Of a DNA stretch of 64,000 bases, positions 1 through 64,000 are shown piece by piece. Within the stretch, counting starts at the first letter, position 1, and each line of letters opens with the position of its first letter. Location: IMG/VR virus record IMGVR_UViG_3300017917_000616, positions 28,603 through 92,602 of that record; one strand, 5' to 3'. Source of the stretch: a virus. The position numbers and the translations under genes were made by a program. The notes beneath the pieces are model-generated. The model made no database searches and was not told the origin of the DNA. It worked only from the letters and a program-made list of their open reading frames with translations.

Positions 1-276
1 GTTAGATAAAAGAGGACGCCAACCCCTATCTTCTACAACAGGTTTACGTATTGCTTGTTGGCAGTCCTGATATTTAATATCAGTAGCAGTCGGAATAATA
101 AAGCGTGGTCCGCCGGTCTTTTGATGTTGTGTACCGAACTGATGTATGTATGGTCTGTCGTATGGATCTGGACGCCATTCAAAATCAAAGCCTGACACAT
201 CTAAGTTGTCAGGCACTTCCCAATATCCTTGTTCAAATAATTCTATTCTTCGTTCTATTTCTTGTAATTCAATCAT
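1..276 (-). CDS. Partial unknown phage protein (N-terminal 92 residues)
   Basis: An open frame starts with ATG at 276 and runs off the left edge of the window, so only the N-terminus is present. It begins MIELQEIERRIELF and carries a segment rich in W, P and D (FDFEWRPDP, then PYIHQFGTQ) followed by an ATDIKY segment. From memory, similar W-PDP/FG blocks occur in hypothetical proteins of marine T4-like phages, but I cannot assign a function. Its start overlaps the stop of the upstream carbamoyltransferase gene as ATGA, so it is probably translated from the same message. Real gene: fairly sure. Function: unknown. Confidence 0.6.
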   Translation of the reverse strand, partial: MIELQEIERRIELFEQGYWEVPDNLDVSGFDFEWRPDPYDRPYIHQFGTQHQKTGGPRFIIPTATDIKYQDCQQAIRKPVVEDRGWRPLLSN

Positions 277-1757
277 GAAATGACCTTAATTCCATACATA
301 ATTTCAAATCTGTCAGCATCGTGTCTATCATTGACCATAGGTTCACCCCGAATGTTAAGACTAGTGTTAAGTAACATAGGACAACCTGTCAACACATACC
401 ACTTTTCTAATAGTTCTCTAATTCCTGTTCCATCTTTTGGAACGCTCTGTACACGACTAGTCCCGTCATGATGAACGATAGCAGGAAATAAATCAGGATA
501 CCTACAAACACCGACGACTTGCATATACCTGCTGTTACTCCAGCTATCAGGCATATTAAAGTAGCTAGTAAGATATTCCTCCAAAATGACTGGCGCAAAG
601 GGTCGAAATTTTTGTCTACGTTTGATTTCATTTACTTTATCCTTTATATCTTTGCCTCGAGGGTCTGCTAATAAACTGCGATTACCTAACGCTCTCGGAC
701 CAAACTCAGCACGGCCACTAGCAACACCGACGATACGAGTGTTAAGCAACTCATCCAGAATGGCATTAACAGGGTAAGAACCTTTAATATCATACCCCAA
801 AAAACTATTGTCCCAATTAATCCGATAGCCATAACCCAGTGCGGCGGCACCCAAACTAGAGCCAGCATCACCAGGATTAGGCATAATCCAGATATTTCTA
901 AAAAATTTTCCAATTATTTTATTGGCTAAGCAATTTAATGCTACGCCGCCCCCATATACTACATTTTGACTACTGCCTAATATTTTAGCACGTTGAAACA
1001 CATTATGCAATAGTCCTTCTAACATTAGTTGTCCACTACTTGCTAAATCTTCGTTAGTAGCATCTAAGAAAAGGTCATCAGGAAATCCTAAATGTAAGTT
1101 ATCCTTAAATTGTAGTGTTGACTTATCGTGTATTAATTTGTCATACATTTCTAAGAAATGTTTAGGTTCTCCGTACGCAGCCATACCCATCGTAATATAT
1201 TCTTCTTCGTTGGGCTTTAAGCCAACTCGTTTTGTTAGTGCTGAATAGAATAAACCAATGCTATGCGGATAGCTTTGACTATACAACTTTTCATATTTGG
1301 GTTTACCATCACCATTGTAAAAAGCACTCCAAATTGAAATAGTATCAAATTCTCCTATTGCGTCTATAATGACTACAGTAGCTTCTTGGAATCTGCTAGT
1401 CTGAAATCCGGCTGCTACATGACTTAAGTGATGATTATGTGTGTGAAATTTCTTACCCTTAAGTAAAGATTGTGCCCCGGCACTTAAGAAATTTTTTGGA
1501 TTCAACGAACTGAGACTAGGCTTTTCACCAGCATACAATTGTCGTATGTATTTTAATAATGGGCGTTCGTAATAGTGTACTTCAAAATCACCCTCGATAT
1601 ATTCTAGGGCATTTTCTATGATAGCAGAATTTATATTCTTGTCATGCTTGATTCCGCTATAGCGTTCGTTATGACCGGCAAATACAATATTGCCATTCTT
1701 GTCAATTACTGATACTGCCGCATCGTGAAAGCCGGCGCTGATTCCTAGATAATTCAT
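273..1757 (-). CDS. Carbamoyltransferase (NodU/CmcH/TobZ family)
   Basis: Enzymes of this family move a carbamoyl group from carbamoyl phosphate, through a carbamoyl-adenylate, onto a hydroxyl of a sugar, antibiotic or Nod factor. Visible marks are the N-terminal GISAGFHDAAVSV segment (His11, Asp12), the HHLSH motif at about residues 109-113, GGGVALNC at about 269, and the C-terminal domain with GRAEFGPRALGNRS at about 347 followed by KFRPFAPVI. At 494 residues it is somewhat shorter than typical members (about 550-600) but both domains look complete. It is the last complete gene of the accessory block. Sugar dehydrogenase and glycosyltransferase genes nearby suggest that a sugar on a surface glycan or virion protein is the acceptor; that part is inference. 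Confidence 0.93.
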   Translation of the reverse strand: MNYLGISAGFHDAAVSVIDKNGNIVFAGHNERYSGIKHDKNINSAIIENALEYIEGDFEVHYYERPLLKYIRQLYAGEKPSLSSLNPKNFLSAGAQSLLKGKKFHTHNHHLSHVAAGFQTSRFQEATVVIIDAIGEFDTISIWSAFYNGDGKPKYEKLYSQSYPHSIGLFYSALTKRVGLKPNEEEYITMGMAAYGEPKHFLEMYDKLIHDKSTLQFKDNLHLGFPDDLFLDATNEDLASSGQLMLEGLLHNVFQRAKILGSSQNVVYGGGVALNCLANKIIGKFFRNIWIMPNPGDAGSSLGAAALGYGYRINWDNSFLGYDIKGSYPVNAILDELLNTRIVGVASGRAEFGPRALGNRSLLADPRGKDIKDKVNEIKRRQKFRPFAPVILEEYLTSYFNMPDSWSNSRYMQVVGVCRYPDLFPAIVHHDGTSRVQSVPKDGTGIRELLEKWYVLTGCPMLLNTSLNIRGEPMVNDRHDADRFEIMYGIKVIS

Positions 1758-1758
1758 A

Positions 1759-1854
1759 TCAATATATAAATGGATCTTTTTTCTTCAATTCTTTTAAGCG
1801 TTTGCGATAACGATACTCACGCATTAAGTACCTAAAAAACTTAGTTATAAACAT
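1759..1854 (-). CDS. 31-residue basic small protein
   Basis: A short frame begins with ATG at 1854, overlaps the last 14 bases of the Bug-type gene, and ends with TGA one base before the ATG of the carbamoyltransferase gene, so it fills the gap exactly. The product is very basic and amphipathic: MFITKFFRYLMREY, then RYRKRLKELKKK and a DPFIY tail. An internal Met at residue 11 could be the start instead. From memory, small proteins with a similar RLKELKK-DPFIY ending occur in other marine T4-like phages. It could equally be a translational coupling peptide. Function unknown. Confidence 0.45.
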   Translation of the reverse strand: MFITKFFRYLMREYRYRKRLKELKKKDPFIY

Positions 1855-2737
1855 CTTTGATTACTTTCTGAATATCGATTATTGTTTGCTCTGCTTCTCT
1901 CACCGAACCATAATTAGTTTGGTGATAGGGTGTTCTGTCTCTAAAGAACTGATCCATCTCCTTACTACTTAATACTTTAAAAAGTTTTTGATTTAATTCA
2001 TGAACTTCTGTTGTAGGTACTTCGCTGTTTACATATAATATCACTGTGCTTACTAGATTGCCTGTGACAGGAAACTTTCTGTATAAATTCTCAGATTTAC
2101 TTCTGTTTCCAACACTGATGTGTGCTATCTCTGTTATCTCTGGCATAGACTCTACAACGGGTTTTATCGACCCACCATCAATATATAAATCTAGTGTGCC
2201 CTCTTTTAAGCTAACGATACTGTCGGTAGGTTTTTTATAGAGAACAATTTCATAATCTATTTTCTGACGCTCTAACACATACGTCATTATCTTTGCCGCA
2301 TTAGAACTTGGGGCGCCCAATAATAACTTTTTACCCTGACTCTTTCTTTCATTGTATAATGATTCTAAACTCTTGTGTTTACTATTAGAAAAGATAAAAT
2401 GCGTAAAACTCATTACGTTTATTACAGGGCGTAGTGTGTCTGATTTAGGGCTAGTATTAGGATTCAAATGTTGATTAAAACCACCCACTCCATTACCCGC
2501 ACACAGTATTGCTGGCTGTTCTTTTATAGTTAAAAAGTGCCTATGACCCAGTATTTGATCGGCGCCGGGTACATTTTGAAATACGGTATTAGTCTTGTAT
2601 GTATTATCGTATGTTTCAAAGATTTTTCTACATATTTGATCCACGACTGACCCGGGAGCGAAGGGAGCAATAACTGTTAAATCTTTAGCCAAAACTGTTA
2701 AAGGTAATAACAAAAAGGTTAAGATTATTTTTTTCAT
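1841..2737 (-). CDS. Periplasmic TctC/Bug-family substrate-binding protein
   Basis: Proteins of this family are the periplasmic receptors of tripartite tricarboxylate transporters and bind small carboxylates or related solutes. The N-terminus is a classic Sec signal (KK, then a hydrophobic run, ending LTVLA before KD), without a lipobox, so export to the periplasm is expected. The mature start (LTVIAPFAPGSVVDQICR) fits the family's strand-turn-helix that contacts the ligand, and a VPGAD segment near residue 57 fits the second family motif. The 298-residue length is close to normal (about 300-330). No transporter membrane subunits are in the window. The start overlaps the PP-loop gene as ATGA. 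A receptor of this type in a phage operon is unusual; ligand unknown. Confidence 0.82.
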   Translation of the reverse strand: MKKIILTFLLLPLTVLAKDLTVIAPFAPGSVVDQICRKIFETYDNTYKTNTVFQNVPGADQILGHRHFLTIKEQPAILCAGNGVGGFNQHLNPNTSPKSDTLRPVINVMSFTHFIFSNSKHKSLESLYNERKSQGKKLLLGAPSSNAAKIMTYVLERQKIDYEIVLYKKPTDSIVSLKEGTLDLYIDGGSIKPVVESMPEITEIAHISVGNRSKSENLYRKFPVTGNLVSTVILYVNSEVPTTEVHELNQKLFKVLSSKEMDQFFRDRTPYHQTNYGSVREAEQTIIDIQKVIKDVYN

Positions 2738-3867
2738 AGTTTGTATGTCCTTGTGTTTATGCTTGTGTATCCGTTTTTAACTTGCGAGTTAGTAAAATAT
2801 TTACCAGTAATCTTGTCTGACAAAAATTTTATCCCGTCTTTATAATGACCTAAAATTAGTTTATCATCGCCTTGATAGAACCAAGTGTTTAGTACTTCCC
2901 CCGCAGACATTGGAGGCTTTTTGGTTTGAAATAATGGCTTATGCTTTTCATCATATATGATAGATTGCATCACATGACGAAATATACCCACTTCATCTTT
3001 ATATGTTTTTTTAAATAACTCTCGTATATTGTGATTCGTTTCACATGCTTCTTTAATTAATTGACATTGTTTTATAACAATCTCTGGCATATCAGGTGTC
3101 CAATAAAACCATTCGGTAACATTGTGTTCATATATCTCTTGTAAATTCTTGTCTAATGGTGGAATATGATATGCTGTTTGGTCGCTGAAAAACGCATGAT
3201 AGCTATTGTCTAATTCATCGTAGTATACTAATGGTTTATCTATTCCCAATATCTGACATACAGTTTTATTAGATTCTGCTAGAGATTGACCCATTATGTC
3301 ATAATTACCCATAGCACGACTTAATACTCCGACGTTATAGCTTGCGCCGGGTAACATATGTTCCATCCAATTATCTTTGCGAAACAAATTAATTGGTGTT
3401 TTGCTCATATCCTGAAAAGTTATTTTTGTCTTAGACAATTTATTTTCTAACTTTTTAAGATATGGAACAGCTTGAAAATCTATTTCAGCCCAATAATTAC
3501 TGAAATCAGTTTTATTTTCTATTGAATATTTGCGTTGTGGTTCGGGGACTTGAATAACAATTTCGTCTATGTGTATATTGTTATCTATAAAGCTATGTAG
3601 GATATTATTACTATCTTGCCCCCCGCTGTAATGGAGCACAAGATAGTCATATCTTTCTCTAAGTTGTTTAGCCCTGTCTCTGTAAAGTTCAAAGATTGTT
3701 CGGTCAATTCTATTTGACCAATTGTAACTTCTATAAACTTCATCATTGAATATCCATCTTACAGTAAACCCAGTGTCTGTACTGTACATTAACGCTTCGG
3801 TTTTATTGTAAAACTTCTTAAAACCTACTAGATAATAACCGTGTACGTTAGGATCTTGTATTGCCAT
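2734..3867 (-). CDS. PP-loop ATPase-like protein (asparagine-synthase/adenylating fold)
   Basis: The clear mark is a PP-loop, YSGGQDSNNIL, with SGGQDS at residues 81-86. This is the ATP pyrophosphate-binding loop of N-type ATP pyrophosphatases (asparagine synthase, QueC, ThiI, NAD synthase and relatives), which adenylate a substrate before attack by a nitrogen or sulfur nucleophile. The 80 residues before the loop contain no recognisable glutaminase, and the C-terminal 200 residues are unfamiliar. The start lies 20 bases inside the end of the sugar-dehydrogenase gene, and its stop overlaps the Bug gene as ATGA. The context suggests amidation or amination of a sugar acid or carboxylate, but substrate and product are unknown. 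Confidence 0.65.
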   Translation of the reverse strand: MAIQDPNVHGYYLVGFKKFYNKTEALMYSTDTGFTVRWIFNDEVYRSYNWSNRIDRTIFELYRDRAKQLRERYDYLVLHYSGGQDSNNILHSFIDNNIHIDEIVIQVPEPQRKYSIENKTDFSNYWAEIDFQAVPYLKKLENKLSKTKITFQDMSKTPINLFRKDNWMEHMLPGASYNVGVLSRAMGNYDIMGQSLAESNKTVCQILGIDKPLVYYDELDNSYHAFFSDQTAYHIPPLDKNLQEIYEHNVTEWFYWTPDMPEIVIKQCQLIKEACETNHNIRELFKKTYKDEVGIFRHVMQSIIYDEKHKPLFQTKKPPMSAGEVLNTWFYQGDDKLILGHYKDGIKFLSDKITGKYFTNSQVKNGYTSINTRTYKL

Positions 3868-5074
3868 AATGGATAACTTCTATGTCACTATCACTTGACT
3901 TGAAGGATCTCCAAGGATCTACAATAATACTTCCCTTACCAACTTCAAAATAGAAACCCTGTGTTTTGTCAATATCAGCATAATCATATGTTATGTTCGC
4001 ATTATGCGCTAATAAAATGATTCCAGCGGATCCGGGTGTTAGTTGTTCATTCTCAGTTAATGGGTCAGCAAATATAGGCTTCTTACCTAATTCATGACAA
4101 TAGTGACCAACTAGTGTACTATAGCTTCCTGTAGTATATGGGACGTTGGGTTTATATGCCTTACCGTGAATAATGATAGGTAACTTACGTTCTCTGCTTA
4201 ACTTAACTAAGAATTTAGCTAGATTACGTGCTTGTACTTCTCTAGCGTTCATAATGCTATCGAATAAATCGTAGCCCAAATCTAATTTCTTAGCCATATA
4301 TCGTAGTGCGATATTATCACGTGGATGACATGCGCCACCATCGCCCATACCCGCAATCATATATTTAGGGCCCATGATACGCATACTAGACTTAGCTAAT
4401 GCGTCAGTCACAACGTCTACATTAATATTGCCTTGCTTAATAGCAACATCTTGAATCATGTTGACTAATCCAATTTTTGCTGATATGAATGTGTTGTAAA
4501 ACACTTTGATACATTCACATTCATCCCATGTTCCTACAACATATCTTGGATCGTTTTTCATCATGGTTTTATAGAAATCAATCAATAACTTAGCATCACC
4601 GGTTTCGGTTCCGTCTTCTGTACCGATCATTACCATTTCAGGATTTACAAAATCCCAGGCTACACTACCCATGGCAATAAGATATGGGTTATAAATAAAG
4701 CGGGTATTGGTGAGCAATGGTACAAAATGCTCACGTGTAGTCCCGGGTAAAACTGTGCTGATAAGGACTAATAGTTGATCCTTATTCATATATTTGTTTG
4801 CTTGCTGTAGACAATTGATGACAATACTATAATCAAAGTCTACAGGTGGCAAATGTGCTGTAGGCAAACTACCATCATAATCAGGGTGATGTGGGGTGGG
4901 TACTGCTACAAAAACAATATCTTTATCTTTTACAACTTCTTCAACGGTATCTACGACTTTACCATTCGGGAAGTCAACTTCTGTAATGTCAAAGCCCTCA
5001 ACTTCGTGTGTTTCTGCCATAACTTTGGCACATTCCAACCCTAATTTACCTAATCCGATGAATCCTATTTTCAT
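3848..5074 (-). CDS. UDP-glucose/UDP-ManNAc-type nucleotide sugar dehydrogenase
   Basis: This enzyme family oxidises a nucleotide sugar twice with NAD to give a uronic acid. The N-terminal Rossmann motif GFIGLGKLG (residues 4-12), the VFVAVPTP strand, and the GDGGACHPRDN segment with catalytic Cys249 are all present; the usual motif is GGSCFPKD, so the position of the Cys fits. The 408-residue length is normal. It lies between an unknown gene upstream (31-base gap) and the PP-loop gene downstream (20-base overlap). It would supply a UDP-uronic acid to the nearby glycosyltransferases. Whether it acts on UDP-glucose, UDP-GlcNAc or UDP-ManNAc cannot be read from the sequence. Confidence 0.9.
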   Translation of the reverse strand: MKIGFIGLGKLGLECAKVMAETHEVEGFDITEVDFPNGKVVDTVEEVVKDKDIVFVAVPTPHHPDYDGSLPTAHLPPVDFDYSIVINCLQQANKYMNKDQLLVLISTVLPGTTREHFVPLLTNTRFIYNPYLIAMGSVAWDFVNPEMVMIGTEDGTETGDAKLLIDFYKTMMKNDPRYVVGTWDECECIKVFYNTFISAKIGLVNMIQDVAIKQGNINVDVVTDALAKSSMRIMGPKYMIAGMGDGGACHPRDNIALRYMAKKLDLGYDLFDSIMNAREVQARNLAKFLVKLSRERKLPIIIHGKAYKPNVPYTTGSYSTLVGHYCHELGKKPIFADPLTENEQLTPGSAGIILLAHNANITYDYADIDKTQGFYFEVGKGSIIVDPWRSFKSSDSDIEVIHYGNTRS

Positions 5075-5105
5075 AATGTTTCCTTTACAATATATAGTAC
5101 TATTT

Positions 5106-6215
5106 TTACGTTGCCCTATTTTTTATGTCTATGAGTGCTTCTACCAAATCGCTGTTTCTTTTTAATGTTTTTAAATGGTTATAATTGTACTGTAATGTGT
5201 ACTTCATTTCTTCACGTATGTTTAACCGTTCTTCTACCGACATATTATTAAATCTATTAATTTCTTTTGTAATAATCTCAATACGTTTCATCAAATCTAA
5301 CGATAAATCGTATGTCTCATCTATCCATTTATCAAACGTTTTAAACCCTAACTTCTTAAGTAATTCTAATGTTCCCGGATTACCTAAAATAATAAACGGT
5401 AATCCTACACGCATGGGCTTATATGATTTTTCGCTTAGAAATAATGTTTCCTCATGTGTATGTGTTTCTGTGACAATATATAAAAAGCTCTTTTTACAGA
5501 ACTCTACAGGTATTTCCATTGTAGGATTAGCTTCGCTTACATTCTCTACATCTAATATATCGTATGTGACAGACTCAATATTGGGGTACAGTTTGCGCCA
5601 CATTTCGTATCCGTCATATGTGTTAGCCCATGTATTATATCCACAGTCTTTTAAATTTAAATCTATCAGTTTAGACATTAACTTAACTCTATGTTCTCTG
5701 GCTACACGATTTAAATTAATATAAATTTTATGGTCTTTTTCTAACGGTTGTATTTTATATTCATTGGTATTGTGTACGTGATGTACCCAATGGTTAGTAA
5801 AATAATGTGTATAGTTATTATGTTTTTCCGAGAGTTTATAGTTACCGTCTATAAAATAGACTTTACAAAAGTTAATCTTGTTTTGTAGTTTTCTTACATA
5901 TCCGTCATTTTCACTGTTACCCTCTAGTGGATCTAATACTACAGGTATTAGTTTCCCATTAATAAAGTCATCGCTGTTTCTTATAATATAATTGGCATAC
6001 TTCTCTAACTGCAAATCTACGTTCCTAGCTTGTAAGAAACAAGGAAAATACTTAGTACCAATATCTGTATTATTGACTGTAACATAACGGAAGAAATAGA
6101 ATTTATTAGAATTGTCTGTTTGGTATTCTTCGTACCGCCAATTCATTTTATATAAGTTTTGCTTAGACCAATCATTGTGTTGGAAATCTTCTGTGATTTT
6201 AAAGTCTAATAGCAT
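5106..6215 (-). CDS. Unknown protein, paralogue of the gene at 8235-9503
   Basis: 369 residues. The C-terminal part contains LSEKSYKPMRVGLPFIIL, then a GTLELLKKLGF segment and FDKWIDETYD, followed by a helical tail with NRFNNMS. The gene at 8235-9503 has the same arrangement (ITEKTYK, G-PFFLI, SLQYLRDLGY, FDESYD, KKFNGIS), so the two are paralogues. This EK-(S/T)-YK / G-PF / DE-YD block recurs in hypothetical proteins of T4-like phages and resembles the nucleotide-sugar-binding half of some GT-B glycosyltransferases; that is my inference. The start overlaps the SGNH hydrolase gene by 17 bases. A weak GT-B glycosyltransferase is the best guess. Confidence 0.6.
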   Translation of the reverse strand: MLLDFKITEDFQHNDWSKQNLYKMNWRYEEYQTDNSNKFYFFRYVTVNNTDIGTKYFPCFLQARNVDLQLEKYANYIIRNSDDFINGKLIPVVLDPLEGNSENDGYVRKLQNKINFCKVYFIDGNYKLSEKHNNYTHYFTNHWVHHVHNTNEYKIQPLEKDHKIYINLNRVAREHRVKLMSKLIDLNLKDCGYNTWANTYDGYEMWRKLYPNIESVTYDILDVENVSEANPTMEIPVEFCKKSFLYIVTETHTHEETLFLSEKSYKPMRVGLPFIILGNPGTLELLKKLGFKTFDKWIDETYDLSLDLMKRIEIITKEINRFNNMSVEERLNIREEMKYTLQYNYNHLKTLKRNSDLVEALIDIKNRAT

Positions 6216-6963
6216 TTAATATTCTCTCAGTATATTCTTTGTGCGACATTACACCAGGATGCATATTATCACGTGCTTTGTCTAGTTTTGAATTGATATT
6301 ACCTAACTGTGTAGCATAATTCATAAACTCATATTTCATAATATGTGTATTAGCTTCACTATCCCAACAAGTAAAATATAACTTAGTTCCTAATTGTTGA
6401 CATAACTGTACGAAAGGATACAGTTGCCAAATAGTCTGTAATGTTCGGGTGAAATTATATTTTTCGTCTAAAGTAATGAATATCTGTTTTTCTATTTTAG
6501 TTAGATTCTCATGGTCATACTGTGGTATCCAATTCATAAATCCATCTTCAGTAGCTAAGAATCTACGATTGGGTGTACTCATATAAAATAAAACTATTTT
6601 AGGTTTGTATTTTAATAATGCCCATGTAGCATTCATTATTTGAATGTCAGGGCCAGTTCCCGGTAATGCCACATTGACACACTCATATCCTAACTCTTTA
6701 CTAATCATATATGGATATACATATTCTTCTGGCAATCCCTGTCCAAATGTCATACTACATCCGACGGACATTAATATATTATCACTTGTAGGTTCGGTAT
6801 ACCTAAATCCATAACGGTTTACTTTGTACTCAAATTTCAAATCAAAGTCATTATTCAATAGTTCAGCTTTTGTAGATAATAACTTCGTTTGGTTAGGTAC
6901 ATACAAACTATAGGGTATTTTAAATAGTTCGCTACCCGGATTATCAATCAAATAATTACTCAT
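6199..6963 (-). CDS. SGNH/GDSL-type hydrolase
   Basis: SGNH hydrolases are serine esterases or acyl-transfer enzymes, often removing or adding acetyl groups on glycans. The nucleophile block VGCSMTFGQGLP has Ser70 (a G-C-S variant of GDS), and the C-terminal DNMHPG block supplies the Asp/His pair at about residues 232-235. I chose ATG at 6963, which overlaps the upstream stop by 8 bases; a GTG at 6975 would add four residues. No signal peptide is seen, so it should act in the cytoplasm. Its neighbours suggest tailoring of a sugar. Confidence 0.7.
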   Translation of the reverse strand: MSNYLIDNPGSELFKIPYSLYVPNQTKLLSTKAELLNNDFDLKFEYKVNRYGFRYTEPTSDNILMSVGCSMTFGQGLPEEYVYPYMISKELGYECVNVALPGTGPDIQIMNATWALLKYKPKIVLFYMSTPNRRFLATEDGFMNWIPQYDHENLTKIEKQIFITLDEKYNFTRTLQTIWQLYPFVQLCQQLGTKLYFTCWDSEANTHIMKYEFMNYATQLGNINSKLDKARDNMHPGVMSHKEYTERILNAIRL

Positions 6964-8272
6964 TAAACAACTCACTTAAGAATGGGAATGTTTCTGTGAC
7001 ATTTTCGTTTCTGATACGGTCTAATCTACGTGTAATATCAACAAATTCACCAATATGTTTGGACTTATCTTCACTGTTCATACTGGTAACAATACTACGT
7101 AAATGACTGGTGTTCATTCCATACATTGATTCTAGCCTATCAGCATATTTGTTAATCTTATCTGATACTTGTTCTTTCATATGTTTAGGTAAAATATTCG
7201 CATTATAGTAATGTGGGAACATCAGATAATTCAAATGAAATACGCTTGTCCAATGATCCTCTACGGGTTCATGCCAATTAATATCAGTATCAGGTTTATT
7301 CTGTAATGTCCAGCTAACTGTCATACCTTGTCGCATACATTCCTGGTGGAACTCAGGAAGATAGAATATATTGAATACGCTAATAGTAGGATGTATTCCC
7401 CATACGACATTACCGTTCTTAAACAGTCCTTGGTCACGTAATTGCTTAAAGTTATCTACAACTTGCTCCCAATCTCCCCCTCGACGGATATAATTATATC
7501 GTGGGCCACAATCATCTAAGCTAGCAATTAACTGAATATTCTTAAAATGTTTCCAATAATCAACTGCGTAATGGTCTTTATATCGTAATTCCCCGAAGTT
7601 AGTACTATATCTGATGGTAACATCAGTCTTACCAATATCAATTAATTTCTGTAGTATACGGTAATGTTCATCAGTAATTAATGGCTCGCCACCAGCAAAA
7701 TGAATATATTCTACTTTGTCAAATAGATGCTCAAAATCTTTTTCAAAGTTATCGACTGTAGCCCATATTTTCTTATATTTCGGGGGCATATCTTCTTTGT
7801 TGATATTGAATAGTTTCTGGTGATCTGAGTGCCACTGTGTACTAAACTCAATACCGCATGTCCTACAACTCTGGTTACAGATATTACTGAATCTAAAGTC
7901 CCAATGTACTAGGTTTAACTCGTCAACTGTACCATCTTCTTTCGTACTGTTAACTTTATCTAGGTGATTGTTTCCATACGTCATATTCATATGTTGACGT
8001 AATGATCCATAACCCTGTTCTTCCTTCTCGTAGCAACGATGGCAGTAATTACTACAATCTTCCCCATTAAGCATTTTAAGGCGCAGTTCACGCATTTGTT
8101 CACTATTCCATACTTCATGGATAGTCTGTGTATTCATGTTGCCGATAGTCTCAGTAATAGGACTCATACAGCAAGGATTTACATCCTTATTGGGCATGAA
8201 GTGCATGTGCGTCCATGGCGCCATACAAAACTTCTTATTGGTCATTAGTTTTAACATCGACATTTTGCTCAT
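6956..8272 (-). CDS. Radical SAM protein with N-terminal SPASM/twitch-like cysteines (1 of 3)
   Basis: Radical SAM enzymes use a 4Fe-4S cluster to split S-adenosylmethionine and start radical chemistry. The cluster motif CNQSCRTC is at residues 132-139 (Cys132, 136, 139), followed by a FAGGEPL segment that binds SAM. Upstream lie Cys16, Cys34, Cys35, Cys73, Cys77 and Cys80, an arrangement like a SPASM or twitch auxiliary-cluster domain placed N-terminally. Length is 438 residues. The ATG at 8272 gives a 38-base overlap with the previous gene; Met10 at 8245 is an alternative. Related phage proteins are annotated as twitch-domain radical SAM proteins. The substrate, peptide or sugar, is unknown. 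Confidence 0.88.
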   Translation of the reverse strand: MSKMSMLKLMTNKKFCMAPWTHMHFMPNKDVNPCCMSPITETIGNMNTQTIHEVWNSEQMRELRLKMLNGEDCSNYCHRCYEKEEQGYGSLRQHMNMTYGNNHLDKVNSTKEDGTVDELNLVHWDFRFSNICNQSCRTCGIEFSTQWHSDHQKLFNINKEDMPPKYKKIWATVDNFEKDFEHLFDKVEYIHFAGGEPLITDEHYRILQKLIDIGKTDVTIRYSTNFGELRYKDHYAVDYWKHFKNIQLIASLDDCGPRYNYIRRGGDWEQVVDNFKQLRDQGLFKNGNVVWGIHPTISVFNIFYLPEFHQECMRQGMTVSWTLQNKPDTDINWHEPVEDHWTSVFHLNYLMFPHYYNANILPKHMKEQVSDKINKYADRLESMYGMNTSHLRSIVTSMNSEDKSKHIGEFVDITRRLDRIRNENVTETFPFLSELFNE

Positions 8273-9503
8273 TGAATAAAATCCTATTTAAATTGTGTAT
8301 GATACGTTTTTTACTGGGTAGTGTTTGAAAATGTTTTTGATTATATTCAGTCACTTCCTTTAATATTTCTCTATAACTAGTTAATGAATCTAAACTAATA
8401 CCATTAAATTTTTTAATCTGGTTAGTTACCAGTTTCATACGTTTGTGTAGATTCATTTCCTCATCATAACTTTCATCGAATACTTCTCCAAAAGTCATAT
8501 ATCCCAAGTCTCGTAGATATTGTAAACTATTCGGTTCGCTGATAAGAAAGAAGGGCTGTCCATAAAAGATTGATTTATACGTTTTTTCAGTTATAAAAAT
8601 CGTTTCACCCTTTTTCTCACTTCTATTATCAAATGTGGTTTCTAATACGATTTGTGCGAAACTTGTAGTATAAAACTCGTCAGGAATTTCCCATTGTTTT
8701 TGTAAGATATCTCTGGTATCGATTGGATCTAAAATCACTGACTCTTTTAAAAACTCTACATCGTCATTATCAAACGATTGCCATAATGGGATTTTGTGAT
8801 AATCTTCGTGTTGTTCGCACTCATTCATATAGGTATACAACGCTTCGGTTGTCCAACTATAATGGCTGTTTGACAATATACCATTATCTCTACACCATAA
8901 ATAAAACATTATTCTCCATGGCTTAGCTTGTCTGATCGGCATCAAAAACTTCTTTGATAGCTCTTTATGTGGTTTAGCTTCGATACTAGAATTAGTGATA
9001 TATTCGTGATATAGCATTTCAAATAATGGATATGAGATGTATTTTATCCTACACCAATCTTCGTATGTACAGTATTTGTTAGTCCTATTTCTTAGAAACG
9101 GATACTCACTTAATTCCTTAGAATATGCGTTAGCATGAGAAAAGAAAAACTGTGCTTTAGGATACAAAAATAGCATGTGATCCATAAAGTCTTTTAGTTC
9201 CGCAGGGATATAACATTCCATTGGATAGCTGATACAAATACTAAGATTTTCATTGTCTGGAATTTGACTAGCAATATAGTTACAATCAACTAGATTAAAC
9301 TGTTCAGAATCAAATATACTAAAAAATAAGTAATTTTTTTCCGTGTAATCTATATTCGCTGTACTTACATATTTGTATTCGTAATTACTGCGTACAAAAT
9401 CCTCAAGATTTAATGTCTTTTCAACTGTTATTTTATCGCTGGGCTTATAAAAGAATTTACCCATAGTTTTTATTAAACTTCTTGTTTCTATGATATTAAT
9501 CAT
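8235..9503 (-). CDS. Unknown protein, paralogue of the gene at 5106-6215
   Basis: I chose ATG at 9503, which overlaps the upstream stop by 8 bases, rather than an earlier start at 9524; this leaves 422 residues. The C-terminal third has ITEKTYKSIFYGQPFFLI, then SLQYLRDLGYMTF and FDESYD, matching the paralogue in order and spacing, and both end in a helical region with FN-(M/I)S. The N-terminal halves are not obviously similar. This gene lies between two radical SAM genes. A GT-B-like glycosyltransferase role is possible but not shown. Confidence 0.6.
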   Translation of the reverse strand: MINIIETRSLIKTMGKFFYKPSDKITVEKTLNLEDFVRSNYEYKYVSTANIDYTEKNYLFFSIFDSEQFNLVDCNYIASQIPDNENLSICISYPMECYIPAELKDFMDHMLFLYPKAQFFFSHANAYSKELSEYPFLRNRTNKYCTYEDWCRIKYISYPLFEMLYHEYITNSSIEAKPHKELSKKFLMPIRQAKPWRIMFYLWCRDNGILSNSHYSWTTEALYTYMNECEQHEDYHKIPLWQSFDNDDVEFLKESVILDPIDTRDILQKQWEIPDEFYTTSFAQIVLETTFDNRSEKKGETIFITEKTYKSIFYGQPFFLISEPNSLQYLRDLGYMTFGEVFDESYDEEMNLHKRMKLVTNQIKKFNGISLDSLTSYREILKEVTEYNQKHFQTLPSKKRIIHNLNRILFNEQNVDVKTNDQ

Positions 9504-10995
9504 ATGTAGCCTTTGGATCGTCAATGTTTGTATTGTCAGGATTTAATACCCAACCTTCTTTTTCTGCTAATTCTTTTAGTTGGTCGTCATTATCCCACTG
9601 TGTAGAACTGTCTCCATTAACTAAATCTCTACTTGCTACAATAGTATCAGGGATAGTCTCTACCCAACGTGTTAATATTTCTGGGAATACATTTAAACTC
9701 TTTCCCCTACGTAAATCGTAGTCTTTATAGAACGTCTTAAAATCACGCCATAATGTAATTTTATTGCTGGTTCTACGATGTGGGGCATCGACTGTTTCTA
9801 AGTAGTCAATTAGTCGTTCGATACTAGCCTTTTCAAACTCATGTAATAGTTTGTTATCCTTATTATTTTCATACCATTTTTGTAGTTTATTACGTAAATG
9901 GTCCTTAATATGATCGGGTAATGCTAATGGGCTTTGAAAACTAGGGAAACGCAATAGATTAACTGATACAGTGGGTTTTACTTTAAACTCACTTTTCATA
10001 GTTAATACTGCATCTAAGAAATGCGTTATAGAAAATAAGCATAGACTATTAATGGTCATCATAATGTGTAGACCTTTAATATTCGCTTCATTTGCTACTC
10101 TGGTAATATTCTTCATCCATACTTGATAATCCAATCCATCACGGATATATTCAGCATGTTTTCCTGTAGCTTCACAACTAGTATACAACTCAAAATGTTT
10201 AATGTTTTTTGATTTTTCAATTAATTTGTCAATAATTTCGTCTTTGGCAATTAAATTACTGTTAATTGCGAAACGCATATTACTATCTTGCTTTTCAAAC
10301 CAATCAAATAACTTCCATGTATTACCACTCATTAATGGTTCGCCACCAGTAATACGTAGTTCTTCTAAGCTATCTGCTAAACCATTATCCCACCATTCCC
10401 AGAATGCTTTGATATATGGATTATCTTCGTCATTCTTATAGGGTTGTGCCCATGACCCATCTTGCTGAAATGCGGCTGCCCCGTCACTGACTAAGTTCTG
10501 ATATGGGCCGTTCTTTTTGATATCATTAGCCCATGTTGTACTAAAGCTAGCGTTACAGTAAGAGCAAGCTAGATTACATACACGGTCAAAACTAATCTCA
10601 AATGTCTTTAGATTTACATCATGGTCCCAAGGCTTTTTACTAATATCTTTAAGTGCTTCGTCACTATAAATGATTGTCTTAAATACACGGTCACTTACTG
10701 TATCTTTGCCGATATCTTCAACTTTCCAACAGTATTCACACTCACGTGGGCGCTCACCCTCAAGCATTAATTTACGCATCAGTTTCTTATGTTTGGTGTT
10801 GTGAATTGCGCTAGGACTGATACGTATTTCTTCGATAGGAATACGGTGTGCGGGTGGGTGATGGCAACTAGCAGTAGTACCACTGCCCAACCATGTTGTA
10901 GCATTGTACCATTTAGCCCCGCAAAAGCTAGGGCTAATACTATCAATAACTCTGTCACGATATTCGGTCAGAGATTCATTCGGTTTCTTTGGCAT
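9496..10995 (-). CDS. Radical SAM protein with N-terminal cysteine pairs (2 of 3)
   Basis: The radical SAM motif CNLACSYC is at residues 140-147, with LRITGGEPLM further on. The N-terminal region has SPSFCGAKW (Cys25), ASCHHP (Cys44) and CEYCW (Cys86, Cys89), probably a twitch/SPASM-like auxiliary iron-sulfur site. The same layout and flanking words occur in the gene at 10976-12343, so the two are clear paralogues; the third radical SAM gene (6956-8272) is more distant. 499 residues. The start lies 20 bases inside the previous gene. Substrate unknown; the context is a glycan or protein tailoring block. Confidence 0.9.
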   Translation of the reverse strand: MPKKPNESLTEYRDRVIDSISPSFCGAKWYNATTWLGSGTTASCHHPPAHRIPIEEIRISPSAIHNTKHKKLMRKLMLEGERPRECEYCWKVEDIGKDTVSDRVFKTIIYSDEALKDISKKPWDHDVNLKTFEISFDRVCNLACSYCNASFSTTWANDIKKNGPYQNLVSDGAAAFQQDGSWAQPYKNDEDNPYIKAFWEWWDNGLADSLEELRITGGEPLMSGNTWKLFDWFEKQDSNMRFAINSNLIAKDEIIDKLIEKSKNIKHFELYTSCEATGKHAEYIRDGLDYQVWMKNITRVANEANIKGLHIMMTINSLCLFSITHFLDAVLTMKSEFKVKPTVSVNLLRFPSFQSPLALPDHIKDHLRNKLQKWYENNKDNKLLHEFEKASIERLIDYLETVDAPHRRTSNKITLWRDFKTFYKDYDLRRGKSLNVFPEILTRWVETIPDTIVASRDLVNGDSSTQWDNDDQLKELAEKEGWVLNPDNTNIDDPKATYD

Positions 10996-12343
10996 TATTA
11001 TAAAAGTCCTTTAATTCGGGGAACACACTAGCAAAATTCGTACCCCTTCTCTTATCAATTTCCCCAATAAATTTAATAAAATCAGTAGGGTCTTGCTGTT
11101 CACTTACAAGATAGTCACAAAATCTTTGTAGTTGATCCCATTCCTCTAGATATAATCTTGCGGGCCCAGACACATTATACTTAATCCATTGTTCGCCAGT
11201 GATTAAAATATGGTCACGATATTGTTGACGCAACTCTAATGGCAATACATTTACACTTAGATGTGTAGGCCAACGTAGATAATTGATACTGATAGGAATC
11301 CTATTATGTGCTGGAGTCTCGTTGTATTTCTGTCTTAGTGTCATAACATAGTTCAAAAAATCTACCATTGTAGTGACACTCAAGGCATTAATCGTAGTCA
11401 TAATATTGACGTTAACGTCCGTTTCCGACAATACTTTGTTTATATTATTGACCCATTGCGTATAGTTCAATCCATAACGGCTGTACTCTGCTTGTTTACC
11501 AGTACTTTCCAAACTTGTGTAAACGTCTATTCGTTTTACATAGTGTTTTAAATTATTGATAGTATCAATAAACTTATCAATCAATTTGTTATCTACACAT
11601 AGATTTGTGTTGATTGCTAATTCTAATTCGTGGTTTGGATTATCTTCGATATACTCAAACAATTTCCATACATCTTTACTGAGTAATGGTTCGCCACCTG
11701 TAACCCTAAACACACGTAAGTTTTTATATATACTCGGTAAGTATTTCCAGAAAGCATCAACGTATGGATTGTCATCACTGTGCTTATATGGGAATCTACC
11801 GACTTCTTTTAGCCAATTTAAATCATGGTTACTTGTGCTAGTAGGATAAGGACCAAAACGCTCAATCTCTTCCATCCACTTGCTACTGACTTCAGGACTA
11901 CAATATGTACATTTGAAATTACATACATTACTAAAACTGACTTCTAAGTAACTAGGATTGATATCGCTAGCAGGGTCAGTCTTTCTAACTTCGTGTATTC
12001 TATCCCATGCCCAGTAATCGCTTGTCTTATAATGACGGTCGCTGAAATAATCTTTGTTTAGATCCTCAATCTTCCAGCAGTAATCACATTCGCTAGGGCG
12101 TTCACCATTGAGCATCTTTAGTCGTTGCTCTTTCTTAAACTTGCTATTGTGTAGTGCTGCAGGATTCTCACGTATTTCTTCTAATGGAATCTTGTGTGGG
12201 CTAGGATGGTGACAACTATGATTGTAACCATTCTGTAGATAAAGTGTAGTCTGTAGCCATTTAGCACTACAAAAGCTGGGGCTGATATTATTGATTATGA
12301 TTCTTTTTTGCTTAAGAATCTCAATGCGTTCTTCGTTAGTCAT
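10976..12343 (-). CDS. Radical SAM protein with N-terminal cysteine pairs (3 of 3)
   Basis: The radical SAM motif CNFKCTYC is at residues 142-149 counted from a GTG at 12346 (one less from the ATG at 12343), followed by FRVTGGEPLL. Cys26, Cys45 and the CDYC pair at 87-90 line up with those of the gene at 9496-10995, with shared words such as ISPSFC-AKW, CHHP, ERP-EC-YCWK and SDRV/SDRH. I prefer the ATG at 12343, which shares one base with the upstream stop (TGATG). About 455 residues. The order GT, radical SAM, radical SAM, with overlaps at every joint, indicates one translation unit. Confidence 0.9.
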   Translation of the reverse strand: MTNEERIEILKQKRIIINNISPSFCSAKWLQTTLYLQNGYNHSCHHPSPHKIPLEEIRENPAALHNSKFKKEQRLKMLNGERPSECDYCWKIEDLNKDYFSDRHYKTSDYWAWDRIHEVRKTDPASDINPSYLEVSFSNVCNFKCTYCSPEVSSKWMEEIERFGPYPTSTSNHDLNWLKEVGRFPYKHSDDNPYVDAFWKYLPSIYKNLRVFRVTGGEPLLSKDVWKLFEYIEDNPNHELELAINTNLCVDNKLIDKFIDTINNLKHYVKRIDVYTSLESTGKQAEYSRYGLNYTQWVNNINKVLSETDVNVNIMTTINALSVTTMVDFLNYVMTLRQKYNETPAHNRIPISINYLRWPTHLSVNVLPLELRQQYRDHILITGEQWIKYNVSGPARLYLEEWDQLQRFCDYLVSEQQDPTDFIKFIGEIDKRRGTNFASVFPELKDFYNNAKETE

Positions 12344-13290
12344 CACCAGCCCTCTATCTTTCTGATAATGTCAATTTCTCTTACTAACGGTCCCAAATTA
12401 TGTTTGTCACTATTATAATGACGCTTAAAGAACTTACTTTGTTCAGCACTTAATGTACACATTGGCAATCCAAGTTTGTCTTGAAGTGCTTCCCCAAAGA
12501 AGTGAGCCGAGAAGTGTGGCTCTCTATCTTTATATTCGTCCCATAACTCAACAAAGTTATCAAACCATTGTACTTTTTTAGCGTCCCAACCACCTAGCAT
12601 TGTCATGTATGTGCCTAATCTAGCACCATAGATAGCCCAGATTCCGTTCTCTACGTCACACCCTACATTGTGCCATATGGTTAAGTTATTCATGTTACGT
12701 GTAGCAACACTACGCTTGAAGTCATTAATGTCAGGAACTTTGCCCCCAACTAAACACATCTTAACTCCTTCCCGAAAACCCGCACGCCACGCTTGAAATG
12801 GAGTATAGTTAGGATAAGTAGTAGAGTAGCAATCATACATTGACCAATATAAACTGTTTTGATAGTCAAGGCAAAAGTCTACAGTATGTGTGTCGTTACC
12901 GTCACTTGCCTCATGCGTTTTCATATTCATTACATAATCTTTTGTCCAGCAACTCATACCACCGTTACCATAACGTAACCCATTGATATGATTAATTGCT
13001 CTCCAGCGATATTGTGCTTTCTTGTATGATTCATCCTTATCAGTAAAGTCTAATGTCAAATCAAAAAACTTCATGTCGGGCATGTTGTCCCCGTCAATAA
13101 GAATGAATCGTTCTGTATCACTTGCTTCTGCGGCTGCTTTGTGTGCCGCATCACTGCCTTTAACTCCATCGACCCTACGTGCCCATGGAATCATGTTTTT
13201 AATCTTAACCCAGAATTCTTCTTTCTGTGGTTCATCGTAACTTAGGTATATACAGTCTAAGTCAGCGATTTCAACGATATCTGTATTCAT
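12343..13290 (-). CDS. Glycosyltransferase-like protein with a DGD motif
   Basis: 315 residues. A strand ending FILIDGDNMP puts a DxD-type metal and nucleotide-sugar binding motif at residues 66-68, as in GT-A glycosyltransferases. A GNGGMSCW segment and several Trp/Tyr-rich stretches follow, which would suit a sugar-binding cleft. The start overlaps the small gene at 13271-13573 by 20 bases, and the stop overlaps the next radical SAM gene. No membrane segment is seen, so it is cytoplasmic. Donor and acceptor are unknown; the family assignment rests on the DxD context and the neighbourhood. Confidence 0.6.
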   Translation of the reverse strand: MNTDIVEIADLDCIYLSYDEPQKEEFWVKIKNMIPWARRVDGVKGSDAAHKAAAEASDTERFILIDGDNMPDMKFFDLTLDFTDKDESYKKAQYRWRAINHINGLRYGNGGMSCWTKDYVMNMKTHEASDGNDTHTVDFCLDYQNSLYWSMYDCYSTTYPNYTPFQAWRAGFREGVKMCLVGGKVPDINDFKRSVATRNMNNLTIWHNVGCDVENGIWAIYGARLGTYMTMLGGWDAKKVQWFDNFVELWDEYKDREPHFSAHFFGEALQDKLGLPMCTLSAEQSKFFKRHYNSDKHNLGPLVREIDIIRKIEGW

Positions 13291-13573
13291 ACGTTTTTGT
13301 ATTCCATTCTAGTGTTTCGCCAGTATAATTGTCGGCTATAATCATTATGTCCTCTTTAGCACATTTTTGCCCTTCGCCTGGTATAAATTTTGTTATGAAG
13401 GCTGCGTCAGAAAATTTCACTATCTCTCCATTGATTACTCTAACATCATATCTGCTAGCCGCATACGTAAGCGCATCTATAACTAGATATTCATGTGGCA
13501 TACTTACACTGGCTTCACTAGTATAGCATACTACTGTCCCATTGTCATCATAATAAAGTCTGAATTCTACCAT
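13271..13573 (-). CDS. Unknown small phage protein (100 residues)
   Basis: A compact protein predicted to be mainly beta strands (EFRLYYDDNGTVVCYT, then HEYLVIDA and RVINGEIVKF), ending in TYEYRYR. There is no signal, membrane segment or metal motif. It overlaps both neighbours (26 bases upstream, 20 downstream), which argues that it is a real translated gene. I have seen similar small proteins next to glycosyltransferase-like genes in T4-like phage genomes, but no function is known to me. Confidence 0.6.
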   Translation of the reverse strand: MVEFRLYYDDNGTVVCYTSEASVSMPHEYLVIDALTYAASRYDVRVINGEIVKFSDAAFITKFIPGEGQKCAKEDIMIIADNYTGETLEWNTKTYEYRYR

Positions 13574-14357
13574 AATGTTCTTTCAGAATCTTTCCAAAGT
13601 GTTTAACGTGATAATGTACTGGGTATTGTTGCGGGAAAGTTTGTATTTTTATTGGATCGGTTAGTTCATAAACCAATTCGTTAGTCCAATCTTCAATAGT
13701 CGTATTGTTAATATATTGTTTCATGTGTACCATACTGAATTGGTCTAACGGTAGTGTTGTGTTTTCTACACCCAAAATATGACAGACAATGCTGTAAACC
13801 CAATCTGTAGTAGGTTCTTCGTTTTGGTTACATTTAAGTATATACTTGTAGTGCTCCCAATTTTCAAAAACCTCACGAACTAATGAGAAGAAGTTCCTAG
13901 AGAACTCTGACTTATTAAAATACGTGATAGCGTTATACACATCAGGCAAATCATTGTCATCTATAAACTTTCTATAAAATCTACTTTCGCTAACTTTTCC
14001 CTTGTAGTCTCTGATTTTTGAACAGACACATACATCTTTGACTGACAATACTTCAAACAAATACTGAATGTCAGTATTAACAAACATGTCTGCTTCTAGT
14101 TTTATCGTCCTATCGTATGGGCTGGCATCATATACTTGCCAGTCATTTATAAGTTTCCAATTACTATAAGGAGCCTGATCTCCATATGGAAGTTCTACTA
14201 CATGGTCAAATGCTTGACACATACTAACATCGTTGCTGATTAATGTAATATCACATTTTGGCATCACATGTTTCATGCTCAAAGCTAGTGCTTCGGCGCA
14301 TTCAATATAATTTGTGTCTTTTGTATTTTGTGCTAAGATTACAAATCCGTCGTTCAT
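13548..14357 (-). CDS. GT-A/GT8-like glycosyltransferase
   Basis: 269 residues. The N-terminus reads as a Rossmann-like strand (FVILAQN), then LALSMKH and ITLISND. The segment SPYDRTIKLEADMFVNTD carries an ExD metal-binding motif at residues 88-90, in the position of the DxD of GT8-type enzymes. An HYHVKHFGK segment near the C-terminus fits the conserved His-containing motif that binds the metal in such families. The gene at 14354-15133 has the same SPYD-(R/E)-T and (E/D)xD-VN arrangement, so the two are paralogues. Donor and acceptor unknown. Confidence 0.68.
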   Translation of the reverse strand: MNDGFVILAQNTKDTNYIECAEALALSMKHVMPKCDITLISNDVSMCQAFDHVVELPYGDQAPYSNWKLINDWQVYDASPYDRTIKLEADMFVNTDIQYLFEVLSVKDVCVCSKIRDYKGKVSESRFYRKFIDDNDLPDVYNAITYFNKSEFSRNFFSLVREVFENWEHYKYILKCNQNEEPTTDWVYSIVCHILGVENTTLPLDQFSMVHMKQYINNTTIEDWTNELVYELTDPIKIQTFPQQYPVHYHVKHFGKILKEHYGRIQTLL

Positions 14358-15133
14358 ACTAAACTCATAAATGTATTCTTGTCTAGGATATGAAAGTCAG
14401 TATCCTTTATTTGGATGTATGTAGATTTGTTATTATCATCCATAATTGTATATTCCGTACAGAACTCGTCTGTAGTATTCTTAAATGCTTTTCTATTTTT
14501 TGCCAAGTGTAACAGATTCCAAGGCATATAACTTCTTGTATCTTCCGACTGGCCATTAATTATTCTGTGAGCAAATGATAGAGCATAGTCATTTCTATAC
14601 ATTCCAGTTGGTATGTTAAAAAGATTAATGTAATGACTATAATTTTTCTGTACCATCTCCATACATTCAAATAACTGTTTTGCCCTAGATGATTTGTTAA
14701 ACAACATTACAGTTGCCCATAATGTATTGTAGCTTGTTAAACTTATAGACTCTTGAATGGGTTCGTCTAGTAGATAATTTACTTTGTTTGGGAACATGAT
14801 ATCATCATAGATATCAAACAACGTTAGTAATTGATTACCGTTAACAAGATAGTCAGTATCTATTAGTAGAGTCTCATCGTAGGGAGAAAGGTCATATGCT
14901 TTATATCTTCCTTTATTAATCCATAGATTCTTTGACTTAGTGTTAGACTTATCCGGAACTTCAATTATTGTTTTATCAAACTTATAATCATAGTTAGATG
15001 TATCTACTGTATCGTCCGTAATTACAGATACAGGAATATCTAAAAAGTGATTGATCCTTTTAGCCGTCAATACAGCCATTTTATAATAATCAGTTGACGG
15101 ACTATTAAAGGCAAATAATAGGGCGCCCTTCAT
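14354..15133 (-). CDS. GT-A/GT8-like glycosyltransferase, paralogue of the gene at 13548
   Basis: 259 residues. It starts MKGALLFAFN and continues with AVLTAKRINHFLDIP and VSVITDD; the segment SPYDETLLIDTDYLVNGN contains DTD at residues 92-94, the likely metal and nucleotide-sugar binding motif. Its relation to the 13548-14357 product is seen in the spacing of the strand, the SPYD block and the DxD block. The start overlaps the upstream small gene and the stop overlaps the paralogue, both as ATGA-type junctions. It is the first glycosyltransferase-type gene after the fibre genes, consistent with decorating a fibre or a host receptor; this is inference. Confidence 0.68.
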   Translation of the reverse strand: MKGALLFAFNSPSTDYYKMAVLTAKRINHFLDIPVSVITDDTVDTSNYDYKFDKTIIEVPDKSNTKSKNLWINKGRYKAYDLSPYDETLLIDTDYLVNGNQLLTLFDIYDDIMFPNKVNYLLDEPIQESISLTSYNTLWATVMLFNKSSRAKQLFECMEMVQKNYSHYINLFNIPTGMYRNDYALSFAHRIINGQSEDTRSYMPWNLLHLAKNRKAFKNTTDEFCTEYTIMDDNNKSTYIQIKDTDFHILDKNTFMSLV

Positions 15134-15435
15134 CTTTTATTCTTTAATTCTTCAAACTCAGTATGCCAATCATTCATAACAGTTCTATAGATACTATATG
15201 CCTTTGACCAAAGTTGTGTTCTGTTGACTTTAACTGGATTATCATACATGTCTAAAAGTACAACTTCATCGTCAGTAAAAAATTGTAGTGTGGAAAAAAG
15301 TTTTGGATCGGCACACCAAAGACCACTTTGGTCTGCGAAGACCAACTTGGCTTGATATTTGTCTTTTAGATATTTTTTGGAACTATTGTGATTGAAGCGT
15401 GATTTGGCTTCTTTTAGAAGTTTCTCTGTATCCAT
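15130..15435 (-). CDS. Conserved small phage protein of unknown function (101 residues)
   Basis: It begins MDTEKLLKEAKSRFNHN, followed by YLKDKYQAKLVFADQSGLW, and ends in a helical DWHTEFEELKNK. I recall this shape from hypothetical proteins next to structural genes in T4-like phages of cyanobacteria and SAR11, but its function is not known. It heads the accessory block. An ATAAATA-like octamer (TTTAAATA) lies five bases before the ATG, and no Shine-Dalgarno sequence is visible. The gene probably opens a transcript that continues into the glycosyltransferase genes. Confidence 0.7.
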   Translation of the reverse strand: MDTEKLLKEAKSRFNHNSSKKYLKDKYQAKLVFADQSGLWCADPKLFSTLQFFTDDEVVLLDMYDNPVKVNRTQLWSKAYSIYRTVMNDWHTEFEELKNKR

Positions 15436-15440
15436 GTAAC

Positions 15441-15448
15441 TATTTAAA
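15441..15448 (-). promoter_or_regulatory. Candidate late promoter octamer TTTAAATA
   Basis: Reads TTTAAATA on the minus strand, five bases before the ATG at 15435. It departs from the better copies (GATAAATA) at the first two positions, but the placement matches the copies before the genes at 18302-18445 and 60727-60951. Confidence 0.4.
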
Positions 15449-15471
15449 TGAATACAGAGATTCCAGAATTT

Positions 15472-16437
15472 TTAACTGCCAGTTACTGACCCAGTTATTG
15501 TAACAGTACCCCAAGAATTCTGTAAGAAACCTGTACTAGGGTAAACGGCTGAGCATGTGGTTTTTGTTCCGACAGACGCACGTAATGTAGTTCCACCATC
15601 AGGTACTTCGTCCCATAATGTAGTGATAGTTATAGTAGAACCTGCATCTCCGTTAACACCTTGTGTTCCATTACTTCTGACATTTACGGAAATAAACGAA
15701 CCAGTATAGCCAGCTGGTGATCCTGAAGCTAATTGCTTAAATACCTCTTGATTTGTCGTAGTCAATCCATAATAACCTACGTTGGGTGAAGTTGTAGCAG
15801 ATCCAGAGCCACCGATTTTAGTGACACCATTGAAACTTATACCAGCAATAGTTACTGTGCCCGATGTAGGAGCACTTAACACTACAGTTCCGCATGCGGT
15901 TGCTAGTGAACTAAACAGAGCGTTCACACCTGTGCCTGTAGGATGTTCAAATTGTAATCTTATTTGACCTCCGGCGTTAAAGAAGTATCTTGCTTGATCG
16001 GCAGATTGGAAGGTAATGATATGGGTAAAAGTTAAAGCACTGCTCCATATTGTATTATTTGTTATTGCTGATACAACTGGTGTAGCGCCTTGAGCCGCAG
16101 CATTATTTCTGCTTGTGAAAATAGAAGTTAAGTTAGTTGATAAAGCACTTAGATAATCAATTCTAGTACCAGACACGGGCGCAGTTAACGCCGTAATTGC
16201 TGTACCTTGATGACTTGCGGCTGATGACGTTCTATTAATTAAGTTAGCCCAATCAGTTGCTTGTACAGTAGCGAATTGAGCTACTTGCGGTACGGCAGCT
16301 TGACCGTAACCAGACCGTCCACTACCAATACCCCAAACTGTGTTTAATGTGTTGGCAGTAGAAATACCCACAACCGCATTACCTACAAACGTATTGTAGT
16401 CGCTGGCGTCAATTCTGTCATACTGTTGATAGGTCAT
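15472..16437 (-). CDS. Tail fibre or virion structural protein
   Basis: 321 residues, rich in Ser, Thr, Gly, Ala and Asn, with few charged residues, as is typical of beta-rich fibre or tail proteins. The start MTYQQYDRIDASDYN, and a repeated pattern of short strands with SGT and NGT turns, resemble structural proteins found near the baseplate genes of T4-like marine phages. It starts after TAAGGATACTATT, which gives an AAGGA ribosome binding site. The position downstream of a fibre gene and upstream of the glycan block suggests a distal fibre or receptor-contact part. Exact role unknown. Confidence 0.65.
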   Translation of the reverse strand: MTYQQYDRIDASDYNTFVGNAVVGISTANTLNTVWGIGSGRSGYGQAAVPQVAQFATVQATDWANLINRTSSAASHQGTAITALTAPVSGTRIDYLSALSTNLTSIFTSRNNAAAQGATPVVSAITNNTIWSSALTFTHIITFQSADQARYFFNAGGQIRLQFEHPTGTGVNALFSSLATACGTVVLSAPTSGTVTIAGISFNGVTKIGGSGSATTSPNVGYYGLTTTNQEVFKQLASGSPAGYTGSFISVNVRSNGTQGVNGDAGSTITITTLWDEVPDGGTTLRASVGTKTTCSAVYPSTGFLQNSWGTVTITGSVTGS

Positions 16438-16447
16438 AATAGTATCC

Positions 16448-17653
16448 TTACTTAGCGATTACAACTGCTTCTATAATGCCTTCGCCATCAGAATCTTTAT
16501 GTTCTAGCGCACGACCAATTACATTGAATGGGGTCAATTCTTCTTTTAATCCAGCACGTGCTTTGCCGCCGCCGGCGCTTACTAGTCTTTGACCTTTCTT
16601 TACTTGTCCAACTACTAAAACTTTTACACGACCTGCTAAAGCAACTGGTGGGTGAGTTACGTCATCGCCTGCGCCGCTGTTCATTAGATAAGCAGCAGTT
16701 TTGCTAATTACTCCAAATACTTCATCACTTAATTCTTCTTTAACCGCAGTGATTTCTTTTTCTCCGCCAATCTCTACTACTGTACCAACAGGATACTCAG
16801 CATCAGCTTCGTAACGTTCTGCCAAGTCAGCGTATGTAGCTTGAATTCTTGCTCCGCTAGCCAATGTCCAAACGTTAGCAATAGTTCCGCCGCCACCAAT
16901 ATAGTTTGTGATTAGATTGCCTGGATACAAGTTGCCACTAAAACCACCATTGCCAGCAGTAGTGCTCATAAATGACTGTACATTAGCGTTAGAATAAGCA
17001 CCTACGATAGAGTTAGCTAAACTGTTACCGTTAGCCCAGTAATAATTATTAGACTTGAAACCAACGTTAGCATAGATATTTCCACCTGTAACGATTAGGG
17101 CATTTCCTGAAACGGCACCGTTCACGGTCCAAGCACCAGTCATTGTACCAGCATTACCTACTGCTCCTGTAGTAATAAGGGTTGTACGGGTAGTTGTTAA
17201 ATTAGCAGAAGCGATACTAGCATTTCCAGCTGTCACAGTATTGGCTGCTGTCAATGTCTGACATGTAATATCCATAAAGTCGCCAGCGTTTGTGACGCTA
17301 ATATTATTACCTGTAATATTTCCAGTTACTTGTAGATTACCTAGAACAGCATTTCCTGCGCTAGTTACACTAGATAAGGTAATCCAGTTACTAGCATTAG
17401 CTTCACCGTCTGTTGGGCAAATACTCAATGTTTGAGTATTTGTATTATACCACAATTGTCCCCTGATAGGGTTAGAAGGGATGCTATCATTTGCGAAATT
17501 CTCTAGCATTCTAACCATGTTAGTATCTAGAGTTTGTCCGTAACCTGCGTAATTTCGTCCGGGTAATCCTAGACTTGTGCTAGTTGTATTGATCGTGCCG
17601 TCTTGTATTGTTGTCAAAACATTGCCGTCACTTCTGATGATTGTATATGCCAT
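16448..17653 (-). CDS. Tail fibre protein with conserved head and C-terminal LAERYEAD domain
   Basis: 401 residues. The N-terminal about 90 residues (IIRSDGNVLTTIQDGTINT, LPGRNYAGYGQ, LENFANDS, RGQLWYNT) are a conserved attachment module of T4-like phage fibres. A repetitive middle with many NVT/GNA beta turns follows. The C-terminal region begins at LAERYEADAEYPVGTVVEIG and resembles the domain that ends many phage tail fibres and is sometimes linked to self-cleavage; I do not see enough to claim processing. A GATAAATA late motif and a GGAG ribosome site precede it. Likely role: host recognition. Confidence 0.78.
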   Translation of the reverse strand: MAYTIIRSDGNVLTTIQDGTINTTSTSLGLPGRNYAGYGQTLDTNMVRMLENFANDSIPSNPIRGQLWYNTNTQTLSICPTDGEANASNWITLSSVTSAGNAVLGNLQVTGNITGNNISVTNAGDFMDITCQTLTAANTVTAGNASIASANLTTTRTTLITTGAVGNAGTMTGAWTVNGAVSGNALIVTGGNIYANVGFKSNNYYWANGNSLANSIVGAYSNANVQSFMSTTAGNGGFSGNLYPGNLITNYIGGGGTIANVWTLASGARIQATYADLAERYEADAEYPVGTVVEIGGEKEITAVKEELSDEVFGVISKTAAYLMNSGAGDDVTHPPVALAGRVKVLVVGQVKKGQRLVSAGGGKARAGLKEELTPFNVIGRALEHKDSDGEGIIEAVVIAK

Positions 17654-17673
17654 TTAGTGCTCCGCTATTCTAT

Positions 17674-17681
17674 TATTTATC
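17674..17681 (-). promoter_or_regulatory. Late promoter motif GATAAATA before the fibre gene
   Basis: Minus-strand AAGATAAATA sits 20 bases before the ATG at 17653; a GGAG ribosome site (17660-17663) lies between them. It resembles the T4 late promoter TATAAATA, which is recognised by gp55 with the sliding clamp. Confidence 0.6.
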
Positions 17682-18302
17682 TTAAATTGTAACCAGATTT
17701 GTCAAACTCTGTATTCTTACGGTATAGTCGATTTGAATTTGACGGTTTAAACTCTTTTGAACTGGGTGAAAAATTACATGCGTAATTAATTTAGTCAATT
17801 CTTGACCGGAATTGTCAGTACCGTTGTAGGATAAAAGTCCCAACTCATCAAAAACATATGCGCTTTCAGTTTGGGTGCTGTTGTCAAATGCCGCTTGTCC
17901 GGGCGGTTCGCCATAATCTAATAGACATTGAACAATGATGTCCGTGTATACTTTTCCCGCTGTATGGGAGACAGTCATCTTATTTCTAGTAGGATTAGTG
18001 TTGATTATATTAGTGTCGTCTACAACTTTTGCGTAGGTTTCATTATATAAAGCCGCATTTTGTCCAGTTGTGTTTGGTGGAAGATAGGTAATAATACCAG
18101 TCTCATCTACACTAGAACCGCCATTTCCAAAAGCCATCTTATAGATTGTACCCAATCCTCTATTTGTCAATGTTTGGGCAATGGCGACACTTATATTTTC
18201 ATAGTGAATGGCGTTCTTTTTGTCCACAAATACTTCACCATTATTGGGATCATATACTTTTAAAAATCCTTCTATTTGGACTGGAATCATTATTTGTGCC
18301 AT
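17682..18302 (-). CDS. Baseplate/fibre-associated structural protein (206 residues)
   Basis: The N-terminus contains IEGFLKVYDPNNGEVFVDKK, then AIHYENISVAIAQ, a conserved start in T4-like phage structural proteins of unknown function. The remainder is beta-rich with a C-terminal QIDYTVRIQSLTNLVTI. Its ATG shares one base with the stop of the 47-residue gene upstream (TAATG), whose C-terminal half looks like a short version of this N-terminus (LKIFDPNNQEILVQMRGD). The location between the giant baseplate-region gene and the fibre gene suggests a connector between baseplate and fibre; this is inference. Confidence 0.65.
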   Translation of the reverse strand: MAQIMIPVQIEGFLKVYDPNNGEVFVDKKNAIHYENISVAIAQTLTNRGLGTIYKMAFGNGGSSVDETGIITYLPPNTTGQNAALYNETYAKVVDDTNIINTNPTRNKMTVSHTAGKVYTDIIVQCLLDYGEPPGQAAFDNSTQTESAYVFDELGLLSYNGTDNSGQELTKLITHVIFHPVQKSLNRQIQIDYTVRIQSLTNLVTI

Positions 18303-18445
18303 TAGTTGTCGCCTCGCATTTGTACTAATATTTCTTGATTATTTGGGTCAAAAATCTTTAGAGCAGAGCTAAAATAAAACCCAGTTTGTTCATCAGGTTT
18401 AGTTTCGACTTCTTTTTCCTCTACTTTTTCCGTATTTTCGTTCAT
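18302..18445 (-). CDS. 47-residue small structural-region protein
   Basis: ATG at 18445, stop at 18302-18304. The product has an acidic and lysine-rich N-terminus (NENTEKVEEKEVETK) followed by FYFSSALKIFDPNNQEILV and ends MRGDN. The second half lines up with residues about 10-30 of the next protein (FLKVYDPNNGEVFVDKK), so it appears to be a related mini-protein. One-base stop/start overlap with that gene and a GATAAATA motif four bases before its ATG support it as a real gene. No Shine-Dalgarno sequence is visible. Function unknown. Confidence 0.7.
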   Translation of the reverse strand: MNENTEKVEEKEVETKPDEQTGFYFSSALKIFDPNNQEILVQMRGDN

Positions 18446-18449
18446 GATT

Positions 18450-18457
18450 TATTTATC
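18450..18457 (-). promoter_or_regulatory. Late promoter motif GATAAATA overlapping a stop codon
   Basis: Minus-strand AAAGATAAATA lies four bases before the ATG at 18445 and contains the TAA stop of the giant gene. By analogy with T4 late promoters, transcription would begin at or next to the ATG. Confidence 0.6.
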
Positions 18458-21400
18458 TTTCGTTAGTGTAGTTACTTTGTAAAAATACAGCTACGGGTGT
18501 TTGACTGATTTGTAGTGGATCACCCTTTACTGGATTATAAACATTACTGTTCCAAACGGAGTCATATTCTGCTGAAGTAAGTCTGCGTGTAGGGATTATT
18601 CCATAACCCATTTCATTAGCGTAATGTATTTGTGCCACTCTAGTACCCTGAACTCCCCTTGTTAATCCGGAAATAGTATTATTTTGGGTATCAATATTAT
18701 CAAAACGTATACGTTCTCCTAATATCTCTACTATATTTCCAATCGTTAAAGTCACAATCAAAGTATCACCGGCTGATGCGCCGGAACTGAATATTAGAGC
18801 CGGATTACCATTTACTAACTTCAAACCAAAATAACTTTGCGGTAACTGAGTTAATGTGGTTTTGTTATATACTTGGACCTCTTTAACTTCATTAATGTCG
18901 CACTGTACGAATCCATAAATCACAGAGCTTATGTTTACTGTTGTAATTTGCTGTTCGATTGAATCTACTAAGTTAGAAACGTCTTTGAAGTACATTACCG
19001 TATCATTGATGCCGAAGTTCTGTGTTAGCCAAGACCCATCTTCAGGATTCGTTCTGTACACAGAACCATCACTATACTTATTGACGTTCAAATTATATGA
19101 TATTGGATTCGGGCTTTCGCCGGTAACCATACTGGTAATCATAATATCATCGGTACTAGTTATTTCAGATAGTATAGACAACTTATTAGTTTGGTCAGTG
19201 TTCATTGAGGCGCTAGACACAGTTTGTCCGATATTTACTTCGTATGTTCCGATGCCACCTGTACCGGTGATATAAGAAGTTATTATAGTACCTGGTGTGA
19301 TAGACCCACCAAAAATTTCTTGCCCCAAAGTTAAACTACCTTTAGATACACTAGTTACAGTTAATACACCATATGTGTCTGTAGGATAGTTGGGCGCAAA
19401 AGCGATGCTTCCGGTAAATTCGCAATCAGAATTATAAATCATTTGTTCAGGATTAATTCTGTATCCGGCGACAGTAACCCATGTTCTAGCACCATCAGTG
19501 TAGGACATTATAGGAGCACCGGGAGCTACTGTTGGTAATGGTACACTGATTGTATTACTATCTAGCCACGCATATCCAGTACCGGCATAAGGACTTACGT
19601 TTGTTCCAATCAATGGATTTGTAGTGGCTGAATCCGTATATAAATCAACATAATAATTTGGATCACCTAATATAGTTACAGGATTAACGTAGAATGTTTT
19701 ATTATTCAATTCTACTGATCCTGCTATTCCGTCAATTCTTATTAAATCACCCAAAGAGAAATTAGGATCTGTTGTAAAAGTCAATCGTACTGGATTATTA
19801 GATGTGTTTACAAATTTTATTTCAGTTACTTGTAAACCAGTCACTTCGTCAGTTACTAGATATTGTCTAGTTGTATCATTATACGTAGTGATAGACACTA
19901 TATCATCTGGTGAGACAGTTATAGATGTTAAGTCCAGAGTATCAGACATTAAATTAAACGTATATTCTCCACTTAACAATCTTATTCCATTTACTTCTAC
20001 AATAGCGTTAGTTATATTATCACCCGTTGTTGTAACAAAATTGTAATCTAACGGTATAGAAGTTTCACCTATACTTGATGGTACATATATCTGAGTTTCA
20101 GGAATGCTGTATTCATAAGGTATTAATGTGTCACGTAATATACTAAAAACAATATAATCTACATCCGTATCATACGTATTGTTAATAAACAATAAACGCA
20201 AATAGTTATCATTTGTGAAGGTAACTACATAATCAACAGTATTTGTTAATTTTATTCCGTTAACATAAACTAAAGGTTGAGCATTGTAGGGACGATATAG
20301 CTGGTTGAATGTGAATTGTGACCATCCAGTATCTGGGTCTATCTCTATAGGAACGTACTTAGAATTCCCTCTTACTACTTCTACGCCGTTGCCTACTTCG
20401 TATAATTCTACCATTAGTACTTCATTAGCACCTAATGCTGAAGATATAGTGATAGTCTGGCCTACCCAATCTATAACATAACTTATAGGATTATTAAGAG
20501 TTGTAGTATTTTCAAAAATTCTATAAGAATAATTTGTTGTCCTATTTAAAACAAATACTGACAATCTAGCAGGATTTACTACGTAATTAGCAAAGCTGAC
20601 TGTTAAGTTAGCATCGGGTACCAATTCAAGTGCTTTCATATTGAAGCCGGTGTGCTTGTACCACACTGTTTGAGAGGAGTCTGTATCCCAGTATGCTCCA
20701 GGAGCCGTATTTACGTACATAGATAATGTATCCGTAACAACTCCTGCGACTAATTCTTCTGGTCCATAACCAAATAAGAAATCATTACCCTTAACAGCAT
20801 ATGTAGGTTCGTTTACATTAATGTTTGCTAAGTCAGTCCAGTTAACACCATTAGTGCTACGTAATATGGTATCGTTATCTCCAGCAATATAGAAATATGA
20901 ACCATCAAAGTGTACTGTATTCAAATTATCAGTTGTCACATATTGACTAGTCTGAGGATAAGCATACCAAGTAATTCCGTCTGACGACACTAATATTAAA
21001 CCGGGATCAGTTTCACCTGTGCCTATCTTATTTCCTACTGCTACAAATACAGAATTACCAAACGCTACACTATTGATATTTACGGTTGTTGATATATCAG
21101 CAAATACACCGGATAACCAGTTATTTGTATTTGTGCTATAGAATATAGTACCTGAATTTCCAACAATGACAGCACGTGTAGAACTTGAAGCAACACCATT
21201 TAACTGATTGGTTCCTAACGGAGGTTGTAAAACCCAGTTAGTGTTACCATCAACTGATGTAACAATTTTTCCTACATTAGCAACAGTAGGTAGTGCGGTA
21301 CCAGCACCAGATGTTACTACCCCGCCGCCACCTACAGCAATATATCCAACGTATCCTAAAATATTAACATAACTAATATCTTGTAAATTGTTATCTAATC

Positions 21401-24400
21401 TAGAACCAAATGTGTACACCGGATCAAATTTAACTCCGTTCTCACTACGTAGTAATTTATCTCCCACTACATAGAACACACCATTAACTATTCTAGTACC
21501 GTACATTGGTAAATTAGGAGCTTCGACCATAGTCGTGTCATATCCACCTTCGCCGAACTCTAGCGTATCAAACGGAGTATATGTTCCTAATGTTATCCAT
21601 CGTATTCCATCGTAACTTACTAATACTGGGTTTTTAATATTTGTAGTAGACATTACGTATCTGTCATTTTCATATGACATATCGGTAATTCCTAATGGAT
21701 ACTCACTAATTTTATAGTTGTCCCATGTACCGCTTTGATTTCTAACTAAGACCAATGAGCTAGTAGGAGAATCACACGCGGCTATTAAAGTACTACCATT
21801 ATTAATTACAGCCTTTACATTTACATCAATTGGATAGAATGGTTCGTCACGTAATACAAAGTCTAACGGAATTTCTTCATCTGGAGCAAAAGCATTACCG
21901 TAGTAAACATTATTAGGATACGTGATTCCTTGTACCAACTGTTGCGGGTCTTTACCTGGCATAGTGATTGCCGGGGTATAGTAACCTTCAATTCTGTCTA
22001 ATGCGTTGAGGGCATTATCTGAACTTTGTAATGGATACCATTTTGTAGGATCAAATTCACTATCATTGTTGGCTTGTATACATTGCCACACAATACCAGC
22101 ATATGTTACAATCGAACTTAAATTATATCCATAACTGTAATTATTGATTATAGGTTCGGGTAGATAGCAATAATCGGAAATTGAATTACCGTATGGAGGG
22201 AATGGACTAGTTCCACCGTCCCATAAGAATCCGGCGGCACTTACTGGAACCTGTAATTTTGAATCTTGGTACACTGCTAATTCAGTATCGCTTATTGCCT
22301 TAACATAGTATTGTGCTTGTTGGGCAGATGCTACACCATTTACAAATGCGCTATATATTGCTCCCAAGTTTGAAAACTGTACAGTAATTATACAATCATT
22401 CACAATATCCTGACTTCCTGGACCAAAATTAGATCCAGGTATGACAATCTTATCCCCATCAGAATATATAGAACCTGGATCTAAAATTTGTATATAATAC
22501 TGGTTAGTCACATTTGCTGGATTAAATTTAGGGGTAGAAATCCAAATCTTTGCGCCACCCGCTAATGTATCATCATATTCATATGTATTAGCTGGTACAC
22601 CAGGAGTGCCGTCATATGTTTGTACTCTAAAGAAGTACATATAACTGCCACTTACTTGGCCTGGTAAAATTCCACTATAATTATAGTTTACAGTTACGAC
22701 TGCTTGACCGTCTACACTAGCGAAACCTGTAATTGGCATCACAGCACCCTGTAGACTAGCTAAACTAGGATCAACTGGTAAACCAGCGAATGTTATTGTT
22801 TGTATGGTTCCGGCAAAGTTTACAGTACCCACTGTTATGACACAGTTATTTGTAGGTGCTGTACCGTTTAGTTGAGTTCCTAATATAGTTATTACGTCGC
22901 CTGGACTATAACCTGTTCCGCCGTTTTCTATTTCTACATCATATTCATTCGCTAACGATAAGTTATATACGGTGAATGACGCACTAACTCCACCAGCTGG
23001 GCTTACCGTACCTGACATTCCTGTATAAGGCAAACCATAACTTAGTTTTGTAGGATTACTTGCGTCATTTCCTATACTTATATAAGGACTTGAATAGTAA
23101 GTATTTGGTGTCCACTCAGTTACTCTACTGTTGTAGCTAGTTCTGTCAAATTTTAGAACTGGTTTTAACGTTCTAGTTTTAGTATTACCTTGAGTTACAA
23201 TCGCTCTTGGTCTAATGCTAATCTCATGAACATATCCTGAGCTAATTAAACTAGGATTTACAAAAGGAACTTTGTTATTGTTTCTAATTGCGTCATCATA
23301 AGAAGTATGGAAGGACATGGTAACAGCATTTCCCGGTGTTGCCATAAGCATAAAGGTACTTACAACTATACCAGTAACATTTACGTAATAATAACCATCC
23401 GGAATAATTGTAATTCCATTGGAAGTAATTCCTTCACTATAAACTATATCTCCGGTTGTATAATCTGTACTGGATAGTATAATTGTATACGTGTTGAAGT
23501 TTATTTTATCTAAAGGAGTTGATATTACGAAACTTGGTTCAAACACAATTTCAGGTGCGACTACATAACCACTTCCGGGAGTTAATACACTTACACCAAT
23601 TACTTTGTCACCGCCCATGACTGCTTGAACGACTGCTTCTTCTCTTGGTGCGGGGTATACAGATGTGTCTATTCTTACTGTTACTTCCGGTGGCTCTTGA
23701 TAGCCTCTACCCTCATAAAGAACAACTACTTCAGGTAAATCAATAAAGATTGTTGTTCCAGCAAAGTGACCCGCTGGTGTAGTATTATTAACACCTCTGG
23801 ATACACCTACTAGTTTGTTGTTGACTCTATCTACGCCGGTGTAACCAATAAGCTCACTATCTATTTTTATAATACCGTTAAACGGCATTCCATACACGCT
23901 TTCGACATAAATTTCATTATCCAACGTTCCGATATATCTCATTAAAGTCGAAATGTCAGTATTAGGTTGGCTGGTTAAAGTTATGCCGTAATTATTAAAC
24001 CAAGATGTATACTCTTGTGTTTGCCATATTTCATCTGTACTTGTATACTGATATGGAGAACTTGTTACATCTCCGTATGTCAATTCAGGTGAAACAAATT
24101 TACCCAATGTATCATTGTATTGCGCTGGTAAATCAAAGTCTGTTAAATCACCATCAAATACATCAGTTCTAGAATACTGTAGATAGAAATCTTTTAATAC
24201 CACATGATATGGTTTTACTTCATTGATATAACCTTCTAATAGACTTTGATTGTCACGCTGGAATTTTTCGTTAGCGGTTAATTCACGAACTGTATAGTTT
24301 ACATCTACAAAGCTAGTTTTTGTTAGCCATGGCATGTAGTCTTGGCTTTCGATATTTTCACTTTGAATATATTCAAATAGTAAAATTAAACTCTTATTCC

Positions 24401-27400
24401 TATACTGGAACAAATCATTGATGTAGATTTGTTCATTAAGAGCACGTACAATATATCTTGTTTCTATACTAGGATAAAAATCAAAATCTTCACTGTCAAA
24501 GAAATTATCTCCCCAACCAATCTTATTGCTTTGGTAATCCCAGAGTGTATCTAATAGTTGTATAGTACCATTTTGAACACCGATTCTTTCCCATGTTCCG
24601 GCTTTATATACATAAACTTCCCTGTTTCCTTGACTGTTGCTGACAACACCTACGATTTGTCCTTCTTTTGGTGTCAAAGTTAATAAGTCGCTATACATAG
24701 GAACATCGAAGGCAGCTCTTGTTGCGTCACTATAACCTTCTGCCCACCAGTATACATTTTCCCAGTATTGAGTGGTATTGAAGTTTTCTCCCTGAGCATA
24801 CAAGAATGTGATATTTCCAAATTCATTTATTGGATACAATTTCAAAATTGTATTAGCATATTCAAAATAGTTTCTTAACGCTTCTAAACGATTTACAAAG
24901 AAACCTTGTCTAGGTCTAATGTTAACACCTTGTTGTAACAACTTAGGTAGATATGGATCTGGAACAATAGCACCAATCTCGTCTGTACCCGAACAACTAT
25001 CAAGAAGTCTATCGTATAACGCTACTGGTGTGTTATATCCTTTATCTCTATCTGGGAAACCAGTTAAGAAATCGTCTGGATAATCACTTCTAATCAACTG
25101 AAATTCTACGTGACTTGCTGTTGAATCTCCATTAACACCAAAACCTAGATGAAGATTAGTAGAAACATCGTTAATGTACTCTTGGCTATTATACAGACCA
25201 TATGTGTTTGGTCTAAGTGCTGCCATAAAGCTGATACCTGAATTCTTAGGATCAGTAATATATTGAGAAATTATCGTATCACTTAATGTTTTTCCATAGT
25301 GAGAGAAAACTAAATTTGTGTTTCGTACCCAGTAATAGTATTTTGCTATTAGATTATTATTACTATCTGTAAACAGTACTGTGCTGTATTTTCCTATGTC
25401 GTATACTGTACCGGGTCCTACGTAGAACGCTGGTACTACGTCAGATTCTATCCAAGAGTATACCGATACATCGCTTCCTGGGAACACACGACCCCACCAT
25501 TTGCTATTGTATACTACATCATTTTGATGATAGTTTATAAATCGAGTAGTAGAGGTATCGAACCATAATTTACCTATATGGTCTTTAGTCCAAACTTCTT
25601 TGCCTGTATTTAAGTTAGGACCATTATATCCTGCAGGATCAGAAATGCTAATATAGTCCAAGTTTTCTTGTACTACTCCCAACAACTTTCCTTGTAAAGG
25701 ATCTATATAATCTAATGAGGCTAAGTTTTGATTATTAGTATTATTATATAACTGAACTTTTCTAATCTTAGTTACGTCTGATATCGGAGCACTCTCACGG
25801 TATACATGCCAATTATTGATGCCGGTTGTATTTTCATATATTACAACTCTGCCGCCGGCTGCGTTAATATTAAACTTAGGAACACCAATAATAACTTTAT
25901 CATTAGTGAAATCTAACGCAGCACCATACATAGGCTGAGGACCCACAAATGTTAATTTGTCATTACATGATTGTGCGTATACGTATTTTCCAATATTATT
26001 AAAACTTTCAAGATACGAAGGTATGTAGTTGTACATGTACACACTACCTGCGTTAGATGTTTTATCTTCAAAGAATGTTAGATTGTTGTCGAACACCGTA
26101 TCGTTTCTAGTATTTGTGTCAGAAATTAAATCGAATGTAGTTGCCAAATATCTAATACTAGCAGGAGCACTTACAACAAAACTATTTTCATTGTTAAACT
26201 TCACATTATAACCAAACTGAGTTATTGTTTGTTGGTGTAAGTCATAAATTGTTTGTGACTTAACATAGTCGATGAAGCCCATCATAAACAAATAATTACC
26301 ATTGAACACACTTATATTCAACTTATTGTTTACTTGTCCTAATTCTGGGTATATTAAAAATATTTGAAGTCTGTTATCTTCAGTTGCGTATGCCCTAATG
26401 TTATCTAAATTAGTTTGATTGATGGCGTTGGCAATGTTAGCAGCATTACCTAATGGTACTACCATTAATGTATCAGATGGAGCAAATGTATTTGCGAATG
26501 GGAAAGGTACAGCAAATGTGATAACACCAGTCGTTGTATTTCTACTGCTATAGAAAATTGAACGTTCGGGTTGGAATGGGGATGTTGTGTCTTGGAACGT
26601 TATAACTCCATTAGCTGGCATTTTGGCAGCATCTGATGGGTTAATTGTAACAGTAGTACTGCCGGTAGTTACTGTAGACAATATGTTTATTGTGTTGAAT
26701 AAATTGACGACAAAACCGTTTAATAGGATGTATGTTGCTTCAGTTAAGTTGCAACCAATAACACCCGTAAGTCTACCAAATCGTTTTCCTGTGTTTGTGA
26801 AACGTAATACAGAACCTTCATTGACATTGTTGTTACTTACATCAAATGGTACGCCAACTATCAGTTCACTACCATACTTGTTACAATCCAAACTGTATCC
26901 AAAATTTTCTCCTTGTCTTAAATCAGAGATATTATCCTGACTCTTTATCATTTGCGATAATACAAAGAAGCTACTTGCTATTGTTACGATATCTCCAGCA
27001 AAAATAGGACCACTAATTTGAACTTTATTTGCTACTACTACATATCTGTCGCTAGGTAATAATTGCTGATTGATATAAACTCTTGCTTTAAATCCAGGAG
27101 AGAATGGTAAAGTCAATACCGCACTTTGATTATTCAATACGTCATATTGAATTTCTACATTTTGCGTAAGCCTATCGTAAATATAGGCTACACCAGTATT
27201 AGTCAAGTTTACATTTTCATCATAGTATGGGGCACCAATAAACATTTTGCTACCGTCATAATTTGTAGCAATACTTGTACCGTAACCATCACCAAATACT
27301 TTAACAGGTGGTTCGATGGTGTTAGTATATGTGAAATAGCTATTTACGGTATAAACTTTTGCTCCGGAAGGAATTGTATACTGGATATCTTCTAAACAAT

Positions 27401-30400
27401 AGAATGTTGTTTTATCGTTTATAGAATCATATGTTTCTGTAACTACCGTGTATTGTACGTTTTGACTAAACGCCGTTAAGTAAATACTTGTTCCAGCTGG
27501 TATTTCATATGAAGGATATATTGGCGGTACTAAATAGGCTGTTTCCTTAGTAAAGAAAATTGTTATTGGACTTTCTATAGTTCCAATAGTTGTCAATGCC
27601 CCAGAAGCACTATTAGTATTAGCTACTATAATTAATCCAGCAGCACATAATAGAACAGTGTAGGTACCATTATATGCGGTTGGTACCATACCGGAAACAG
27701 TTATCGTATCACCAGCTATGTAAGGAGGTGTAGGGTAAGTTACTGTACTATAGGAAAATCCTACAAAGGATGTATTCCAACCCACACTTGTCGGAGATAT
27801 TTCTCTGTCGTCAAAAGACTCTAATCCAATTGTATATAATCTATCACTATCGGCGCCTGTATTTGAAAAACTAACCTTGTCACCGTATGTTAATACAGCA
27901 CGTTGGTCGCCGTAGACTACAAAGAAATCATTACCATCTTCAAATGGATATTGTAGTACCATTCCTGTACTACTGTATGAAGTTAGAAATGAAACACTTT
28001 GTCCTTGATTTATTACAGAGTTATATTCGTATACGCTTTGCGATGCATTTACTAAAGTTTGTATTGGGTAGGATGGGTCTATGTTAACAGTAGTTCTACC
28101 TGTTCCAGCATTATATGTTCTTGAAGAAACTTTATAAGTTAATCCGTTAACTTGGAAAGAAATCATCATTCCAGGTTGTATCACTGTTGTTTGATTACCT
28201 AAAACTTGGAATGACGTTGCTCCAATAGAAATACTAGAAAACAATGTTACTCCAGATAGAACTTGATATTGAGTTAGATGCTGACCATTAACTGTAAAAG
28301 TATTATTTCCTACAGTAGTGGCGTTACTCAATGTCATACCAGCACTAATGTATGTAGGGACACTATCTAGTTGCCATGTTATTACACTCTCATCACCTAT
28401 AGCTGAGGTATACAAATAAGCACCATCATCAGAAATAGCCATGCTATCTCCTAACCTTCCACCTGAAACAGTAATTACTTGTTCTAGCGTCAAGCTGTTA
28501 ATGTTTGTAGATGTAGGTATCTTATATATGTATAACTGGCTAATGATAGAGCCAGGTTGTGATATTACAACAAACTCATTGCTATGGATTATTGCCTTAC
28601 CAAATTCAGTATTAGGGACAGTGAATGTGTCACGTAAATAGAATGTTCCGCTAGGACTTACACCATAATGGTAAACTGTACCATTGTTACTATCTCCTAC
28701 AAAGTAACCTAAGTTTTCAATATATGCTACACTGTTACCAAAATTGCTAGTAGTTTCAAATTTTTGTAACGGTAGATAATTGTAATTATTTGTCTTTTCG
28801 TATACGGTCCAATTACCTTCTGAGTTATAGTCTACCCATACTTTATTTGTAGTGTAGTCTGAGTTTAGTAACGGTAATCCGTCAATATCTCTAGCACTTA
28901 CGACACGTTGACTCTGTAACAAGAAAGTTATGCCCAAGCTAACTATTTCTGTAGTCGTAGTTGGAAGTGTTAGCGCAACAATTATATTAGTTATATCTAA
29001 AACTCTGTCTACTAAGTAGTATCCATTGACTAAAGGATCAAAATTAATTATACCAATTACTTGTTCTTCAAAGTATCCATGAGGTTTATCAAACGTTAGT
29101 GTGACTGTATTGTTATAATTATTTTGTACATTTATTAGCAATGCGCCTGTACTATACGGCGTGTATACTTGCCATTCATTCTTCTTATCGGCTACCCAAA
29201 TATAATCATTTTTATAGATTGTATTGATAGCACCATCTACTAAATCATTAATAGAGTATCCTATCTCTATCATATCATCGATGTTAGCGTATCCGGCGCT
29301 TGGTAATTTTTCTTGATATCCCGATTCCACCGTAGGCAAAATATTTTCGTTTTCTATCGGTCTAGCATAGTTTCTGATATTATAAAGAGGTATTTCTTGT
29401 TGTGCTCCATCAACAGATTCATCTTTGATTACGCTAACAATGCTTGGATTACCTGTTAACTTAGTCTCATTCAATGTAACTTCGATGAAGTTTTGATTGT
29501 TCAATCCACCAAACTCAGTAGTCTTAATAGCCCAATTTTCGTGAACATCATAGTTTAAGGTATTTTCTTGTAATACAACACCTTGTAGTCTGGTTACACT
29601 CTCTACAGTTCCCTTACTTCCTATCATATTTTTGTACACGTTTACTTGTGTAGCATCATCCAAATTAGCGTCTGCTAAATATTGTCTTGGTCTATAACCA
29701 ATCAATGAGAATGATAGTAAGTCTGCGTCTGATTCTAAGTTTGCCTTGTTAGGATCATAGAAGTAAACTGCCTCAGCGGCTCTAGTACTTGGATTTGGTA
29801 ATAATCCTTTTTGAATCATTTCGTAATCTGTTTTCATCCAATCATTATAATTGAACTTCACAGAAGGTAGTATGACTGTCTTATCTGCGATATAGTAGTC
29901 ATTCTTAAATTTGACAATGGTTCCTTTGTTATATTTTACATTTTCCTTCCATTCCTCAATGTTATCTTGATTGAGTATGAAGCCGGCGGCGTTTACTTGA
30001 CCGTTCCATTCAGCGGTCTTAGAGCCCTTAACGTAAATTCTTTGTTGACGCAATCCTGTTGTCAAATTATAGATTACGTCATTGAATACAGTAATATTAT
30101 CAAACAAAACAACATGTTCAAAGGTACTTAAATTTCCTCTGAAGAAACTTATAGTATCACCTTGATTTAATGTCTTAACATTGAATTCCGTATCGTTTCT
30201 ATAAACAGATAGGTCACTCAATCCAATTGGTATCAAGTTCTGATTAAGAATGAAATTCTCTTGGAAGAATGTTAATGGTTGAACAATAGAATTTTCTTTA
30301 TTAATAGAAATTATTCTAGCGCATGGGTTAACGTTAATAGTGCTACCTACATCCCATCCAGTCTGTATCCAATATGCCAATTCAGCAATCATTTGTTCCC

Positions 30401-33400
30401 AAGTTAGTTGTAGTCCGTTTTCTACATCGTCAAACTTGAATCCTTGACTTTCTAAGTACAGACCATAACCTCTAATGAAGGCTGCTAGATTATTTACGTT
30501 GGTGAACTCTACACCATATGGTGTAACTATAGTTTGGTCGTAATATTGTTTCGGTATTTGTATGGTCAATCCATTTACAATCACCGTATCGAACAGACCA
30601 TTCATCATAGGTATCTTACTTGTGAAGTATGCTCTGTTCTGACTATTTCCGAAAACTTTATATCCTCTGTCAGTACGTTGAATAATCAATGAAGAATATA
30701 TTAGCGTATCTGTAGGTTGGTTATCATATAACAAGATGCTGTAACTGTCATCAGGAATTAGCAGACTAGTATTTTTACTATCGGGTGTTCCCTTTTCAAC
30801 ATAAAAATTCAATAGGTCTTTATCACTAAATCCGGCTAACCTATAACCTAATCTAACATCTAAGTTAGTAATCAGATTACTAATTTCTGTGCCACCATCC
30901 ATTCCAAATTGATATAGATAATCAACTAACCAGTTTGTGTAACTATGAACACTGGTGCCATTACCATAGATAGTCATATTGGTTAGCGGATTTCTAAAGC
31001 GATTATTATATAGGTACTGGTTGAACTCAGTATTATACTTATAATTGTCAACATCTATGCCTAAGGCAAAGAATCTAGCTGGCTTAGTTAATGCCATTAT
31101 TCGCATTAGGTCGAATGGAAAACTACTACTTCTATGGTAGCTAAATTCTGCGGCTCCCATGTCGCCCACGATCCAGTCATTCTTGAATGCTTCAATATTA
31201 TATGAGCCTATTACATTAGAGAAGGGATCTAATAAATTGCCATTGCTATCAACAGGAATGATATCCATCAATCCATCACGAATCCTCTGTTCATTTACAT
31301 AAGGATTGCCATCATTCCATACATATCCATTAGCAATATCTTGCCACATATATGTATTATCTTTGGTATACGGAGTTGTACCGTATCTAGTATCCCACCA
31401 ACTTGGTTTGCTAGTTAAGCCAAGCATTTCCCATGGTCTGGTATCTGGATTAGTAGTGTCATAAAGCCATAAGTATATACCATGCCAATTACCTTGTTTA
31501 ACGTATTGATTATTAAAGTTAAACTTAGATTGTCTGTAGTTGTATGTGTATGGATTTGATGGATCATAGTACTGATCGGTATAATTAATACGATTAGTTC
31601 CGATCCAGTTTAAAAATTGAATTGTATATATTTGTCTGTATTGTTCAAATGTGACGCCCACATCTCTAAACTGACCGGGTACTACTTCATCGTAGTTAAT
31701 AGGAATAGCAGAACTTATTTTTAGATTGTTATAAATTCTCTTTTCAAATTCAAATAATACATTATCTCTATAGTCACTTAATATACCGTTATCATATGTA
31801 CCATAAAGTTTAGTATAAGATCCATCATGACCCTTGATAAACCAGGTTGGAGTTACATATGTATTGTCATATACAATTTCTGGCATATACGCAGGATACA
31901 AGCCTAATTTAGTAGGTGTGTTTGGTACAAAACTTCCGTAAGTTTGATTGTATTCTTTAATGGTGATTACATCATTGTTTACTAAATCAGTTGTTATTGT
32001 TAGCGAAGGATCTGTTTCGCTTACAGTGTAATCTACACCTTTAATTAACTGAGATACAACCATTTGTCCGTTGATTTTTCTAGTTAGATAAACTAAAACA
32101 CCGTAGTAATTAGCAGAATTAAAATCATAAACTCTGCTTAAGTTGTAGACGCTAGTTGATACATTGCTTTTAAACACATAGGTATTGGTAATATATGCGT
32201 TCTTACTAGGAAGCATATCAGACCAAAAGAATGGATTAGAATCGATTTTAGTTTGTGTTATCTTATCTAAAGAATCATCTAAAAGATTTGATGGATTCTC
32301 ATAAGATTGAAATTCACCTCTAGTTAGTGTGTCAATTAATTTGGCCTTGAACTTGATATATTCATTACCGTTAAATGCTAAAGCATCAAAGAAGTTATTA
32401 TAGTTATTACGCAAAAATGCGCCGGCGTTCACCACCGGAGCACTATTTTGAATAATCTTAGTACCGTAAGGTATGATATTACCTAAGTCTCTGTAATTAT
32501 TAGATCCAAAAGCAATACCAGAAAAATCAGGAGCATTGTTAACGATGCTCTTATAATGACCACGTATATCACCTAAATTGATAGAACTAATCTCACTGTT
32601 AAAAGGATTGTGATCTAGATTAGTAGGTACCTGATAGTAACCGGTGGTTGTAGTTTGGTCACTGTATAATAAAATATCTACTGGTGTGCCTAAAGGTATT
32701 GTTCTGTTTAGCGTGATAGTTGTAGAGTTATCCGTTGTAGCGATAGAATAATCTGAGCTGGACAACCTAGCATTATCAACATACACCACTATTACAGGCC
32801 AATTAGTAGTGGTAGAATCTTTTATTTTTACATCGCAAATAAAGGTTGGTACAGCCGGAACACCATTGTATTTGAAATTAAACACTTGAAATTGGAAGCT
32901 GTCATCAGCGGCAGTTTGCCAACCTATTTCTCTATTATAATCTATTCTATTCGTGTAATTATACACATACCCAATGTTGATATTTTCAGTCAATGATTTA
33001 TTTTGTTGTACATAATTGAAGGTTTGACTATTCAATGTCACATCGAAAACAATATCACCTAAGTTATTCAAAGAACTATAACTAATTGGGAATCCTAATA
33101 TTGGATCATCTGCGCCAGACCCTGGCTTATATTCAAATAATGTAGACCCGGCAAAATTACTACTAGGATAAAAATCCATGTCACTTAAACTTACCCCATT
33201 GCTATCAAATACATCGAATAAAGGTGGTTGATTGACTCTTTCTTTTTGTTGAGTTAGTTGCCAATTGAGTCCATCAAAGTAGTAAGTTTTTCCTATATAG
33301 TTTTCACCTAAAACTATAACACACTGCTCATCATATAATACATCTGATCCTAATTGTGTCAATGTTATAACAGGATCTTGACCTTGAACAACTGTAGAAA

Positions 33401-35573
33401 AATGAACCTTATATATTTTGTTTCTTATTAAAGGATCTTGGTCTCCAGCAAATACTACAGTTGATCCATCAAACAATGATGACGAAGGACCATCTGGTGT
33501 GAATGATGTTTGTCCGGCTACTTGAGTAAGAGCGTCGGTTACGGTAAAATTAATAAAGTCTACTGATCCGCGAGTAATAGTACCAGACTGGAATAACTTT
33601 AAGTTTGGATAAAATTCTATGATTGGTCTTTTAGCTCTACTTTCTGGATTACCCAATGCTTGTAATGATATAGGAGCAGATATAGTATTAGCTATAGCAG
33701 TATTTAAAACATCAATGTGGAACCAGCGATTACTACGACTCCATGAGTTTTTATTCAATGAATTTCTAGCTATTGTGATATAGTCTTGGTCGCTAGGATA
33801 TGTTGTAGTTTCTTCAAAGCTATATGTATCGTAGGGCTGAAAGTCGTATGGATTAACCAATGGTTGACCATAACCCTCCGGCACTCCTAATTCAGATACA
33901 GGTATGAGGGCAATACTAGTACCAACACCCTCTACATAATATTGACCTTCGGAGTATTCGACAGGAAATACATTTGGTCCAAACGTAATTTTTAATCCGT
34001 TTGTAAATTTAATATTATTAGGGCTTGTGTAAGTCTTTTGACCCAAAATATCATTGACGTTTATAAGGTCACTACCCGGATCATCAATAATTTTGATGAT
34101 ACCAGCAATGTTAGGATTATTGTCATCAATATAAAATAATGTGTCAAGTCTAGCAGTCAAAATAGGGACTAGCAAGATTTCCGCAAAACTGTTTTTAACA
34201 AATTGACGACCTATGTACTCAGTACCATACCTGACAGTAATTAGTTTATTATCGGGCAACATTCCTTCTTCGGACAAAGATATAACATTATCACCAGAAT
34301 CTGTTGGTAAAAAATTAATCTTGTAATAGTGTTTATTAATTTCAGAAGGTACACTGTTTTCAAATAAACCTTGATCCACTGTGGCAGTCATGGCTCCACT
34401 GGCAGTAGTTAGTGTTACTGCTGGGCCACCTGGTTCAAGAGCTATTGTAAATTCTGTTGAGCTTACTATAGACTCGACAAAGTATAAATCACCGTCATTT
34501 AAAATTCCCAAAGAAGGACCATTAAACAACACTGCTTCATTAATACTTAACGCACTTGTACTATCACAAGTAACGATATTAGTCCCGCTTGTAGTGTCGG
34601 TAATTGTTAAAGTTACAGTTGATGTTAGTGAATTAGTGTCGTAGGTACCATCATAAAACTTGCTTATTTGCCCAATAGTACCCGGTGGCTGTCCATAGAA
34701 TATCAATGTTTTATTTTCTAAATCAAAAACATCATCAATACTATCAACTTCGCTTGCTAATTTTCCATTAATATCTTCCCACGATAAAGTAGTAGCTATA
34801 TCAACATCTAGCCCTAATGGTAGATTCCATTCATCCTGTGAGTTTGCGAGTGGAACATTAAATGTTACGGTTCCATTGTTTGTGCCGTTATTAACTACAC
34901 CAAATACTTCTCTAGTATCGATATTATTTCGTACTTCACTTACACCATTGATATTAGTATTAGTTTGTATCCAAAAGTTTCCTAATTGGTTAACGCTGAA
35001 TGTATATGTGCCACCTCTAATAAATGTTAGAGTAGGATTTTGTACTGAAAGCTGAACATTGTTTGTTGTTAATAAGTATCCTGTAGATTTTTCTTCAACT
35101 ATATAGTCTAATGACCTAAACAATTCTGTAGTAGTTATTAAAACAGGATCAGGGCCAAACGGTAACCAATAGTACTGACTGTAGTTTATCAATTTATCTA
35201 AATCTACAAAACTATCCCATGAATAGAATTGATTTTCAAAAAGACTAGTGTTATTATTAGTAACACCGCCTTGTAACTTTAAACTATCTAGTATACCAGG
35301 ATATGTTAAAAGGTCAATTGCTTTGTCAGTATCTTTCTTTTTAAAAACTACCGTAGGTTCTAGTTGATAATCTGTTCTTACCTTAGATGGCTCAACCAAA
35401 TACTTGTCATTAGAATTTATACCATAACCAAATTTAGCACCTATATATCCTTGAATTCTTCTCAGATCAGGCTGTTGTACTAGCTGGTCTAATGTAGCAG
35501 CCAAAAATTGTGAGTTTGGTTTTGTCTTAAAGATTTCAGGTAAGAAATCGATTGTTCTAACTTTTGTTACCAT
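18453..35573 (-). CDS. Giant (5706-residue) baseplate-region structural protein
   Basis: One uninterrupted frame of 17.1 kb, a product of about 630 kDa. It follows gp6 directly (5-base gap), the position of gp7 in T4, but T4 gp7 is only about 1000 residues. The N-terminal 150 residues (VRTIDFLPEIFKT, then LFENQFYSWDSFVDLDKL and YYWLPFGPDP near residue 130) recall large structural proteins of other marine T4-like phages. Around residues 2260-3260 are several FG-GAP-like segments (NFGNSVAY, YGTSIATNYDGSKMFIGAP, NFGYSLDCNKYGSELIVGVP, YGAALDF-KVIIGVP), like integrin-type propeller blades split by insertions. Residues about 4600-4940 carry repeated GVASSSTRAVIVG / VAFGNSVFVAVGN / STNGVNWTDL words like a Ycf48/BNR propeller. 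Later parts have GSGY- and TRG--GT--H-type repeats. Probable role: outer baseplate wedge or sheath-like collar, perhaps glycan contact. A role beyond structure is not shown. Confidence 0.8.
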   Translation of the reverse strand: MVTKVRTIDFLPEIFKTKPNSQFLAATLDQLVQQPDLRRIQGYIGAKFGYGINSNDKYLVEPSKVRTDYQLEPTVVFKKKDTDKAIDLLTYPGILDSLKLQGGVTNNNTSLFENQFYSWDSFVDLDKLINYSQYYWLPFGPDPVLITTTELFRSLDYIVEEKSTGYLLTTNNVQLSVQNPTLTFIRGGTYTFSVNQLGNFWIQTNTNINGVSEVRNNIDTREVFGVVNNGTNNGTVTFNVPLANSQDEWNLPLGLDVDIATTLSWEDINGKLASEVDSIDDVFDLENKTLIFYGQPPGTIGQISKFYDGTYDTNSLTSTVTLTITDTTSGTNIVTCDSTSALSINEAVLFNGPSLGILNDGDLYFVESIVSSTEFTIALEPGGPAVTLTTASGAMTATVDQGLFENSVPSEINKHYYKINFLPTDSGDNVISLSEEGMLPDNKLITVRYGTEYIGRQFVKNSFAEILLVPILTARLDTLFYIDDNNPNIAGIIKIIDDPGSDLINVNDILGQKTYTSPNNIKFTNGLKITFGPNVFPVEYSEGQYYVEGVGTSIALIPVSELGVPEGYGQPLVNPYDFQPYDTYSFEETTTYPSDQDYITIARNSLNKNSWSRSNRWFHIDVLNTAIANTISAPISLQALGNPESRAKRPIIEFYPNLKLFQSGTITRGSVDFINFTVTDALTQVAGQTSFTPDGPSSSLFDGSTVVFAGDQDPLIRNKIYKVHFSTVVQGQDPVITLTQLGSDVLYDEQCVIVLGENYIGKTYYFDGLNWQLTQQKERVNQPPLFDVFDSNGVSLSDMDFYPSSNFAGSTLFEYKPGSGADDPILGFPISYSSLNNLGDIVFDVTLNSQTFNYVQQNKSLTENINIGYVYNYTNRIDYNREIGWQTAADDSFQFQVFNFKYNGVPAVPTFICDVKIKDSTTTNWPVIVVYVDNARLSSSDYSIATTDNSTTITLNRTIPLGTPVDILLYSDQTTTTGYYQVPTNLDHNPFNSEISSINLGDIRGHYKSIVNNAPDFSGIAFGSNNYRDLGNIIPYGTKIIQNSAPVVNAGAFLRNNYNNFFDALAFNGNEYIKFKAKLIDTLTRGEFQSYENPSNLLDDSLDKITQTKIDSNPFFWSDMLPSKNAYITNTYVFKSNVSTSVYNLSRVYDFNSANYYGVLVYLTRKINGQMVVSQLIKGVDYTVSETDPSLTITTDLVNNDVITIKEYNQTYGSFVPNTPTKLGLYPAYMPEIVYDNTYVTPTWFIKGHDGSYTKLYGTYDNGILSDYRDNVLFEFEKRIYNNLKISSAIPINYDEVVPGQFRDVGVTFEQYRQIYTIQFLNWIGTNRINYTDQYYDPSNPYTYNYRQSKFNFNNQYVKQGNWHGIYLWLYDTTNPDTRPWEMLGLTSKPSWWDTRYGTTPYTKDNTYMWQDIANGYVWNDGNPYVNEQRIRDGLMDIIPVDSNGNLLDPFSNVIGSYNIEAFKNDWIVGDMGAAEFSYHRSSSFPFDLMRIMALTKPARFFALGIDVDNYKYNTEFNQYLYNNRFRNPLTNMTIYGNGTSVHSYTNWLVDYLYQFGMDGGTEISNLITNLDVRLGYRLAGFSDKDLLNFYVEKGTPDSKNTSLLIPDDSYSILLYDNQPTDTLIYSSLIIQRTDRGYKVFGNSQNRAYFTSKIPMMNGLFDTVIVNGLTIQIPKQYYDQTIVTPYGVEFTNVNNLAAFIRGYGLYLESQGFKFDDVENGLQLTWEQMIAELAYWIQTGWDVGSTINVNPCARIISINKENSIVQPLTFFQENFILNQNLIPIGLSDLSVYRNDTEFNVKTLNQGDTISFFRGNLSTFEHVVLFDNITVFNDVIYNLTTGLRQQRIYVKGSKTAEWNGQVNAAGFILNQDNIEEWKENVKYNKGTIVKFKNDYYIADKTVILPSVKFNYNDWMKTDYEMIQKGLLPNPSTRAAEAVYFYDPNKANLESDADLLSFSLIGYRPRQYLADANLDDATQVNVYKNMIGSKGTVESVTRLQGVVLQENTLNYDVHENWAIKTTEFGGLNNQNFIEVTLNETKLTGNPSIVSVIKDESVDGAQQEIPLYNIRNYARPIENENILPTVESGYQEKLPSAGYANIDDMIEIGYSINDLVDGAINTIYKNDYIWVADKKNEWQVYTPYSTGALLINVQNNYNNTVTLTFDKPHGYFEEQVIGIINFDPLVNGYYLVDRVLDITNIIVALTLPTTTTEIVSLGITFLLQSQRVVSARDIDGLPLLNSDYTTNKVWVDYNSEGNWTVYEKTNNYNYLPLQKFETTSNFGNSVAYIENLGYFVGDSNNGTVYHYGVSPSGTFYLRDTFTVPNTEFGKAIIHSNEFVVISQPGSIISQLYIYKIPTSTNINSLTLEQVITVSGGRLGDSMAISDDGAYLYTSAIGDESVITWQLDSVPTYISAGMTLSNATTVGNNTFTVNGQHLTQYQVLSGVTLFSSISIGATSFQVLGNQTTVIQPGMMISFQVNGLTYKVSSRTYNAGTGRTTVNIDPSYPIQTLVNASQSVYEYNSVINQGQSVSFLTSYSSTGMVLQYPFEDGNDFFVVYGDQRAVLTYGDKVSFSNTGADSDRLYTIGLESFDDREISPTSVGWNTSFVGFSYSTVTYPTPPYIAGDTITVSGMVPTAYNGTYTVLLCAAGLIIVANTNSASGALTTIGTIESPITIFFTKETAYLVPPIYPSYEIPAGTSIYLTAFSQNVQYTVVTETYDSINDKTTFYCLEDIQYTIPSGAKVYTVNSYFTYTNTIEPPVKVFGDGYGTSIATNYDGSKMFIGAPYYDENVNLTNTGVAYIYDRLTQNVEIQYDVLNNQSAVLTLPFSPGFKARVYINQQLLPSDRYVVVANKVQISGPIFAGDIVTIASSFFVLSQMIKSQDNISDLRQGENFGYSLDCNKYGSELIVGVPFDVSNNNVNEGSVLRFTNTGKRFGRLTGVIGCNLTEATYILLNGFVVNLFNTINILSTVTTGSTTVTINPSDAAKMPANGVITFQDTTSPFQPERSIFYSSRNTTTGVITFAVPFPFANTFAPSDTLMVVPLGNAANIANAINQTNLDNIRAYATEDNRLQIFLIYPELGQVNNKLNISVFNGNYLFMMGFIDYVKSQTIYDLHQQTITQFGYNVKFNNENSFVVSAPASIRYLATTFDLISDTNTRNDTVFDNNLTFFEDKTSNAGSVYMYNYIPSYLESFNNIGKYVYAQSCNDKLTFVGPQPMYGAALDFTNDKVIIGVPKFNINAAGGRVVIYENTTGINNWHVYRESAPISDVTKIRKVQLYNNTNNQNLASLDYIDPLQGKLLGVVQENLDYISISDPAGYNGPNLNTGKEVWTKDHIGKLWFDTSTTRFINYHQNDVVYNSKWWGRVFPGSDVSVYSWIESDVVPAFYVGPGTVYDIGKYSTVLFTDSNNNLIAKYYYWVRNTNLVFSHYGKTLSDTIISQYITDPKNSGISFMAALRPNTYGLYNSQEYINDVSTNLHLGFGVNGDSTASHVEFQLIRSDYPDDFLTGFPDRDKGYNTPVALYDRLLDSCSGTDEIGAIVPDPYLPKLLQQGVNIRPRQGFFVNRLEALRNYFEYANTILKLYPINEFGNITFLYAQGENFNTTQYWENVYWWAEGYSDATRAAFDVPMYSDLLTLTPKEGQIVGVVSNSQGNREVYVYKAGTWERIGVQNGTIQLLDTLWDYQSNKIGWGDNFFDSEDFDFYPSIETRYIVRALNEQIYINDLFQYRNKSLILLFEYIQSENIESQDYMPWLTKTSFVDVNYTVRELTANEKFQRDNQSLLEGYINEVKPYHVVLKDFYLQYSRTDVFDGDLTDFDLPAQYNDTLGKFVSPELTYGDVTSSPYQYTSTDEIWQTQEYTSWFNNYGITLTSQPNTDISTLMRYIGTLDNEIYVESVYGMPFNGIIKIDSELIGYTGVDRVNNKLVGVSRGVNNTTPAGHFAGTTIFIDLPEVVVLYEGRGYQEPPEVTVRIDTSVYPAPREEAVVQAVMGGDKVIGVSVLTPGSGYVVAPEIVFEPSFVISTPLDKINFNTYTIILSSTDYTTGDIVYSEGITSNGITIIPDGYYYVNVTGIVVSTFMLMATPGNAVTMSFHTSYDDAIRNNNKVPFVNPSLISSGYVHEISIRPRAIVTQGNTKTRTLKPVLKFDRTSYNSRVTEWTPNTYYSSPYISIGNDASNPTKLSYGLPYTGMSGTVSPAGGVSASFTVYNLSLANEYDVEIENGGTGYSPGDVITILGTQLNGTAPTNNCVITVGTVNFAGTIQTITFAGLPVDPSLASLQGAVMPITGFASVDGQAVVTVNYNYSGILPGQVSGSYMYFFRVQTYDGTPGVPANTYEYDDTLAGGAKIWISTPKFNPANVTNQYYIQILDPGSIYSDGDKIVIPGSNFGPGSQDIVNDCIITVQFSNLGAIYSAFVNGVASAQQAQYYVKAISDTELAVYQDSKLQVPVSAAGFLWDGGTSPFPPYGNSISDYCYLPEPIINNYSYGYNLSSIVTYAGIVWQCIQANNDSEFDPTKWYPLQSSDNALNALDRIEGYYTPAITMPGKDPQQLVQGITYPNNVYYGNAFAPDEEIPLDFVLRDEPFYPIDVNVKAVINNGSTLIAACDSPTSSLVLVRNQSGTWDNYKISEYPLGITDMSYENDRYVMSTTNIKNPVLVSYDGIRWITLGTYTPFDTLEFGEGGYDTTMVEAPNLPMYGTRIVNGVFYVVGDKLLRSENGVKFDPVYTFGSRLDNNLQDISYVNILGYVGYIAVGGGGVVTSGAGTALPTVANVGKIVTSVDGNTNWVLQPPLGTNQLNGVASSSTRAVIVGNSGTIFYSTNTNNWLSGVFADISTTVNINSVAFGNSVFVAVGNKIGTGETDPGLILVSSDGITWYAYPQTSQYVTTDNLNTVHFDGSYFYIAGDNDTILRSTNGVNWTDLANINVNEPTYAVKGNDFLFGYGPEELVAGVVTDTLSMYVNTAPGAYWDTDSSQTVWYKHTGFNMKALELVPDANLTVSFANYVVNPARLSVFVLNRTTNYSYRIFENTTTLNNPISYVIDWVGQTITISSALGANEVLMVELYEVGNGVEVVRGNSKYVPIEIDPDTGWSQFTFNQLYRPYNAQPLVYVNGIKLTNTVDYVVTFTNDNYLRLLFINNTYDTDVDYIVFSILRDTLIPYEYSIPETQIYVPSSIGETSIPLDYNFVTTTGDNITNAIVEVNGIRLLSGEYTFNLMSDTLDLTSITVSPDDIVSITTYNDTTRQYLVTDEVTGLQVTEIKFVNTSNNPVRLTFTTDPNFSLGDLIRIDGIAGSVELNNKTFYVNPVTILGDPNYYVDLYTDSATTNPLIGTNVSPYAGTGYAWLDSNTISVPLPTVAPGAPIMSYTDGARTWVTVAGYRINPEQMIYNSDCEFTGSIAFAPNYPTDTYGVLTVTSVSKGSLTLGQEIFGGSITPGTIITSYITGTGGIGTYEVNIGQTVSSASMNTDQTNKLSILSEITSTDDIMITSMVTGESPNPISYNLNVNKYSDGSVYRTNPEDGSWLTQNFGINDTVMYFKDVSNLVDSIEQQITTVNISSVIYGFVQCDINEVKEVQVYNKTTLTQLPQSYFGLKLVNGNPALIFSSGASAGDTLIVTLTIGNIVEILGERIRFDNIDTQNNTISGLTRGVQGTRVAQIHYANEMGYGIIPTRRLTSAEYDSVWNSNVYNPVKGDPLQISQTPVAVFLQSNYTNER

Positions 35574-35578
35574 TACTA

Positions 35579-38500
35579 TTACCTATTAATTGATGGATTT
35601 AATTCGCTCGGTGTCAATGCTGTTATAACAGATATGTCAGTAGCTTGTGCGGCATTCACAAATATTTCGTATGGTGCTGATTTGATTTCGTATAAATCAC
35701 CAAACGATAAATTAGGATCATTGGGGACTAATACAACTGAATTAATCAAATCACCAATTACACTATGAAGATAGGCGCTTAGTTCACTAAAATAAAAAGT
35801 ATCACCAAAGTCCCAATTGTCTATACTAAAATAGTTGTTCATTTCCGAAAGTATCGCAGTTTTTATTTCACTATCACTTGCTGTAGTAGTGGGAGATTTA
35901 ATTACTTTGATTGTTGCTTGTAATGCTGGAGCAGCTTTATGACCAAACAAAGGTTTAAATCTTACACTATTTAATATAACACTATCACTCAACATTTTGT
36001 AGGCATTAACATTATTATATTGAGTTGTCAATTCGTTGATTGAAGGACGCATTGGTTCTTGTACAGTATCTGTAGTATCTTTTAACCAATTATTATACTG
36101 TGTATAGTATCCTTGCGTAACAACGTATAAGTCTATTATATTTGTAGTGGCAGGGTCAACTCTGGTTGTTTCTCCTGAAACGTGTTTATATTGGAAATAC
36201 AAACCCTGTCTACCTGTCTTCACTGTATAATTTGTAAGTAATTCTAAATTTATAATGTTTGCCGATGTTGAATCATTCACCGATCTATAAAATTTACTTT
36301 CTAAAACAGCATAAAACACTTGTCCAACTGGGTATTCATATTTAACGACTGCTATATCTGCTTGCGTTCCATAACCATAAACAACTGTATTTGTAGGTAC
36401 CATTTCATATCTAGAAAGTAAATTAGCATCTACGACTCTGCGGAAAAATACAAATTTATTTGTGTTTCTAGTTCCGGGCAAGTATCCAGTAACGTCAATA
36501 AAAAAGTCTGGATTTTTATATGATCCAGGCGTTTCAAAATCACCATAGCTTACTTCTACACTGAAGTCGTCTACGTATCCATCGCTCTCTACAGCTTGAC
36601 CAACAACATACAATTTTATATCATTAGGATAAGGAAAATTATAATTGGCTTGGCTGTTAGATTTTAAAATGTTTATATGGTCTTGGAGCAACTTTCCACT
36701 TAGTGGATCATATATAACTTTGTCTCTGTCAAAAGCAAATCTAACTTCATTGACGCTACCAAAGTAATATGCTACGCTTCTCCAAGCAACTAAATAACGA
36801 CCAAATCCAATGCTTTGGAATCGTATGAAATATTCTGTGTCGTTGTATGTACTAGTGCTCCATCTTTCTTGATTGGCTAGTAAACTATTATCATAAACTA
36901 GACTGAAGTTTTGTGACAATCTCATCTTAGTGACACATTCTTGTATCAGTGTGTTTCCTAAAGTATTACTTAAACTAGGTATTACTACTGCTAATATAGC
37001 ACCATCTGGTATGCTATTGGTTAGTGTTACTGGACCTAAACCATTGTTTAAGTTTCCTTCACCATTGTTATAACCGTCTCCTACAACAACTGAACAACTA
37101 GTCCAAATCGCAGTAGTGTCGCTAGGAGTAGGCAATCCTTCAATTATTCTATTCTCTTTATCGAAATATGTACCAGGTGGAGCAACAAATCCTAATAAAG
37201 CACCTTCAGTTATGTATCTAACATTACCTGATGTAAACACCCCTACAGGAATAGGATTGCTGTTTTGATAGAAATATCCGGTTGCTTGTCCGGTTGACAC
37301 ACTAGTTTGATTCCAATATATTGGAGTGCCATCAAAAGTATATCTAGGATATGCTTGTGTATAATATTGATGTGCCCTATCACCTCCTAAAATACTAGGA
37401 ATATATTCTGTTAAAAAGTTAACAATATCATTTGTGGTGCTAGCACTAAAGGTTGTAAAGCCGTCATTTATATCCTCATACAAACCACCATCATCGGCAA
37501 AGTCGTTTGTAGAACTATATTTTGCGCTTGGGTCCAATAAATCAAAATTTCTAGCAACACCTACGCTACTACGATTAATAGCCTTTGACTTGATTATAGA
37601 ACTGTACAATGTAAATGGGAAGTTATTATAATCTTCACCGTTAACCATACGATTTTGTGTATAGTATCGTTGTGGGGCACGTTCTTTGATATTAGCTAGA
37701 CTTTCTCTGGCTTGGGCAGTAGTTATGGGTAACTGTAAGTCCATTGTTAGTGTAAGTGTTTCTGTTCTACCATTTCTACTTACGTAGCTAATATTAACTG
37801 TCAAACTTTGGAATTCACTAGGATCTATAACATAAGTTAAACCATTGCTTGAACGTACATAAGCTGTAAATGAGCCTACTGGCACTTCGCTGAAAACACC
37901 ATCACCGAATACATAAGTTACTTGGTCATTAGTTCTGCTCGAAACACTAAAAACTTTTTTGTTGCTAGTCAATCTTTGTAAACTGCTATTAGCATAAACG
38001 CTTTCTACTTGTTTCCATTCTACAAAACTATTAGTGTTAGAATTGATAGCATACAACCATGTATCTGTGTTATTGATTCCTTGGATATTAATGTCAACTG
38101 TCTGATTACTAATTTGCTCTGGGATAGTGAAGTTATAGCTTCTCAAAGAACCTTGCTTGAAGTACATGAAAAATCCTGTATTAGGACTTCCATATCCCAA
38201 CTTGTCATTTCTATAGACAATATTGAAACGAGAACTGTTTCCGGGAGGAATTTCGTATACGTCATCACTATCTACGCTAGTAACACTGACTCCCTCAAAG
38301 TTCATAGTGGAGCCATCAACTACAGCGTTGAATGGTACTACTGGGGATGTTCCAGTTGGTAAAACAATACTATACTCATCAGTTTTTACGCCTAGAATTG
38401 TTTTTGAATTTCCGGGCTTGCCAATCATTTGTGTGTCAAGTAATGCGGCATTTAAAACGGAATTGAATTGCTCTTGCCAATTTGGGTTAGCAGGATCATT

Positions 38501-38932
38501 CCATAAAATAGTTAAACCACTTAGGTTTAGATTATTAATATCACGCACTTGTTCTGTAGTAGAGATTGCTGTGATTTTGATATAACCTTTACCGGATATA
38601 TTTCTTTTTGGGGTATAACCTACAAGATTAGCTAGTTTGATTACTGAATCTCGTCTTTCGGCTGTATCAATAAAATTTTCTCGGGTATTCAAGTCACTAC
38701 GGAAAGCTAATGCTTGACCCATAAATGCGATTATGTCTAATAAAGCAACATATTCACTGGATTCTACATAATCATTGAATGTCTCGGGATAGTAGGTACG
38801 TAGATAATCTACGAATGTTTTTCGTATAGTTTCGTAATCATAGCTTTGAAAATCTGCTTGACTATAGTTTTTATAGATAGATTTCCAATCATTGATTCCA
38901 AAGATTGCTGATTGTCGGGAACTTGTGGCCAT
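35579..38932 (-). CDS. 6: Baseplate wedge subunit gp6
   Basis: The N-terminus (INDWKSIYKNYSQADFQSYD, then FVDYLRTYYPETFNDYVESS, LLDIIAFMGQALAFRSDLN and ENFIDTAERRDSVIKLANLV) is the conserved signature of T4 gp6, which forms the iris-like ring joining baseplate wedges. The C-terminus (VKFKPLFGHK, ATIKVIKSP, ILSEMNNYFSIDNWDFGDTFYFSE) fits the gp6/gpJ-type end that contacts gp25 and gp53. At 1117 residues it is much longer than T4 gp6 (660), with extra beta-rich sequence in the middle. A GATAAATA motif lies 18 bases before the ATG. Confidence 0.93.
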   Translation of the reverse strand: MATSSRQSAIFGINDWKSIYKNYSQADFQSYDYETIRKTFVDYLRTYYPETFNDYVESSEYVALLDIIAFMGQALAFRSDLNTRENFIDTAERRDSVIKLANLVGYTPKRNISGKGYIKITAISTTEQVRDINNLNLSGLTILWNDPANPNWQEQFNSVLNAALLDTQMIGKPGNSKTILGVKTDEYSIVLPTGTSPVVPFNAVVDGSTMNFEGVSVTSVDSDDVYEIPPGNSSRFNIVYRNDKLGYGSPNTGFFMYFKQGSLRSYNFTIPEQISNQTVDINIQGINNTDTWLYAINSNTNSFVEWKQVESVYANSSLQRLTSNKKVFSVSSRTNDQVTYVFGDGVFSEVPVGSFTAYVRSSNGLTYVIDPSEFQSLTVNISYVSRNGRTETLTLTMDLQLPITTAQARESLANIKERAPQRYYTQNRMVNGEDYNNFPFTLYSSIIKSKAINRSSVGVARNFDLLDPSAKYSSTNDFADDGGLYEDINDGFTTFSASTTNDIVNFLTEYIPSILGGDRAHQYYTQAYPRYTFDGTPIYWNQTSVSTGQATGYFYQNSNPIPVGVFTSGNVRYITEGALLGFVAPPGTYFDKENRIIEGLPTPSDTTAIWTSCSVVVGDGYNNGEGNLNNGLGPVTLTNSIPDGAILAVVIPSLSNTLGNTLIQECVTKMRLSQNFSLVYDNSLLANQERWSTSTYNDTEYFIRFQSIGFGRYLVAWRSVAYYFGSVNEVRFAFDRDKVIYDPLSGKLLQDHINILKSNSQANYNFPYPNDIKLYVVGQAVESDGYVDDFSVEVSYGDFETPGSYKNPDFFIDVTGYLPGTRNTNKFVFFRRVVDANLLSRYEMVPTNTVVYGYGTQADIAVVKYEYPVGQVFYAVLESKFYRSVNDSTSANIINLELLTNYTVKTGRQGLYFQYKHVSGETTRVDPATTNIIDLYVVTQGYYTQYNNWLKDTTDTVQEPMRPSINELTTQYNNVNAYKMLSDSVILNSVRFKPLFGHKAAPALQATIKVIKSPTTTASDSEIKTAILSEMNNYFSIDNWDFGDTFYFSELSAYLHSVIGDLINSVVLVPNDPNLSFGDLYEIKSAPYEIFVNAAQATDISVITALTPSELNPSINR

Positions 38933-38950
38933 ACTATTTTCTCTTTATAG

Positions 38951-38958
38951 TATTTATC
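38951..38958 (-). promoter_or_regulatory. Late promoter motif GATAAATA before gp6
   Basis: Minus-strand AAGATAAATA, 18 bases before the ATG at 38932, in the short gap between the gp25 and gp6 genes. Confidence 0.6.
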
Positions 38959-38981
38959 TTAGAGAAAATAACGGTTTTTTG

Positions 38982-39431
38982 TTAGATACCGTAGGCCCTA
39001 CTAGCGTTTTGGTCAAACAATATTGATAATTGTTCTACATTATTAAAGGGTGAGATGGCGAATTCTAATTCGATAAGTATTCCATTCTCTTGCGGATAGC
39101 TAATTACAGAATTTAAAATGAGTCTAGGGTCTAAACTAGCAATTCTTCTAATTTCTGTTTCTATTTGTATTTGAACATCTAGTGTGTTTGGTTCAAATAC
39201 AAAAGACCAAAGACTAGTTCCGTAGCTAGGTTGACCAGTCTTTTGTCCTTGAGGTATATTCAAAGCGTTTATGAAGTCTTGAATTACCAAATCTCTATCA
39301 ACTGTTCTATATTTCTTTGTCGTTTTTACGGGATTTACTAGTGATCCGGCACCACCGTCAGCACCCGAATTTATTTGGGGAGTTCTAACAGAATCTACGT
39401 GTTGGGTGCTAAACCCTATAAATGTTGCCAT
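38982..39431 (-). CDS. 25: Baseplate wedge subunit gp25
   Basis: 149 residues. The central segment (DRDLVIQDFINALNIPQGQK, YGTSLWSFVFEPN, IETEIRRIASLDPRLILNSV) is diagnostic for the gp25/GpW family, the conserved wedge piece that starts sheath assembly in contractile tails. Slightly longer than T4 gp25 (132). It lies between gp5 and gp6. A CATAAATA motif and an AAAGGTAA ribosome site precede the ATG. Confidence 0.93.
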   Translation of the reverse strand: MATFIGFSTQHVDSVRTPQINSGADGGAGSLVNPVKTTKKYRTVDRDLVIQDFINALNIPQGQKTGQPSYGTSLWSFVFEPNTLDVQIQIETEIRRIASLDPRLILNSVISYPQENGILIELEFAISPFNNVEQLSILFDQNASRAYGI

Positions 39432-39448
39432 AAAAATTACCTTTAATA

Positions 39449-39456
39449 TATTTATG
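39449..39456 (-). promoter_or_regulatory. Late promoter motif CATAAATA before gp25
   Basis: Minus-strand CATAAATA, 17 bases before the ATG at 39431; it overlaps the last codons of gp5. An AAAGGTAA ribosome site follows it. Confidence 0.5.
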
Positions 39457-42400
39457 CTGTTTGTCCGCCCTGAGCGATAGTAGCTAGTTTTTGTCTTAAT
39501 GTTTCAATTTTTTGTAGACATTCTTTATATGCTTGTTCAGCACTGTCAACTTCTGATTGCGTTGCTTTTCCTTCTTTCTGAGCCGCTTTAACATCAAAAT
39601 ATGTTTTACGCAATTCCCATTGTTTATCGTCAACTAATTTATCTAACTCAGCTTTCACTGTGTCATATTCTTTAACTTGATCCGCAGACAGTGGTTGACT
39701 AGGAATTTTTAAATTACCTAAGTTTAAATTAGGTATTTTAGGGTTACCTAATAAGTCTTTAGACTTGTTAAGTACAGAACTAAAATCAAACGTATTTAAT
39801 GCAGTAGTCGGAGCCTTGACTTCGATTGATCCTGGGCTACCCAATGAACTAATTGCTCCTTTTAATTCGGCGGCGGCTGCTGGTGGCAGTCCAGTACTTG
39901 CTAAGGATAAAAGATTTTTGTCCTTCAGACTATTAGTAATACCCGTTAGTTGCGAACCTAGTCCGTTTACTAAACCGTTAGTAGACCCCATTACTCCTTT
40001 AATGGCTGCTGTTATATTTGAAATGCCAGGAACATTTAATCCTGCTCCAGCCTTGTCAACAATTCCTGTAACAGCTCCTGTACCTCCTGGTATACCGGGT
40101 ATATTTGGAACACCTGGTACGTTTCCAGATTTGAGTTGATCTGTTAATCCTCTAGTTGAATTAGCTATACTAGATCCCGCTGACTCTAATGCTCCTCTTA
40201 AACTTCCCCCTTGTTGAAGACCAAATGCTGAAGTTAGTTTATCATTCAATGACTGATTTCTAGCTGTTTGTGCTGCTAACTCTTCAGGTGTTTGTTCCGA
40301 TGTTTCTTTGTTCGTGTTCTCGGCATTTGTTGTTGCTGATGACGCTTCGGCTTCTGCTTTAGCGACTGTAAGATTTTGTGGTATCTTACCTTTTAGTGCT
40401 TTGAAAGAACTTGTTATCTTTGAGAACGCCCCGGCAGCCATACCTTTTAAATTATCAGTGACATCTACGCCACCCAATGTTCCTAACGCCTTGTCAGCGA
40501 GTGCCGATGCAGAGTTTCCGCTAGCAATAGCTTTGTCAACAGAACCAATTATTGGATTTGTTGCTTTTCCTAAGGCGGCACCTGCGGCTTCTAGTGAATT
40601 TTTTAATGCTCCATTTTTTCCTAATCCCATAGCATTGGTCAATGTAGAGTTCAAGTCCATAGTAGCAGCTCCTATAGGATTACCAATAGCATTTTTAGCA
40701 AAATCTATTGTAGCTCCTAAACCGGCTTGGGCACTACTTAACACCAAACCACCAATTTGTGTTGGACTCTCATTGCCGGTAATTAAACCCGTAGCCTTCA
40801 AACCTTGTTCTGATGATTTTAATAAGTTTATACCAACACCAACTTGAGCAGTGGCAGTTTTGGCCAGTGTGGTTACTGACGTTATACCATCTTTACCTGT
40901 AAACAAGTTAGTAGGTATAGCATCTGTTAAAGATTTACCCTGTGATACGAGCTTATTGATGACCGCATCTGCTCCGGGCTTAATAATTCCAGATTGTACT
41001 AATTGTGTAGGGTTAAAGCCAGGTGTTCCAATAACTGCTATCTTTTCACCTGCTATTTCCGCTACCCCGGCACCTTGTGCTACGATTGCGGCTGCTGGGC
41101 CAGTGGCTGCGTTTACTGCCATTTGAGAAACTAATGTCACGGCTGCCTGAGCATTTATAGTATTTGATACTGCTGTTCCTGATGGTACTGTGGCTGCTAG
41201 ACTAGGGGTTGTAGGATTAATTTTAGCCGGCAATGTGGAATCATTAACTTGTTTTACTCCACTAGAAGGAGCTGCAGGTAAATTAGATTCAGAACTTAAA
41301 TCTGTTTTTACATCGACACCTTGACATGCGCCGGCCCATGGACTATGAGCAGGTGCCCTAGATACTATACTAGCTAATTTACCGGGAGCAGGTGCGTATC
41401 CTTTACCCTCATCTCTTAGTGTATCAGTGTGTGCTGTGACGGGCAACTGCTTAACGTCTTTGGGTACCAAAGAACTCTCGCCGGTATTTAAGTGTACATT
41501 AGGACCACCTTTAAGATAGTTAGTGCCACCGCTTTTAATCATACTATCTCCGTTACTTTGTAACGTCATTCTACTATTAACTTTTAATGTATGATCTCCT
41601 TTTGTCAATTGTTCAAAAGTTGTTCCTACAAATTGTGTAGTTGATTTCAAACTTTCAAGTTTGACATTTTCGGCTGAGATATTTAAATCCTTTTTGGCAT
41701 TGATGTTTATGTTATTGTCAGCATGAAGATTTAAATCTCCCTGCGTTCTGATATTGACAGAGTTCGTAGAGTACATATCGATTGTACCCTCTTTACCCAA
41801 TTCAATATAACTAGACCCATTAGCGTGTATTATGAATAAAGTACCGGCATAGTCGTTCATCATAATCATGTGGCCGCCGGCTGTACGCAATCTCATTAAT
41901 TGGTCACGCCCTTGTACATCACCGTCATCCATTACTAGTGTGTGGCCACCAATTCTACCCACTACTTTGAAATTATTGGCAGGTATACTATTGTCTTTTA
42001 AGGCATCAGCTATAGTTTCACTAGTATAGCCACCTTCATATATAGGTCTACCCGGAGTACTAAAACCAAACACATTACTGGGACTTTCACGTGCGCTACT
42101 ACTTGATATTGTTCCCCTGTCTGGATCACGTAATAGACCTTGGTTGTTTAGTATAGCCGCTTGAAAACTGTGTACTGGTCTAGCTAATTTTTGCGGGGTG
42201 GAACTATTGTCTTGCTTATTGTTAGCGTCATTAAATTCTGTTACCGGTAATCGTGTTGCACCGCCATAACTTTGTGCTTCTGTATCATTCGGAATAATCT
42301 CAGTACTAGACCCTATAGCAGGAATCATGTGAGTTAATCCTTCTAAGGGAATTCCTCCTATGTAATATCCAAAGTTTGGATCTCCGTTAATGAATATACA

Positions 42401-42727
42401 AACTACTTGTGTTCCGATATCCGGAGGTGTCGCCCAAAAGCCATAGCTATTTCTATTACCTACATAATCACCATATGAGTCTGGACTTCCTGTATTAGGA
42501 GTATATCCCATAAAAGGACTCAAATAACTAACAGTAGTCCAGTGGTCGGGGTTGTCGGCATCAGTACTATTCATTCTATCTAGCCATACTTGAATTTTTC
42601 CTGTGCGTAGTGGATCGATATTGTTTTTTACAACACCTATGATAGGGTGTGAATATAGTGTTGCGCCGCCCCTATCATCTTTATAAGCAGACATTGTACC
42701 TGTCTGTTTGACTATGTCCTCTGCCAT
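39452..42727 (-). CDS. 5: Baseplate hub/tail spike protein gp5 (no lysozyme domain)
   Basis: This forms the central puncturing spike of the baseplate. The N-terminal OB-fold region (HPIIGVVKNNIDPLRTGKIQVW, FWATPPDIGTQVVCIFINGD, YYIGGIP) and the middle region (GGHTLVMDDGD, LMRLRTAGGHMIMMND, then strand repeats such as NSVNIRTQGDLNLHADNNIN) correspond to the OB domain and the start of the beta-helix of gp5. The muramidase domain of T4 gp5 is not recognisable. From about residue 500 to 1000 the protein is Ala/Gly/Ser rich and low in complexity, then ends in an alpha-helical coiled-coil-like tail (EYDTVKAELDKLVDDK...). Length 1091 against 575 in T4. Confidence 0.88.
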   Translation of the reverse strand: MAEDIVKQTGTMSAYKDDRGGATLYSHPIIGVVKNNIDPLRTGKIQVWLDRMNSTDADNPDHWTTVSYLSPFMGYTPNTGSPDSYGDYVGNRNSYGFWATPPDIGTQVVCIFINGDPNFGYYIGGIPLEGLTHMIPAIGSSTEIIPNDTEAQSYGGATRLPVTEFNDANNKQDNSSTPQKLARPVHSFQAAILNNQGLLRDPDRGTISSSSARESPSNVFGFSTPGRPIYEGGYTSETIADALKDNSIPANNFKVVGRIGGHTLVMDDGDVQGRDQLMRLRTAGGHMIMMNDYAGTLFIIHANGSSYIELGKEGTIDMYSTNSVNIRTQGDLNLHADNNININAKKDLNISAENVKLESLKSTTQFVGTTFEQLTKGDHTLKVNSRMTLQSNGDSMIKSGGTNYLKGGPNVHLNTGESSLVPKDVKQLPVTAHTDTLRDEGKGYAPAPGKLASIVSRAPAHSPWAGACQGVDVKTDLSSESNLPAAPSSGVKQVNDSTLPAKINPTTPSLAATVPSGTAVSNTINAQAAVTLVSQMAVNAATGPAAAIVAQGAGVAEIAGEKIAVIGTPGFNPTQLVQSGIIKPGADAVINKLVSQGKSLTDAIPTNLFTGKDGITSVTTLAKTATAQVGVGINLLKSSEQGLKATGLITGNESPTQIGGLVLSSAQAGLGATIDFAKNAIGNPIGAATMDLNSTLTNAMGLGKNGALKNSLEAAGAALGKATNPIIGSVDKAIASGNSASALADKALGTLGGVDVTDNLKGMAAGAFSKITSSFKALKGKIPQNLTVAKAEAEASSATTNAENTNKETSEQTPEELAAQTARNQSLNDKLTSAFGLQQGGSLRGALESAGSSIANSTRGLTDQLKSGNVPGVPNIPGIPGGTGAVTGIVDKAGAGLNVPGISNITAAIKGVMGSTNGLVNGLGSQLTGITNSLKDKNLLSLASTGLPPAAAAELKGAISSLGSPGSIEVKAPTTALNTFDFSSVLNKSKDLLGNPKIPNLNLGNLKIPSQPLSADQVKEYDTVKAELDKLVDDKQWELRKTYFDVKAAQKEGKATQSEVDSAEQAYKECLQKIETLRQKLATIAQGGQTA

Positions 42728-42738
42728 TTCAATTCCTT

Positions 42739-45390
42739 TTATTCTCTTGCTGTTTCTTCTGGGGTTTTAGCTGGTGCTGGCGCACTACTACCAGAGTTAT
42801 CATCTTCTGCAGACTGTTGGTTAGTAGGCGTCACGTTAGGTGCCGCTTGTATAGACTGTCTTGCTAATAAATCATCTCTTGCGTTTTGTCCAGGCTGAAT
42901 ACCAGAAGTTTGTCTTGCCAATAAATCATCTCTTGCGTTTTGTCCTGGTTGAATGCCACTAGTTGCGTTTTCTCTAACTTGCTGACTCTTGGTAGTTTGA
43001 ACGTCAGGGAAGCTAGGTAATATAGAACGTAGTTCCTGAGTGAATGTCCCTTTGTTAAACCTACTAGTTACTTTAGTAACCATATATACCATTCTACCTT
43101 TAGTAACTGCTTCTATCGCGGGTGGATATTCCCAAAATTTAATATTGCCATTAGGTGTTAGTAACCCGTCATCATTAAACTTTAATGACCCATCGGGACC
43201 AACACTCGTACCATAATCTTCAACTTGTTTGAAATCGACTTCGATAAAGACTTGGCCAGTGTTAGGATTTATCGCATAATCTTGACCTTGTATTGCTTCC
43301 GTAGCTGTTTGGATAGATCCTGATACCGCGGGCATTATAAAATCTGGATCTCCTAAAATTTTAATTTGTGCTTTTATCTGGTCTCCGGGACTATACAAAA
43401 ATGTCTTTACGTTATTCAATAATTCAAAACTACCAGCACTCTTACCAGTTGGATTGGCGTTTTGAGCCGGCATTGTTTGGTTAGGGGCAACATCGTTATT
43501 ATTTCCATTGGCTGCTTCACTCGTTAAAGAAGCCGCATTAAAATATAATAGGTTGTATTGTTGTTCGTAACTTAAAATTTCTTGATTATCACCTGTATAG
43601 TAATAGTTATAAATTTTACTCGGTCCTGTATAAGAAGTTGATGTTCCACCGGTCGCTATACTTCGTACATATGGTATACTATATTTTTGAACTATATATG
43701 TGATTTCATATGCGTAATCATTTCTTAAATTATCATAACCTAATATTTTGATTTGTGGCACTACGTTATACCATTGTAATGGTACTGGTTGACCGTTAAC
43801 AGTATATTCATCTTCGTTTTCTTTTGTTGGCTCTACCTCTTCACCATCTAATATTTTCATTGACCTTTTTAAATAGGTGCTTTGAGAAATGATTTGATCT
43901 ATAGCCGACATTACAGATTGACCCGGTGGTATCTCAATAACTCTTTTATCTTTAGGTACAGTTTGAGTTTGTTGCGCTGTTCTGACATTGACCTCTGCTG
44001 TATTTTTAACTTGTGCTACTGGTGCTCTGCTTTTAACATAAAAATCTTTATCTACGATAAGAGAACCACCTATGATTGGATCTACAATTTCTACCTTGTA
44101 AACATCAGCGATTTGTTGTTTTCTTTCTTTTTCTGGTTTGTTAGTTAACTCTTGCTGTTGTTTGTTTAATTGGGCACAAAGTCCATATAAACTGTTTTGT
44201 GATAAGGCATTTTCTACAGTGTCTGCTTTGATATTAATTAACGAATTGACAATTCCTCGTTTAGTACCTAATCCTATCTGTTCATTTATCGGTTTAGCTT
44301 GACAATCATAGACTGTATTTTTGTTATCTAGTTTGAATCCCATTTTTGTTATAATTATAGGGAATGCTCTTTCAAACGTAGCACTAGCATCAGTTTTGCT
44401 ATACTTTGTGTCAGGATTATTTACTTTTGAAATTACATTGCCGGCATTGTCATAACCATAAAATCTAATCACAAGTAATAGAGGTGCGTTTAAAGCCTGA
44501 ACTTGTTGCTTCATTTTAGCTTTAATGTTTGTTTTTTGTTGTAGTTCTACTTGTGCTTGTACCAATCTAGAGGGAAATGTCATTCCATATGGTTCAATAA
44601 TTTGAAATTTAAAATCTACGCTGTTAGTAGCTATGCCTGTTTCTTTTCCGTTTATTAATGTGGCTATTTCTAAATTGTCGATATAAAAATCGTAGTTAAA
44701 ATATTTGTTTCTGTTACTATCTACTCCCGAAGTAACACCACTACTTTGTAAAATTAACTCTAAACTACTTGTTACCCATTTACCTTGAGCATAAAAATCG
44801 TTAAAGGCTTCTGGTGTTATGAGATATAAACTTATTCTATATGCTACACTGCTAAACTCACTTAGTGGATTATATAAACGTCTGGATACTAATTGACCAG
44901 ACCTTCCAGTAGCGGTAGAACTGCCATTAGAACTTCCAGTAGAGTTTCCGTTAGCCGAAGGAGTACCGTTATTTGATAAAGAGTCATTAGATGAGGCAGC
45001 GGGAGGTGTTTCACCTTGTCCTTCTGCTACTGTTACAGTTCCGGTCTTAGGCTTAAGTTCGTCTGCTTGTCCCCTATCATCTGAATTTTTATTATCTGCG
45101 CTGTCTGAAGCAGTGTCTGATGGTTTTGGTTGTACTTGGGATTTAAGTGTTTGCGCCTGTTCAGTGATAACATTTATCAAATTGTCAAAAAACGCTCTTT
45201 CTTTATCGTATTGAGTGTTTAATTTTATCTGACTTATTACTACATCAGGACTACCTTGGTATAATAAACGACCAGTTCCACCATTAACAGAAATCGTTAC
45301 TGCGCCAGTAACCGTATCAATTTCTGCCGTAGAAATCCATGGATTATATCCTGGATTGGGTATTTCTCTAGAATTTCCAATCGATGCCAT
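42739..45390 (-). CDS. Baseplate hub structural protein (gp27 position)
   Basis: 883 residues between gp53 and gp5. After a short N-terminal domain comes a low-complexity linker (about residues 85-165, rich in S, N, G, T). A large folded part follows, with words such as VAYRISLYLITPEAFNDFYA, YDFYIDNLEIATLIN and LLLVIRFYGYDN, then YNYYYTGDNQEIL and FIMPAVSGS. The end carries two copies of a 17-residue repeat and a Pro/Ala tail. Context points to the central hub that holds the gp5 spike (role of T4 gp27), and similar proteins next to gp5 in cyanophages are structural. I do not recognise a clear gp27 signature, so the role is inferred from position. Confidence 0.6.
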   Translation of the reverse strand: MASIGNSREIPNPGYNPWISTAEIDTVTGAVTISVNGGTGRLLYQGSPDVVISQIKLNTQYDKERAFFDNLINVITEQAQTLKSQVQPKPSDTASDSADNKNSDDRGQADELKPKTGTVTVAEGQGETPPAASSNDSLSNNGTPSANGNSTGSSNGSSTATGRSGQLVSRRLYNPLSEFSSVAYRISLYLITPEAFNDFYAQGKWVTSSLELILQSSGVTSGVDSNRNKYFNYDFYIDNLEIATLINGKETGIATNSVDFKFQIIEPYGMTFPSRLVQAQVELQQKTNIKAKMKQQVQALNAPLLLVIRFYGYDNAGNVISKVNNPDTKYSKTDASATFERAFPIIITKMGFKLDNKNTVYDCQAKPINEQIGLGTKRGIVNSLINIKADTVENALSQNSLYGLCAQLNKQQQELTNKPEKERKQQIADVYKVEIVDPIIGGSLIVDKDFYVKSRAPVAQVKNTAEVNVRTAQQTQTVPKDKRVIEIPPGQSVMSAIDQIISQSTYLKRSMKILDGEEVEPTKENEDEYTVNGQPVPLQWYNVVPQIKILGYDNLRNDYAYEITYIVQKYSIPYVRSIATGGTSTSYTGPSKIYNYYYTGDNQEILSYEQQYNLLYFNAASLTSEAANGNNNDVAPNQTMPAQNANPTGKSAGSFELLNNVKTFLYSPGDQIKAQIKILGDPDFIMPAVSGSIQTATEAIQGQDYAINPNTGQVFIEVDFKQVEDYGTSVGPDGSLKFNDDGLLTPNGNIKFWEYPPAIEAVTKGRMVYMVTKVTSRFNKGTFTQELRSILPSFPDVQTTKSQQVRENATSGIQPGQNARDDLLARQTSGIQPGQNARDDLLARQSIQAAPNVTPTNQQSAEDDNSGSSAPAPAKTPEETARE
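42856..42960 (-). repeat. Two tandem 51-bp repeats (54-bp period) inside the hub gene
   Basis: Units 42856-42906 and 42910-42960 both encode SGIQPGQNARDDLLARQ. They are separated by one Thr codon and differ at only a few bases, mostly silent, so the duplication looks recent. Confidence 0.9.
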
Positions 45391-45690
45391 TTAGAATCCT
45401 AATGCTTTTTTCAAAACAGGTAGTTGTGGCAAATAAATTTTTGTTCCCGTAACAAAATCAAACAATGGATCTTTCAATTTGTTTGGGTTTCTTTGAGCGA
45501 ATACCCACCATAATCTACTGTCATTATATAAATCAAATGCTAATAAGTCTGGTCTAAGATTATAAGTTCCTGTAATTTCAAACTCTAAGTCTAACGGATT
45601 CATAGGGATAGGCCTATTCTCCATAATATCTAAAAATTGATTGTTATAAACTTGTGTCAAATAATAAGGGCTTGTTTGAGGATATGCCAT
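45391..45690 (-). CDS. 53: Baseplate wedge subunit gp53
   Basis: 99 residues. It has the gp53 family core: YYLTQVYNNQFLDIMENRPI, then LEFEITGTYNLRPDLLAFDL and RLWWVFAQRNPNKLKDPLFD, ending GTKIYLPQLP. The last part is LysM-like, as in gp53, which clamps neighbouring wedges together. T4 gp53 is about twice as long, but short forms are usual in marine T4-like phages. The ATG shares one base with the stop of the gp48-like gene (TAATG). Confidence 0.85.
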   Translation of the reverse strand: MAYPQTSPYYLTQVYNNQFLDIMENRPIPMNPLDLEFEITGTYNLRPDLLAFDLYNDSRLWWVFAQRNPNKLKDPLFDFVTGTKIYLPQLPVLKKALGF

Positions 45691-47477
45691 TACCAGAATC
45701 CTTTCTTCAATAGATCACCTTTTGCGTAATTCTCCAACGAGAATAATGTTGCTGTTTCTCTTCGGGTTACTACTGGTAGGGCTGTTATTGTTATACTTAA
45801 TTTCGTAGGTACATATGTAGCCTGACTGTTACTTAGTCCACTAAAATTCGGAGGCCCGCTAATTGCGCCTTGTGGTATTCTACCCAATCTAGTATTTTTT
45901 AAGAATCCTAATATACCACCTTGATTGGTATTATTTGCCGGCGTTCTATATGCCGCTACATTCTGTCCTGCCCACTGCGTAGTACTACCAGCTCTAATAT
46001 AGTCTACATCGTTTGGAAGATTATATTGAAAATTAGATATTAATAACGGGTGGTCACTGAACTGGTACTGACCATAGCCAAACAAATAACATAATGGAGG
46101 AGGGGTGCCGGCGGCTGGATTTTTGTCTTGTCCATAAAACATTTTAGTAACACTTTTGAAGAAATGTATGACTGCTAATAGATAATTTGCTTCAGTAGTA
46201 TCTTGAGCGGTAAATTCTGCTGTGATACTAATATCGTCTACAGAACTATTCTTGTAAAAGTAATACTTATAATTGCTATGCGTAATATCTGATGGATCGT
46301 AATTAGCTCTATAATTTACATTTATAGTAGGAGTGTAGGGAAAAATTACTCCGCTTGTACCTTTCAAAGGATATAATACATCACCTTCTTTAGCCGCATT
46401 ATATAAGTATGTTGCGCTAGGAGCTAAACTAAGTCTAACTCTCCAATCTTCTTGTTGCCTAATATTCCTCTGTACTGAATTGACTCCACCTGTTCTGGCT
46501 GCGTCTACTGACGAAGCAGTATTATTAGACTCTGGTGGTCTGCTCAATCTCGCTGTTTCTGCGGCACTTTGGTTCTCATCTGTTTGTAGTCCGAAGGTTG
46601 TTCCACCAAAATCTTCGTTTGTTACTGGTGGGGCGTTTTCATAGTCTATTTGTGCCTGTAGCCTAGATTCTTCCTCAAATGCTGCAACTCTTTCGTTTTC
46701 TAGATCAATATCCTCTGGTGTTCTGTTGGCCTGAGCAATAGCATTTAGTTGCTGTTGTCTGTCTACTTCTTCATCTAGTCCAGCAAATTCGTCAAATGGT
46801 TGCTTAGGTTCTTGATTTTCTACAGTTGGTGCGGCTGCGAGCGGGGCCAAGGACTCCCCGACTGGTCGTTGTAGACTTATCGGGGCGGCAACCTGCTCCC
46901 CTTCTGCTAATGAGCTGTCCGTAGTTGGTGATATTCTAGTGTTATCCGCGGATATTGCCGGTGGGGGTTGTTGGCTTGCAGGCTCTGGGCTTTGCGGTAG
47001 TCCACTTGGAGTATTAGTTCCGTCATTAACCGATCGTTCTGCCGCAGTGTATGCCGGGCTCTTTGTAGGTGTAATTGCCGTTAACGTTTCCGGTGGTAGT
47101 CCGGCGGCCCTAATTTTTTGTGCAGCCTCTTCCTGAGTTATGGTAGTATTTGTTCTTAAATCTGTATAAGTACCATCAGCATTACCAATGACTCCGGCTT
47201 GTCTTTTTCCGTTAGTAAGTAATGTTTGTTGATTTATTACTTGAGTTCGTTGAGTCTGGATTAATTCTGGGTTAAAATTAGTAGTTACCGGGGTTCCGTC
47301 GTTAGGATTGGTTGTTGTAATTGTAGTGGGGGTGTTAGTATTAACTGCTTGTACATAGGTATCTAATTGAGCCTGATTTTGAGCATTAACTCTAAAAGTC
47401 TGGCCTTTGCTATTAGTAATAATATACAACCCAGTGTTTTCGTCCACTCTCACGTTGCTTGGTAATCTTAAATCCAT
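45690..47477 (-). CDS. 48: gp48-like baseplate tail-tube initiator/cap protein
   Basis: The C-terminal about 255 residues (WRVRLSLAP, PLKGTSGVIFPYTPTINVNY, THSNYKYYFYKNSSVDDISI, EANYLLAVIHFFKSVTKMFYG, PPPLCYLFGYGQYQFSDHPL) match the gp48 family that starts the tail tube on the baseplate. The N-terminal about 340 residues are low-complexity and rich in T, N, P, E and Q, an extension not found in T4 gp48. I chose ATG at 47477 (MDLRLPSNVRV); it has AGGAT upstream, and the longer frame to 47588 would run across the promoter region. 595 residues. Confidence 0.78.
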   Translation of the reverse strand: MDLRLPSNVRVDENTGLYIITNSKGQTFRVNAQNQAQLDTYVQAVNTNTPTTITTTNPNDGTPVTTNFNPELIQTQRTQVINQQTLLTNGKRQAGVIGNADGTYTDLRTNTTITQEEAAQKIRAAGLPPETLTAITPTKSPAYTAAERSVNDGTNTPSGLPQSPEPASQQPPPAISADNTRISPTTDSSLAEGEQVAAPISLQRPVGESLAPLAAAPTVENQEPKQPFDEFAGLDEEVDRQQQLNAIAQANRTPEDIDLENERVAAFEEESRLQAQIDYENAPPVTNEDFGGTTFGLQTDENQSAAETARLSRPPESNNTASSVDAARTGGVNSVQRNIRQQEDWRVRLSLAPSATYLYNAAKEGDVLYPLKGTSGVIFPYTPTINVNYRANYDPSDITHSNYKYYFYKNSSVDDISITAEFTAQDTTEANYLLAVIHFFKSVTKMFYGQDKNPAAGTPPPLCYLFGYGQYQFSDHPLLISNFQYNLPNDVDYIRAGSTTQWAGQNVAAYRTPANNTNQGGILGFLKNTRLGRIPQGAISGPPNFSGLSNSQATYVPTKLSITITALPVVTRRETATLFSLENYAKGDLLKKGFW

Positions 47478-47496
47478 AGTAATCAATCCTATCTTA

Positions 47497-47511
47497 TATT
47501 TAGCATAAATA
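47497..47511. promoter_or_regulatory. Back-to-back late motifs (CTAAATA minus, CATAAATA plus)
   Basis: On the minus strand, CTAAATA (47497-47503) lies 19 bases before the gp48-like ATG. On the plus strand, CATAAATA (47504-47511) points towards gp55, about 90 bases before its ATG. The two motifs abut, giving a near-palindromic divergent element. Confidence 0.45.
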
Positions 47512-47548
47512 TAATGTCGCTTTTTTACCCTTTCCCCCACCAGAACTG

Positions 47549-47577
47549 TTGTAAAACTACAACTATTGTAGTATAAT
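47549..47577 (+). promoter_or_regulatory. Sigma70-like promoter with palindromic spacer, driving gp55
   Basis: TTGTAA (47549-47554) and TATAAT (47572-47577) are separated by exactly 17 bases, close to the bacterial sigma70 consensus. The spacer holds a perfect inverted repeat, ACTACAA-CTA-TTGTAGT (47556-47572), the usual site for a repressor to bind. Transcription would start near 47584, before the CGGAG ribosome site and the ATG at 47603. Confidence 0.7.
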
Positions 47578-47602
47578 AGTGTCATCATTATTACGGAGAA
47601 CT

Positions 47603-48505
47603 ATGAGCATCGCAGTTAAAAAACCAGTAAATTATCTTAATAACAAAGACATTCTCAAAGAAATACATTTAAGCAAAAACGCCTATTGTAGCTATAAAAA
47701 TCCAAATACAGACCATAAGTATGATTTTATAGTAGACATGCCGCAAGAACCTTTAGAGAAGTCTTTTGAATACGCATTAAAGCCCGAGACTATTCAACAG
47801 GCTAAAGAGAATCATGCCGCTAGAATTGATTTAGAAAACGACCTCCCAAAAGGCACTACTGACCCAAATTCTATCCCGGAAACAGATTTAATTTTTAGAG
47901 TGATGACCTGGGAACATATCCCAGTAGCACCCAAACAACCTAGAAAAATAGATAAAAAGAAAACAGCCAAAGACATATTTGAGTTTGAAGATGATTCAGA
48001 ACTTGAACTTGAAGACCTAGAAGATCCTAGCACTAAGGGAGAAGTTGACGACATGGTTCATGTAAAAGTTAACTTTCCTCCTTTTCAGCATTTTAAAATA
48101 GACAAAAATGGTTCTTTCAAATGCGTAGGTAAAAGTCATTGGATCGGCCCCATGAAGTCTGGGCAGTTCAGCAAAGATCACGGAAACATTACTGATAAAT
48201 TGGCTAGGATGTATATTATGATGTGTGAGAAATACGCTATGAAGTTTAACTGGCGTGGGTACACATATAATGATGAAATGCGTAACAGTGCTATTCTTCA
48301 ATTGACATACGTTGGATTACGCTTTAATGAAGCCAAATCACAAAACCCTTTCGCTTATTATACCGCGGCAATTACTAACAGTTTTTGTCGTGTCTTGAAT
48401 TCCGAAAAGAGAAATCAAAACATTCGTGATGATATTTTAGAAATGAATGGGCTAAATCCAAGTTGGACTCGTCAGGGAATTTCGAGTACTGTCTACGAAG
48501 AATGA
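47603..48505 (+). CDS. 55: Late transcription sigma factor gp55
   Basis: gp55 directs host RNA polymerase to late promoters together with the sliding clamp. The C-terminal half (KLARMYIMMCEKYAMKFNWR, then YNDEMRNSAILQLTYVGLRF, NPFAYYTAAITNSFCRVLN, QNIRDDILEMNGLNPSW) is the gp55 core. At 300 residues it is much longer than T4 gp55 (185); the N-terminal part has an acidic stretch (FEFEDDSELELEDLED, about residues 125-142). I chose ATG at 47603, which follows CGGAG, over an upstream start at 47579 that would lie inside or at the promoter. It is the first gene of the plus-strand group. Confidence 0.9.
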   Translation: MSIAVKKPVNYLNNKDILKEIHLSKNAYCSYKNPNTDHKYDFIVDMPQEPLEKSFEYALKPETIQQAKENHAARIDLENDLPKGTTDPNSIPETDLIFRVMTWEHIPVAPKQPRKIDKKKTAKDIFEFEDDSELELEDLEDPSTKGEVDDMVHVKVNFPPFQHFKIDKNGSFKCVGKSHWIGPMKSGQFSKDHGNITDKLARMYIMMCEKYAMKFNWRGYTYNDEMRNSAILQLTYVGLRFNEAKSQNPFAYYTAAITNSFCRVLNSEKRNQNIRDDILEMNGLNPSWTRQGISSTVYEE

Positions 48506-48519
48506 TTTAACCAACAGTA

Positions 48520-48548
48520 TTGATTTAACTTATTTGTTTTAGTAAAAT
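48520..48548 (+). promoter_or_regulatory. Sigma70-like promoter before gp47
   Basis: TTGATT (48520-48525) and TAAAAT (48543-48548) with a 17-base spacer. The expected start is about base 48555, which is the A of the gp47 ATG, so this message may be leaderless; no Shine-Dalgarno sequence is seen. Confidence 0.6.
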
Positions 48549-48554
48549 ATCCGA

Positions 48555-49568
48555 ATGAGTAACCTTTTCAAGAAAGCGGCTGTCTTTACTGATATTCATT
48601 TTGGATTAAAGTCTAACAGCCTACAACATAACGAAGATTGTGCGGGTTTTGTCGATTGGTTTATCCAAGAAGCAAAAAAAGAAAATTGCGAGACTTGTTT
48701 CTTTTTGGGTGACTGGCATCATCATAGGGCCAGCATCAACCTACATACACTTCAATATAGTCTAAAAGCCTTAGAAAAACTAAATGACAACTTTGATGTT
48801 GTGTATTTTATTCCTGGCAATCATGACCTTTACTATCGTGACCGTCGAGACATTCATTCAGTAGAATGGGCTAAACATTTACCTAATGTTCAAATCATTA
48901 ATGATTTTTTCAAACAAGGTGATGTAATCATTGCTCCCTGGTTGGTTCAAGAAGATTACAAGAAAATTCAAAAATTATCCGGAAAGTATCTGTTTGGACA
49001 TTTAGAACTTCCGCACTTTTATATGAATGCTATGGTCGAGATGCCCGATCACGGCGAAATCAACGAACATCATTGTGCCGGGTTTGATAAAGTCTTTAGC
49101 GGACATTTCCATAAACGACAAGCAAGAAAAAATATTTGGTACATCGGTAATGCGTTCCCGCATAACTATGCTGACGCCGGCGATGATGCCCGTGGTATGA
49201 TGATACTAGAATGGGGTCAAGAACCTGTATTCAAATCATGGCCACGACAACCTGTGTTCCGAGTACATAAACTAAGTGATGTATTGGATAATCCAGAAGG
49301 ATTGCTATTGATAGATAGCCATGTTAGAGTTCACTTAGATATTGAAATTAGCTACGAAGAGGCTAACTTCTTACGTGAAACATGGATACCTGAATATAAG
49401 GTTAGAGAAATGACGTTAATACCCATGAAGTCCGAACAAGTTGAACAACAGGGTTCAGAAGGCTTAAAGTTTGAAAGTGTGGATCAAATCGTTATTGACC
49501 AAATCAATGCGATTGAGTCTAACACTTTCGACAAAAAAATATTGCTAGAGATTTATAATAACCTATGA
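48555..49568 (+). CDS. 47: Recombination endonuclease subunit gp47 (Mre11/SbcD-like)
   Basis: A metallophosphoesterase that pairs with gp46 to process double-strand ends for recombination-dependent replication. The five metal motifs are visible: TDIHFG (Asp13, His15), LGDWHHH (Asp53), PGNHD (88-91), GHLELPH and SGHFHKR. 337 residues, the T4 length. Its stop overlaps the gp46 start as ATGA, the usual coupling of this pair. Confidence 0.95.
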   Translation: MSNLFKKAAVFTDIHFGLKSNSLQHNEDCAGFVDWFIQEAKKENCETCFFLGDWHHHRASINLHTLQYSLKALEKLNDNFDVVYFIPGNHDLYYRDRRDIHSVEWAKHLPNVQIINDFFKQGDVIIAPWLVQEDYKKIQKLSGKYLFGHLELPHFYMNAMVEMPDHGEINEHHCAGFDKVFSGHFHKRQARKNIWYIGNAFPHNYADAGDDARGMMILEWGQEPVFKSWPRQPVFRVHKLSDVLDNPEGLLLIDSHVRVHLDIEISYEEANFLRETWIPEYKVREMTLIPMKSEQVEQQGSEGLKFESVDQIVIDQINAIESNTFDKKILLEIYNNL

Positions 49569-51328
49569 TTCAAATAAAGAACATTACCTTACGGAATTTT
49601 TTGAGTATTGGACAAGTAACACAAGCAGTTGATTTCAATAAACAGGATCTCACACTGATCTTGGGAGAAAACTTAGACCTAGGTGGCGATGGTGCTAGAA
49701 ATGGTACTGGAAAGACTACTCTTATTCAGGGTCTTTCCTATGCTTTGTTTGGTGTACCTATTAACAACATTCGCAAAGATAACTTAGTTAATAGAACCAA
49801 CGCCAAGGGCATGATGGTTACTCTTGAGTTTAATGTTAACGGAACTGATTATAAAATTGAGCGTGGTAGAAAACCTAACATTCTTAAGTTTTATGTTAAC
49901 AATGAACAACAAAAAGCCTCTGAGGATCAACAAGGCGAGAATAAAGAAACACAAGCAGCCATTGAAAAAATTATACACATGTCACCGGACATGTTTAGAC
50001 ATATTGTGGTTCTAAATACATATACTGAACCTTTTCTGTCACTTAAATCTAATGAGCAACGTGATATCATTGAACAACTTTTGGGTATCACCTTACTTTC
50101 GGAGAAAGCAGAATCTATTAAACTGTTAGTCAAAGATACTAAAGATGAGATACAAGCCGAAGAATTTAAAATCAAAGCCATTGAAGAGGCTAACAAGCGT
50201 GTTAAAGAACAAATCGATTCTGCGAAGCGAAGGCAAAAACTTTGGCAAACAAAACATGACGAAGACCTATCTAAGTTGGCTTTGGCATACGATGAGTTAA
50301 CTAAAATTGATATCAATGTTGAGTTACAGGCTCACAAAGATTTGGTCGCATATAACATCAAACAAAAAGAAATCGATGATTTGAATAAGTTCATTGTTCG
50401 CGGCAAGGCAGACGAAGCTAAAGAACAAAAAATAATCGAAAAACTAAATAAAGAAATTGAAGATTTAAAAAATCATACTTGTTATGCGTGTGGGCAAGAA
50501 TTTCACGATAGTAAGCATGAGCAAGTTCTTGCTACAAAAGAAAAGGCATTACAAGAGGCTGCGCTTCAAGCACTTTCTACGAATAGCCAGTTACTGGAAA
50601 ATGAAGAAAAATTAAAAGGACTAGGCACACTAGGCCCGATTCCCAAAACTCATTATGATACCGAAGCTGAAGCTATTAAGCATTCAAGTCAAATTTCAAA
50701 CATTTTACAACAAATAGAATTGAAGGCAGCTGAAGTAGATCCTTATTCAGAACAAATAGCTGAGATGGAGAGTCAAGCACTACAAGAAATTAGTTTTGAT
50801 AAAATCAATACATTGACTAAGAAAGTAGAACATCAAAAGTTCTTACTTGATTTGTTGACTAGCAAAGACAGTTTTGTTCGTAAAAAAATCATTGACCAGA
50901 ATTTAAGTTACTTAAACGGTAGATTGACACACTACTTAGATAAGATTGGTCTGCCACACACCGTCGTGTTTAAAAATGACCTTCAAGTTGAAATTACCGA
51001 GTTGGGAAGAGAACTTGACTTTGATAATCTAAGTCGAGGTGAACGCAATCGTTTAATTCTTGGTCTGAGTTTTGCTTTCCGTGATGTATGGGAAAACTTA
51101 TACTTACCTATCAATACTTTGTTTATTGACGAATTAATCGATTCTGGACTAGATACAATGGGTGTGGAAAACTCTATTGCAATTCTAAAAGACATGAGCA
51201 GACGTAGACAGAAATCTATTTGGCTTGTCAGTCACCGCGAAGAATTAGCAGGTAGAGTTCCTAATGTACTGAAGGTCGTAAAAGAAAACGGCTTTACTAG
51301 TTATAATACTGCTGTGGAGATAGAATGA
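49565..51328 (+). CDS. 46: Recombination endonuclease subunit gp46 (Rad50/SbcC-like)
   Basis: The ATPase partner of gp47. Walker A is GARNGTGKTT (43-52). Long coiled-coil arms flank a zinc hook CYAC (Cys306, Cys309). The ABC signature is LSRGERNRLIL near residue 489, and Walker B is TLFIDELID near 520, with an H-loop in WLVSHREEL. 587 residues, close to T4 gp46 (560). Overlaps gp47 upstream and the adenylyltransferase gene downstream, both as ATGA. Confidence 0.96.
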   Translation: MIQIKNITLRNFLSIGQVTQAVDFNKQDLTLILGENLDLGGDGARNGTGKTTLIQGLSYALFGVPINNIRKDNLVNRTNAKGMMVTLEFNVNGTDYKIERGRKPNILKFYVNNEQQKASEDQQGENKETQAAIEKIIHMSPDMFRHIVVLNTYTEPFLSLKSNEQRDIIEQLLGITLLSEKAESIKLLVKDTKDEIQAEEFKIKAIEEANKRVKEQIDSAKRRQKLWQTKHDEDLSKLALAYDELTKIDINVELQAHKDLVAYNIKQKEIDDLNKFIVRGKADEAKEQKIIEKLNKEIEDLKNHTCYACGQEFHDSKHEQVLATKEKALQEAALQALSTNSQLLENEEKLKGLGTLGPIPKTHYDTEAEAIKHSSQISNILQQIELKAAEVDPYSEQIAEMESQALQEISFDKINTLTKKVEHQKFLLDLLTSKDSFVRKKIIDQNLSYLNGRLTHYLDKIGLPHTVVFKNDLQVEITELGRELDFDNLSRGERNRLILGLSFAFRDVWENLYLPINTLFIDELIDSGLDTMGVENSIAILKDMSRRRQKSIWLVSHREELAGRVPNVLKVVKENGFTSYNTAVEIE

Positions 51329-51720
51329 AAAAAATTTTTGTAAACGGCACATTCGATTTGTTACATTTGGGGCATTTGGGTATCTTATCCTATGCTAAAA
51401 GTTTAGGAACACATTTGACTGTAGCTATTGATAGTGATAAAAGGGTTAAAAACCTAAAGGGTCCTGACAGACCTATAAACAAAGCATTTGATAGATTGAC
51501 AATGCTAAACGCAATGAAATGTGTTGATACTGTAATAGTTTTTGATACGGACGAAGAACTTATTGACTTAATCAAACAATGTGATATAATGGTTAAAGGC
51601 TCTGATTATAGAGGGCAACCCATTATAGGTGAAGAGTTTGCTAAAGAAATTGTCTTTTTCGAAAGAATAGATGGATACTCAACTACAGAAAAAATTCAAC
51701 GTATTACTAATCGGAGATAA
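51325..51720 (+). CDS. hldC: Heptose-1-phosphate adenylyltransferase-like (HldE C-terminal half)
   Basis: Nucleotidyltransferase of the cytidylyltransferase fold. GTFDLLHLGHLG (residues 8-19) holds the HxGH-type catalytic motif, and VKGSDYRG near residue 92 matches the conserved K-D-Y-G stretch of RfaE domain II. In LPS synthesis this reaction joins D-glycero-manno-heptose 1-phosphate and ATP to ADP-heptose. The next gene is the matching kinase half, which supports this over glycerol-3-phosphate cytidylyltransferase. 131 residues, the size of a lone domain. Overlaps gp46 as ATGA. Confidence 0.78.
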   Translation: MKKIFVNGTFDLLHLGHLGILSYAKSLGTHLTVAIDSDKRVKNLKGPDRPINKAFDRLTMLNAMKCVDTVIVFDTDEELIDLIKQCDIMVKGSDYRGQPIIGEEFAKEIVFFERIDGYSTTEKIQRITNRR

Positions 51721-52414
51721 TTGTATCGATGTGTACCAATACGGTACTGTTGATAGATTAAGTCCTGAGGCACCTGTTCCGATTTTTGTTCCAACACATA
51801 AAGAAGAACGTGAAGGTATGGTCGGAAACGTATACAAGAATTTACTAGCACTAGGGTGTGAAGTTACACTTGTATGTGGTCATGCTAGTAAGAAAACTAG
51901 ATTAGTTGATGCGAGAAGCAAGCAACAGATTACTAGAGTTGATGAAGATGTTAAATCGATACCTGTTGTGAATGTAGACACAACAGGTTACGATGCCATT
52001 GTTATTAGCGATTATGATAAAGGTGTTGTATCGTATGAGTTAATTGAAAAAATGATTAACACAAAACTTCCGGTTTTTATAGATACTAAAAAAACAGACT
52101 TAGGAAGAATGCAGGGAGCTTGGGTAAAAATCAACGAAGTAGAATATAGTCGTGTTAGGTCTGAATGTACTGGGCTTATTGTAACCAGAGGTTCAAAAGG
52201 AGCAGAAGTAATACATCATGATATTTGGTGTACTGCTCCTAAAATAGAAGTTGTAGATGTTACTGGAGCAGGTGATACTTTCTTGTCTGCTTTAACATAT
52301 CAATATTTGATTACTAAAAATATCAAAACTTCAGTAGAGTTTGCTATTAAGGCATCTAGCATTACTGTGAAACATTTTGGTGTGTACGCACCATCTTTAG
52401 AGGAAATTCAATGA
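51671..52414 (+). CDS. hldA: Heptose-7-phosphate kinase-like (HldE N-terminal half, pfkB family)
   Basis: A pfkB sugar kinase. The start NVLLIGDNCIDVYQYG, then DRLSPEAPVPIF, VISDYDKGV and the catalytic DVTGAGDTF (Asp202), match the kinase half of HldE, which phosphorylates D-glycero-manno-heptose 7-phosphate at C1. At 247 residues it is shorter than the usual about 310. The expected GGAAN segment reads GMVGNV, so the sugar pocket may differ. The ATG at 51671 overlaps the preceding gene by 50 bases; no later Met lies before the conserved glycine strand. Confidence 0.78.
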   Translation: MDTQLQKKFNVLLIGDNCIDVYQYGTVDRLSPEAPVPIFVPTHKEEREGMVGNVYKNLLALGCEVTLVCGHASKKTRLVDARSKQQITRVDEDVKSIPVVNVDTTGYDAIVISDYDKGVVSYELIEKMINTKLPVFIDTKKTDLGRMQGAWVKINEVEYSRVRSECTGLIVTRGSKGAEVIHHDIWCTAPKIEVVDVTGAGDTFLSALTYQYLITKNIKTSVEFAIKASSITVKHFGVYAPSLEEIQ

Positions 52415-52782
52415 CTAGGTTAGAGGGTTTTGTACAAAAAGGTTGGGGTAGTGAACTGATATTTGCTACCAATGACAAGTATTGTGGTAAAATTTTAAAC
52501 TTTAATGAGGGTGCTAAGTTTAGCATGCACTTTCATGCTCAAAAAGATGAGAGTTGGTTTGTTGTTACCGGTAAGTTTATTGTGAAGTATATTGACACTA
52601 CAAATGCCACCATTCTAGAAAAAGAACTAAATGCCGGTGATACATGGCATAATGAACCATTATTTCCGCATCAGTTGATTTGTTTAGAAGAAGGTATGAT
52701 AGTTGAAGTATCTACCCCCGATAGTGTAGAAGATAACTATAGGGTATTTCCAGGAGACAGTCAAAATGAAACTTGTTGTTGA
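52411..52782 (+). CDS. Cupin-fold sugar-isomerase-like protein
   Basis: 123 residues, a single cupin barrel. KGWGSELIFA at the start resembles the KPWG opening of type II mannose-6-phosphate isomerase. FSMHFHAQKDESWFVVTG carries the metal-binding His pair and Glu, and HNEPLFPHQLI the second His motif. Possible roles are isomerisation or epimerisation of a sugar phosphate in the pathway of the neighbouring heptose enzymes. It overlaps the kinase gene as ATGA and the next gene by 17 bases. The exact reaction is not known. Confidence 0.68.
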   Translation: MTRLEGFVQKGWGSELIFATNDKYCGKILNFNEGAKFSMHFHAQKDESWFVVTGKFIVKYIDTTNATILEKELNAGDTWHNEPLFPHQLICLEEGMIVEVSTPDSVEDNYRVFPGDSQNETCC

Positions 52783-53077
52783 TATCGATGGTACTATATG
52801 TACTAACACAAAAGGAGACTACCAATCTGCAGAACCATACATGGATCGTATTGCTCACTTTAACAAATTGTATGATGAGGGGCATGAGATACATTATTGG
52901 ACTGCTAGGGGAGGCAACACAAATATAGACTGGACTAAACTCACTATGCAGCAATTAAGTGAATGGGGAGTTAAGTATACCACCGCTAGGATGCATAAAC
53001 CTGTTTATGATTTATGGGTGGATGATAAAGCAATGAACGTAGAGGCTTATTTTGAAAATATTACTAACAGGGCATAA
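52766..53077 (+). CDS. Small HAD-family phosphatase
   Basis: 103 residues. VVDIDGTIC (Asp6, Asp8) is HAD motif I, IHYWTARG supplies the motif II Thr, and DLWVDDKAM the motif III/IV Asp pair, so it is a complete minimal HAD without a cap. Such proteins are often called capsule biosynthesis phosphatases. In this operon it could be the GmhB-type step that removes the C7 phosphate of heptose bisphosphate, although true GmhB is about 190 residues. It overlaps both neighbours. Confidence 0.72.
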   Translation: MKLVVDIDGTICTNTKGDYQSAEPYMDRIAHFNKLYDEGHEIHYWTARGGNTNIDWTKLTMQQLSEWGVKYTTARMHKPVYDLWVDDKAMNVEAYFENITNRA

Positions 53078-53867
53078 AGGTTTTATAGGTAGAAACATGC
53101 TACAGTATTTGGAAGATAATACTGATTGGCAGGTTGACACTTTTGATTGGCGCGGCGACATTATGCCAGGCATAATGGATAAAGACTGGGTCATACATAT
53201 AGGTGCTATAAGCTCTACAACGGAACGTGATATTGATAAAATCATGAAGCAAAATTATGATTTTTCTCGACAATTGTTTAAAGTATGTAAAACCTATGGA
53301 GTAAATCTACAATATTCTAGTACAGCTAGTTTATATGGAATGGGAACAAACTTCAGCGAAGAGGCACAACTTGATCCTATAACTCCGTACGCATGGTCAA
53401 AATATCTATGTGAGCGTTACCATCAGATGACCCAAGGTGGAAATATTGTACAGGGATTTAGGTATTTCAACGTTTACGGTAACGGGGAAGAACATAAAGG
53501 TAGTCAAGCTAGCCCCATTTCAAAATTCAAAAAACTAGCAGAAAACAACGAGCCTATTAAAATTTTTGAAGGTTCGAATGAATATTTTCGTGATTTTGTC
53601 TGTGTAACAGACGTATGTAGAGTACATGTTGAATTCATCAAAAATGTAAAAGAATCAGGTATTTTTAACATAGGTACTGGAAAAGCACGTAGCTTTCAAG
53701 AAGTCGCTGACTTGATTTCTAGCAATCAAGAATACATTCCTATACCAGAACATCTGCTTAGAAGCTATCAAAAATACACATGTAGCGATAATTCTAAGCT
53801 AGAGCGGGTACTAGGACCGCAAAAATGGATAACAATAGAAGATTTTTTAAAGTCACAAAAAGTTTGA
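53052..53867 (+). CDS. hldD: ADP-glycero-manno-heptose 6-epimerase-like protein
   Basis: Short-chain epimerase. LLTGHKGFIGRN is the NAD(P) glycine motif, HIGAISSTTERD matches the SSTTE segment special to HldD, Y113-AWS-K117 is the catalytic YxxxK, and FRYFNVYGNGEEHKGSQAS and NEYFRDFVCVTDVCRV are further HldD words. HldD turns ADP-D-glycero- into ADP-L-glycero-manno-heptose. Length 271 against about 310 in bacteria. It overlaps the HAD gene by 26 bases. Together with the kinase and adenylyltransferase this is strong evidence for nucleotide-heptose synthesis. Confidence 0.85.
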   Translation: MKILLTGHKGFIGRNMLQYLEDNTDWQVDTFDWRGDIMPGIMDKDWVIHIGAISSTTERDIDKIMKQNYDFSRQLFKVCKTYGVNLQYSSTASLYGMGTNFSEEAQLDPITPYAWSKYLCERYHQMTQGGNIVQGFRYFNVYGNGEEHKGSQASPISKFKKLAENNEPIKIFEGSNEYFRDFVCVTDVCRVHVEFIKNVKESGIFNIGTGKARSFQEVADLISSNQEYIPIPEHLLRSYQKYTCSDNSKLERVLGPQKWITIEDFLKSQKV

Positions 53868-53872
53868 TAAGT

Positions 53873-54433
53873 ATGATTATGCCAAGTCCACAGAAACAGA
53901 AGGGTTCAGGTTTTGAACGAGAAGTTGCTAAGTTTTTAAGCAATTTATATAACGAGAGTTTTATCCGAGCACCAGGATCCGGAGCGTATGTGGGCGGTAC
54001 AAATCAATCTAGGAAAGAATTCCTACATGAAGGTCAAATTCGTAGCTTTAAAGGGGACATAGTTCCTGGACAAAGTTTTTCGAAAATGAATGCTGAATGT
54101 AAGAGTTACAAAGACTTCCCCTTTCACCTACTTCTTACAGGTGAATGCGCTCAATTTGACAAGTGGCTAGAACAACTGTTAGATGTAGCAGATCCTGATG
54201 ATATGAACATTCTGTTTATGAAATTCAATCGTATAGGTCGTTATGTCGCTGTACAACCAAAACTAACATGGATGATTGATAGTTTCACTTTCTATGGTAG
54301 TAAAAAGTACGGTGATTGGTATATCACAGAGTTCGACAACTTTTTCAAACTCAATAAAGACTTAGTAAAACTTTACTCAGGCTCATCAGACACCAAGTCA
54401 ATCTCAACTCCCAAACAATTAATTCAGGCTTAA
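53873..54433 (+). CDS. PD-(D/E)XK nuclease, Holliday-junction resolvase-like
   Basis: GSGFEREVAKFL near the start, GSGAYVGG, KGDIVP (Asp62) and AECKSY (Glu75, Lys77) give the PD-(D/E)XK active site in the Hjc/RecB-like order. Such enzymes cut branched DNA or act as repair nucleases. I prefer ATG at 53873, just after the hldD stop; ATG 53879 and an overlapping ATG at 53825 are alternatives. 186 residues. It ends the plus-strand run, right before the structured RNA region. A role with gp46/47 in recombination is plausible. T4 uses gp49 for this, which is unrelated. Confidence 0.65.
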   Translation: MIMPSPQKQKGSGFEREVAKFLSNLYNESFIRAPGSGAYVGGTNQSRKEFLHEGQIRSFKGDIVPGQSFSKMNAECKSYKDFPFHLLLTGECAQFDKWLEQLLDVADPDDMNILFMKFNRIGRYVAVQPKLTWMIDSFTFYGSKKYGDWYITEFDNFFKLNKDLVKLYSGSSDTKSISTPKQLIQA

Positions 54434-54449
54434 TATAAATTAAAAATTA

Positions 54450-54905
54450 GCAGGCTGTGTTTGACAGTCCTCCTTGAAGAAGCGTGAAATATCGCCGATG
54501 GATCTGGAGTATCGATGTTAGTAATAACATCGGATCACCGAGAGGGCAATCTGTCTAGGGAACCCTCAATGAGTACATATCTAATTCCATTTTGCGGATA
54601 TGTAACATGCGTTGTCGAGGCATCATATAATAGAGAATATGACAGTCTCACTACAAACCCGTAAAAATTTACAGGACAACCGGTGACATGTGAGAACAAA
54701 AACGGTTACTCATGTGGGGTATAAATGGCAATGGATGACGGGCATGGCAAGTCTTTTCCAATGGTAGTGCTGAAATAGCACTACCATGGCTTCAAAGCGG
54801 CAAGTATAGTTTCCCCTTAATAAAGTGAATACAGAATTAAAACGATGCTGAACAATACGAACGAAGTGAGTATTGTGATAGCATAGATGACCGAAGGTCA
54901 TCTTT
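54450..54905 (+). ncRNA. Candidate large structured noncoding RNA (about 450-500 nt)
   Basis: The 522 bases between convergent genes (54434-54955) hold no convincing gene but many strong stems. (1) AGGCTGT/ACAG-T-CCT, 54452-54471. (2) CGATGTTA-GTAA-TAACATCG, 54513-54532, 8 bp closed by a GNRA loop on the plus strand. (3) GAGGG/CCCTC, 54542-54567. (4) TACATATC/GATATGTA, 54574-54604. (5) ATGGTAGTGCT-GAAAT-AGCACTACCAT, 54761-54787, 11 bp. (6) A long arm at 54845-54884: ATGCT/AGCAT, a GA/GAT inner loop, ACAATAC/GTATTGT, tandem GA/GA, AC/GT, GAA loop. (7) AGATGACC-GAA-GGTCATCT, 54885-54903. GNRA and tandem-GA features make the plus strand the likely RNA. It could be the 3' end of the operon message or a free RNA. 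Size and setting recall the ornate phage RNAs (GOLLD, ROOL), but I cannot confirm a match. Ends are approximate. Confidence 0.7.
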
Positions 54906-54955
54906 AAATGAGTGTGACAATTACCCTAAGTTACTATAATGAATAGCTACGGATA

Positions 54956-55183
54956 TTAAAAGAATGGCAATCTAGAATTCTTAGTAGTTTCTAAGTTTTC
55001 TTCAATCAGTTTAGCTATACTTTCTCTTTCACTCATACTCATATTAAGTATATCGGTGTAGGAAGCCCCGCCTCTCATATACCAAGCCATTTTTAATGAA
55101 TTGGCTTTGATGGCTTTACACTCCTCTTCCATTTGACTTATCAACTTCTTAATTTCCTCGGAGTCAAGGAAAAGAAGTCTCAT
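54956..55183 (-). CDS. 51: gp51-like baseplate hub assembly protein
   Basis: 75 residues. The core AIKANSLKMAWYMRGGASY, then LNMSMSERESIAKLIEENLETTK and a final LPFF, matches the short protein found beside gp26 in marine T4-like phages, where it is called gp51. T4 gp51 (about 250 residues) is thought to help assemble the hub without being part of it. The start overlaps the gp26-like stop as ATGA. The name rests on gene order and remembered family words. Confidence 0.55.
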   Translation of the reverse strand: MRLLFLDSEEIKKLISQMEEECKAIKANSLKMAWYMRGGASYTDILNMSMSERESIAKLIEENLETTKNSRLPFF

Positions 55184-56007
55184 GCGAAAAAATCGGATAC
55201 GTTGATGTTAAATGGCTGATCGTATTCATGTTGACAATGAATACATTGAAAATGTAATGGTTTAGTTTCAGTAGATTTTTTAAGTTCTACACTGTAGTTT
55301 CGTATCTGGTCATATGTTTTTAGGTCGCAATTATCTAAAAACTCTTTAATATGGCTTCTATCTAGCACAGTGGCGTTTGGTGTTTTTACATATTCGATAG
55401 ATTCTAATACCAATTCTCTAGCCAGATCATTCATACTTTTAATCAACTCACTACTTTGCTTATCACGCTCAGGGCTATCGTCCATAGCACTGATTCTGTT
55501 CAACTGATATTGAACCTCAAACTGTGCGGATCCAGCTTTATTGATTTTAGTAAAATCTAAAGGTTTAAACTTAATTTTTAGTTCACTGATATCTAACGTT
55601 TTAGCATAATTTCCGGGCTTATAGTTTCCTAATAAACCAGTAAGATTAATATCATACTTGCCCTCTTCTGTGCAGCTTGGGCATACAGTTTCTATTTCCA
55701 TAGTATCGCCATTGCTAGCAATCTTAATAGCAAGCAAGACCGCATCTAAATCTAGTTGAAGAATATGCCATGGATCTTTTATGTTTGGGGCACAGCTTTT
55801 AATCAGTTCTGTAACAGCAATACCGTTGAATAAAGCATCGGGAGTTCTGCTGGTGATTTCATCAATCGCAGTCATAGGATAAATGGGTATTTCTCCGTTG
55901 TCAGGTAAATCTATACTACCCTCTGGGTAACCTTGTCCCCCTGAGGGCAACTTCAGGTACAGAGCAGGTCTACGAAAATAGTTTTGTAATGGGTTGATAT
56001 CTGACAT
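55180..56007 (-). CDS. 26: gp26-like baseplate hub assembly protein
   Basis: 275 residues with the layout of the T4 gp26 hub-assembly family: RRPALYLKLPSGGQGYPEG at the start, IPIYPMTAIDEITSRTPDAL, CAPNIKDPWHILQLDLDAVL, and two cysteine pairs, CPSC (109-112) and CIHC (255-258), that could bind zinc. It is longer than T4 gp26 (208). A TATAAATA late motif lies 52 bases upstream and an AGGAG ribosome site is at 56013-56017. Pairing with the gp51-like gene and with the tape measure on the other side is as in T4. Confidence 0.8.
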   Translation of the reverse strand: MSDINPLQNYFRRPALYLKLPSGGQGYPEGSIDLPDNGEIPIYPMTAIDEITSRTPDALFNGIAVTELIKSCAPNIKDPWHILQLDLDAVLLAIKIASNGDTMEIETVCPSCTEEGKYDINLTGLLGNYKPGNYAKTLDISELKIKFKPLDFTKINKAGSAQFEVQYQLNRISAMDDSPERDKQSSELIKSMNDLARELVLESIEYVKTPNATVLDRSHIKEFLDNCDLKTYDQIRNYSVELKKSTETKPLHFQCIHCQHEYDQPFNINVSDFFA

Positions 56008-56037
56008 TTTTTCTCCTAAAACGTTGATTTTTTATAT

Positions 56038-56067
56038 ACTAAATACAATTATACCAAAGTATTTATA
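56038..56067. promoter_or_regulatory. Divergent late motifs: ACTAAATA (plus) and TATAAATA (minus)
   Basis: Plus-strand ACTAAATA (56038-56045) lies 33 bases before the tape measure ATG at 56079. Minus-strand TATAAATA (56060-56067), identical to the T4 late consensus, lies 52 bases before the gp26-like ATG. The two promoters would overlap head to head. Confidence 0.55.
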
Positions 56068-56078
56068 GACCCTAAACC

Positions 56079-58922
56079 ATGGCAGAAAACATTTACACCC
56101 CAGAACAACAGCAACAAATGGCTGAACTTTTTTCTGCCTTTGCCAACTTAACCAAAGAAACTGATCCTTTAATAAAGGCAAAGATAGAAGAAGCAAAGCG
56201 TGCCAAAGAAGTAGAGGATGCGTTTAAGAAACTTAAAGCACAGTTAGGTGATAGCGCCCTACAATTTGGTAAAAGTTTATTATCAGCAGGTGAAGGTACA
56301 GGAAAATATGCCAGTTCTGTAACCGGAGCTTCAAATGCGTTAGGAGATTGGGTAGGTCGCTTAGGTTTAGCCGGAAAAGTATTAGGTGGCTTCATTAAGA
56401 TATTTGGTGAAATTGCCGCCAAAAGTCTAAAACAAAACGATGATTTGATGAAAGCGTACCAAGGTCTTAGTGACATGGGTACGATTGCTGCCGGCGGATT
56501 AGAAGAATTACATAAGCAATTAGGTGCTGTAGGTTTAATGGCAGAAGAATATGACAAATTCTTATCTGTATTGAAACCTGTTACTAGTGAATTAGCATTG
56601 TTTGGTGGCAGTGTTACTGAAGGTAGACGTAAGTTTGTTCAATTAACCAGATCACTTATCGGCCCTGACAGTGAACTTGAAAGAGGTCTAGCCAGATTAG
56701 GTTATAGTACTCAAGATATACGTGAAGGTGCTGCTGACTTTGTTAAGAAACAAGCCTTAATGGGCATTCAGCAAGGGAATGATTATAACAAGCAAGCTAA
56801 ACAAGTATCTGCTTATCTAACTACGTTAAAACAGTTACAAGAATTAACTGGTATGCAACGTGATGAAGCACAAAAGGTTATTGACCAGCAAATAGCAGAG
56901 GCTCGTTTTAACTTAAAGTTACAAGAATTAAGAGCGCAAGGTAGAGATAAAGAAGCAGACAATTTATTGTTCATAACTGGTGCCATTCAGAAAACACTAG
57001 GACCTGAATTTGCTGCCGGCGTCAGAGAAATGGTTGCTAACAATGGACAGATTGTAGGCCAACTATCCGCTCAAGCTATGATGGCTACAAGAGGGCAGAT
57101 TTTTAGAATAGTTACTGATGCTTCCAAAGAAGGTCCGCAAGCATTAGGGGCAATGTTTAAAAATATTGCTGCCGTAGGTCAACAGAACATAAAACAATTT
57201 GGTACTTCTATTGCGGTTGCCGGTGATGAAATTAAAGATGTTACCGGTGGTAACGAATTCTTATCAGGTGTCATCAAACTTTTAGCAATGGATACTAAAA
57301 AATATGATGAAACTATACAAAATTTAATAAGAATACAAAAAGGTGAAGGCGGCCGTTTAGAAAAAAATATTAGATTAGAGCAAATGAATCGTGCTATGCG
57401 AATAGCAGGAGACCAAGCTGTGGGTAAAGTAGGCGACATGATGGTTAGCCTATTTTATAAAATTAATGAAGTATTGTTTAAGTTTGGTAAAGTTTTAGCT
57501 AAAATTATCGACACCTTTGGTCCTGTAGTAGGTATAACTGGAACAAATCTTAGCGAACAGTTCAGAGATTTAACTGATAACAGAACAGATTTAGAATTAG
57601 CACAACGACAACAGGAACAAAGTTTAGGCGACATACAAAGATTAAGAGAAGAAATAGCTGCCATAGAAACTGGAAACGCTAATATGGCACAAGCCATACG
57701 TGACAAACAGCAAGAAATAACTCAAATGGAAGCCGCTTTGCGTGAAAAGCGTAAAAAAGAAGGTTATACTGCTGAAGTGATAGAAGAACAAAAACGTATA
57801 GCAGAAGAAAAACGAAAACTAAGAGAATTGGAAGCTGACGCAAGGGCTGCAGGAATAGATGCGTCAGGAAGAATTAATACTGATAAAGCACTACTTGAGA
57901 AAAAAGCAAGATTAGCAGAAATAGAACAACGTTTAGTTCAGGATCGTGAACGTGTATTACGCCTAGAAGAAGAACGTATCCGATTGGCTGGTCAACAGAT
58001 ACAAGGTTTTGGCACACAAAAAGAAGATACAGGATTAAAAGTTCAGGGTAGTCAAGGGCAAGCTACAAATGCTCAAGGACAACAAGTTGATAGCGACACA
58101 TTAAAGAAACGACAAGCAGCCGCTGCTAGTTTAAGTACAGGTATAACAAGTGATAAGACTCAAGAAATTTTAAACAAATTAAGTTTTAAAAATAAAGATG
58201 AAAATATCGGTGGCGGCGGAGTAGATGCAGCATTGATTGGATTAGCAGAAAGAATTCATAATGCGTTTCCAGGAGCAACATTTACCGCATTAAACGACAT
58301 ATATCATCAAGCTAACTTCCCGAATAGTCGTCACACTATGGGAAAGGCATTAGATTTTGTATTACCAAGACCACCTAAAACACCTGAAGAAGCAGATGCA
58401 ATAAAAGAACGTATTAAGGATTTGGGCGGCTCTAAAGTTTTAGATGAGTATTTCAGAGATAAAAATCAATATACGACCGGTGGTCATTTTCACGTAGAAG
58501 TTGCTAGAACAGGCGGTAAGTTTGCTGGTCCAGGATCTGGGTTCCCAGTTATGTTACATGGAAAAGATGAAAGTGTTTGGCCAGAAGATAGATTGATTAG
58601 TGCTTTCAGAGCAGTACAGAAGTCTACACTATCAGGATACCAAGAACAATTGTTTAGCGATTTGGGCATAGGTAAACAGAATCTTAATATGTCTAATAAC
58701 ATTGGACAAATGCCCGATATAAAATCTATAATTGCTGAAGTAAGCAAAGAAGTATCAAACAAAGCGAATACAACTACAACATCACCAGTTGAAACATTTA
58801 AAGATAACTCAGCAATGCTAGATAGGTTAGCAGAATTGTCAAGTAAGATTCAATCTTTAATCGATGAAACTCGCAAAGGTGTCGATATCAATGAACAAAT
58901 ATTGACCTATACTAAGGCCTAA
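56079..58922 (+). CDS. Tail tape measure protein with peptidase M15-like domain
   Basis: 947 residues. The N-terminal two thirds are helical with hydrophobic stretches (VLGGFIKIFGEIAAKS, GTIAAGGLEELHKQLGAVGL) as in tape measure proteins that fill the tail tube (role of T4 gp29); coiled coil follows at about 500-640. Residues about 715-815 contain SRHTMGKALDFVL and TGGHFHVEVA, the S-x-H-x-x-G-x-A-x-D and H-x-H zinc motifs of M15 peptidoglycan peptidases. The C-terminus is again helical. The gene order next to gp26/gp51 matches T4. It has no clear Shine-Dalgarno sequence; ACTAAATA is upstream. The peptidase would help the tail cross the cell wall. Confidence 0.8.
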   Translation: MAENIYTPEQQQQMAELFSAFANLTKETDPLIKAKIEEAKRAKEVEDAFKKLKAQLGDSALQFGKSLLSAGEGTGKYASSVTGASNALGDWVGRLGLAGKVLGGFIKIFGEIAAKSLKQNDDLMKAYQGLSDMGTIAAGGLEELHKQLGAVGLMAEEYDKFLSVLKPVTSELALFGGSVTEGRRKFVQLTRSLIGPDSELERGLARLGYSTQDIREGAADFVKKQALMGIQQGNDYNKQAKQVSAYLTTLKQLQELTGMQRDEAQKVIDQQIAEARFNLKLQELRAQGRDKEADNLLFITGAIQKTLGPEFAAGVREMVANNGQIVGQLSAQAMMATRGQIFRIVTDASKEGPQALGAMFKNIAAVGQQNIKQFGTSIAVAGDEIKDVTGGNEFLSGVIKLLAMDTKKYDETIQNLIRIQKGEGGRLEKNIRLEQMNRAMRIAGDQAVGKVGDMMVSLFYKINEVLFKFGKVLAKIIDTFGPVVGITGTNLSEQFRDLTDNRTDLELAQRQQEQSLGDIQRLREEIAAIETGNANMAQAIRDKQQEITQMEAALREKRKKEGYTAEVIEEQKRIAEEKRKLRELEADARAAGIDASGRINTDKALLEKKARLAEIEQRLVQDRERVLRLEEERIRLAGQQIQGFGTQKEDTGLKVQGSQGQATNAQGQQVDSDTLKKRQAAAASLSTGITSDKTQEILNKLSFKNKDENIGGGGVDAALIGLAERIHNAFPGATFTALNDIYHQANFPNSRHTMGKALDFVLPRPPKTPEEADAIKERIKDLGGSKVLDEYFRDKNQYTTGGHFHVEVARTGGKFAGPGSGFPVMLHGKDESVWPEDRLISAFRAVQKSTLSGYQEQLFSDLGIGKQNLNMSNNIGQMPDIKSIIAEVSKEVSNKANTTTTSPVETFKDNSAMLDRLAELSSKIQSLIDETRKGVDINEQILTYTKA

Positions 58923-58923
58923 A

Positions 58924-58931
58924 GATAAATA
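58924..58931 (+). promoter_or_regulatory. Late promoter motif GATAAATA before gp20
   Basis: AAAGATAAATA lies seven bases before the gp20 ATG with no ribosome site between, right after the stop of the tape measure gene. A start five to seven bases downstream of the motif would give a leader of 0-2 bases. Confidence 0.6.
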
Positions 58932-58938
58932 TTAAACT

Positions 58939-60711
58939 ATGTCATATAAAAAGCGTTTCCAAAACTTACAAGGACAAATGAGTCCTATTTCGGGCAACAA
59001 TAGTAATGCCGGTGCCTGGAATAGTGGTGCGGGAATGAATTTGAATCCTACCGGAGGATGGGCTAACGACCAATTTGGTTATAAAAATTATCAAAGTCGT
59101 TTACCTGAAGTGTATACAGGTCACCCAAATCGTGTAGAACGCTATAATCAATATGAAATGATGGATGTTGATGCTGAAATTAATGCGTGTTTAGATATTA
59201 TCGCAGAGTTCAGCACACAGAAAAATGAACAGAACAATACACCATTTGAAATTGAATTCCATGAAGATCCTACTCCTCATGAAGTTGAACTAATAAAAAA
59301 ACAATTACAACAATGGTGTAAATTAAACGAATTTGACCAAAGAACGTTTAAAATTTTCAGAAACACAATCAAGTATGGGGATCAGGTGTTTATTCGTGAT
59401 CCCGAAAATTTTAAACTTTACTGGGTCGATATGACTAAAGTAAGTAAAGTTATTGTCAATGAAAGCGAAGGTAAAAAACCTGAGCAATATGTTATCAAAG
59501 ATATCAACCCAAACTTACAAAACTTAAGCATTGCTGAAAAAACAACTACAGATTTCCAAGCGCAACCTCCAACAGCAGGTTACTCAGCTCCATATTCATA
59601 CACTGTTCCTAATGAACCCTACGGTACAACAGGATCACGTTTTAGTTTAGGAATTAATGAAGCAGCCATCGATGCTAAACATGTAGTACATCTAAGTTTA
59701 ACTGAAGGATTAGACAGATACTGGCCATTTGGTCAAAGCATTTTAGAAAATATCTTTAAAGTATATAAACAAAAAGAACTATTAGAAGATGCTATTCTAA
59801 TCTATCGTATCAGTCGTGCTCCAGAACGTAGAGTATTCAAAATTGACGTTGGCAACATGCCAAGTCATATGGCTATGGCATTTATTGATAGAGTTAAGAA
59901 CGAAATTCACCAAAGACGCATTCCATCTATACAGGGTGGTCAAAGTGTAATGGATGCTACATATAATCCATTAAGTATCAACGAGGATTATTTCTTCCCT
60001 GTTACTGCTGATGGTCGTGGTAGTGACGTTACTACACTTCAAGGTGGTCAGAATTTGGGTGAAATTGATGATTTACGCTATTTTAACAATAGATTAGCAC
60101 GTGGTTTGCGTGTTCCAAGTAGCTATTTGCCTACTGGACCTGAAGATAATCCAACACCATTGAGTGATGGTCGTGTAGGTACTGCTATGATTCAAGAATA
60201 TCGATTCAACCAGTACTGTATGAGACTACAAAAGTACATCTCACAAAAGCTAAACGATGAATTTAAGTTGTTTATGAGATGGCGAGGTCTTAATATCGAT
60301 AGTAGTTTGTTCGATATTAAGTTCAATGAACCACAAAACTTTGCCGCATACCGTCAAAGTGAATTAGACACAGCACGTGTCACTGTGTTTCAAACTATGG
60401 AAGCATTCCCATACATCAGTAAGCGTTTTGCTATGCAACGATTCTTAGGATTGTCTGAAGAAGAAATCGAAGAAAATAGCAGATTGTGGTTTGAAGAACG
60501 TGAAGAACCGGAAGATAATGATGTTAAAGGCAGTGACTTGCGTAGTATTGGTATCAGTCAGGGTGATCTTGAGGCTGATGAAGAAAGTGCTGAAAACTTA
60601 CCTGATGAAGATGCCGCAGCAAATCAGATGCCACCTGAAATTGGTCCAGCAGTAGCAGGACCTGAAGCAATGCCTGCTGGAGGCGGCATGGCACCACCTC
60701 CCCCAGCATAA
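58939..60711 (+). CDS. 20: Portal vertex protein gp20
   Basis: The dodecameric ring through which DNA enters the head. Diagnostic words include RYNQYEMMDVDAEINACLDI, FKIFRNTIKYGDQVFI, YRISRAPERRVFKIDVGNMP, YNPLSINEDYFFPV and RLARGLRVPSSYLPTG. 590 residues against 524 in T4, with an acidic and Pro/Gly-rich C-terminal tail. A GATAAATA motif directly precedes the start. It begins the head operon. Confidence 0.97.
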   Translation: MSYKKRFQNLQGQMSPISGNNSNAGAWNSGAGMNLNPTGGWANDQFGYKNYQSRLPEVYTGHPNRVERYNQYEMMDVDAEINACLDIIAEFSTQKNEQNNTPFEIEFHEDPTPHEVELIKKQLQQWCKLNEFDQRTFKIFRNTIKYGDQVFIRDPENFKLYWVDMTKVSKVIVNESEGKKPEQYVIKDINPNLQNLSIAEKTTTDFQAQPPTAGYSAPYSYTVPNEPYGTTGSRFSLGINEAAIDAKHVVHLSLTEGLDRYWPFGQSILENIFKVYKQKELLEDAILIYRISRAPERRVFKIDVGNMPSHMAMAFIDRVKNEIHQRRIPSIQGGQSVMDATYNPLSINEDYFFPVTADGRGSDVTTLQGGQNLGEIDDLRYFNNRLARGLRVPSSYLPTGPEDNPTPLSDGRVGTAMIQEYRFNQYCMRLQKYISQKLNDEFKLFMRWRGLNIDSSLFDIKFNEPQNFAAYRQSELDTARVTVFQTMEAFPYISKRFAMQRFLGLSEEEIEENSRLWFEEREEPEDNDVKGSDLRSIGISQGDLEADEESAENLPDEDAAANQMPPEIGPAVAGPEAMPAGGGMAPPPPA

Positions 60712-60713
60712 GA

Positions 60714-60721
60714 GATAAATA
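60714..60721 (+). promoter_or_regulatory. Late promoter motif GATAAATA before the gp67-like gene
   Basis: GAGATAAATATTAAT-ATG: motif end to ATG is five bases, with no Shine-Dalgarno sequence. The sequence GATAAATATTAA is the same as before gp20. Confidence 0.6.
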
Positions 60722-60726
60722 TTAAT

Positions 60727-60951
60727 ATGAAACTCTTTGAAATGTATGACGCCCCGGTACAAGGATACCAAGATGTATCACAAGACCAGAGTAAATGGAA
60801 ATGGGGCGAAACTCGTAAGACTAAACTAACTCTAAGACAAATACGCAAGTTACGTAAGATGTTGGATGTTAGGAATTACGAACAGGCAAAAAATCTTAAA
60901 AAGATACGTAAACAATACGAACCTGTAGCACAAGAACAGCCTACACTATAA
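60727..60951 (+). CDS. Small basic prohead core-like protein (gp67 position)
   Basis: 74 residues, strongly basic in the middle: TRKTKLTLRQIRKLRKMLDV, then YEQAKNLKKIRKQYE. A protein of this shape follows the portal gene in many T4-like phages, at the place of the T4 core protein gp67. There is no real sequence likeness to the acidic T4 gp67, so the name is positional. It may bind the scaffold or DNA during prohead assembly. Confidence 0.6.
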   Translation: MKLFEMYDAPVQGYQDVSQDQSKWKWGETRKTKLTLRQIRKLRKMLDVRNYEQAKNLKKIRKQYEPVAQEQPTL

Positions 60952-60972
60952 TAATCTCTATATTCTCCTAAA

Positions 60973-61018
60973 AAGTGTAAAAAAATAGCACTTATTGAGT
61001 AGTTTTGCCAGCTACTCA
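60973..61018 (+). other. Two tandem hairpins in the 60952-61060 gap
   Basis: AAGTG/CACTT (60973-60977 with 60989-60993) and TGAGTAG/CTACTCA (60996-61002 with 61012-61018), just before a late motif. Neither has a following T-run, so a factor-independent terminator is doubtful; they may protect a processed 5' or 3' end. Confidence 0.4.
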
Positions 61019-61025
61019 CTAAATA
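61018..61025 (+). promoter_or_regulatory. Late promoter motif ACTAAATA before the core gene
   Basis: ACTAAATA, identical to the copy before the tape measure gene. A leader of about 30 bases with an AGGAGA ribosome site (61048-61053) leads to the ATG at 61061. Confidence 0.5.
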
Positions 61026-61060
61026 ATTCTACAAAGCCATTTTAATCAGGAGAACAAATA

Positions 61061-61966
61061 ATGGATAACAAAAAGTTTGAACAACTCATTGAACTCATTA
61101 TCAATGAGGACGAAGAAAAAGCCCGTGCGTTATTTCATGATATCGTAGTTGAAAAGAGCCGCGAAATTTATGAATCAATGATGGACGAGGAAATGGTCGA
61201 CAGCCCAGTAGAAGGTCTAATGGACGAAATTTCTGCTGAAGAAGCAGGCGGAATGACCGAAGAAGAAGAAGATGAATTTGCTGATATCGAAGCAGATGGC
61301 GACGGCGAAGAAATGGACGTTGAACTAGATGCTGACGATATGGGTGACGAAAGTGAAGGCGACTTAGAAGACCGCGTGGTTGACTTAGAAGATAAGCTAG
61401 ATGAATTAATGGCTGAATTCGAAGAAATGATGGGTCAAGAAGGTGGCGACATGGGAGACGAAGACTTCGGTGACGAAGAAGGCGACGAAATGATGGAAGC
61501 TGCTAAAGACGAAGATGAAGATTCTTTAGAAGAAGCTAAGGACGAAGATGAAGATTCTTTAGAAGAAGCTAAGGACGAAGATGAAGATACTCTAGAAGAA
61601 TCTGTTCAACTTCAAAAAGTTTCTGTAACACATGGTGACAATGGTGCTTATACAAAGAGCCCTGGTCTAAACAAGAATACAAAAGTTTCTGACAATGGTG
61701 CTAAGCCAGTTAAGTTCGACCAAGGTGGTGACTCTACAAAGGGTGGCACACAAGGTGGTTTGTTGAATCCAACAACTAAGGATCTAAAAGGCGCAGGTTC
61801 ATTCAAGAATGCTCCAGGTAAAGGTAACTTCTCTGAAAAAGGTGAAGCAGCTCCTAAGCCAAAGCATGGTGATGATGGTCAAAACACCAAGTCTATCGTA
61901 GGCGAAGGCAAGAAGTTGGTTAAAAAGCCAATTACTAAGCCGGTAGCTAAGAAGATTGTCAAGTAA
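61061..61966 (+). CDS. Acidic prohead core protein
   Basis: 301 residues. The N-terminus (KKFEQLIELIINEDEEKARALFHDI) is a conserved helix found in core proteins of T4-like marine phages, in the place of T4 gp68. The middle is extremely acidic (runs of E and D, residues about 60-180) and contains three copies of an 11-residue repeat. The C-terminal third is basic and ends in KPITKPVAKK. Such a charge split is suited to a scaffold that is cleaved by gp21. An AGGAG site precedes the start. Confidence 0.6.
   Translation: MDNKKFEQLIELIINEDEEKARALFHDIVVEKSREIYESMMDEEMVDSPVEGLMDEISAEEAGGMTEEEEDEFADIEADGDGEEMDVELDADDMGDESEGDLEDRVVDLEDKLDELMAEFEEMMGQEGGDMGDEDFGDEEGDEMMEAAKDEDEDSLEEAKDEDEDSLEEAKDEDEDTLEESVQLQKVSVTHGDNGAYTKSPGLNKNTKVSDNGAKPVKFDQGGDSTKGGTQGGLLNPTTKDLKGAGSFKNAPGKGNFSEKGEAAPKPKHGDDGQNTKSIVGEGKKLVKKPITKPVAKKIVK
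61502..61600 (+). repeat. Three tandem 33-bp repeats in the core gene
   Basis: Units at 61502, 61535 and 61568 each encode AKDEDEDSLEE (the third has T for S). The DNA copies are nearly identical. Confidence 0.9.
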
Positions 61967-61980
61967 GGATAACTGGGAAA

Positions 61981-62616
61981 ATGGCTTTGTATCTCAGAGA
62001 GAACCTAACATTCGATAATGCTAATATCGTTGTCGAAAGTGAAGGTAATGGCGACAAGAAGAACCTTTATATGAAAGGTATCTTCATTCAGGGAGGGGTA
62101 AAAAACGCCAATGAGCGTGTTTACCCTGTATCTGAGATTGAGAACGCTGTTGAAACTCTCAATGAACAAATCAAGACCGGTTACTCCGTTTTAGGTGAAG
62201 TAGATCACCCAGATGATTTAAAGATTAATTTAGATCGTGTATCACATATGATTACTCAAATGTGGATGGACGGTCCAAATGGTTTCGGCAAGTTAAAGAT
62301 TTTACCAACTCCAATGGGACAATTAGTGTCTACTATGTTGGAGAGTGGTGTGAAACTCGGAGTCAGTAGTAGAGGTAGCGGAAACGTTAACGATATGAAT
62401 GGCCAAGTAAGTGACTTTGAAATAGTCACTGTAGATATTGTCGCACAACCTAGCGCACCAAATGCGTATCCAAAAGCGATTTATGAAGGTATGATGAATA
62501 TGCGTCATGGTCATAAGTTGTTGGATATTGCTAAGGAAGCAAGAGGCGACAAAAAAGTAGAGAGATACCTGAAAGAGGAAGTAATGCGCCTCATCAAGGA
62601 CCTCAAAATTAAATAA
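61981..62616 (+). CDS. 21: Prohead protease gp21
   Basis: Serine protease (family S77) that cleaves the scaffold and head proteins during maturation. GEVDHPDD holds catalytic His76 and VKLGVSSRGSG the catalytic Ser at about 129-130, spaced as in T4 (His85, Ser140). 211 residues, the T4 length. It lies between core protein and scaffold as in all T4-like phages. Confidence 0.95.
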   Translation: MALYLRENLTFDNANIVVESEGNGDKKNLYMKGIFIQGGVKNANERVYPVSEIENAVETLNEQIKTGYSVLGEVDHPDDLKINLDRVSHMITQMWMDGPNGFGKLKILPTPMGQLVSTMLESGVKLGVSSRGSGNVNDMNGQVSDFEIVTVDIVAQPSAPNAYPKAIYEGMMNMRHGHKLLDIAKEARGDKKVERYLKEEVMRLIKDLKIK

Positions 62617-62627
62617 GGGGAACAAGC

Positions 62628-63731
62628 ATGTTTGATGCTATCAAACCATTACTTGAAAGCGGCCTTATCAACGAAGATATCGGTGCTCAGTTAAATGAAG
62701 CATGGGAATCTAAATTGAATGAAGCACGTGAACAAGTTCGTGCTGAACTACGTGAGGAGTTCGCACAACGTTATGAACATGACAAAACAATAATGGTGGA
62801 AGCCCTTGATAAAATGGTGACAGAAGGTCTATCCGCTGAAATTGAAGAATTTCAAGCAGAGAGACAAGCAATGAACGAAGATCGTGTAAAAGCAAAGCAA
62901 AAGTTACACGAAAATGCTACTAAGTTCAATAATTTTATGGTTGAGAAATTAGCTGAAGAAATTAAGGAACTAAGAGCAGAGCGTAAGCTACAAATGGAAA
63001 GTCAGCAAAAGCTAGAACAATTCGTTGTTTCAGCATTAGCACGTGAAATCAAAGAATTCTCACAAGACAAGAAAGCTGTAGTTGAAGCTAAGGTTCGTTT
63101 AGTTTCTGAAGGTAAGAAACAACTTCAAGCACTTAAGGCTAAATTCGTAACAGAATCAGCTAAGAGAATGAATGAATCTGTAACCAAACATCTAAAGGGT
63201 GAAATGGCACAATTGAAAGAAGATATTAAGACCGCACGTGAAAACGATTTTGGTCGTCGTATTTTCGAATCTTTTGCTAGCGAGTATTCTGGTACATATC
63301 TAAATGATAAGGCAGAAACACGTAAGTTGTTACAACAACTACAAGCAAAGGATGAACAATTGGCTGAATCCATTAAAACAATCAGCAACGCTAAGAAGTT
63401 GATTGAAACAAAAGAACGTGAAGTCAAAATTATCAAAGAGTCCAATGAGCGTACAAAGGTCATGGGCGAATTGTTATCTACTCTAAATGAGGAGAAAGCA
63501 AAGGTAATGAAAGACTTACTAGAAAGCGTCCAAACACCTCGTCTACAGGCCGCTTTTGATAAGTATCTCCCAGCAGTTCTTAATACAATCACAGAAAAGA
63601 AAGAGCCTAAAAAGCAAATGATTTCTGAGAGTGTTAAAGAAATTACTGGAGATAAGACTGCCGTGAAACAAAAGGTTGACAGCGAAGAACGTGACAACGT
63701 TATTGAGCTAAGACGTTTGGCAGGGCTTTAA
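62628..63731 (+). CDS. 22: Prohead scaffold core protein gp22
   Basis: 367 residues, almost fully alpha-helical and coiled-coil (EFQAERQAMNEDRVKAKQKL and similar), the main internal scaffold of the prohead, removed by gp21. The start FDAIKPLLESGLINEDIGAQ and the segment DFGRRIFESFASEYSGTYL are typical for gp22 of marine T4-like phages. Longer than T4 gp22 (269). AGGGGAAC ribosome site upstream. Confidence 0.9.
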   Translation: MFDAIKPLLESGLINEDIGAQLNEAWESKLNEAREQVRAELREEFAQRYEHDKTIMVEALDKMVTEGLSAEIEEFQAERQAMNEDRVKAKQKLHENATKFNNFMVEKLAEEIKELRAERKLQMESQQKLEQFVVSALAREIKEFSQDKKAVVEAKVRLVSEGKKQLQALKAKFVTESAKRMNESVTKHLKGEMAQLKEDIKTARENDFGRRIFESFASEYSGTYLNDKAETRKLLQQLQAKDEQLAESIKTISNAKKLIETKEREVKIIKESNERTKVMGELLSTLNEEKAKVMKDLLESVQTPRLQAAFDKYLPAVLNTITEKKEPKKQMISESVKEITGDKTAVKQKVDSEERDNVIELRRLAGL

Positions 63732-63763
63732 AAAATAAAGACATATATTAGGAGAATATAAAC

Positions 63764-64000
63764 ATGTCACAAGTTCTATTAGAAAGCCGTTGGGACGAGA
63801 CCAAAGAAGCCCTACTTGAAGGTCTTAAAGGTACTCGCCGCTCAACTATGCAAGTTATTTTAGAAAATACTCGCAAACAACTACTATCTGAAAGTTCAGC
63901 TGGTACAACAACTGCAGGTAATATCGCTACTCTAAACCGCGTTATTCTTCCAGTTATCCGTCGTGTAATGCCAACAGTTATCGCTAACGAGTTGGTAGGC
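63764..64000 (+). CDS. 23: Major capsid protein gp23 (N-terminal 79 residues, cut by window end)
   Basis: Starts MSQVLLESRWDETKEALLEG after a strong AGGAG ribosome site (63750s) and stays open to the last base. TTTAGNIATLNRVILPVIRR and MPTVIANELVG are the conserved start of the mature gp23 core, including the region after the gp21 cleavage site. Its position after gp22 fits. Confidence 0.93.
   Translation, partial: MSQVLLESRWDETKEALLEGLKGTRRSTMQVILENTRKQLLSESSAGTTTAGNIATLNRVILPVIRRVMPTVIANELVG

Follow-up and report, generated by a model that had tools for sequence, protein, structure and literature searches.

The window analysed here is the whole 64,000-nt stretch presented (positions 28,603 to 92,602) of a 92.6-kb IMG/VR virus record, IMGVR_UViG_3300017917_000616. 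At positions 54434-54955 of the window lies a gap of 522 nt, flanked by two convergent genes: on its 5′ side, a PDDEXK endonuclease gene (PF24608, phrog_244; 53825..54433, plus strand; Pfam 9.1e-25, PHROG 3.8e-18), and on its 3′ side, a 75-aa gene (54956..55183, minus strand) for which Pfam and PHROG searches at E 0.001 gave no family. Next comes a gp26-like baseplate hub gene (PF12322, phrog_150; 55180..56007, minus strand, also convergent; Pfam 9.1e-18, PHROG 2.7e-19), and beyond it a 947-aa ORF and the gp20 portal gene. By greedy tiling with ORFs of at least 60 aa, and with one spurious minus-strand ORF inside it removed, the gap is the largest in the window (522 nt vs 150 nt for the next-largest; median gap −2.5), and the first-pass annotation was right to call such a gene-free interval between convergent genes unusual. 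The ORFs within it are all short, the longest being a minus-strand frame of 63 aa. Just 5′ of the PDDEXK gene, Pfam and PHROG identify sugar/heptose genes (51671-53867) encoding a PfkB-type kinase domain, a member of a phosphoheptose isomerase family (phrog_1238) and a nucleotide-sugar epimerase. Judged by portal protein, the window comes closest among named phages to Sinorhizobium phage Phosso (56%), the PA5oct group (52%) and Atu_ph07 (50%).

Using the PDDEXK and gp26 products as protein queries, we retrieved 49 loci, nearly all of which have a homologous gap, mostly of 410-611 nt and about 67-82% identical to that of the window over the matching stretch. Further loci came from two scans of the viral collection by motif, so that the resulting counts for these RNAs, termed here class I, are lower bounds. 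A profile built from the homologous gaps matches at least 219 of 227 loci, on contigs of up to 524 kb, and there are at least 138 distinct full-length class I sequences, with a mean identity of 70%. Wherever a class I locus is not truncated by the end of its contig, the PDDEXK gene lies 5′ of the RNA, and the gene order PDDEXK (plus), RNA (plus), small gene and/or gp26 (both minus) holds in all untruncated loci with a recognised downstream neighbour, the small gene being the counterpart of the 75-aa gene of the window; eight class I loci have no recognised downstream neighbour. In three loci (L342, L352 and L364) an extra gene stands between PDDEXK and the RNA, and the RNA model match is found about 1 kb further downstream. 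Loci found by motif are biased towards presence of the RNA, and we therefore scored retention solely on protein-retrieved loci, where the RNA is kept in 106 of 106 distinct loci with a PDDEXK identity of at least 65%; with protein and motif loci mixed, the figure is at least 178/178. The class I RNA has a fixed genome position and is strictly retained in the close clade.

The interval 54434-54955 specifies a large plus-strand RNA that is structured and does not code for protein. In an alignment of 60 divergent class I sequences (A1), the consensus structure comprises 102 pairs, 67 of which show changes on both sides, and double-change cells number 789 compared with 242 in shuffles. In the same alignment 93.2% of cells are paired, as against 33-42% when the structure is slid; the structure was derived from A1 itself and so has an advantage over its slid versions, though hardly one so large. 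Covariation was assessed with an R-scape-like test written for this work (a G-test with APC, against tree- and substitution-preserving null alignments in 40 replicates), which on the 138 distinct sequences gave 30 pairs significant at E<0.05 against the phylogenetic null, 26 of them Watson-Crick or wobble pairs. The first-pass annotation had proposed a large structured phage RNA and had named covariation in homologous gaps as the test and a conserved reading frame across the gap as the observation that would overturn it; covariation supports the proposal, and no stop-free frame exists on either strand in the 60 class I sequences. With a folding energy of −145 kcal/mol and z −4.0, the plus strand does better than all 100 shuffles, but so does the minus strand, at z −4.4, and energy alone therefore cannot assign the strand. 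The assignment rests instead on the consensus helices, in which G-U pairs outnumber A-C mismatches by 374 to 95, indicating a plus-strand RNA, as had been proposed earlier from the GNRA and GA features of the gap.

The core of the RNA is about 360 nt long (54446..54806, from AATTAGCAG to GCGGCAAGT), as supported by the gap profile and by two covariance models, R1 (144.7 bits on 54450-54613) and R2 (184.8 bits on 54609-54805). Among its elements P1 is weak, with one-sided changes only, as are P2 and P12, each about 78% paired. Hairpin P2 (54455..54467; 78% paired) has changes on both sides in 4/4 pairs. P3 (54470..54509; 99.2% paired) joins CTCCTTGA at 54470-54477 to TCTGGAG at 54503-54509 and encloses P4 (54478-54499), in which 5/6 pairs have double changes. 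The P4 apical hairpin occurs in distinct versions (GTACAGATTGTGCTGTGC, GCGTGAAATATCGC and GCCGAGGTAAGGCTCGTAGC) scattered among otherwise similar RNAs, a distribution that suggests exchange of a hairpin module. We considered whether CCTCCTT might mimic an anti-Shine-Dalgarno sequence, and set the idea aside: in the more distant RNAs of class II, described below, the two partners of this P3 helix change together to CCCA/TGGG, so that pairing rather than sequence seems to be what is important. Hairpin P5 (CGATGTTA-GTAA-TAACATCG, 54513..54532) has changes on both sides in 8/8 pairs, and its apical part matches a GNRA loop, by a loose pattern, in 40/60 homologues, a trend within which the GTAA loop of the window falls.

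The central junction (54536..54685) is closed by P6 (54536-54540 with 54681-54685; 98% paired) and contains P7/P8 (54542-54567; P7 100% paired), P9 (54569-54608; 99.5%), P11 (54611-54616 with 54675-54680; 95.3%) and the weaker P12 (54617-54649; 78.7%), with many compensatory pairs. Two pseudoknots, which the first reading of the sequence had missed, tie the junction to the region downstream. In PK1, CCATTT in the P9 loop (54587..54592) pairs with AAATGG (54723..54728); it is 98.9% paired, 5/6 of its pairs have double changes and two are significant against the phylogenetic null. In PK2, ACCC (54657..54660) pairs with GGGT (54717..54720), with 98.2% paired and double changes in 3/4 pairs. Hairpin P15 (54687..54716; 84.7% paired) has double changes in 10/11 pairs, and hairpin P17 (TGGTAGTGC...GCACTACCATGG, 54758..54789; 97.9% paired) has two arms that are almost invariant. 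On the 3′ side of the core there is an imperfect long arm of the GAACGAAGTGAG type (54845..54884), similar to an element in most homologues.

Several stems named in the first-pass annotation are real: an 11-bp stem with its core at 54762-54786, the GTAA-loop stem (54513-54532), a GAA-loop stem (54885-54903) and the long arm at about 54845-54884. Two alternative pairings suggested at the same time fail in the homologues. For 54495-54500 with 54528-54533, pairing drops to 10-67% at 4/6 positions, and the long-range pairing of 54474-54479 with 54790-54795 falls to 53% and 27% at two positions, with no compensatory change.

Numerous unpaired positions are also invariant in alignment A1. For loci that were fetched with these motifs, sequence invariance is partly by construction; in the protein-retrieved subset (n=25), CTCCTTGA and CTGGAGT are present in 25/25 and the exact P17 in 21/25. 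One idea is that invariant ACTAC (54650-54654) may pair with the 5′ arm of P17 to form a switch, the columns concerned being invariant and hence without covariation. Inspection of A1 revealed no conserved self-complementary loop that would hint at kissing contacts, and one apical loop is engaged in an intramolecular pseudoknot.

The limits of the transcript can be placed provisionally. At 54434..54441 (plus strand), TATAAATT matches the T4 late promoter TATAAATA at 7/8 positions, and a 7/8 match just 5′ of the RNA occurs in 53/135 homologues, compared with 22.7 expected from shuffles. A full 8/8 late promoter is absent upstream of the window RNA, and a perfect TATAAATA is found ahead of gp26 on the minus strand. 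The signal is weak, and suggestive only of TATAAATT being the promoter of the RNA. Directly 5′ of the RNA, most class I members also have the box TAAMAATTNG. At the other end, the hairpin AGATGACC-GAA-GGTCATCT (54885..54903, plus strand) is seen in nearly all homologous gaps, with varying arms; an automated test found a perfect hairpin with a T-rich tail in 107/132 loci, 74 of which have the GAA loop, and a stricter terminator scan of the window did not call the hairpin at 54885-54903. This hairpin is probably a terminator, and the 3′ end of the RNA.

How does this RNA compare with those already catalogued? A search of the gap against Rfam 15 returned nothing relevant, whether cut at the gathering score or relaxed to E values of up to 10; in particular, the models for GOLLD, ROOL, HEARO and group I and group II introns have no match in the gap. 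ARAGORN found neither a tmRNA architecture nor tRNA genes in the window. Nucleotide searches with classes I, II and III against 50,697 named phages gave no match, and model R1 gave no credible match in the cultured jumbo phages PA5oct, Phosso, Atu_ph07, SCTP-2 and Vibrio 2.275.O. A scan of bacterial genomes with the class I motif produced 16 pattern matches, none of which had an nhmmer match at E up to 10, and we attribute them to chance. A cis-regulatory leader or riboswitch was also considered; but whenever a class I locus is untruncated and its neighbour recognised, the gene that follows runs towards the RNA on the opposite strand, and the RNA is therefore no leader. Relative to Rfam 15 and the open-access literature searched, these results support a new RNA class, as had been thought possible from the sequence of the gap.

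The earlier comparison with GOLLD and ROOL holds as a loose analogy. Both are large, ornate RNAs of phages and prophages, GOLLD being pseudoknotted and ROOL having multiple pseudoknots, and the RNA described here is likewise large, knotted and phage-borne. The likeness does not extend to family membership, because there is no Rfam match; both GOLLD and ROOL are longer than the core of about 360 nt and are frequently located near tRNA islands (PMC12286853), whereas the window has no tRNA. The virulent myovirus phage K has abundant long noncoding RNAs, whose authors compare them with GOLLD and ROOL on the basis of location and transcription (PMC9241854); these RNAs belong to a different phage family and context.

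More distant relatives were reached with the PDDEXK product of locus L035 as query, which led to loci whose PDDEXK proteins are 52-63% identical to that of the window. Many of these carry a second type of RNA, class II (CCCATTGAG...CTTGGGTGYCAAAGG), where a different complementary pair of arms stands in place of the class I P3 arms. R1, the 5′ model of class I, detects class II loci at the expected place (E 1.3e-10 to about 1e-3), and the 3′ model R2, searched at E up to 10, matches nothing in the corresponding slot of class II or class III loci. In class III, the 5′ half is Rfam's Polynucleobacter-1 RNA (RF01718), matched at 90-120 bits: L353:3528-3663 (120.5 bits), L420:10901-11033 (118.8), L378:2149-2288 (93.5) and L428:2395-2528 (89.9). 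The phage RNA is longer than the match, which accounts for its 5′ half: the class III element runs about 250 nt past the RF01718 part and has a strongly conserved 3′ domain. RF01718 itself has no match in the window gap (E up to 10) or in the whole 92.6-kb record.

A scan with GGTACMGGNCAACCGCCTC yielded at least 120 stretches. In at least 106 of 123 full-length class II/III cases both downstream motifs, ACTCRGATRA and ATCTRGATRA, which lie outside the query, are present, and in at least 117 of 118 the base after GTTG is complementary to the base before CAAC, the class I counterpart being P11 with GTTGC/GCAAC. Class II has 11 and class III nine significant complementary pairs of its own. The variable positions of the twin motifs (e.g., in L353 and L329) covary non-complementarily, apparently as identical purines; judging from sequence, the two copies apparently behave as if they recognised one shared, changing partner.

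Among the class II/III matches listed, the upstream gene is on the same strand in 113/117 and no more than a few hundred bases away, and in 97/119 the gene that follows is convergent. The upstream gene encodes PDDEXK in at least 34 loci and a GIY-YIG-like protein in at least 65, in a similar slot; the latter call is a putative one, read from the sequence GFVYLITN...YVGKK. In many class II/III loci the GIY-YIG-like gene replaces PDDEXK directly 5′ of the RNA (e.g., L428:1916-2344). Several class III loci, such as L353, sit between PDDEXK and convergent small/gp26 genes, in the same slot as the window RNA, and classes II and III include loci with neither a gp26-like nor a portal neighbour recognised nearby.

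In a further relative, L386, repeated AGGCTAA/AGGCTTT-like elements fill the stretch after PDDEXK and are followed by sequence with the class II/III core. In the cultured phage PA5oct, a long gap without annotated genes separates PDDEXK from gp26 (76517-77179; L244:3018-3680); it folds much better than shuffled sequence (z −7.2, 20 shuffles), but the class I model does not match it. It is possibly a tractable relative or possibly just inverted repeats. Phosso has a 1-kb gap without annotated genes beside PDDEXK (229759-230772; L245:2260-3273), with hairpins that resemble the 3′ tail of the phage RNAs.

Because classes I and II share a 5′ domain and classes II and III a 3′ domain, the link between I and III runs through class II and position only. 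The best reading of these sequence relationships is that class I is a new class of a mosaic superfamily that includes Polynucleobacter-1. The likeness to Polynucleobacter-1 lies in class III, several members of which occupy the class I slot and which shares its 3′ domain with class II; the differences are that the Rfam model has 141 nt, against roughly three times that length for the phage RNAs, and that the window RNA has no RF01718 match. Weinberg et al. mark Polynucleobacter-1 with a lower-case y in a column that we read as cis-regulatory (PMC2864571); the convergent arrangement found here speaks against a cis-regulatory Polynucleobacter-1. A freshwater habitat is suggested from the Polynucleobacter-1 record only.

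With regard to function, we lean, by a little over even chances, towards an autonomous gene for a trans-acting noncoding RNA, which probably serves as a stable scaffold and binds a partner from the phage or the host. From the features described, a plus-strand transcript would be made, with its core at about 54446-54806 and its 3′ end probably at 54885-54903; the transcription, promoter and 3′ end are all proposed from the sequence. The transcript would fold into a compact particle through the central multi-helix junction and the two pseudoknots, and would act in trans during infection, presumably late. The partner, whether of phage or host, could be bound through the invariant unpaired segments and the invariant 3′ hairpin P17, the scaffold role being suggested by analogy with other large RNAs; our searches found neither a partner protein nor a catalytic motif for the window RNA. 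Autonomy is supported by the convergent next gene, by the exchange of the upstream gene and by the intervening gene in L342, L352 and L364. More tentatively, and with clearly less confidence, the three classes may be mosaic trans-acting RNAs, with swapped 5′ and 3′ modules at one locus of T4-related jumbo phages, that serve a hitherto unrecognised RNA-requiring step of infection such as an RNA-only or RNP assembly, Polynucleobacter-1 being one fragment of them.

The main rival to a partner-binding scaffold is a homo-oligomeric RNA-only assembly, a cage or multimer made in infection, to which we would give perhaps one chance in several. GOLLD and ROOL assemble as RNA-only nanocages (PMC12286853), and like them the RNA is large, pseudoknotted, phage-encoded, highly conserved and devoid of an obvious protein partner; like the mosaic superfamily, GOLLD combines a conserved half with a variable one. 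On the other hand, there is no family match, the core of about 360 nt compares with more than 600-800 nt, the window has no tRNA, no conserved self-complementary loop was seen on inspection of A1, and one apical loop is taken up by an intramolecular pseudoknot. The position of class I next to the gp26-like gene and near the gp20 portal gene raises the thought of a morphogenesis RNA, acting on the adjacent portal or baseplate in a role like that of the phi29 packaging RNA. We consider this unlikely, since adjacency is not function and classes II and III include loci with neither neighbour recognised nearby; nor is T4-type packaging known to depend on an RNA.

An equally improbable role is that of a cis-acting 3′ element through which the mRNA of the upstream nuclease would be stabilised, terminated or processed. 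The constant presence of PDDEXK upstream of untruncated class I loci would fit such an element, as would the nearby same-strand upstream gene in at least 113 of 117 class II/III cases, within a few hundred bases, but the RNA stays when the upstream gene is swapped, and a doubly pseudoknotted element of 360 nt is more than the purpose would call for. The GIY-YIG-like proteins directly upstream in many class II/III loci might point to part of a mobile element or to the remnant of an intron or homing system; there is no Rfam intron match and no interrupted gene, the position is fixed, the close clade retains the RNA strictly and no empty site was seen among close relatives, and we regard this origin as very improbable. 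Finally, chance structure or an overlooked coding region, for which the gap offers its short ORFs (up to 63 aa, on the minus strand), can be set aside almost entirely, being refuted by the covariation and by the lack of a conserved frame. The reading we prefer, an autonomous RNA gene acting in trans, is also the simplest.

Few large structured RNAs are known from phages, and the RNA described here adds a distinct class, supported by covariation and containing two pseudoknots, which in its class I form is strictly retained by a clade whose members are large phages, most of them uncultured. The alignment opens the way to structure determination and to a targeted search for cultured carriers. In addition, the orphan Polynucleobacter-1 RNA gains a phage home, and its deposited model represents only part of the molecule.
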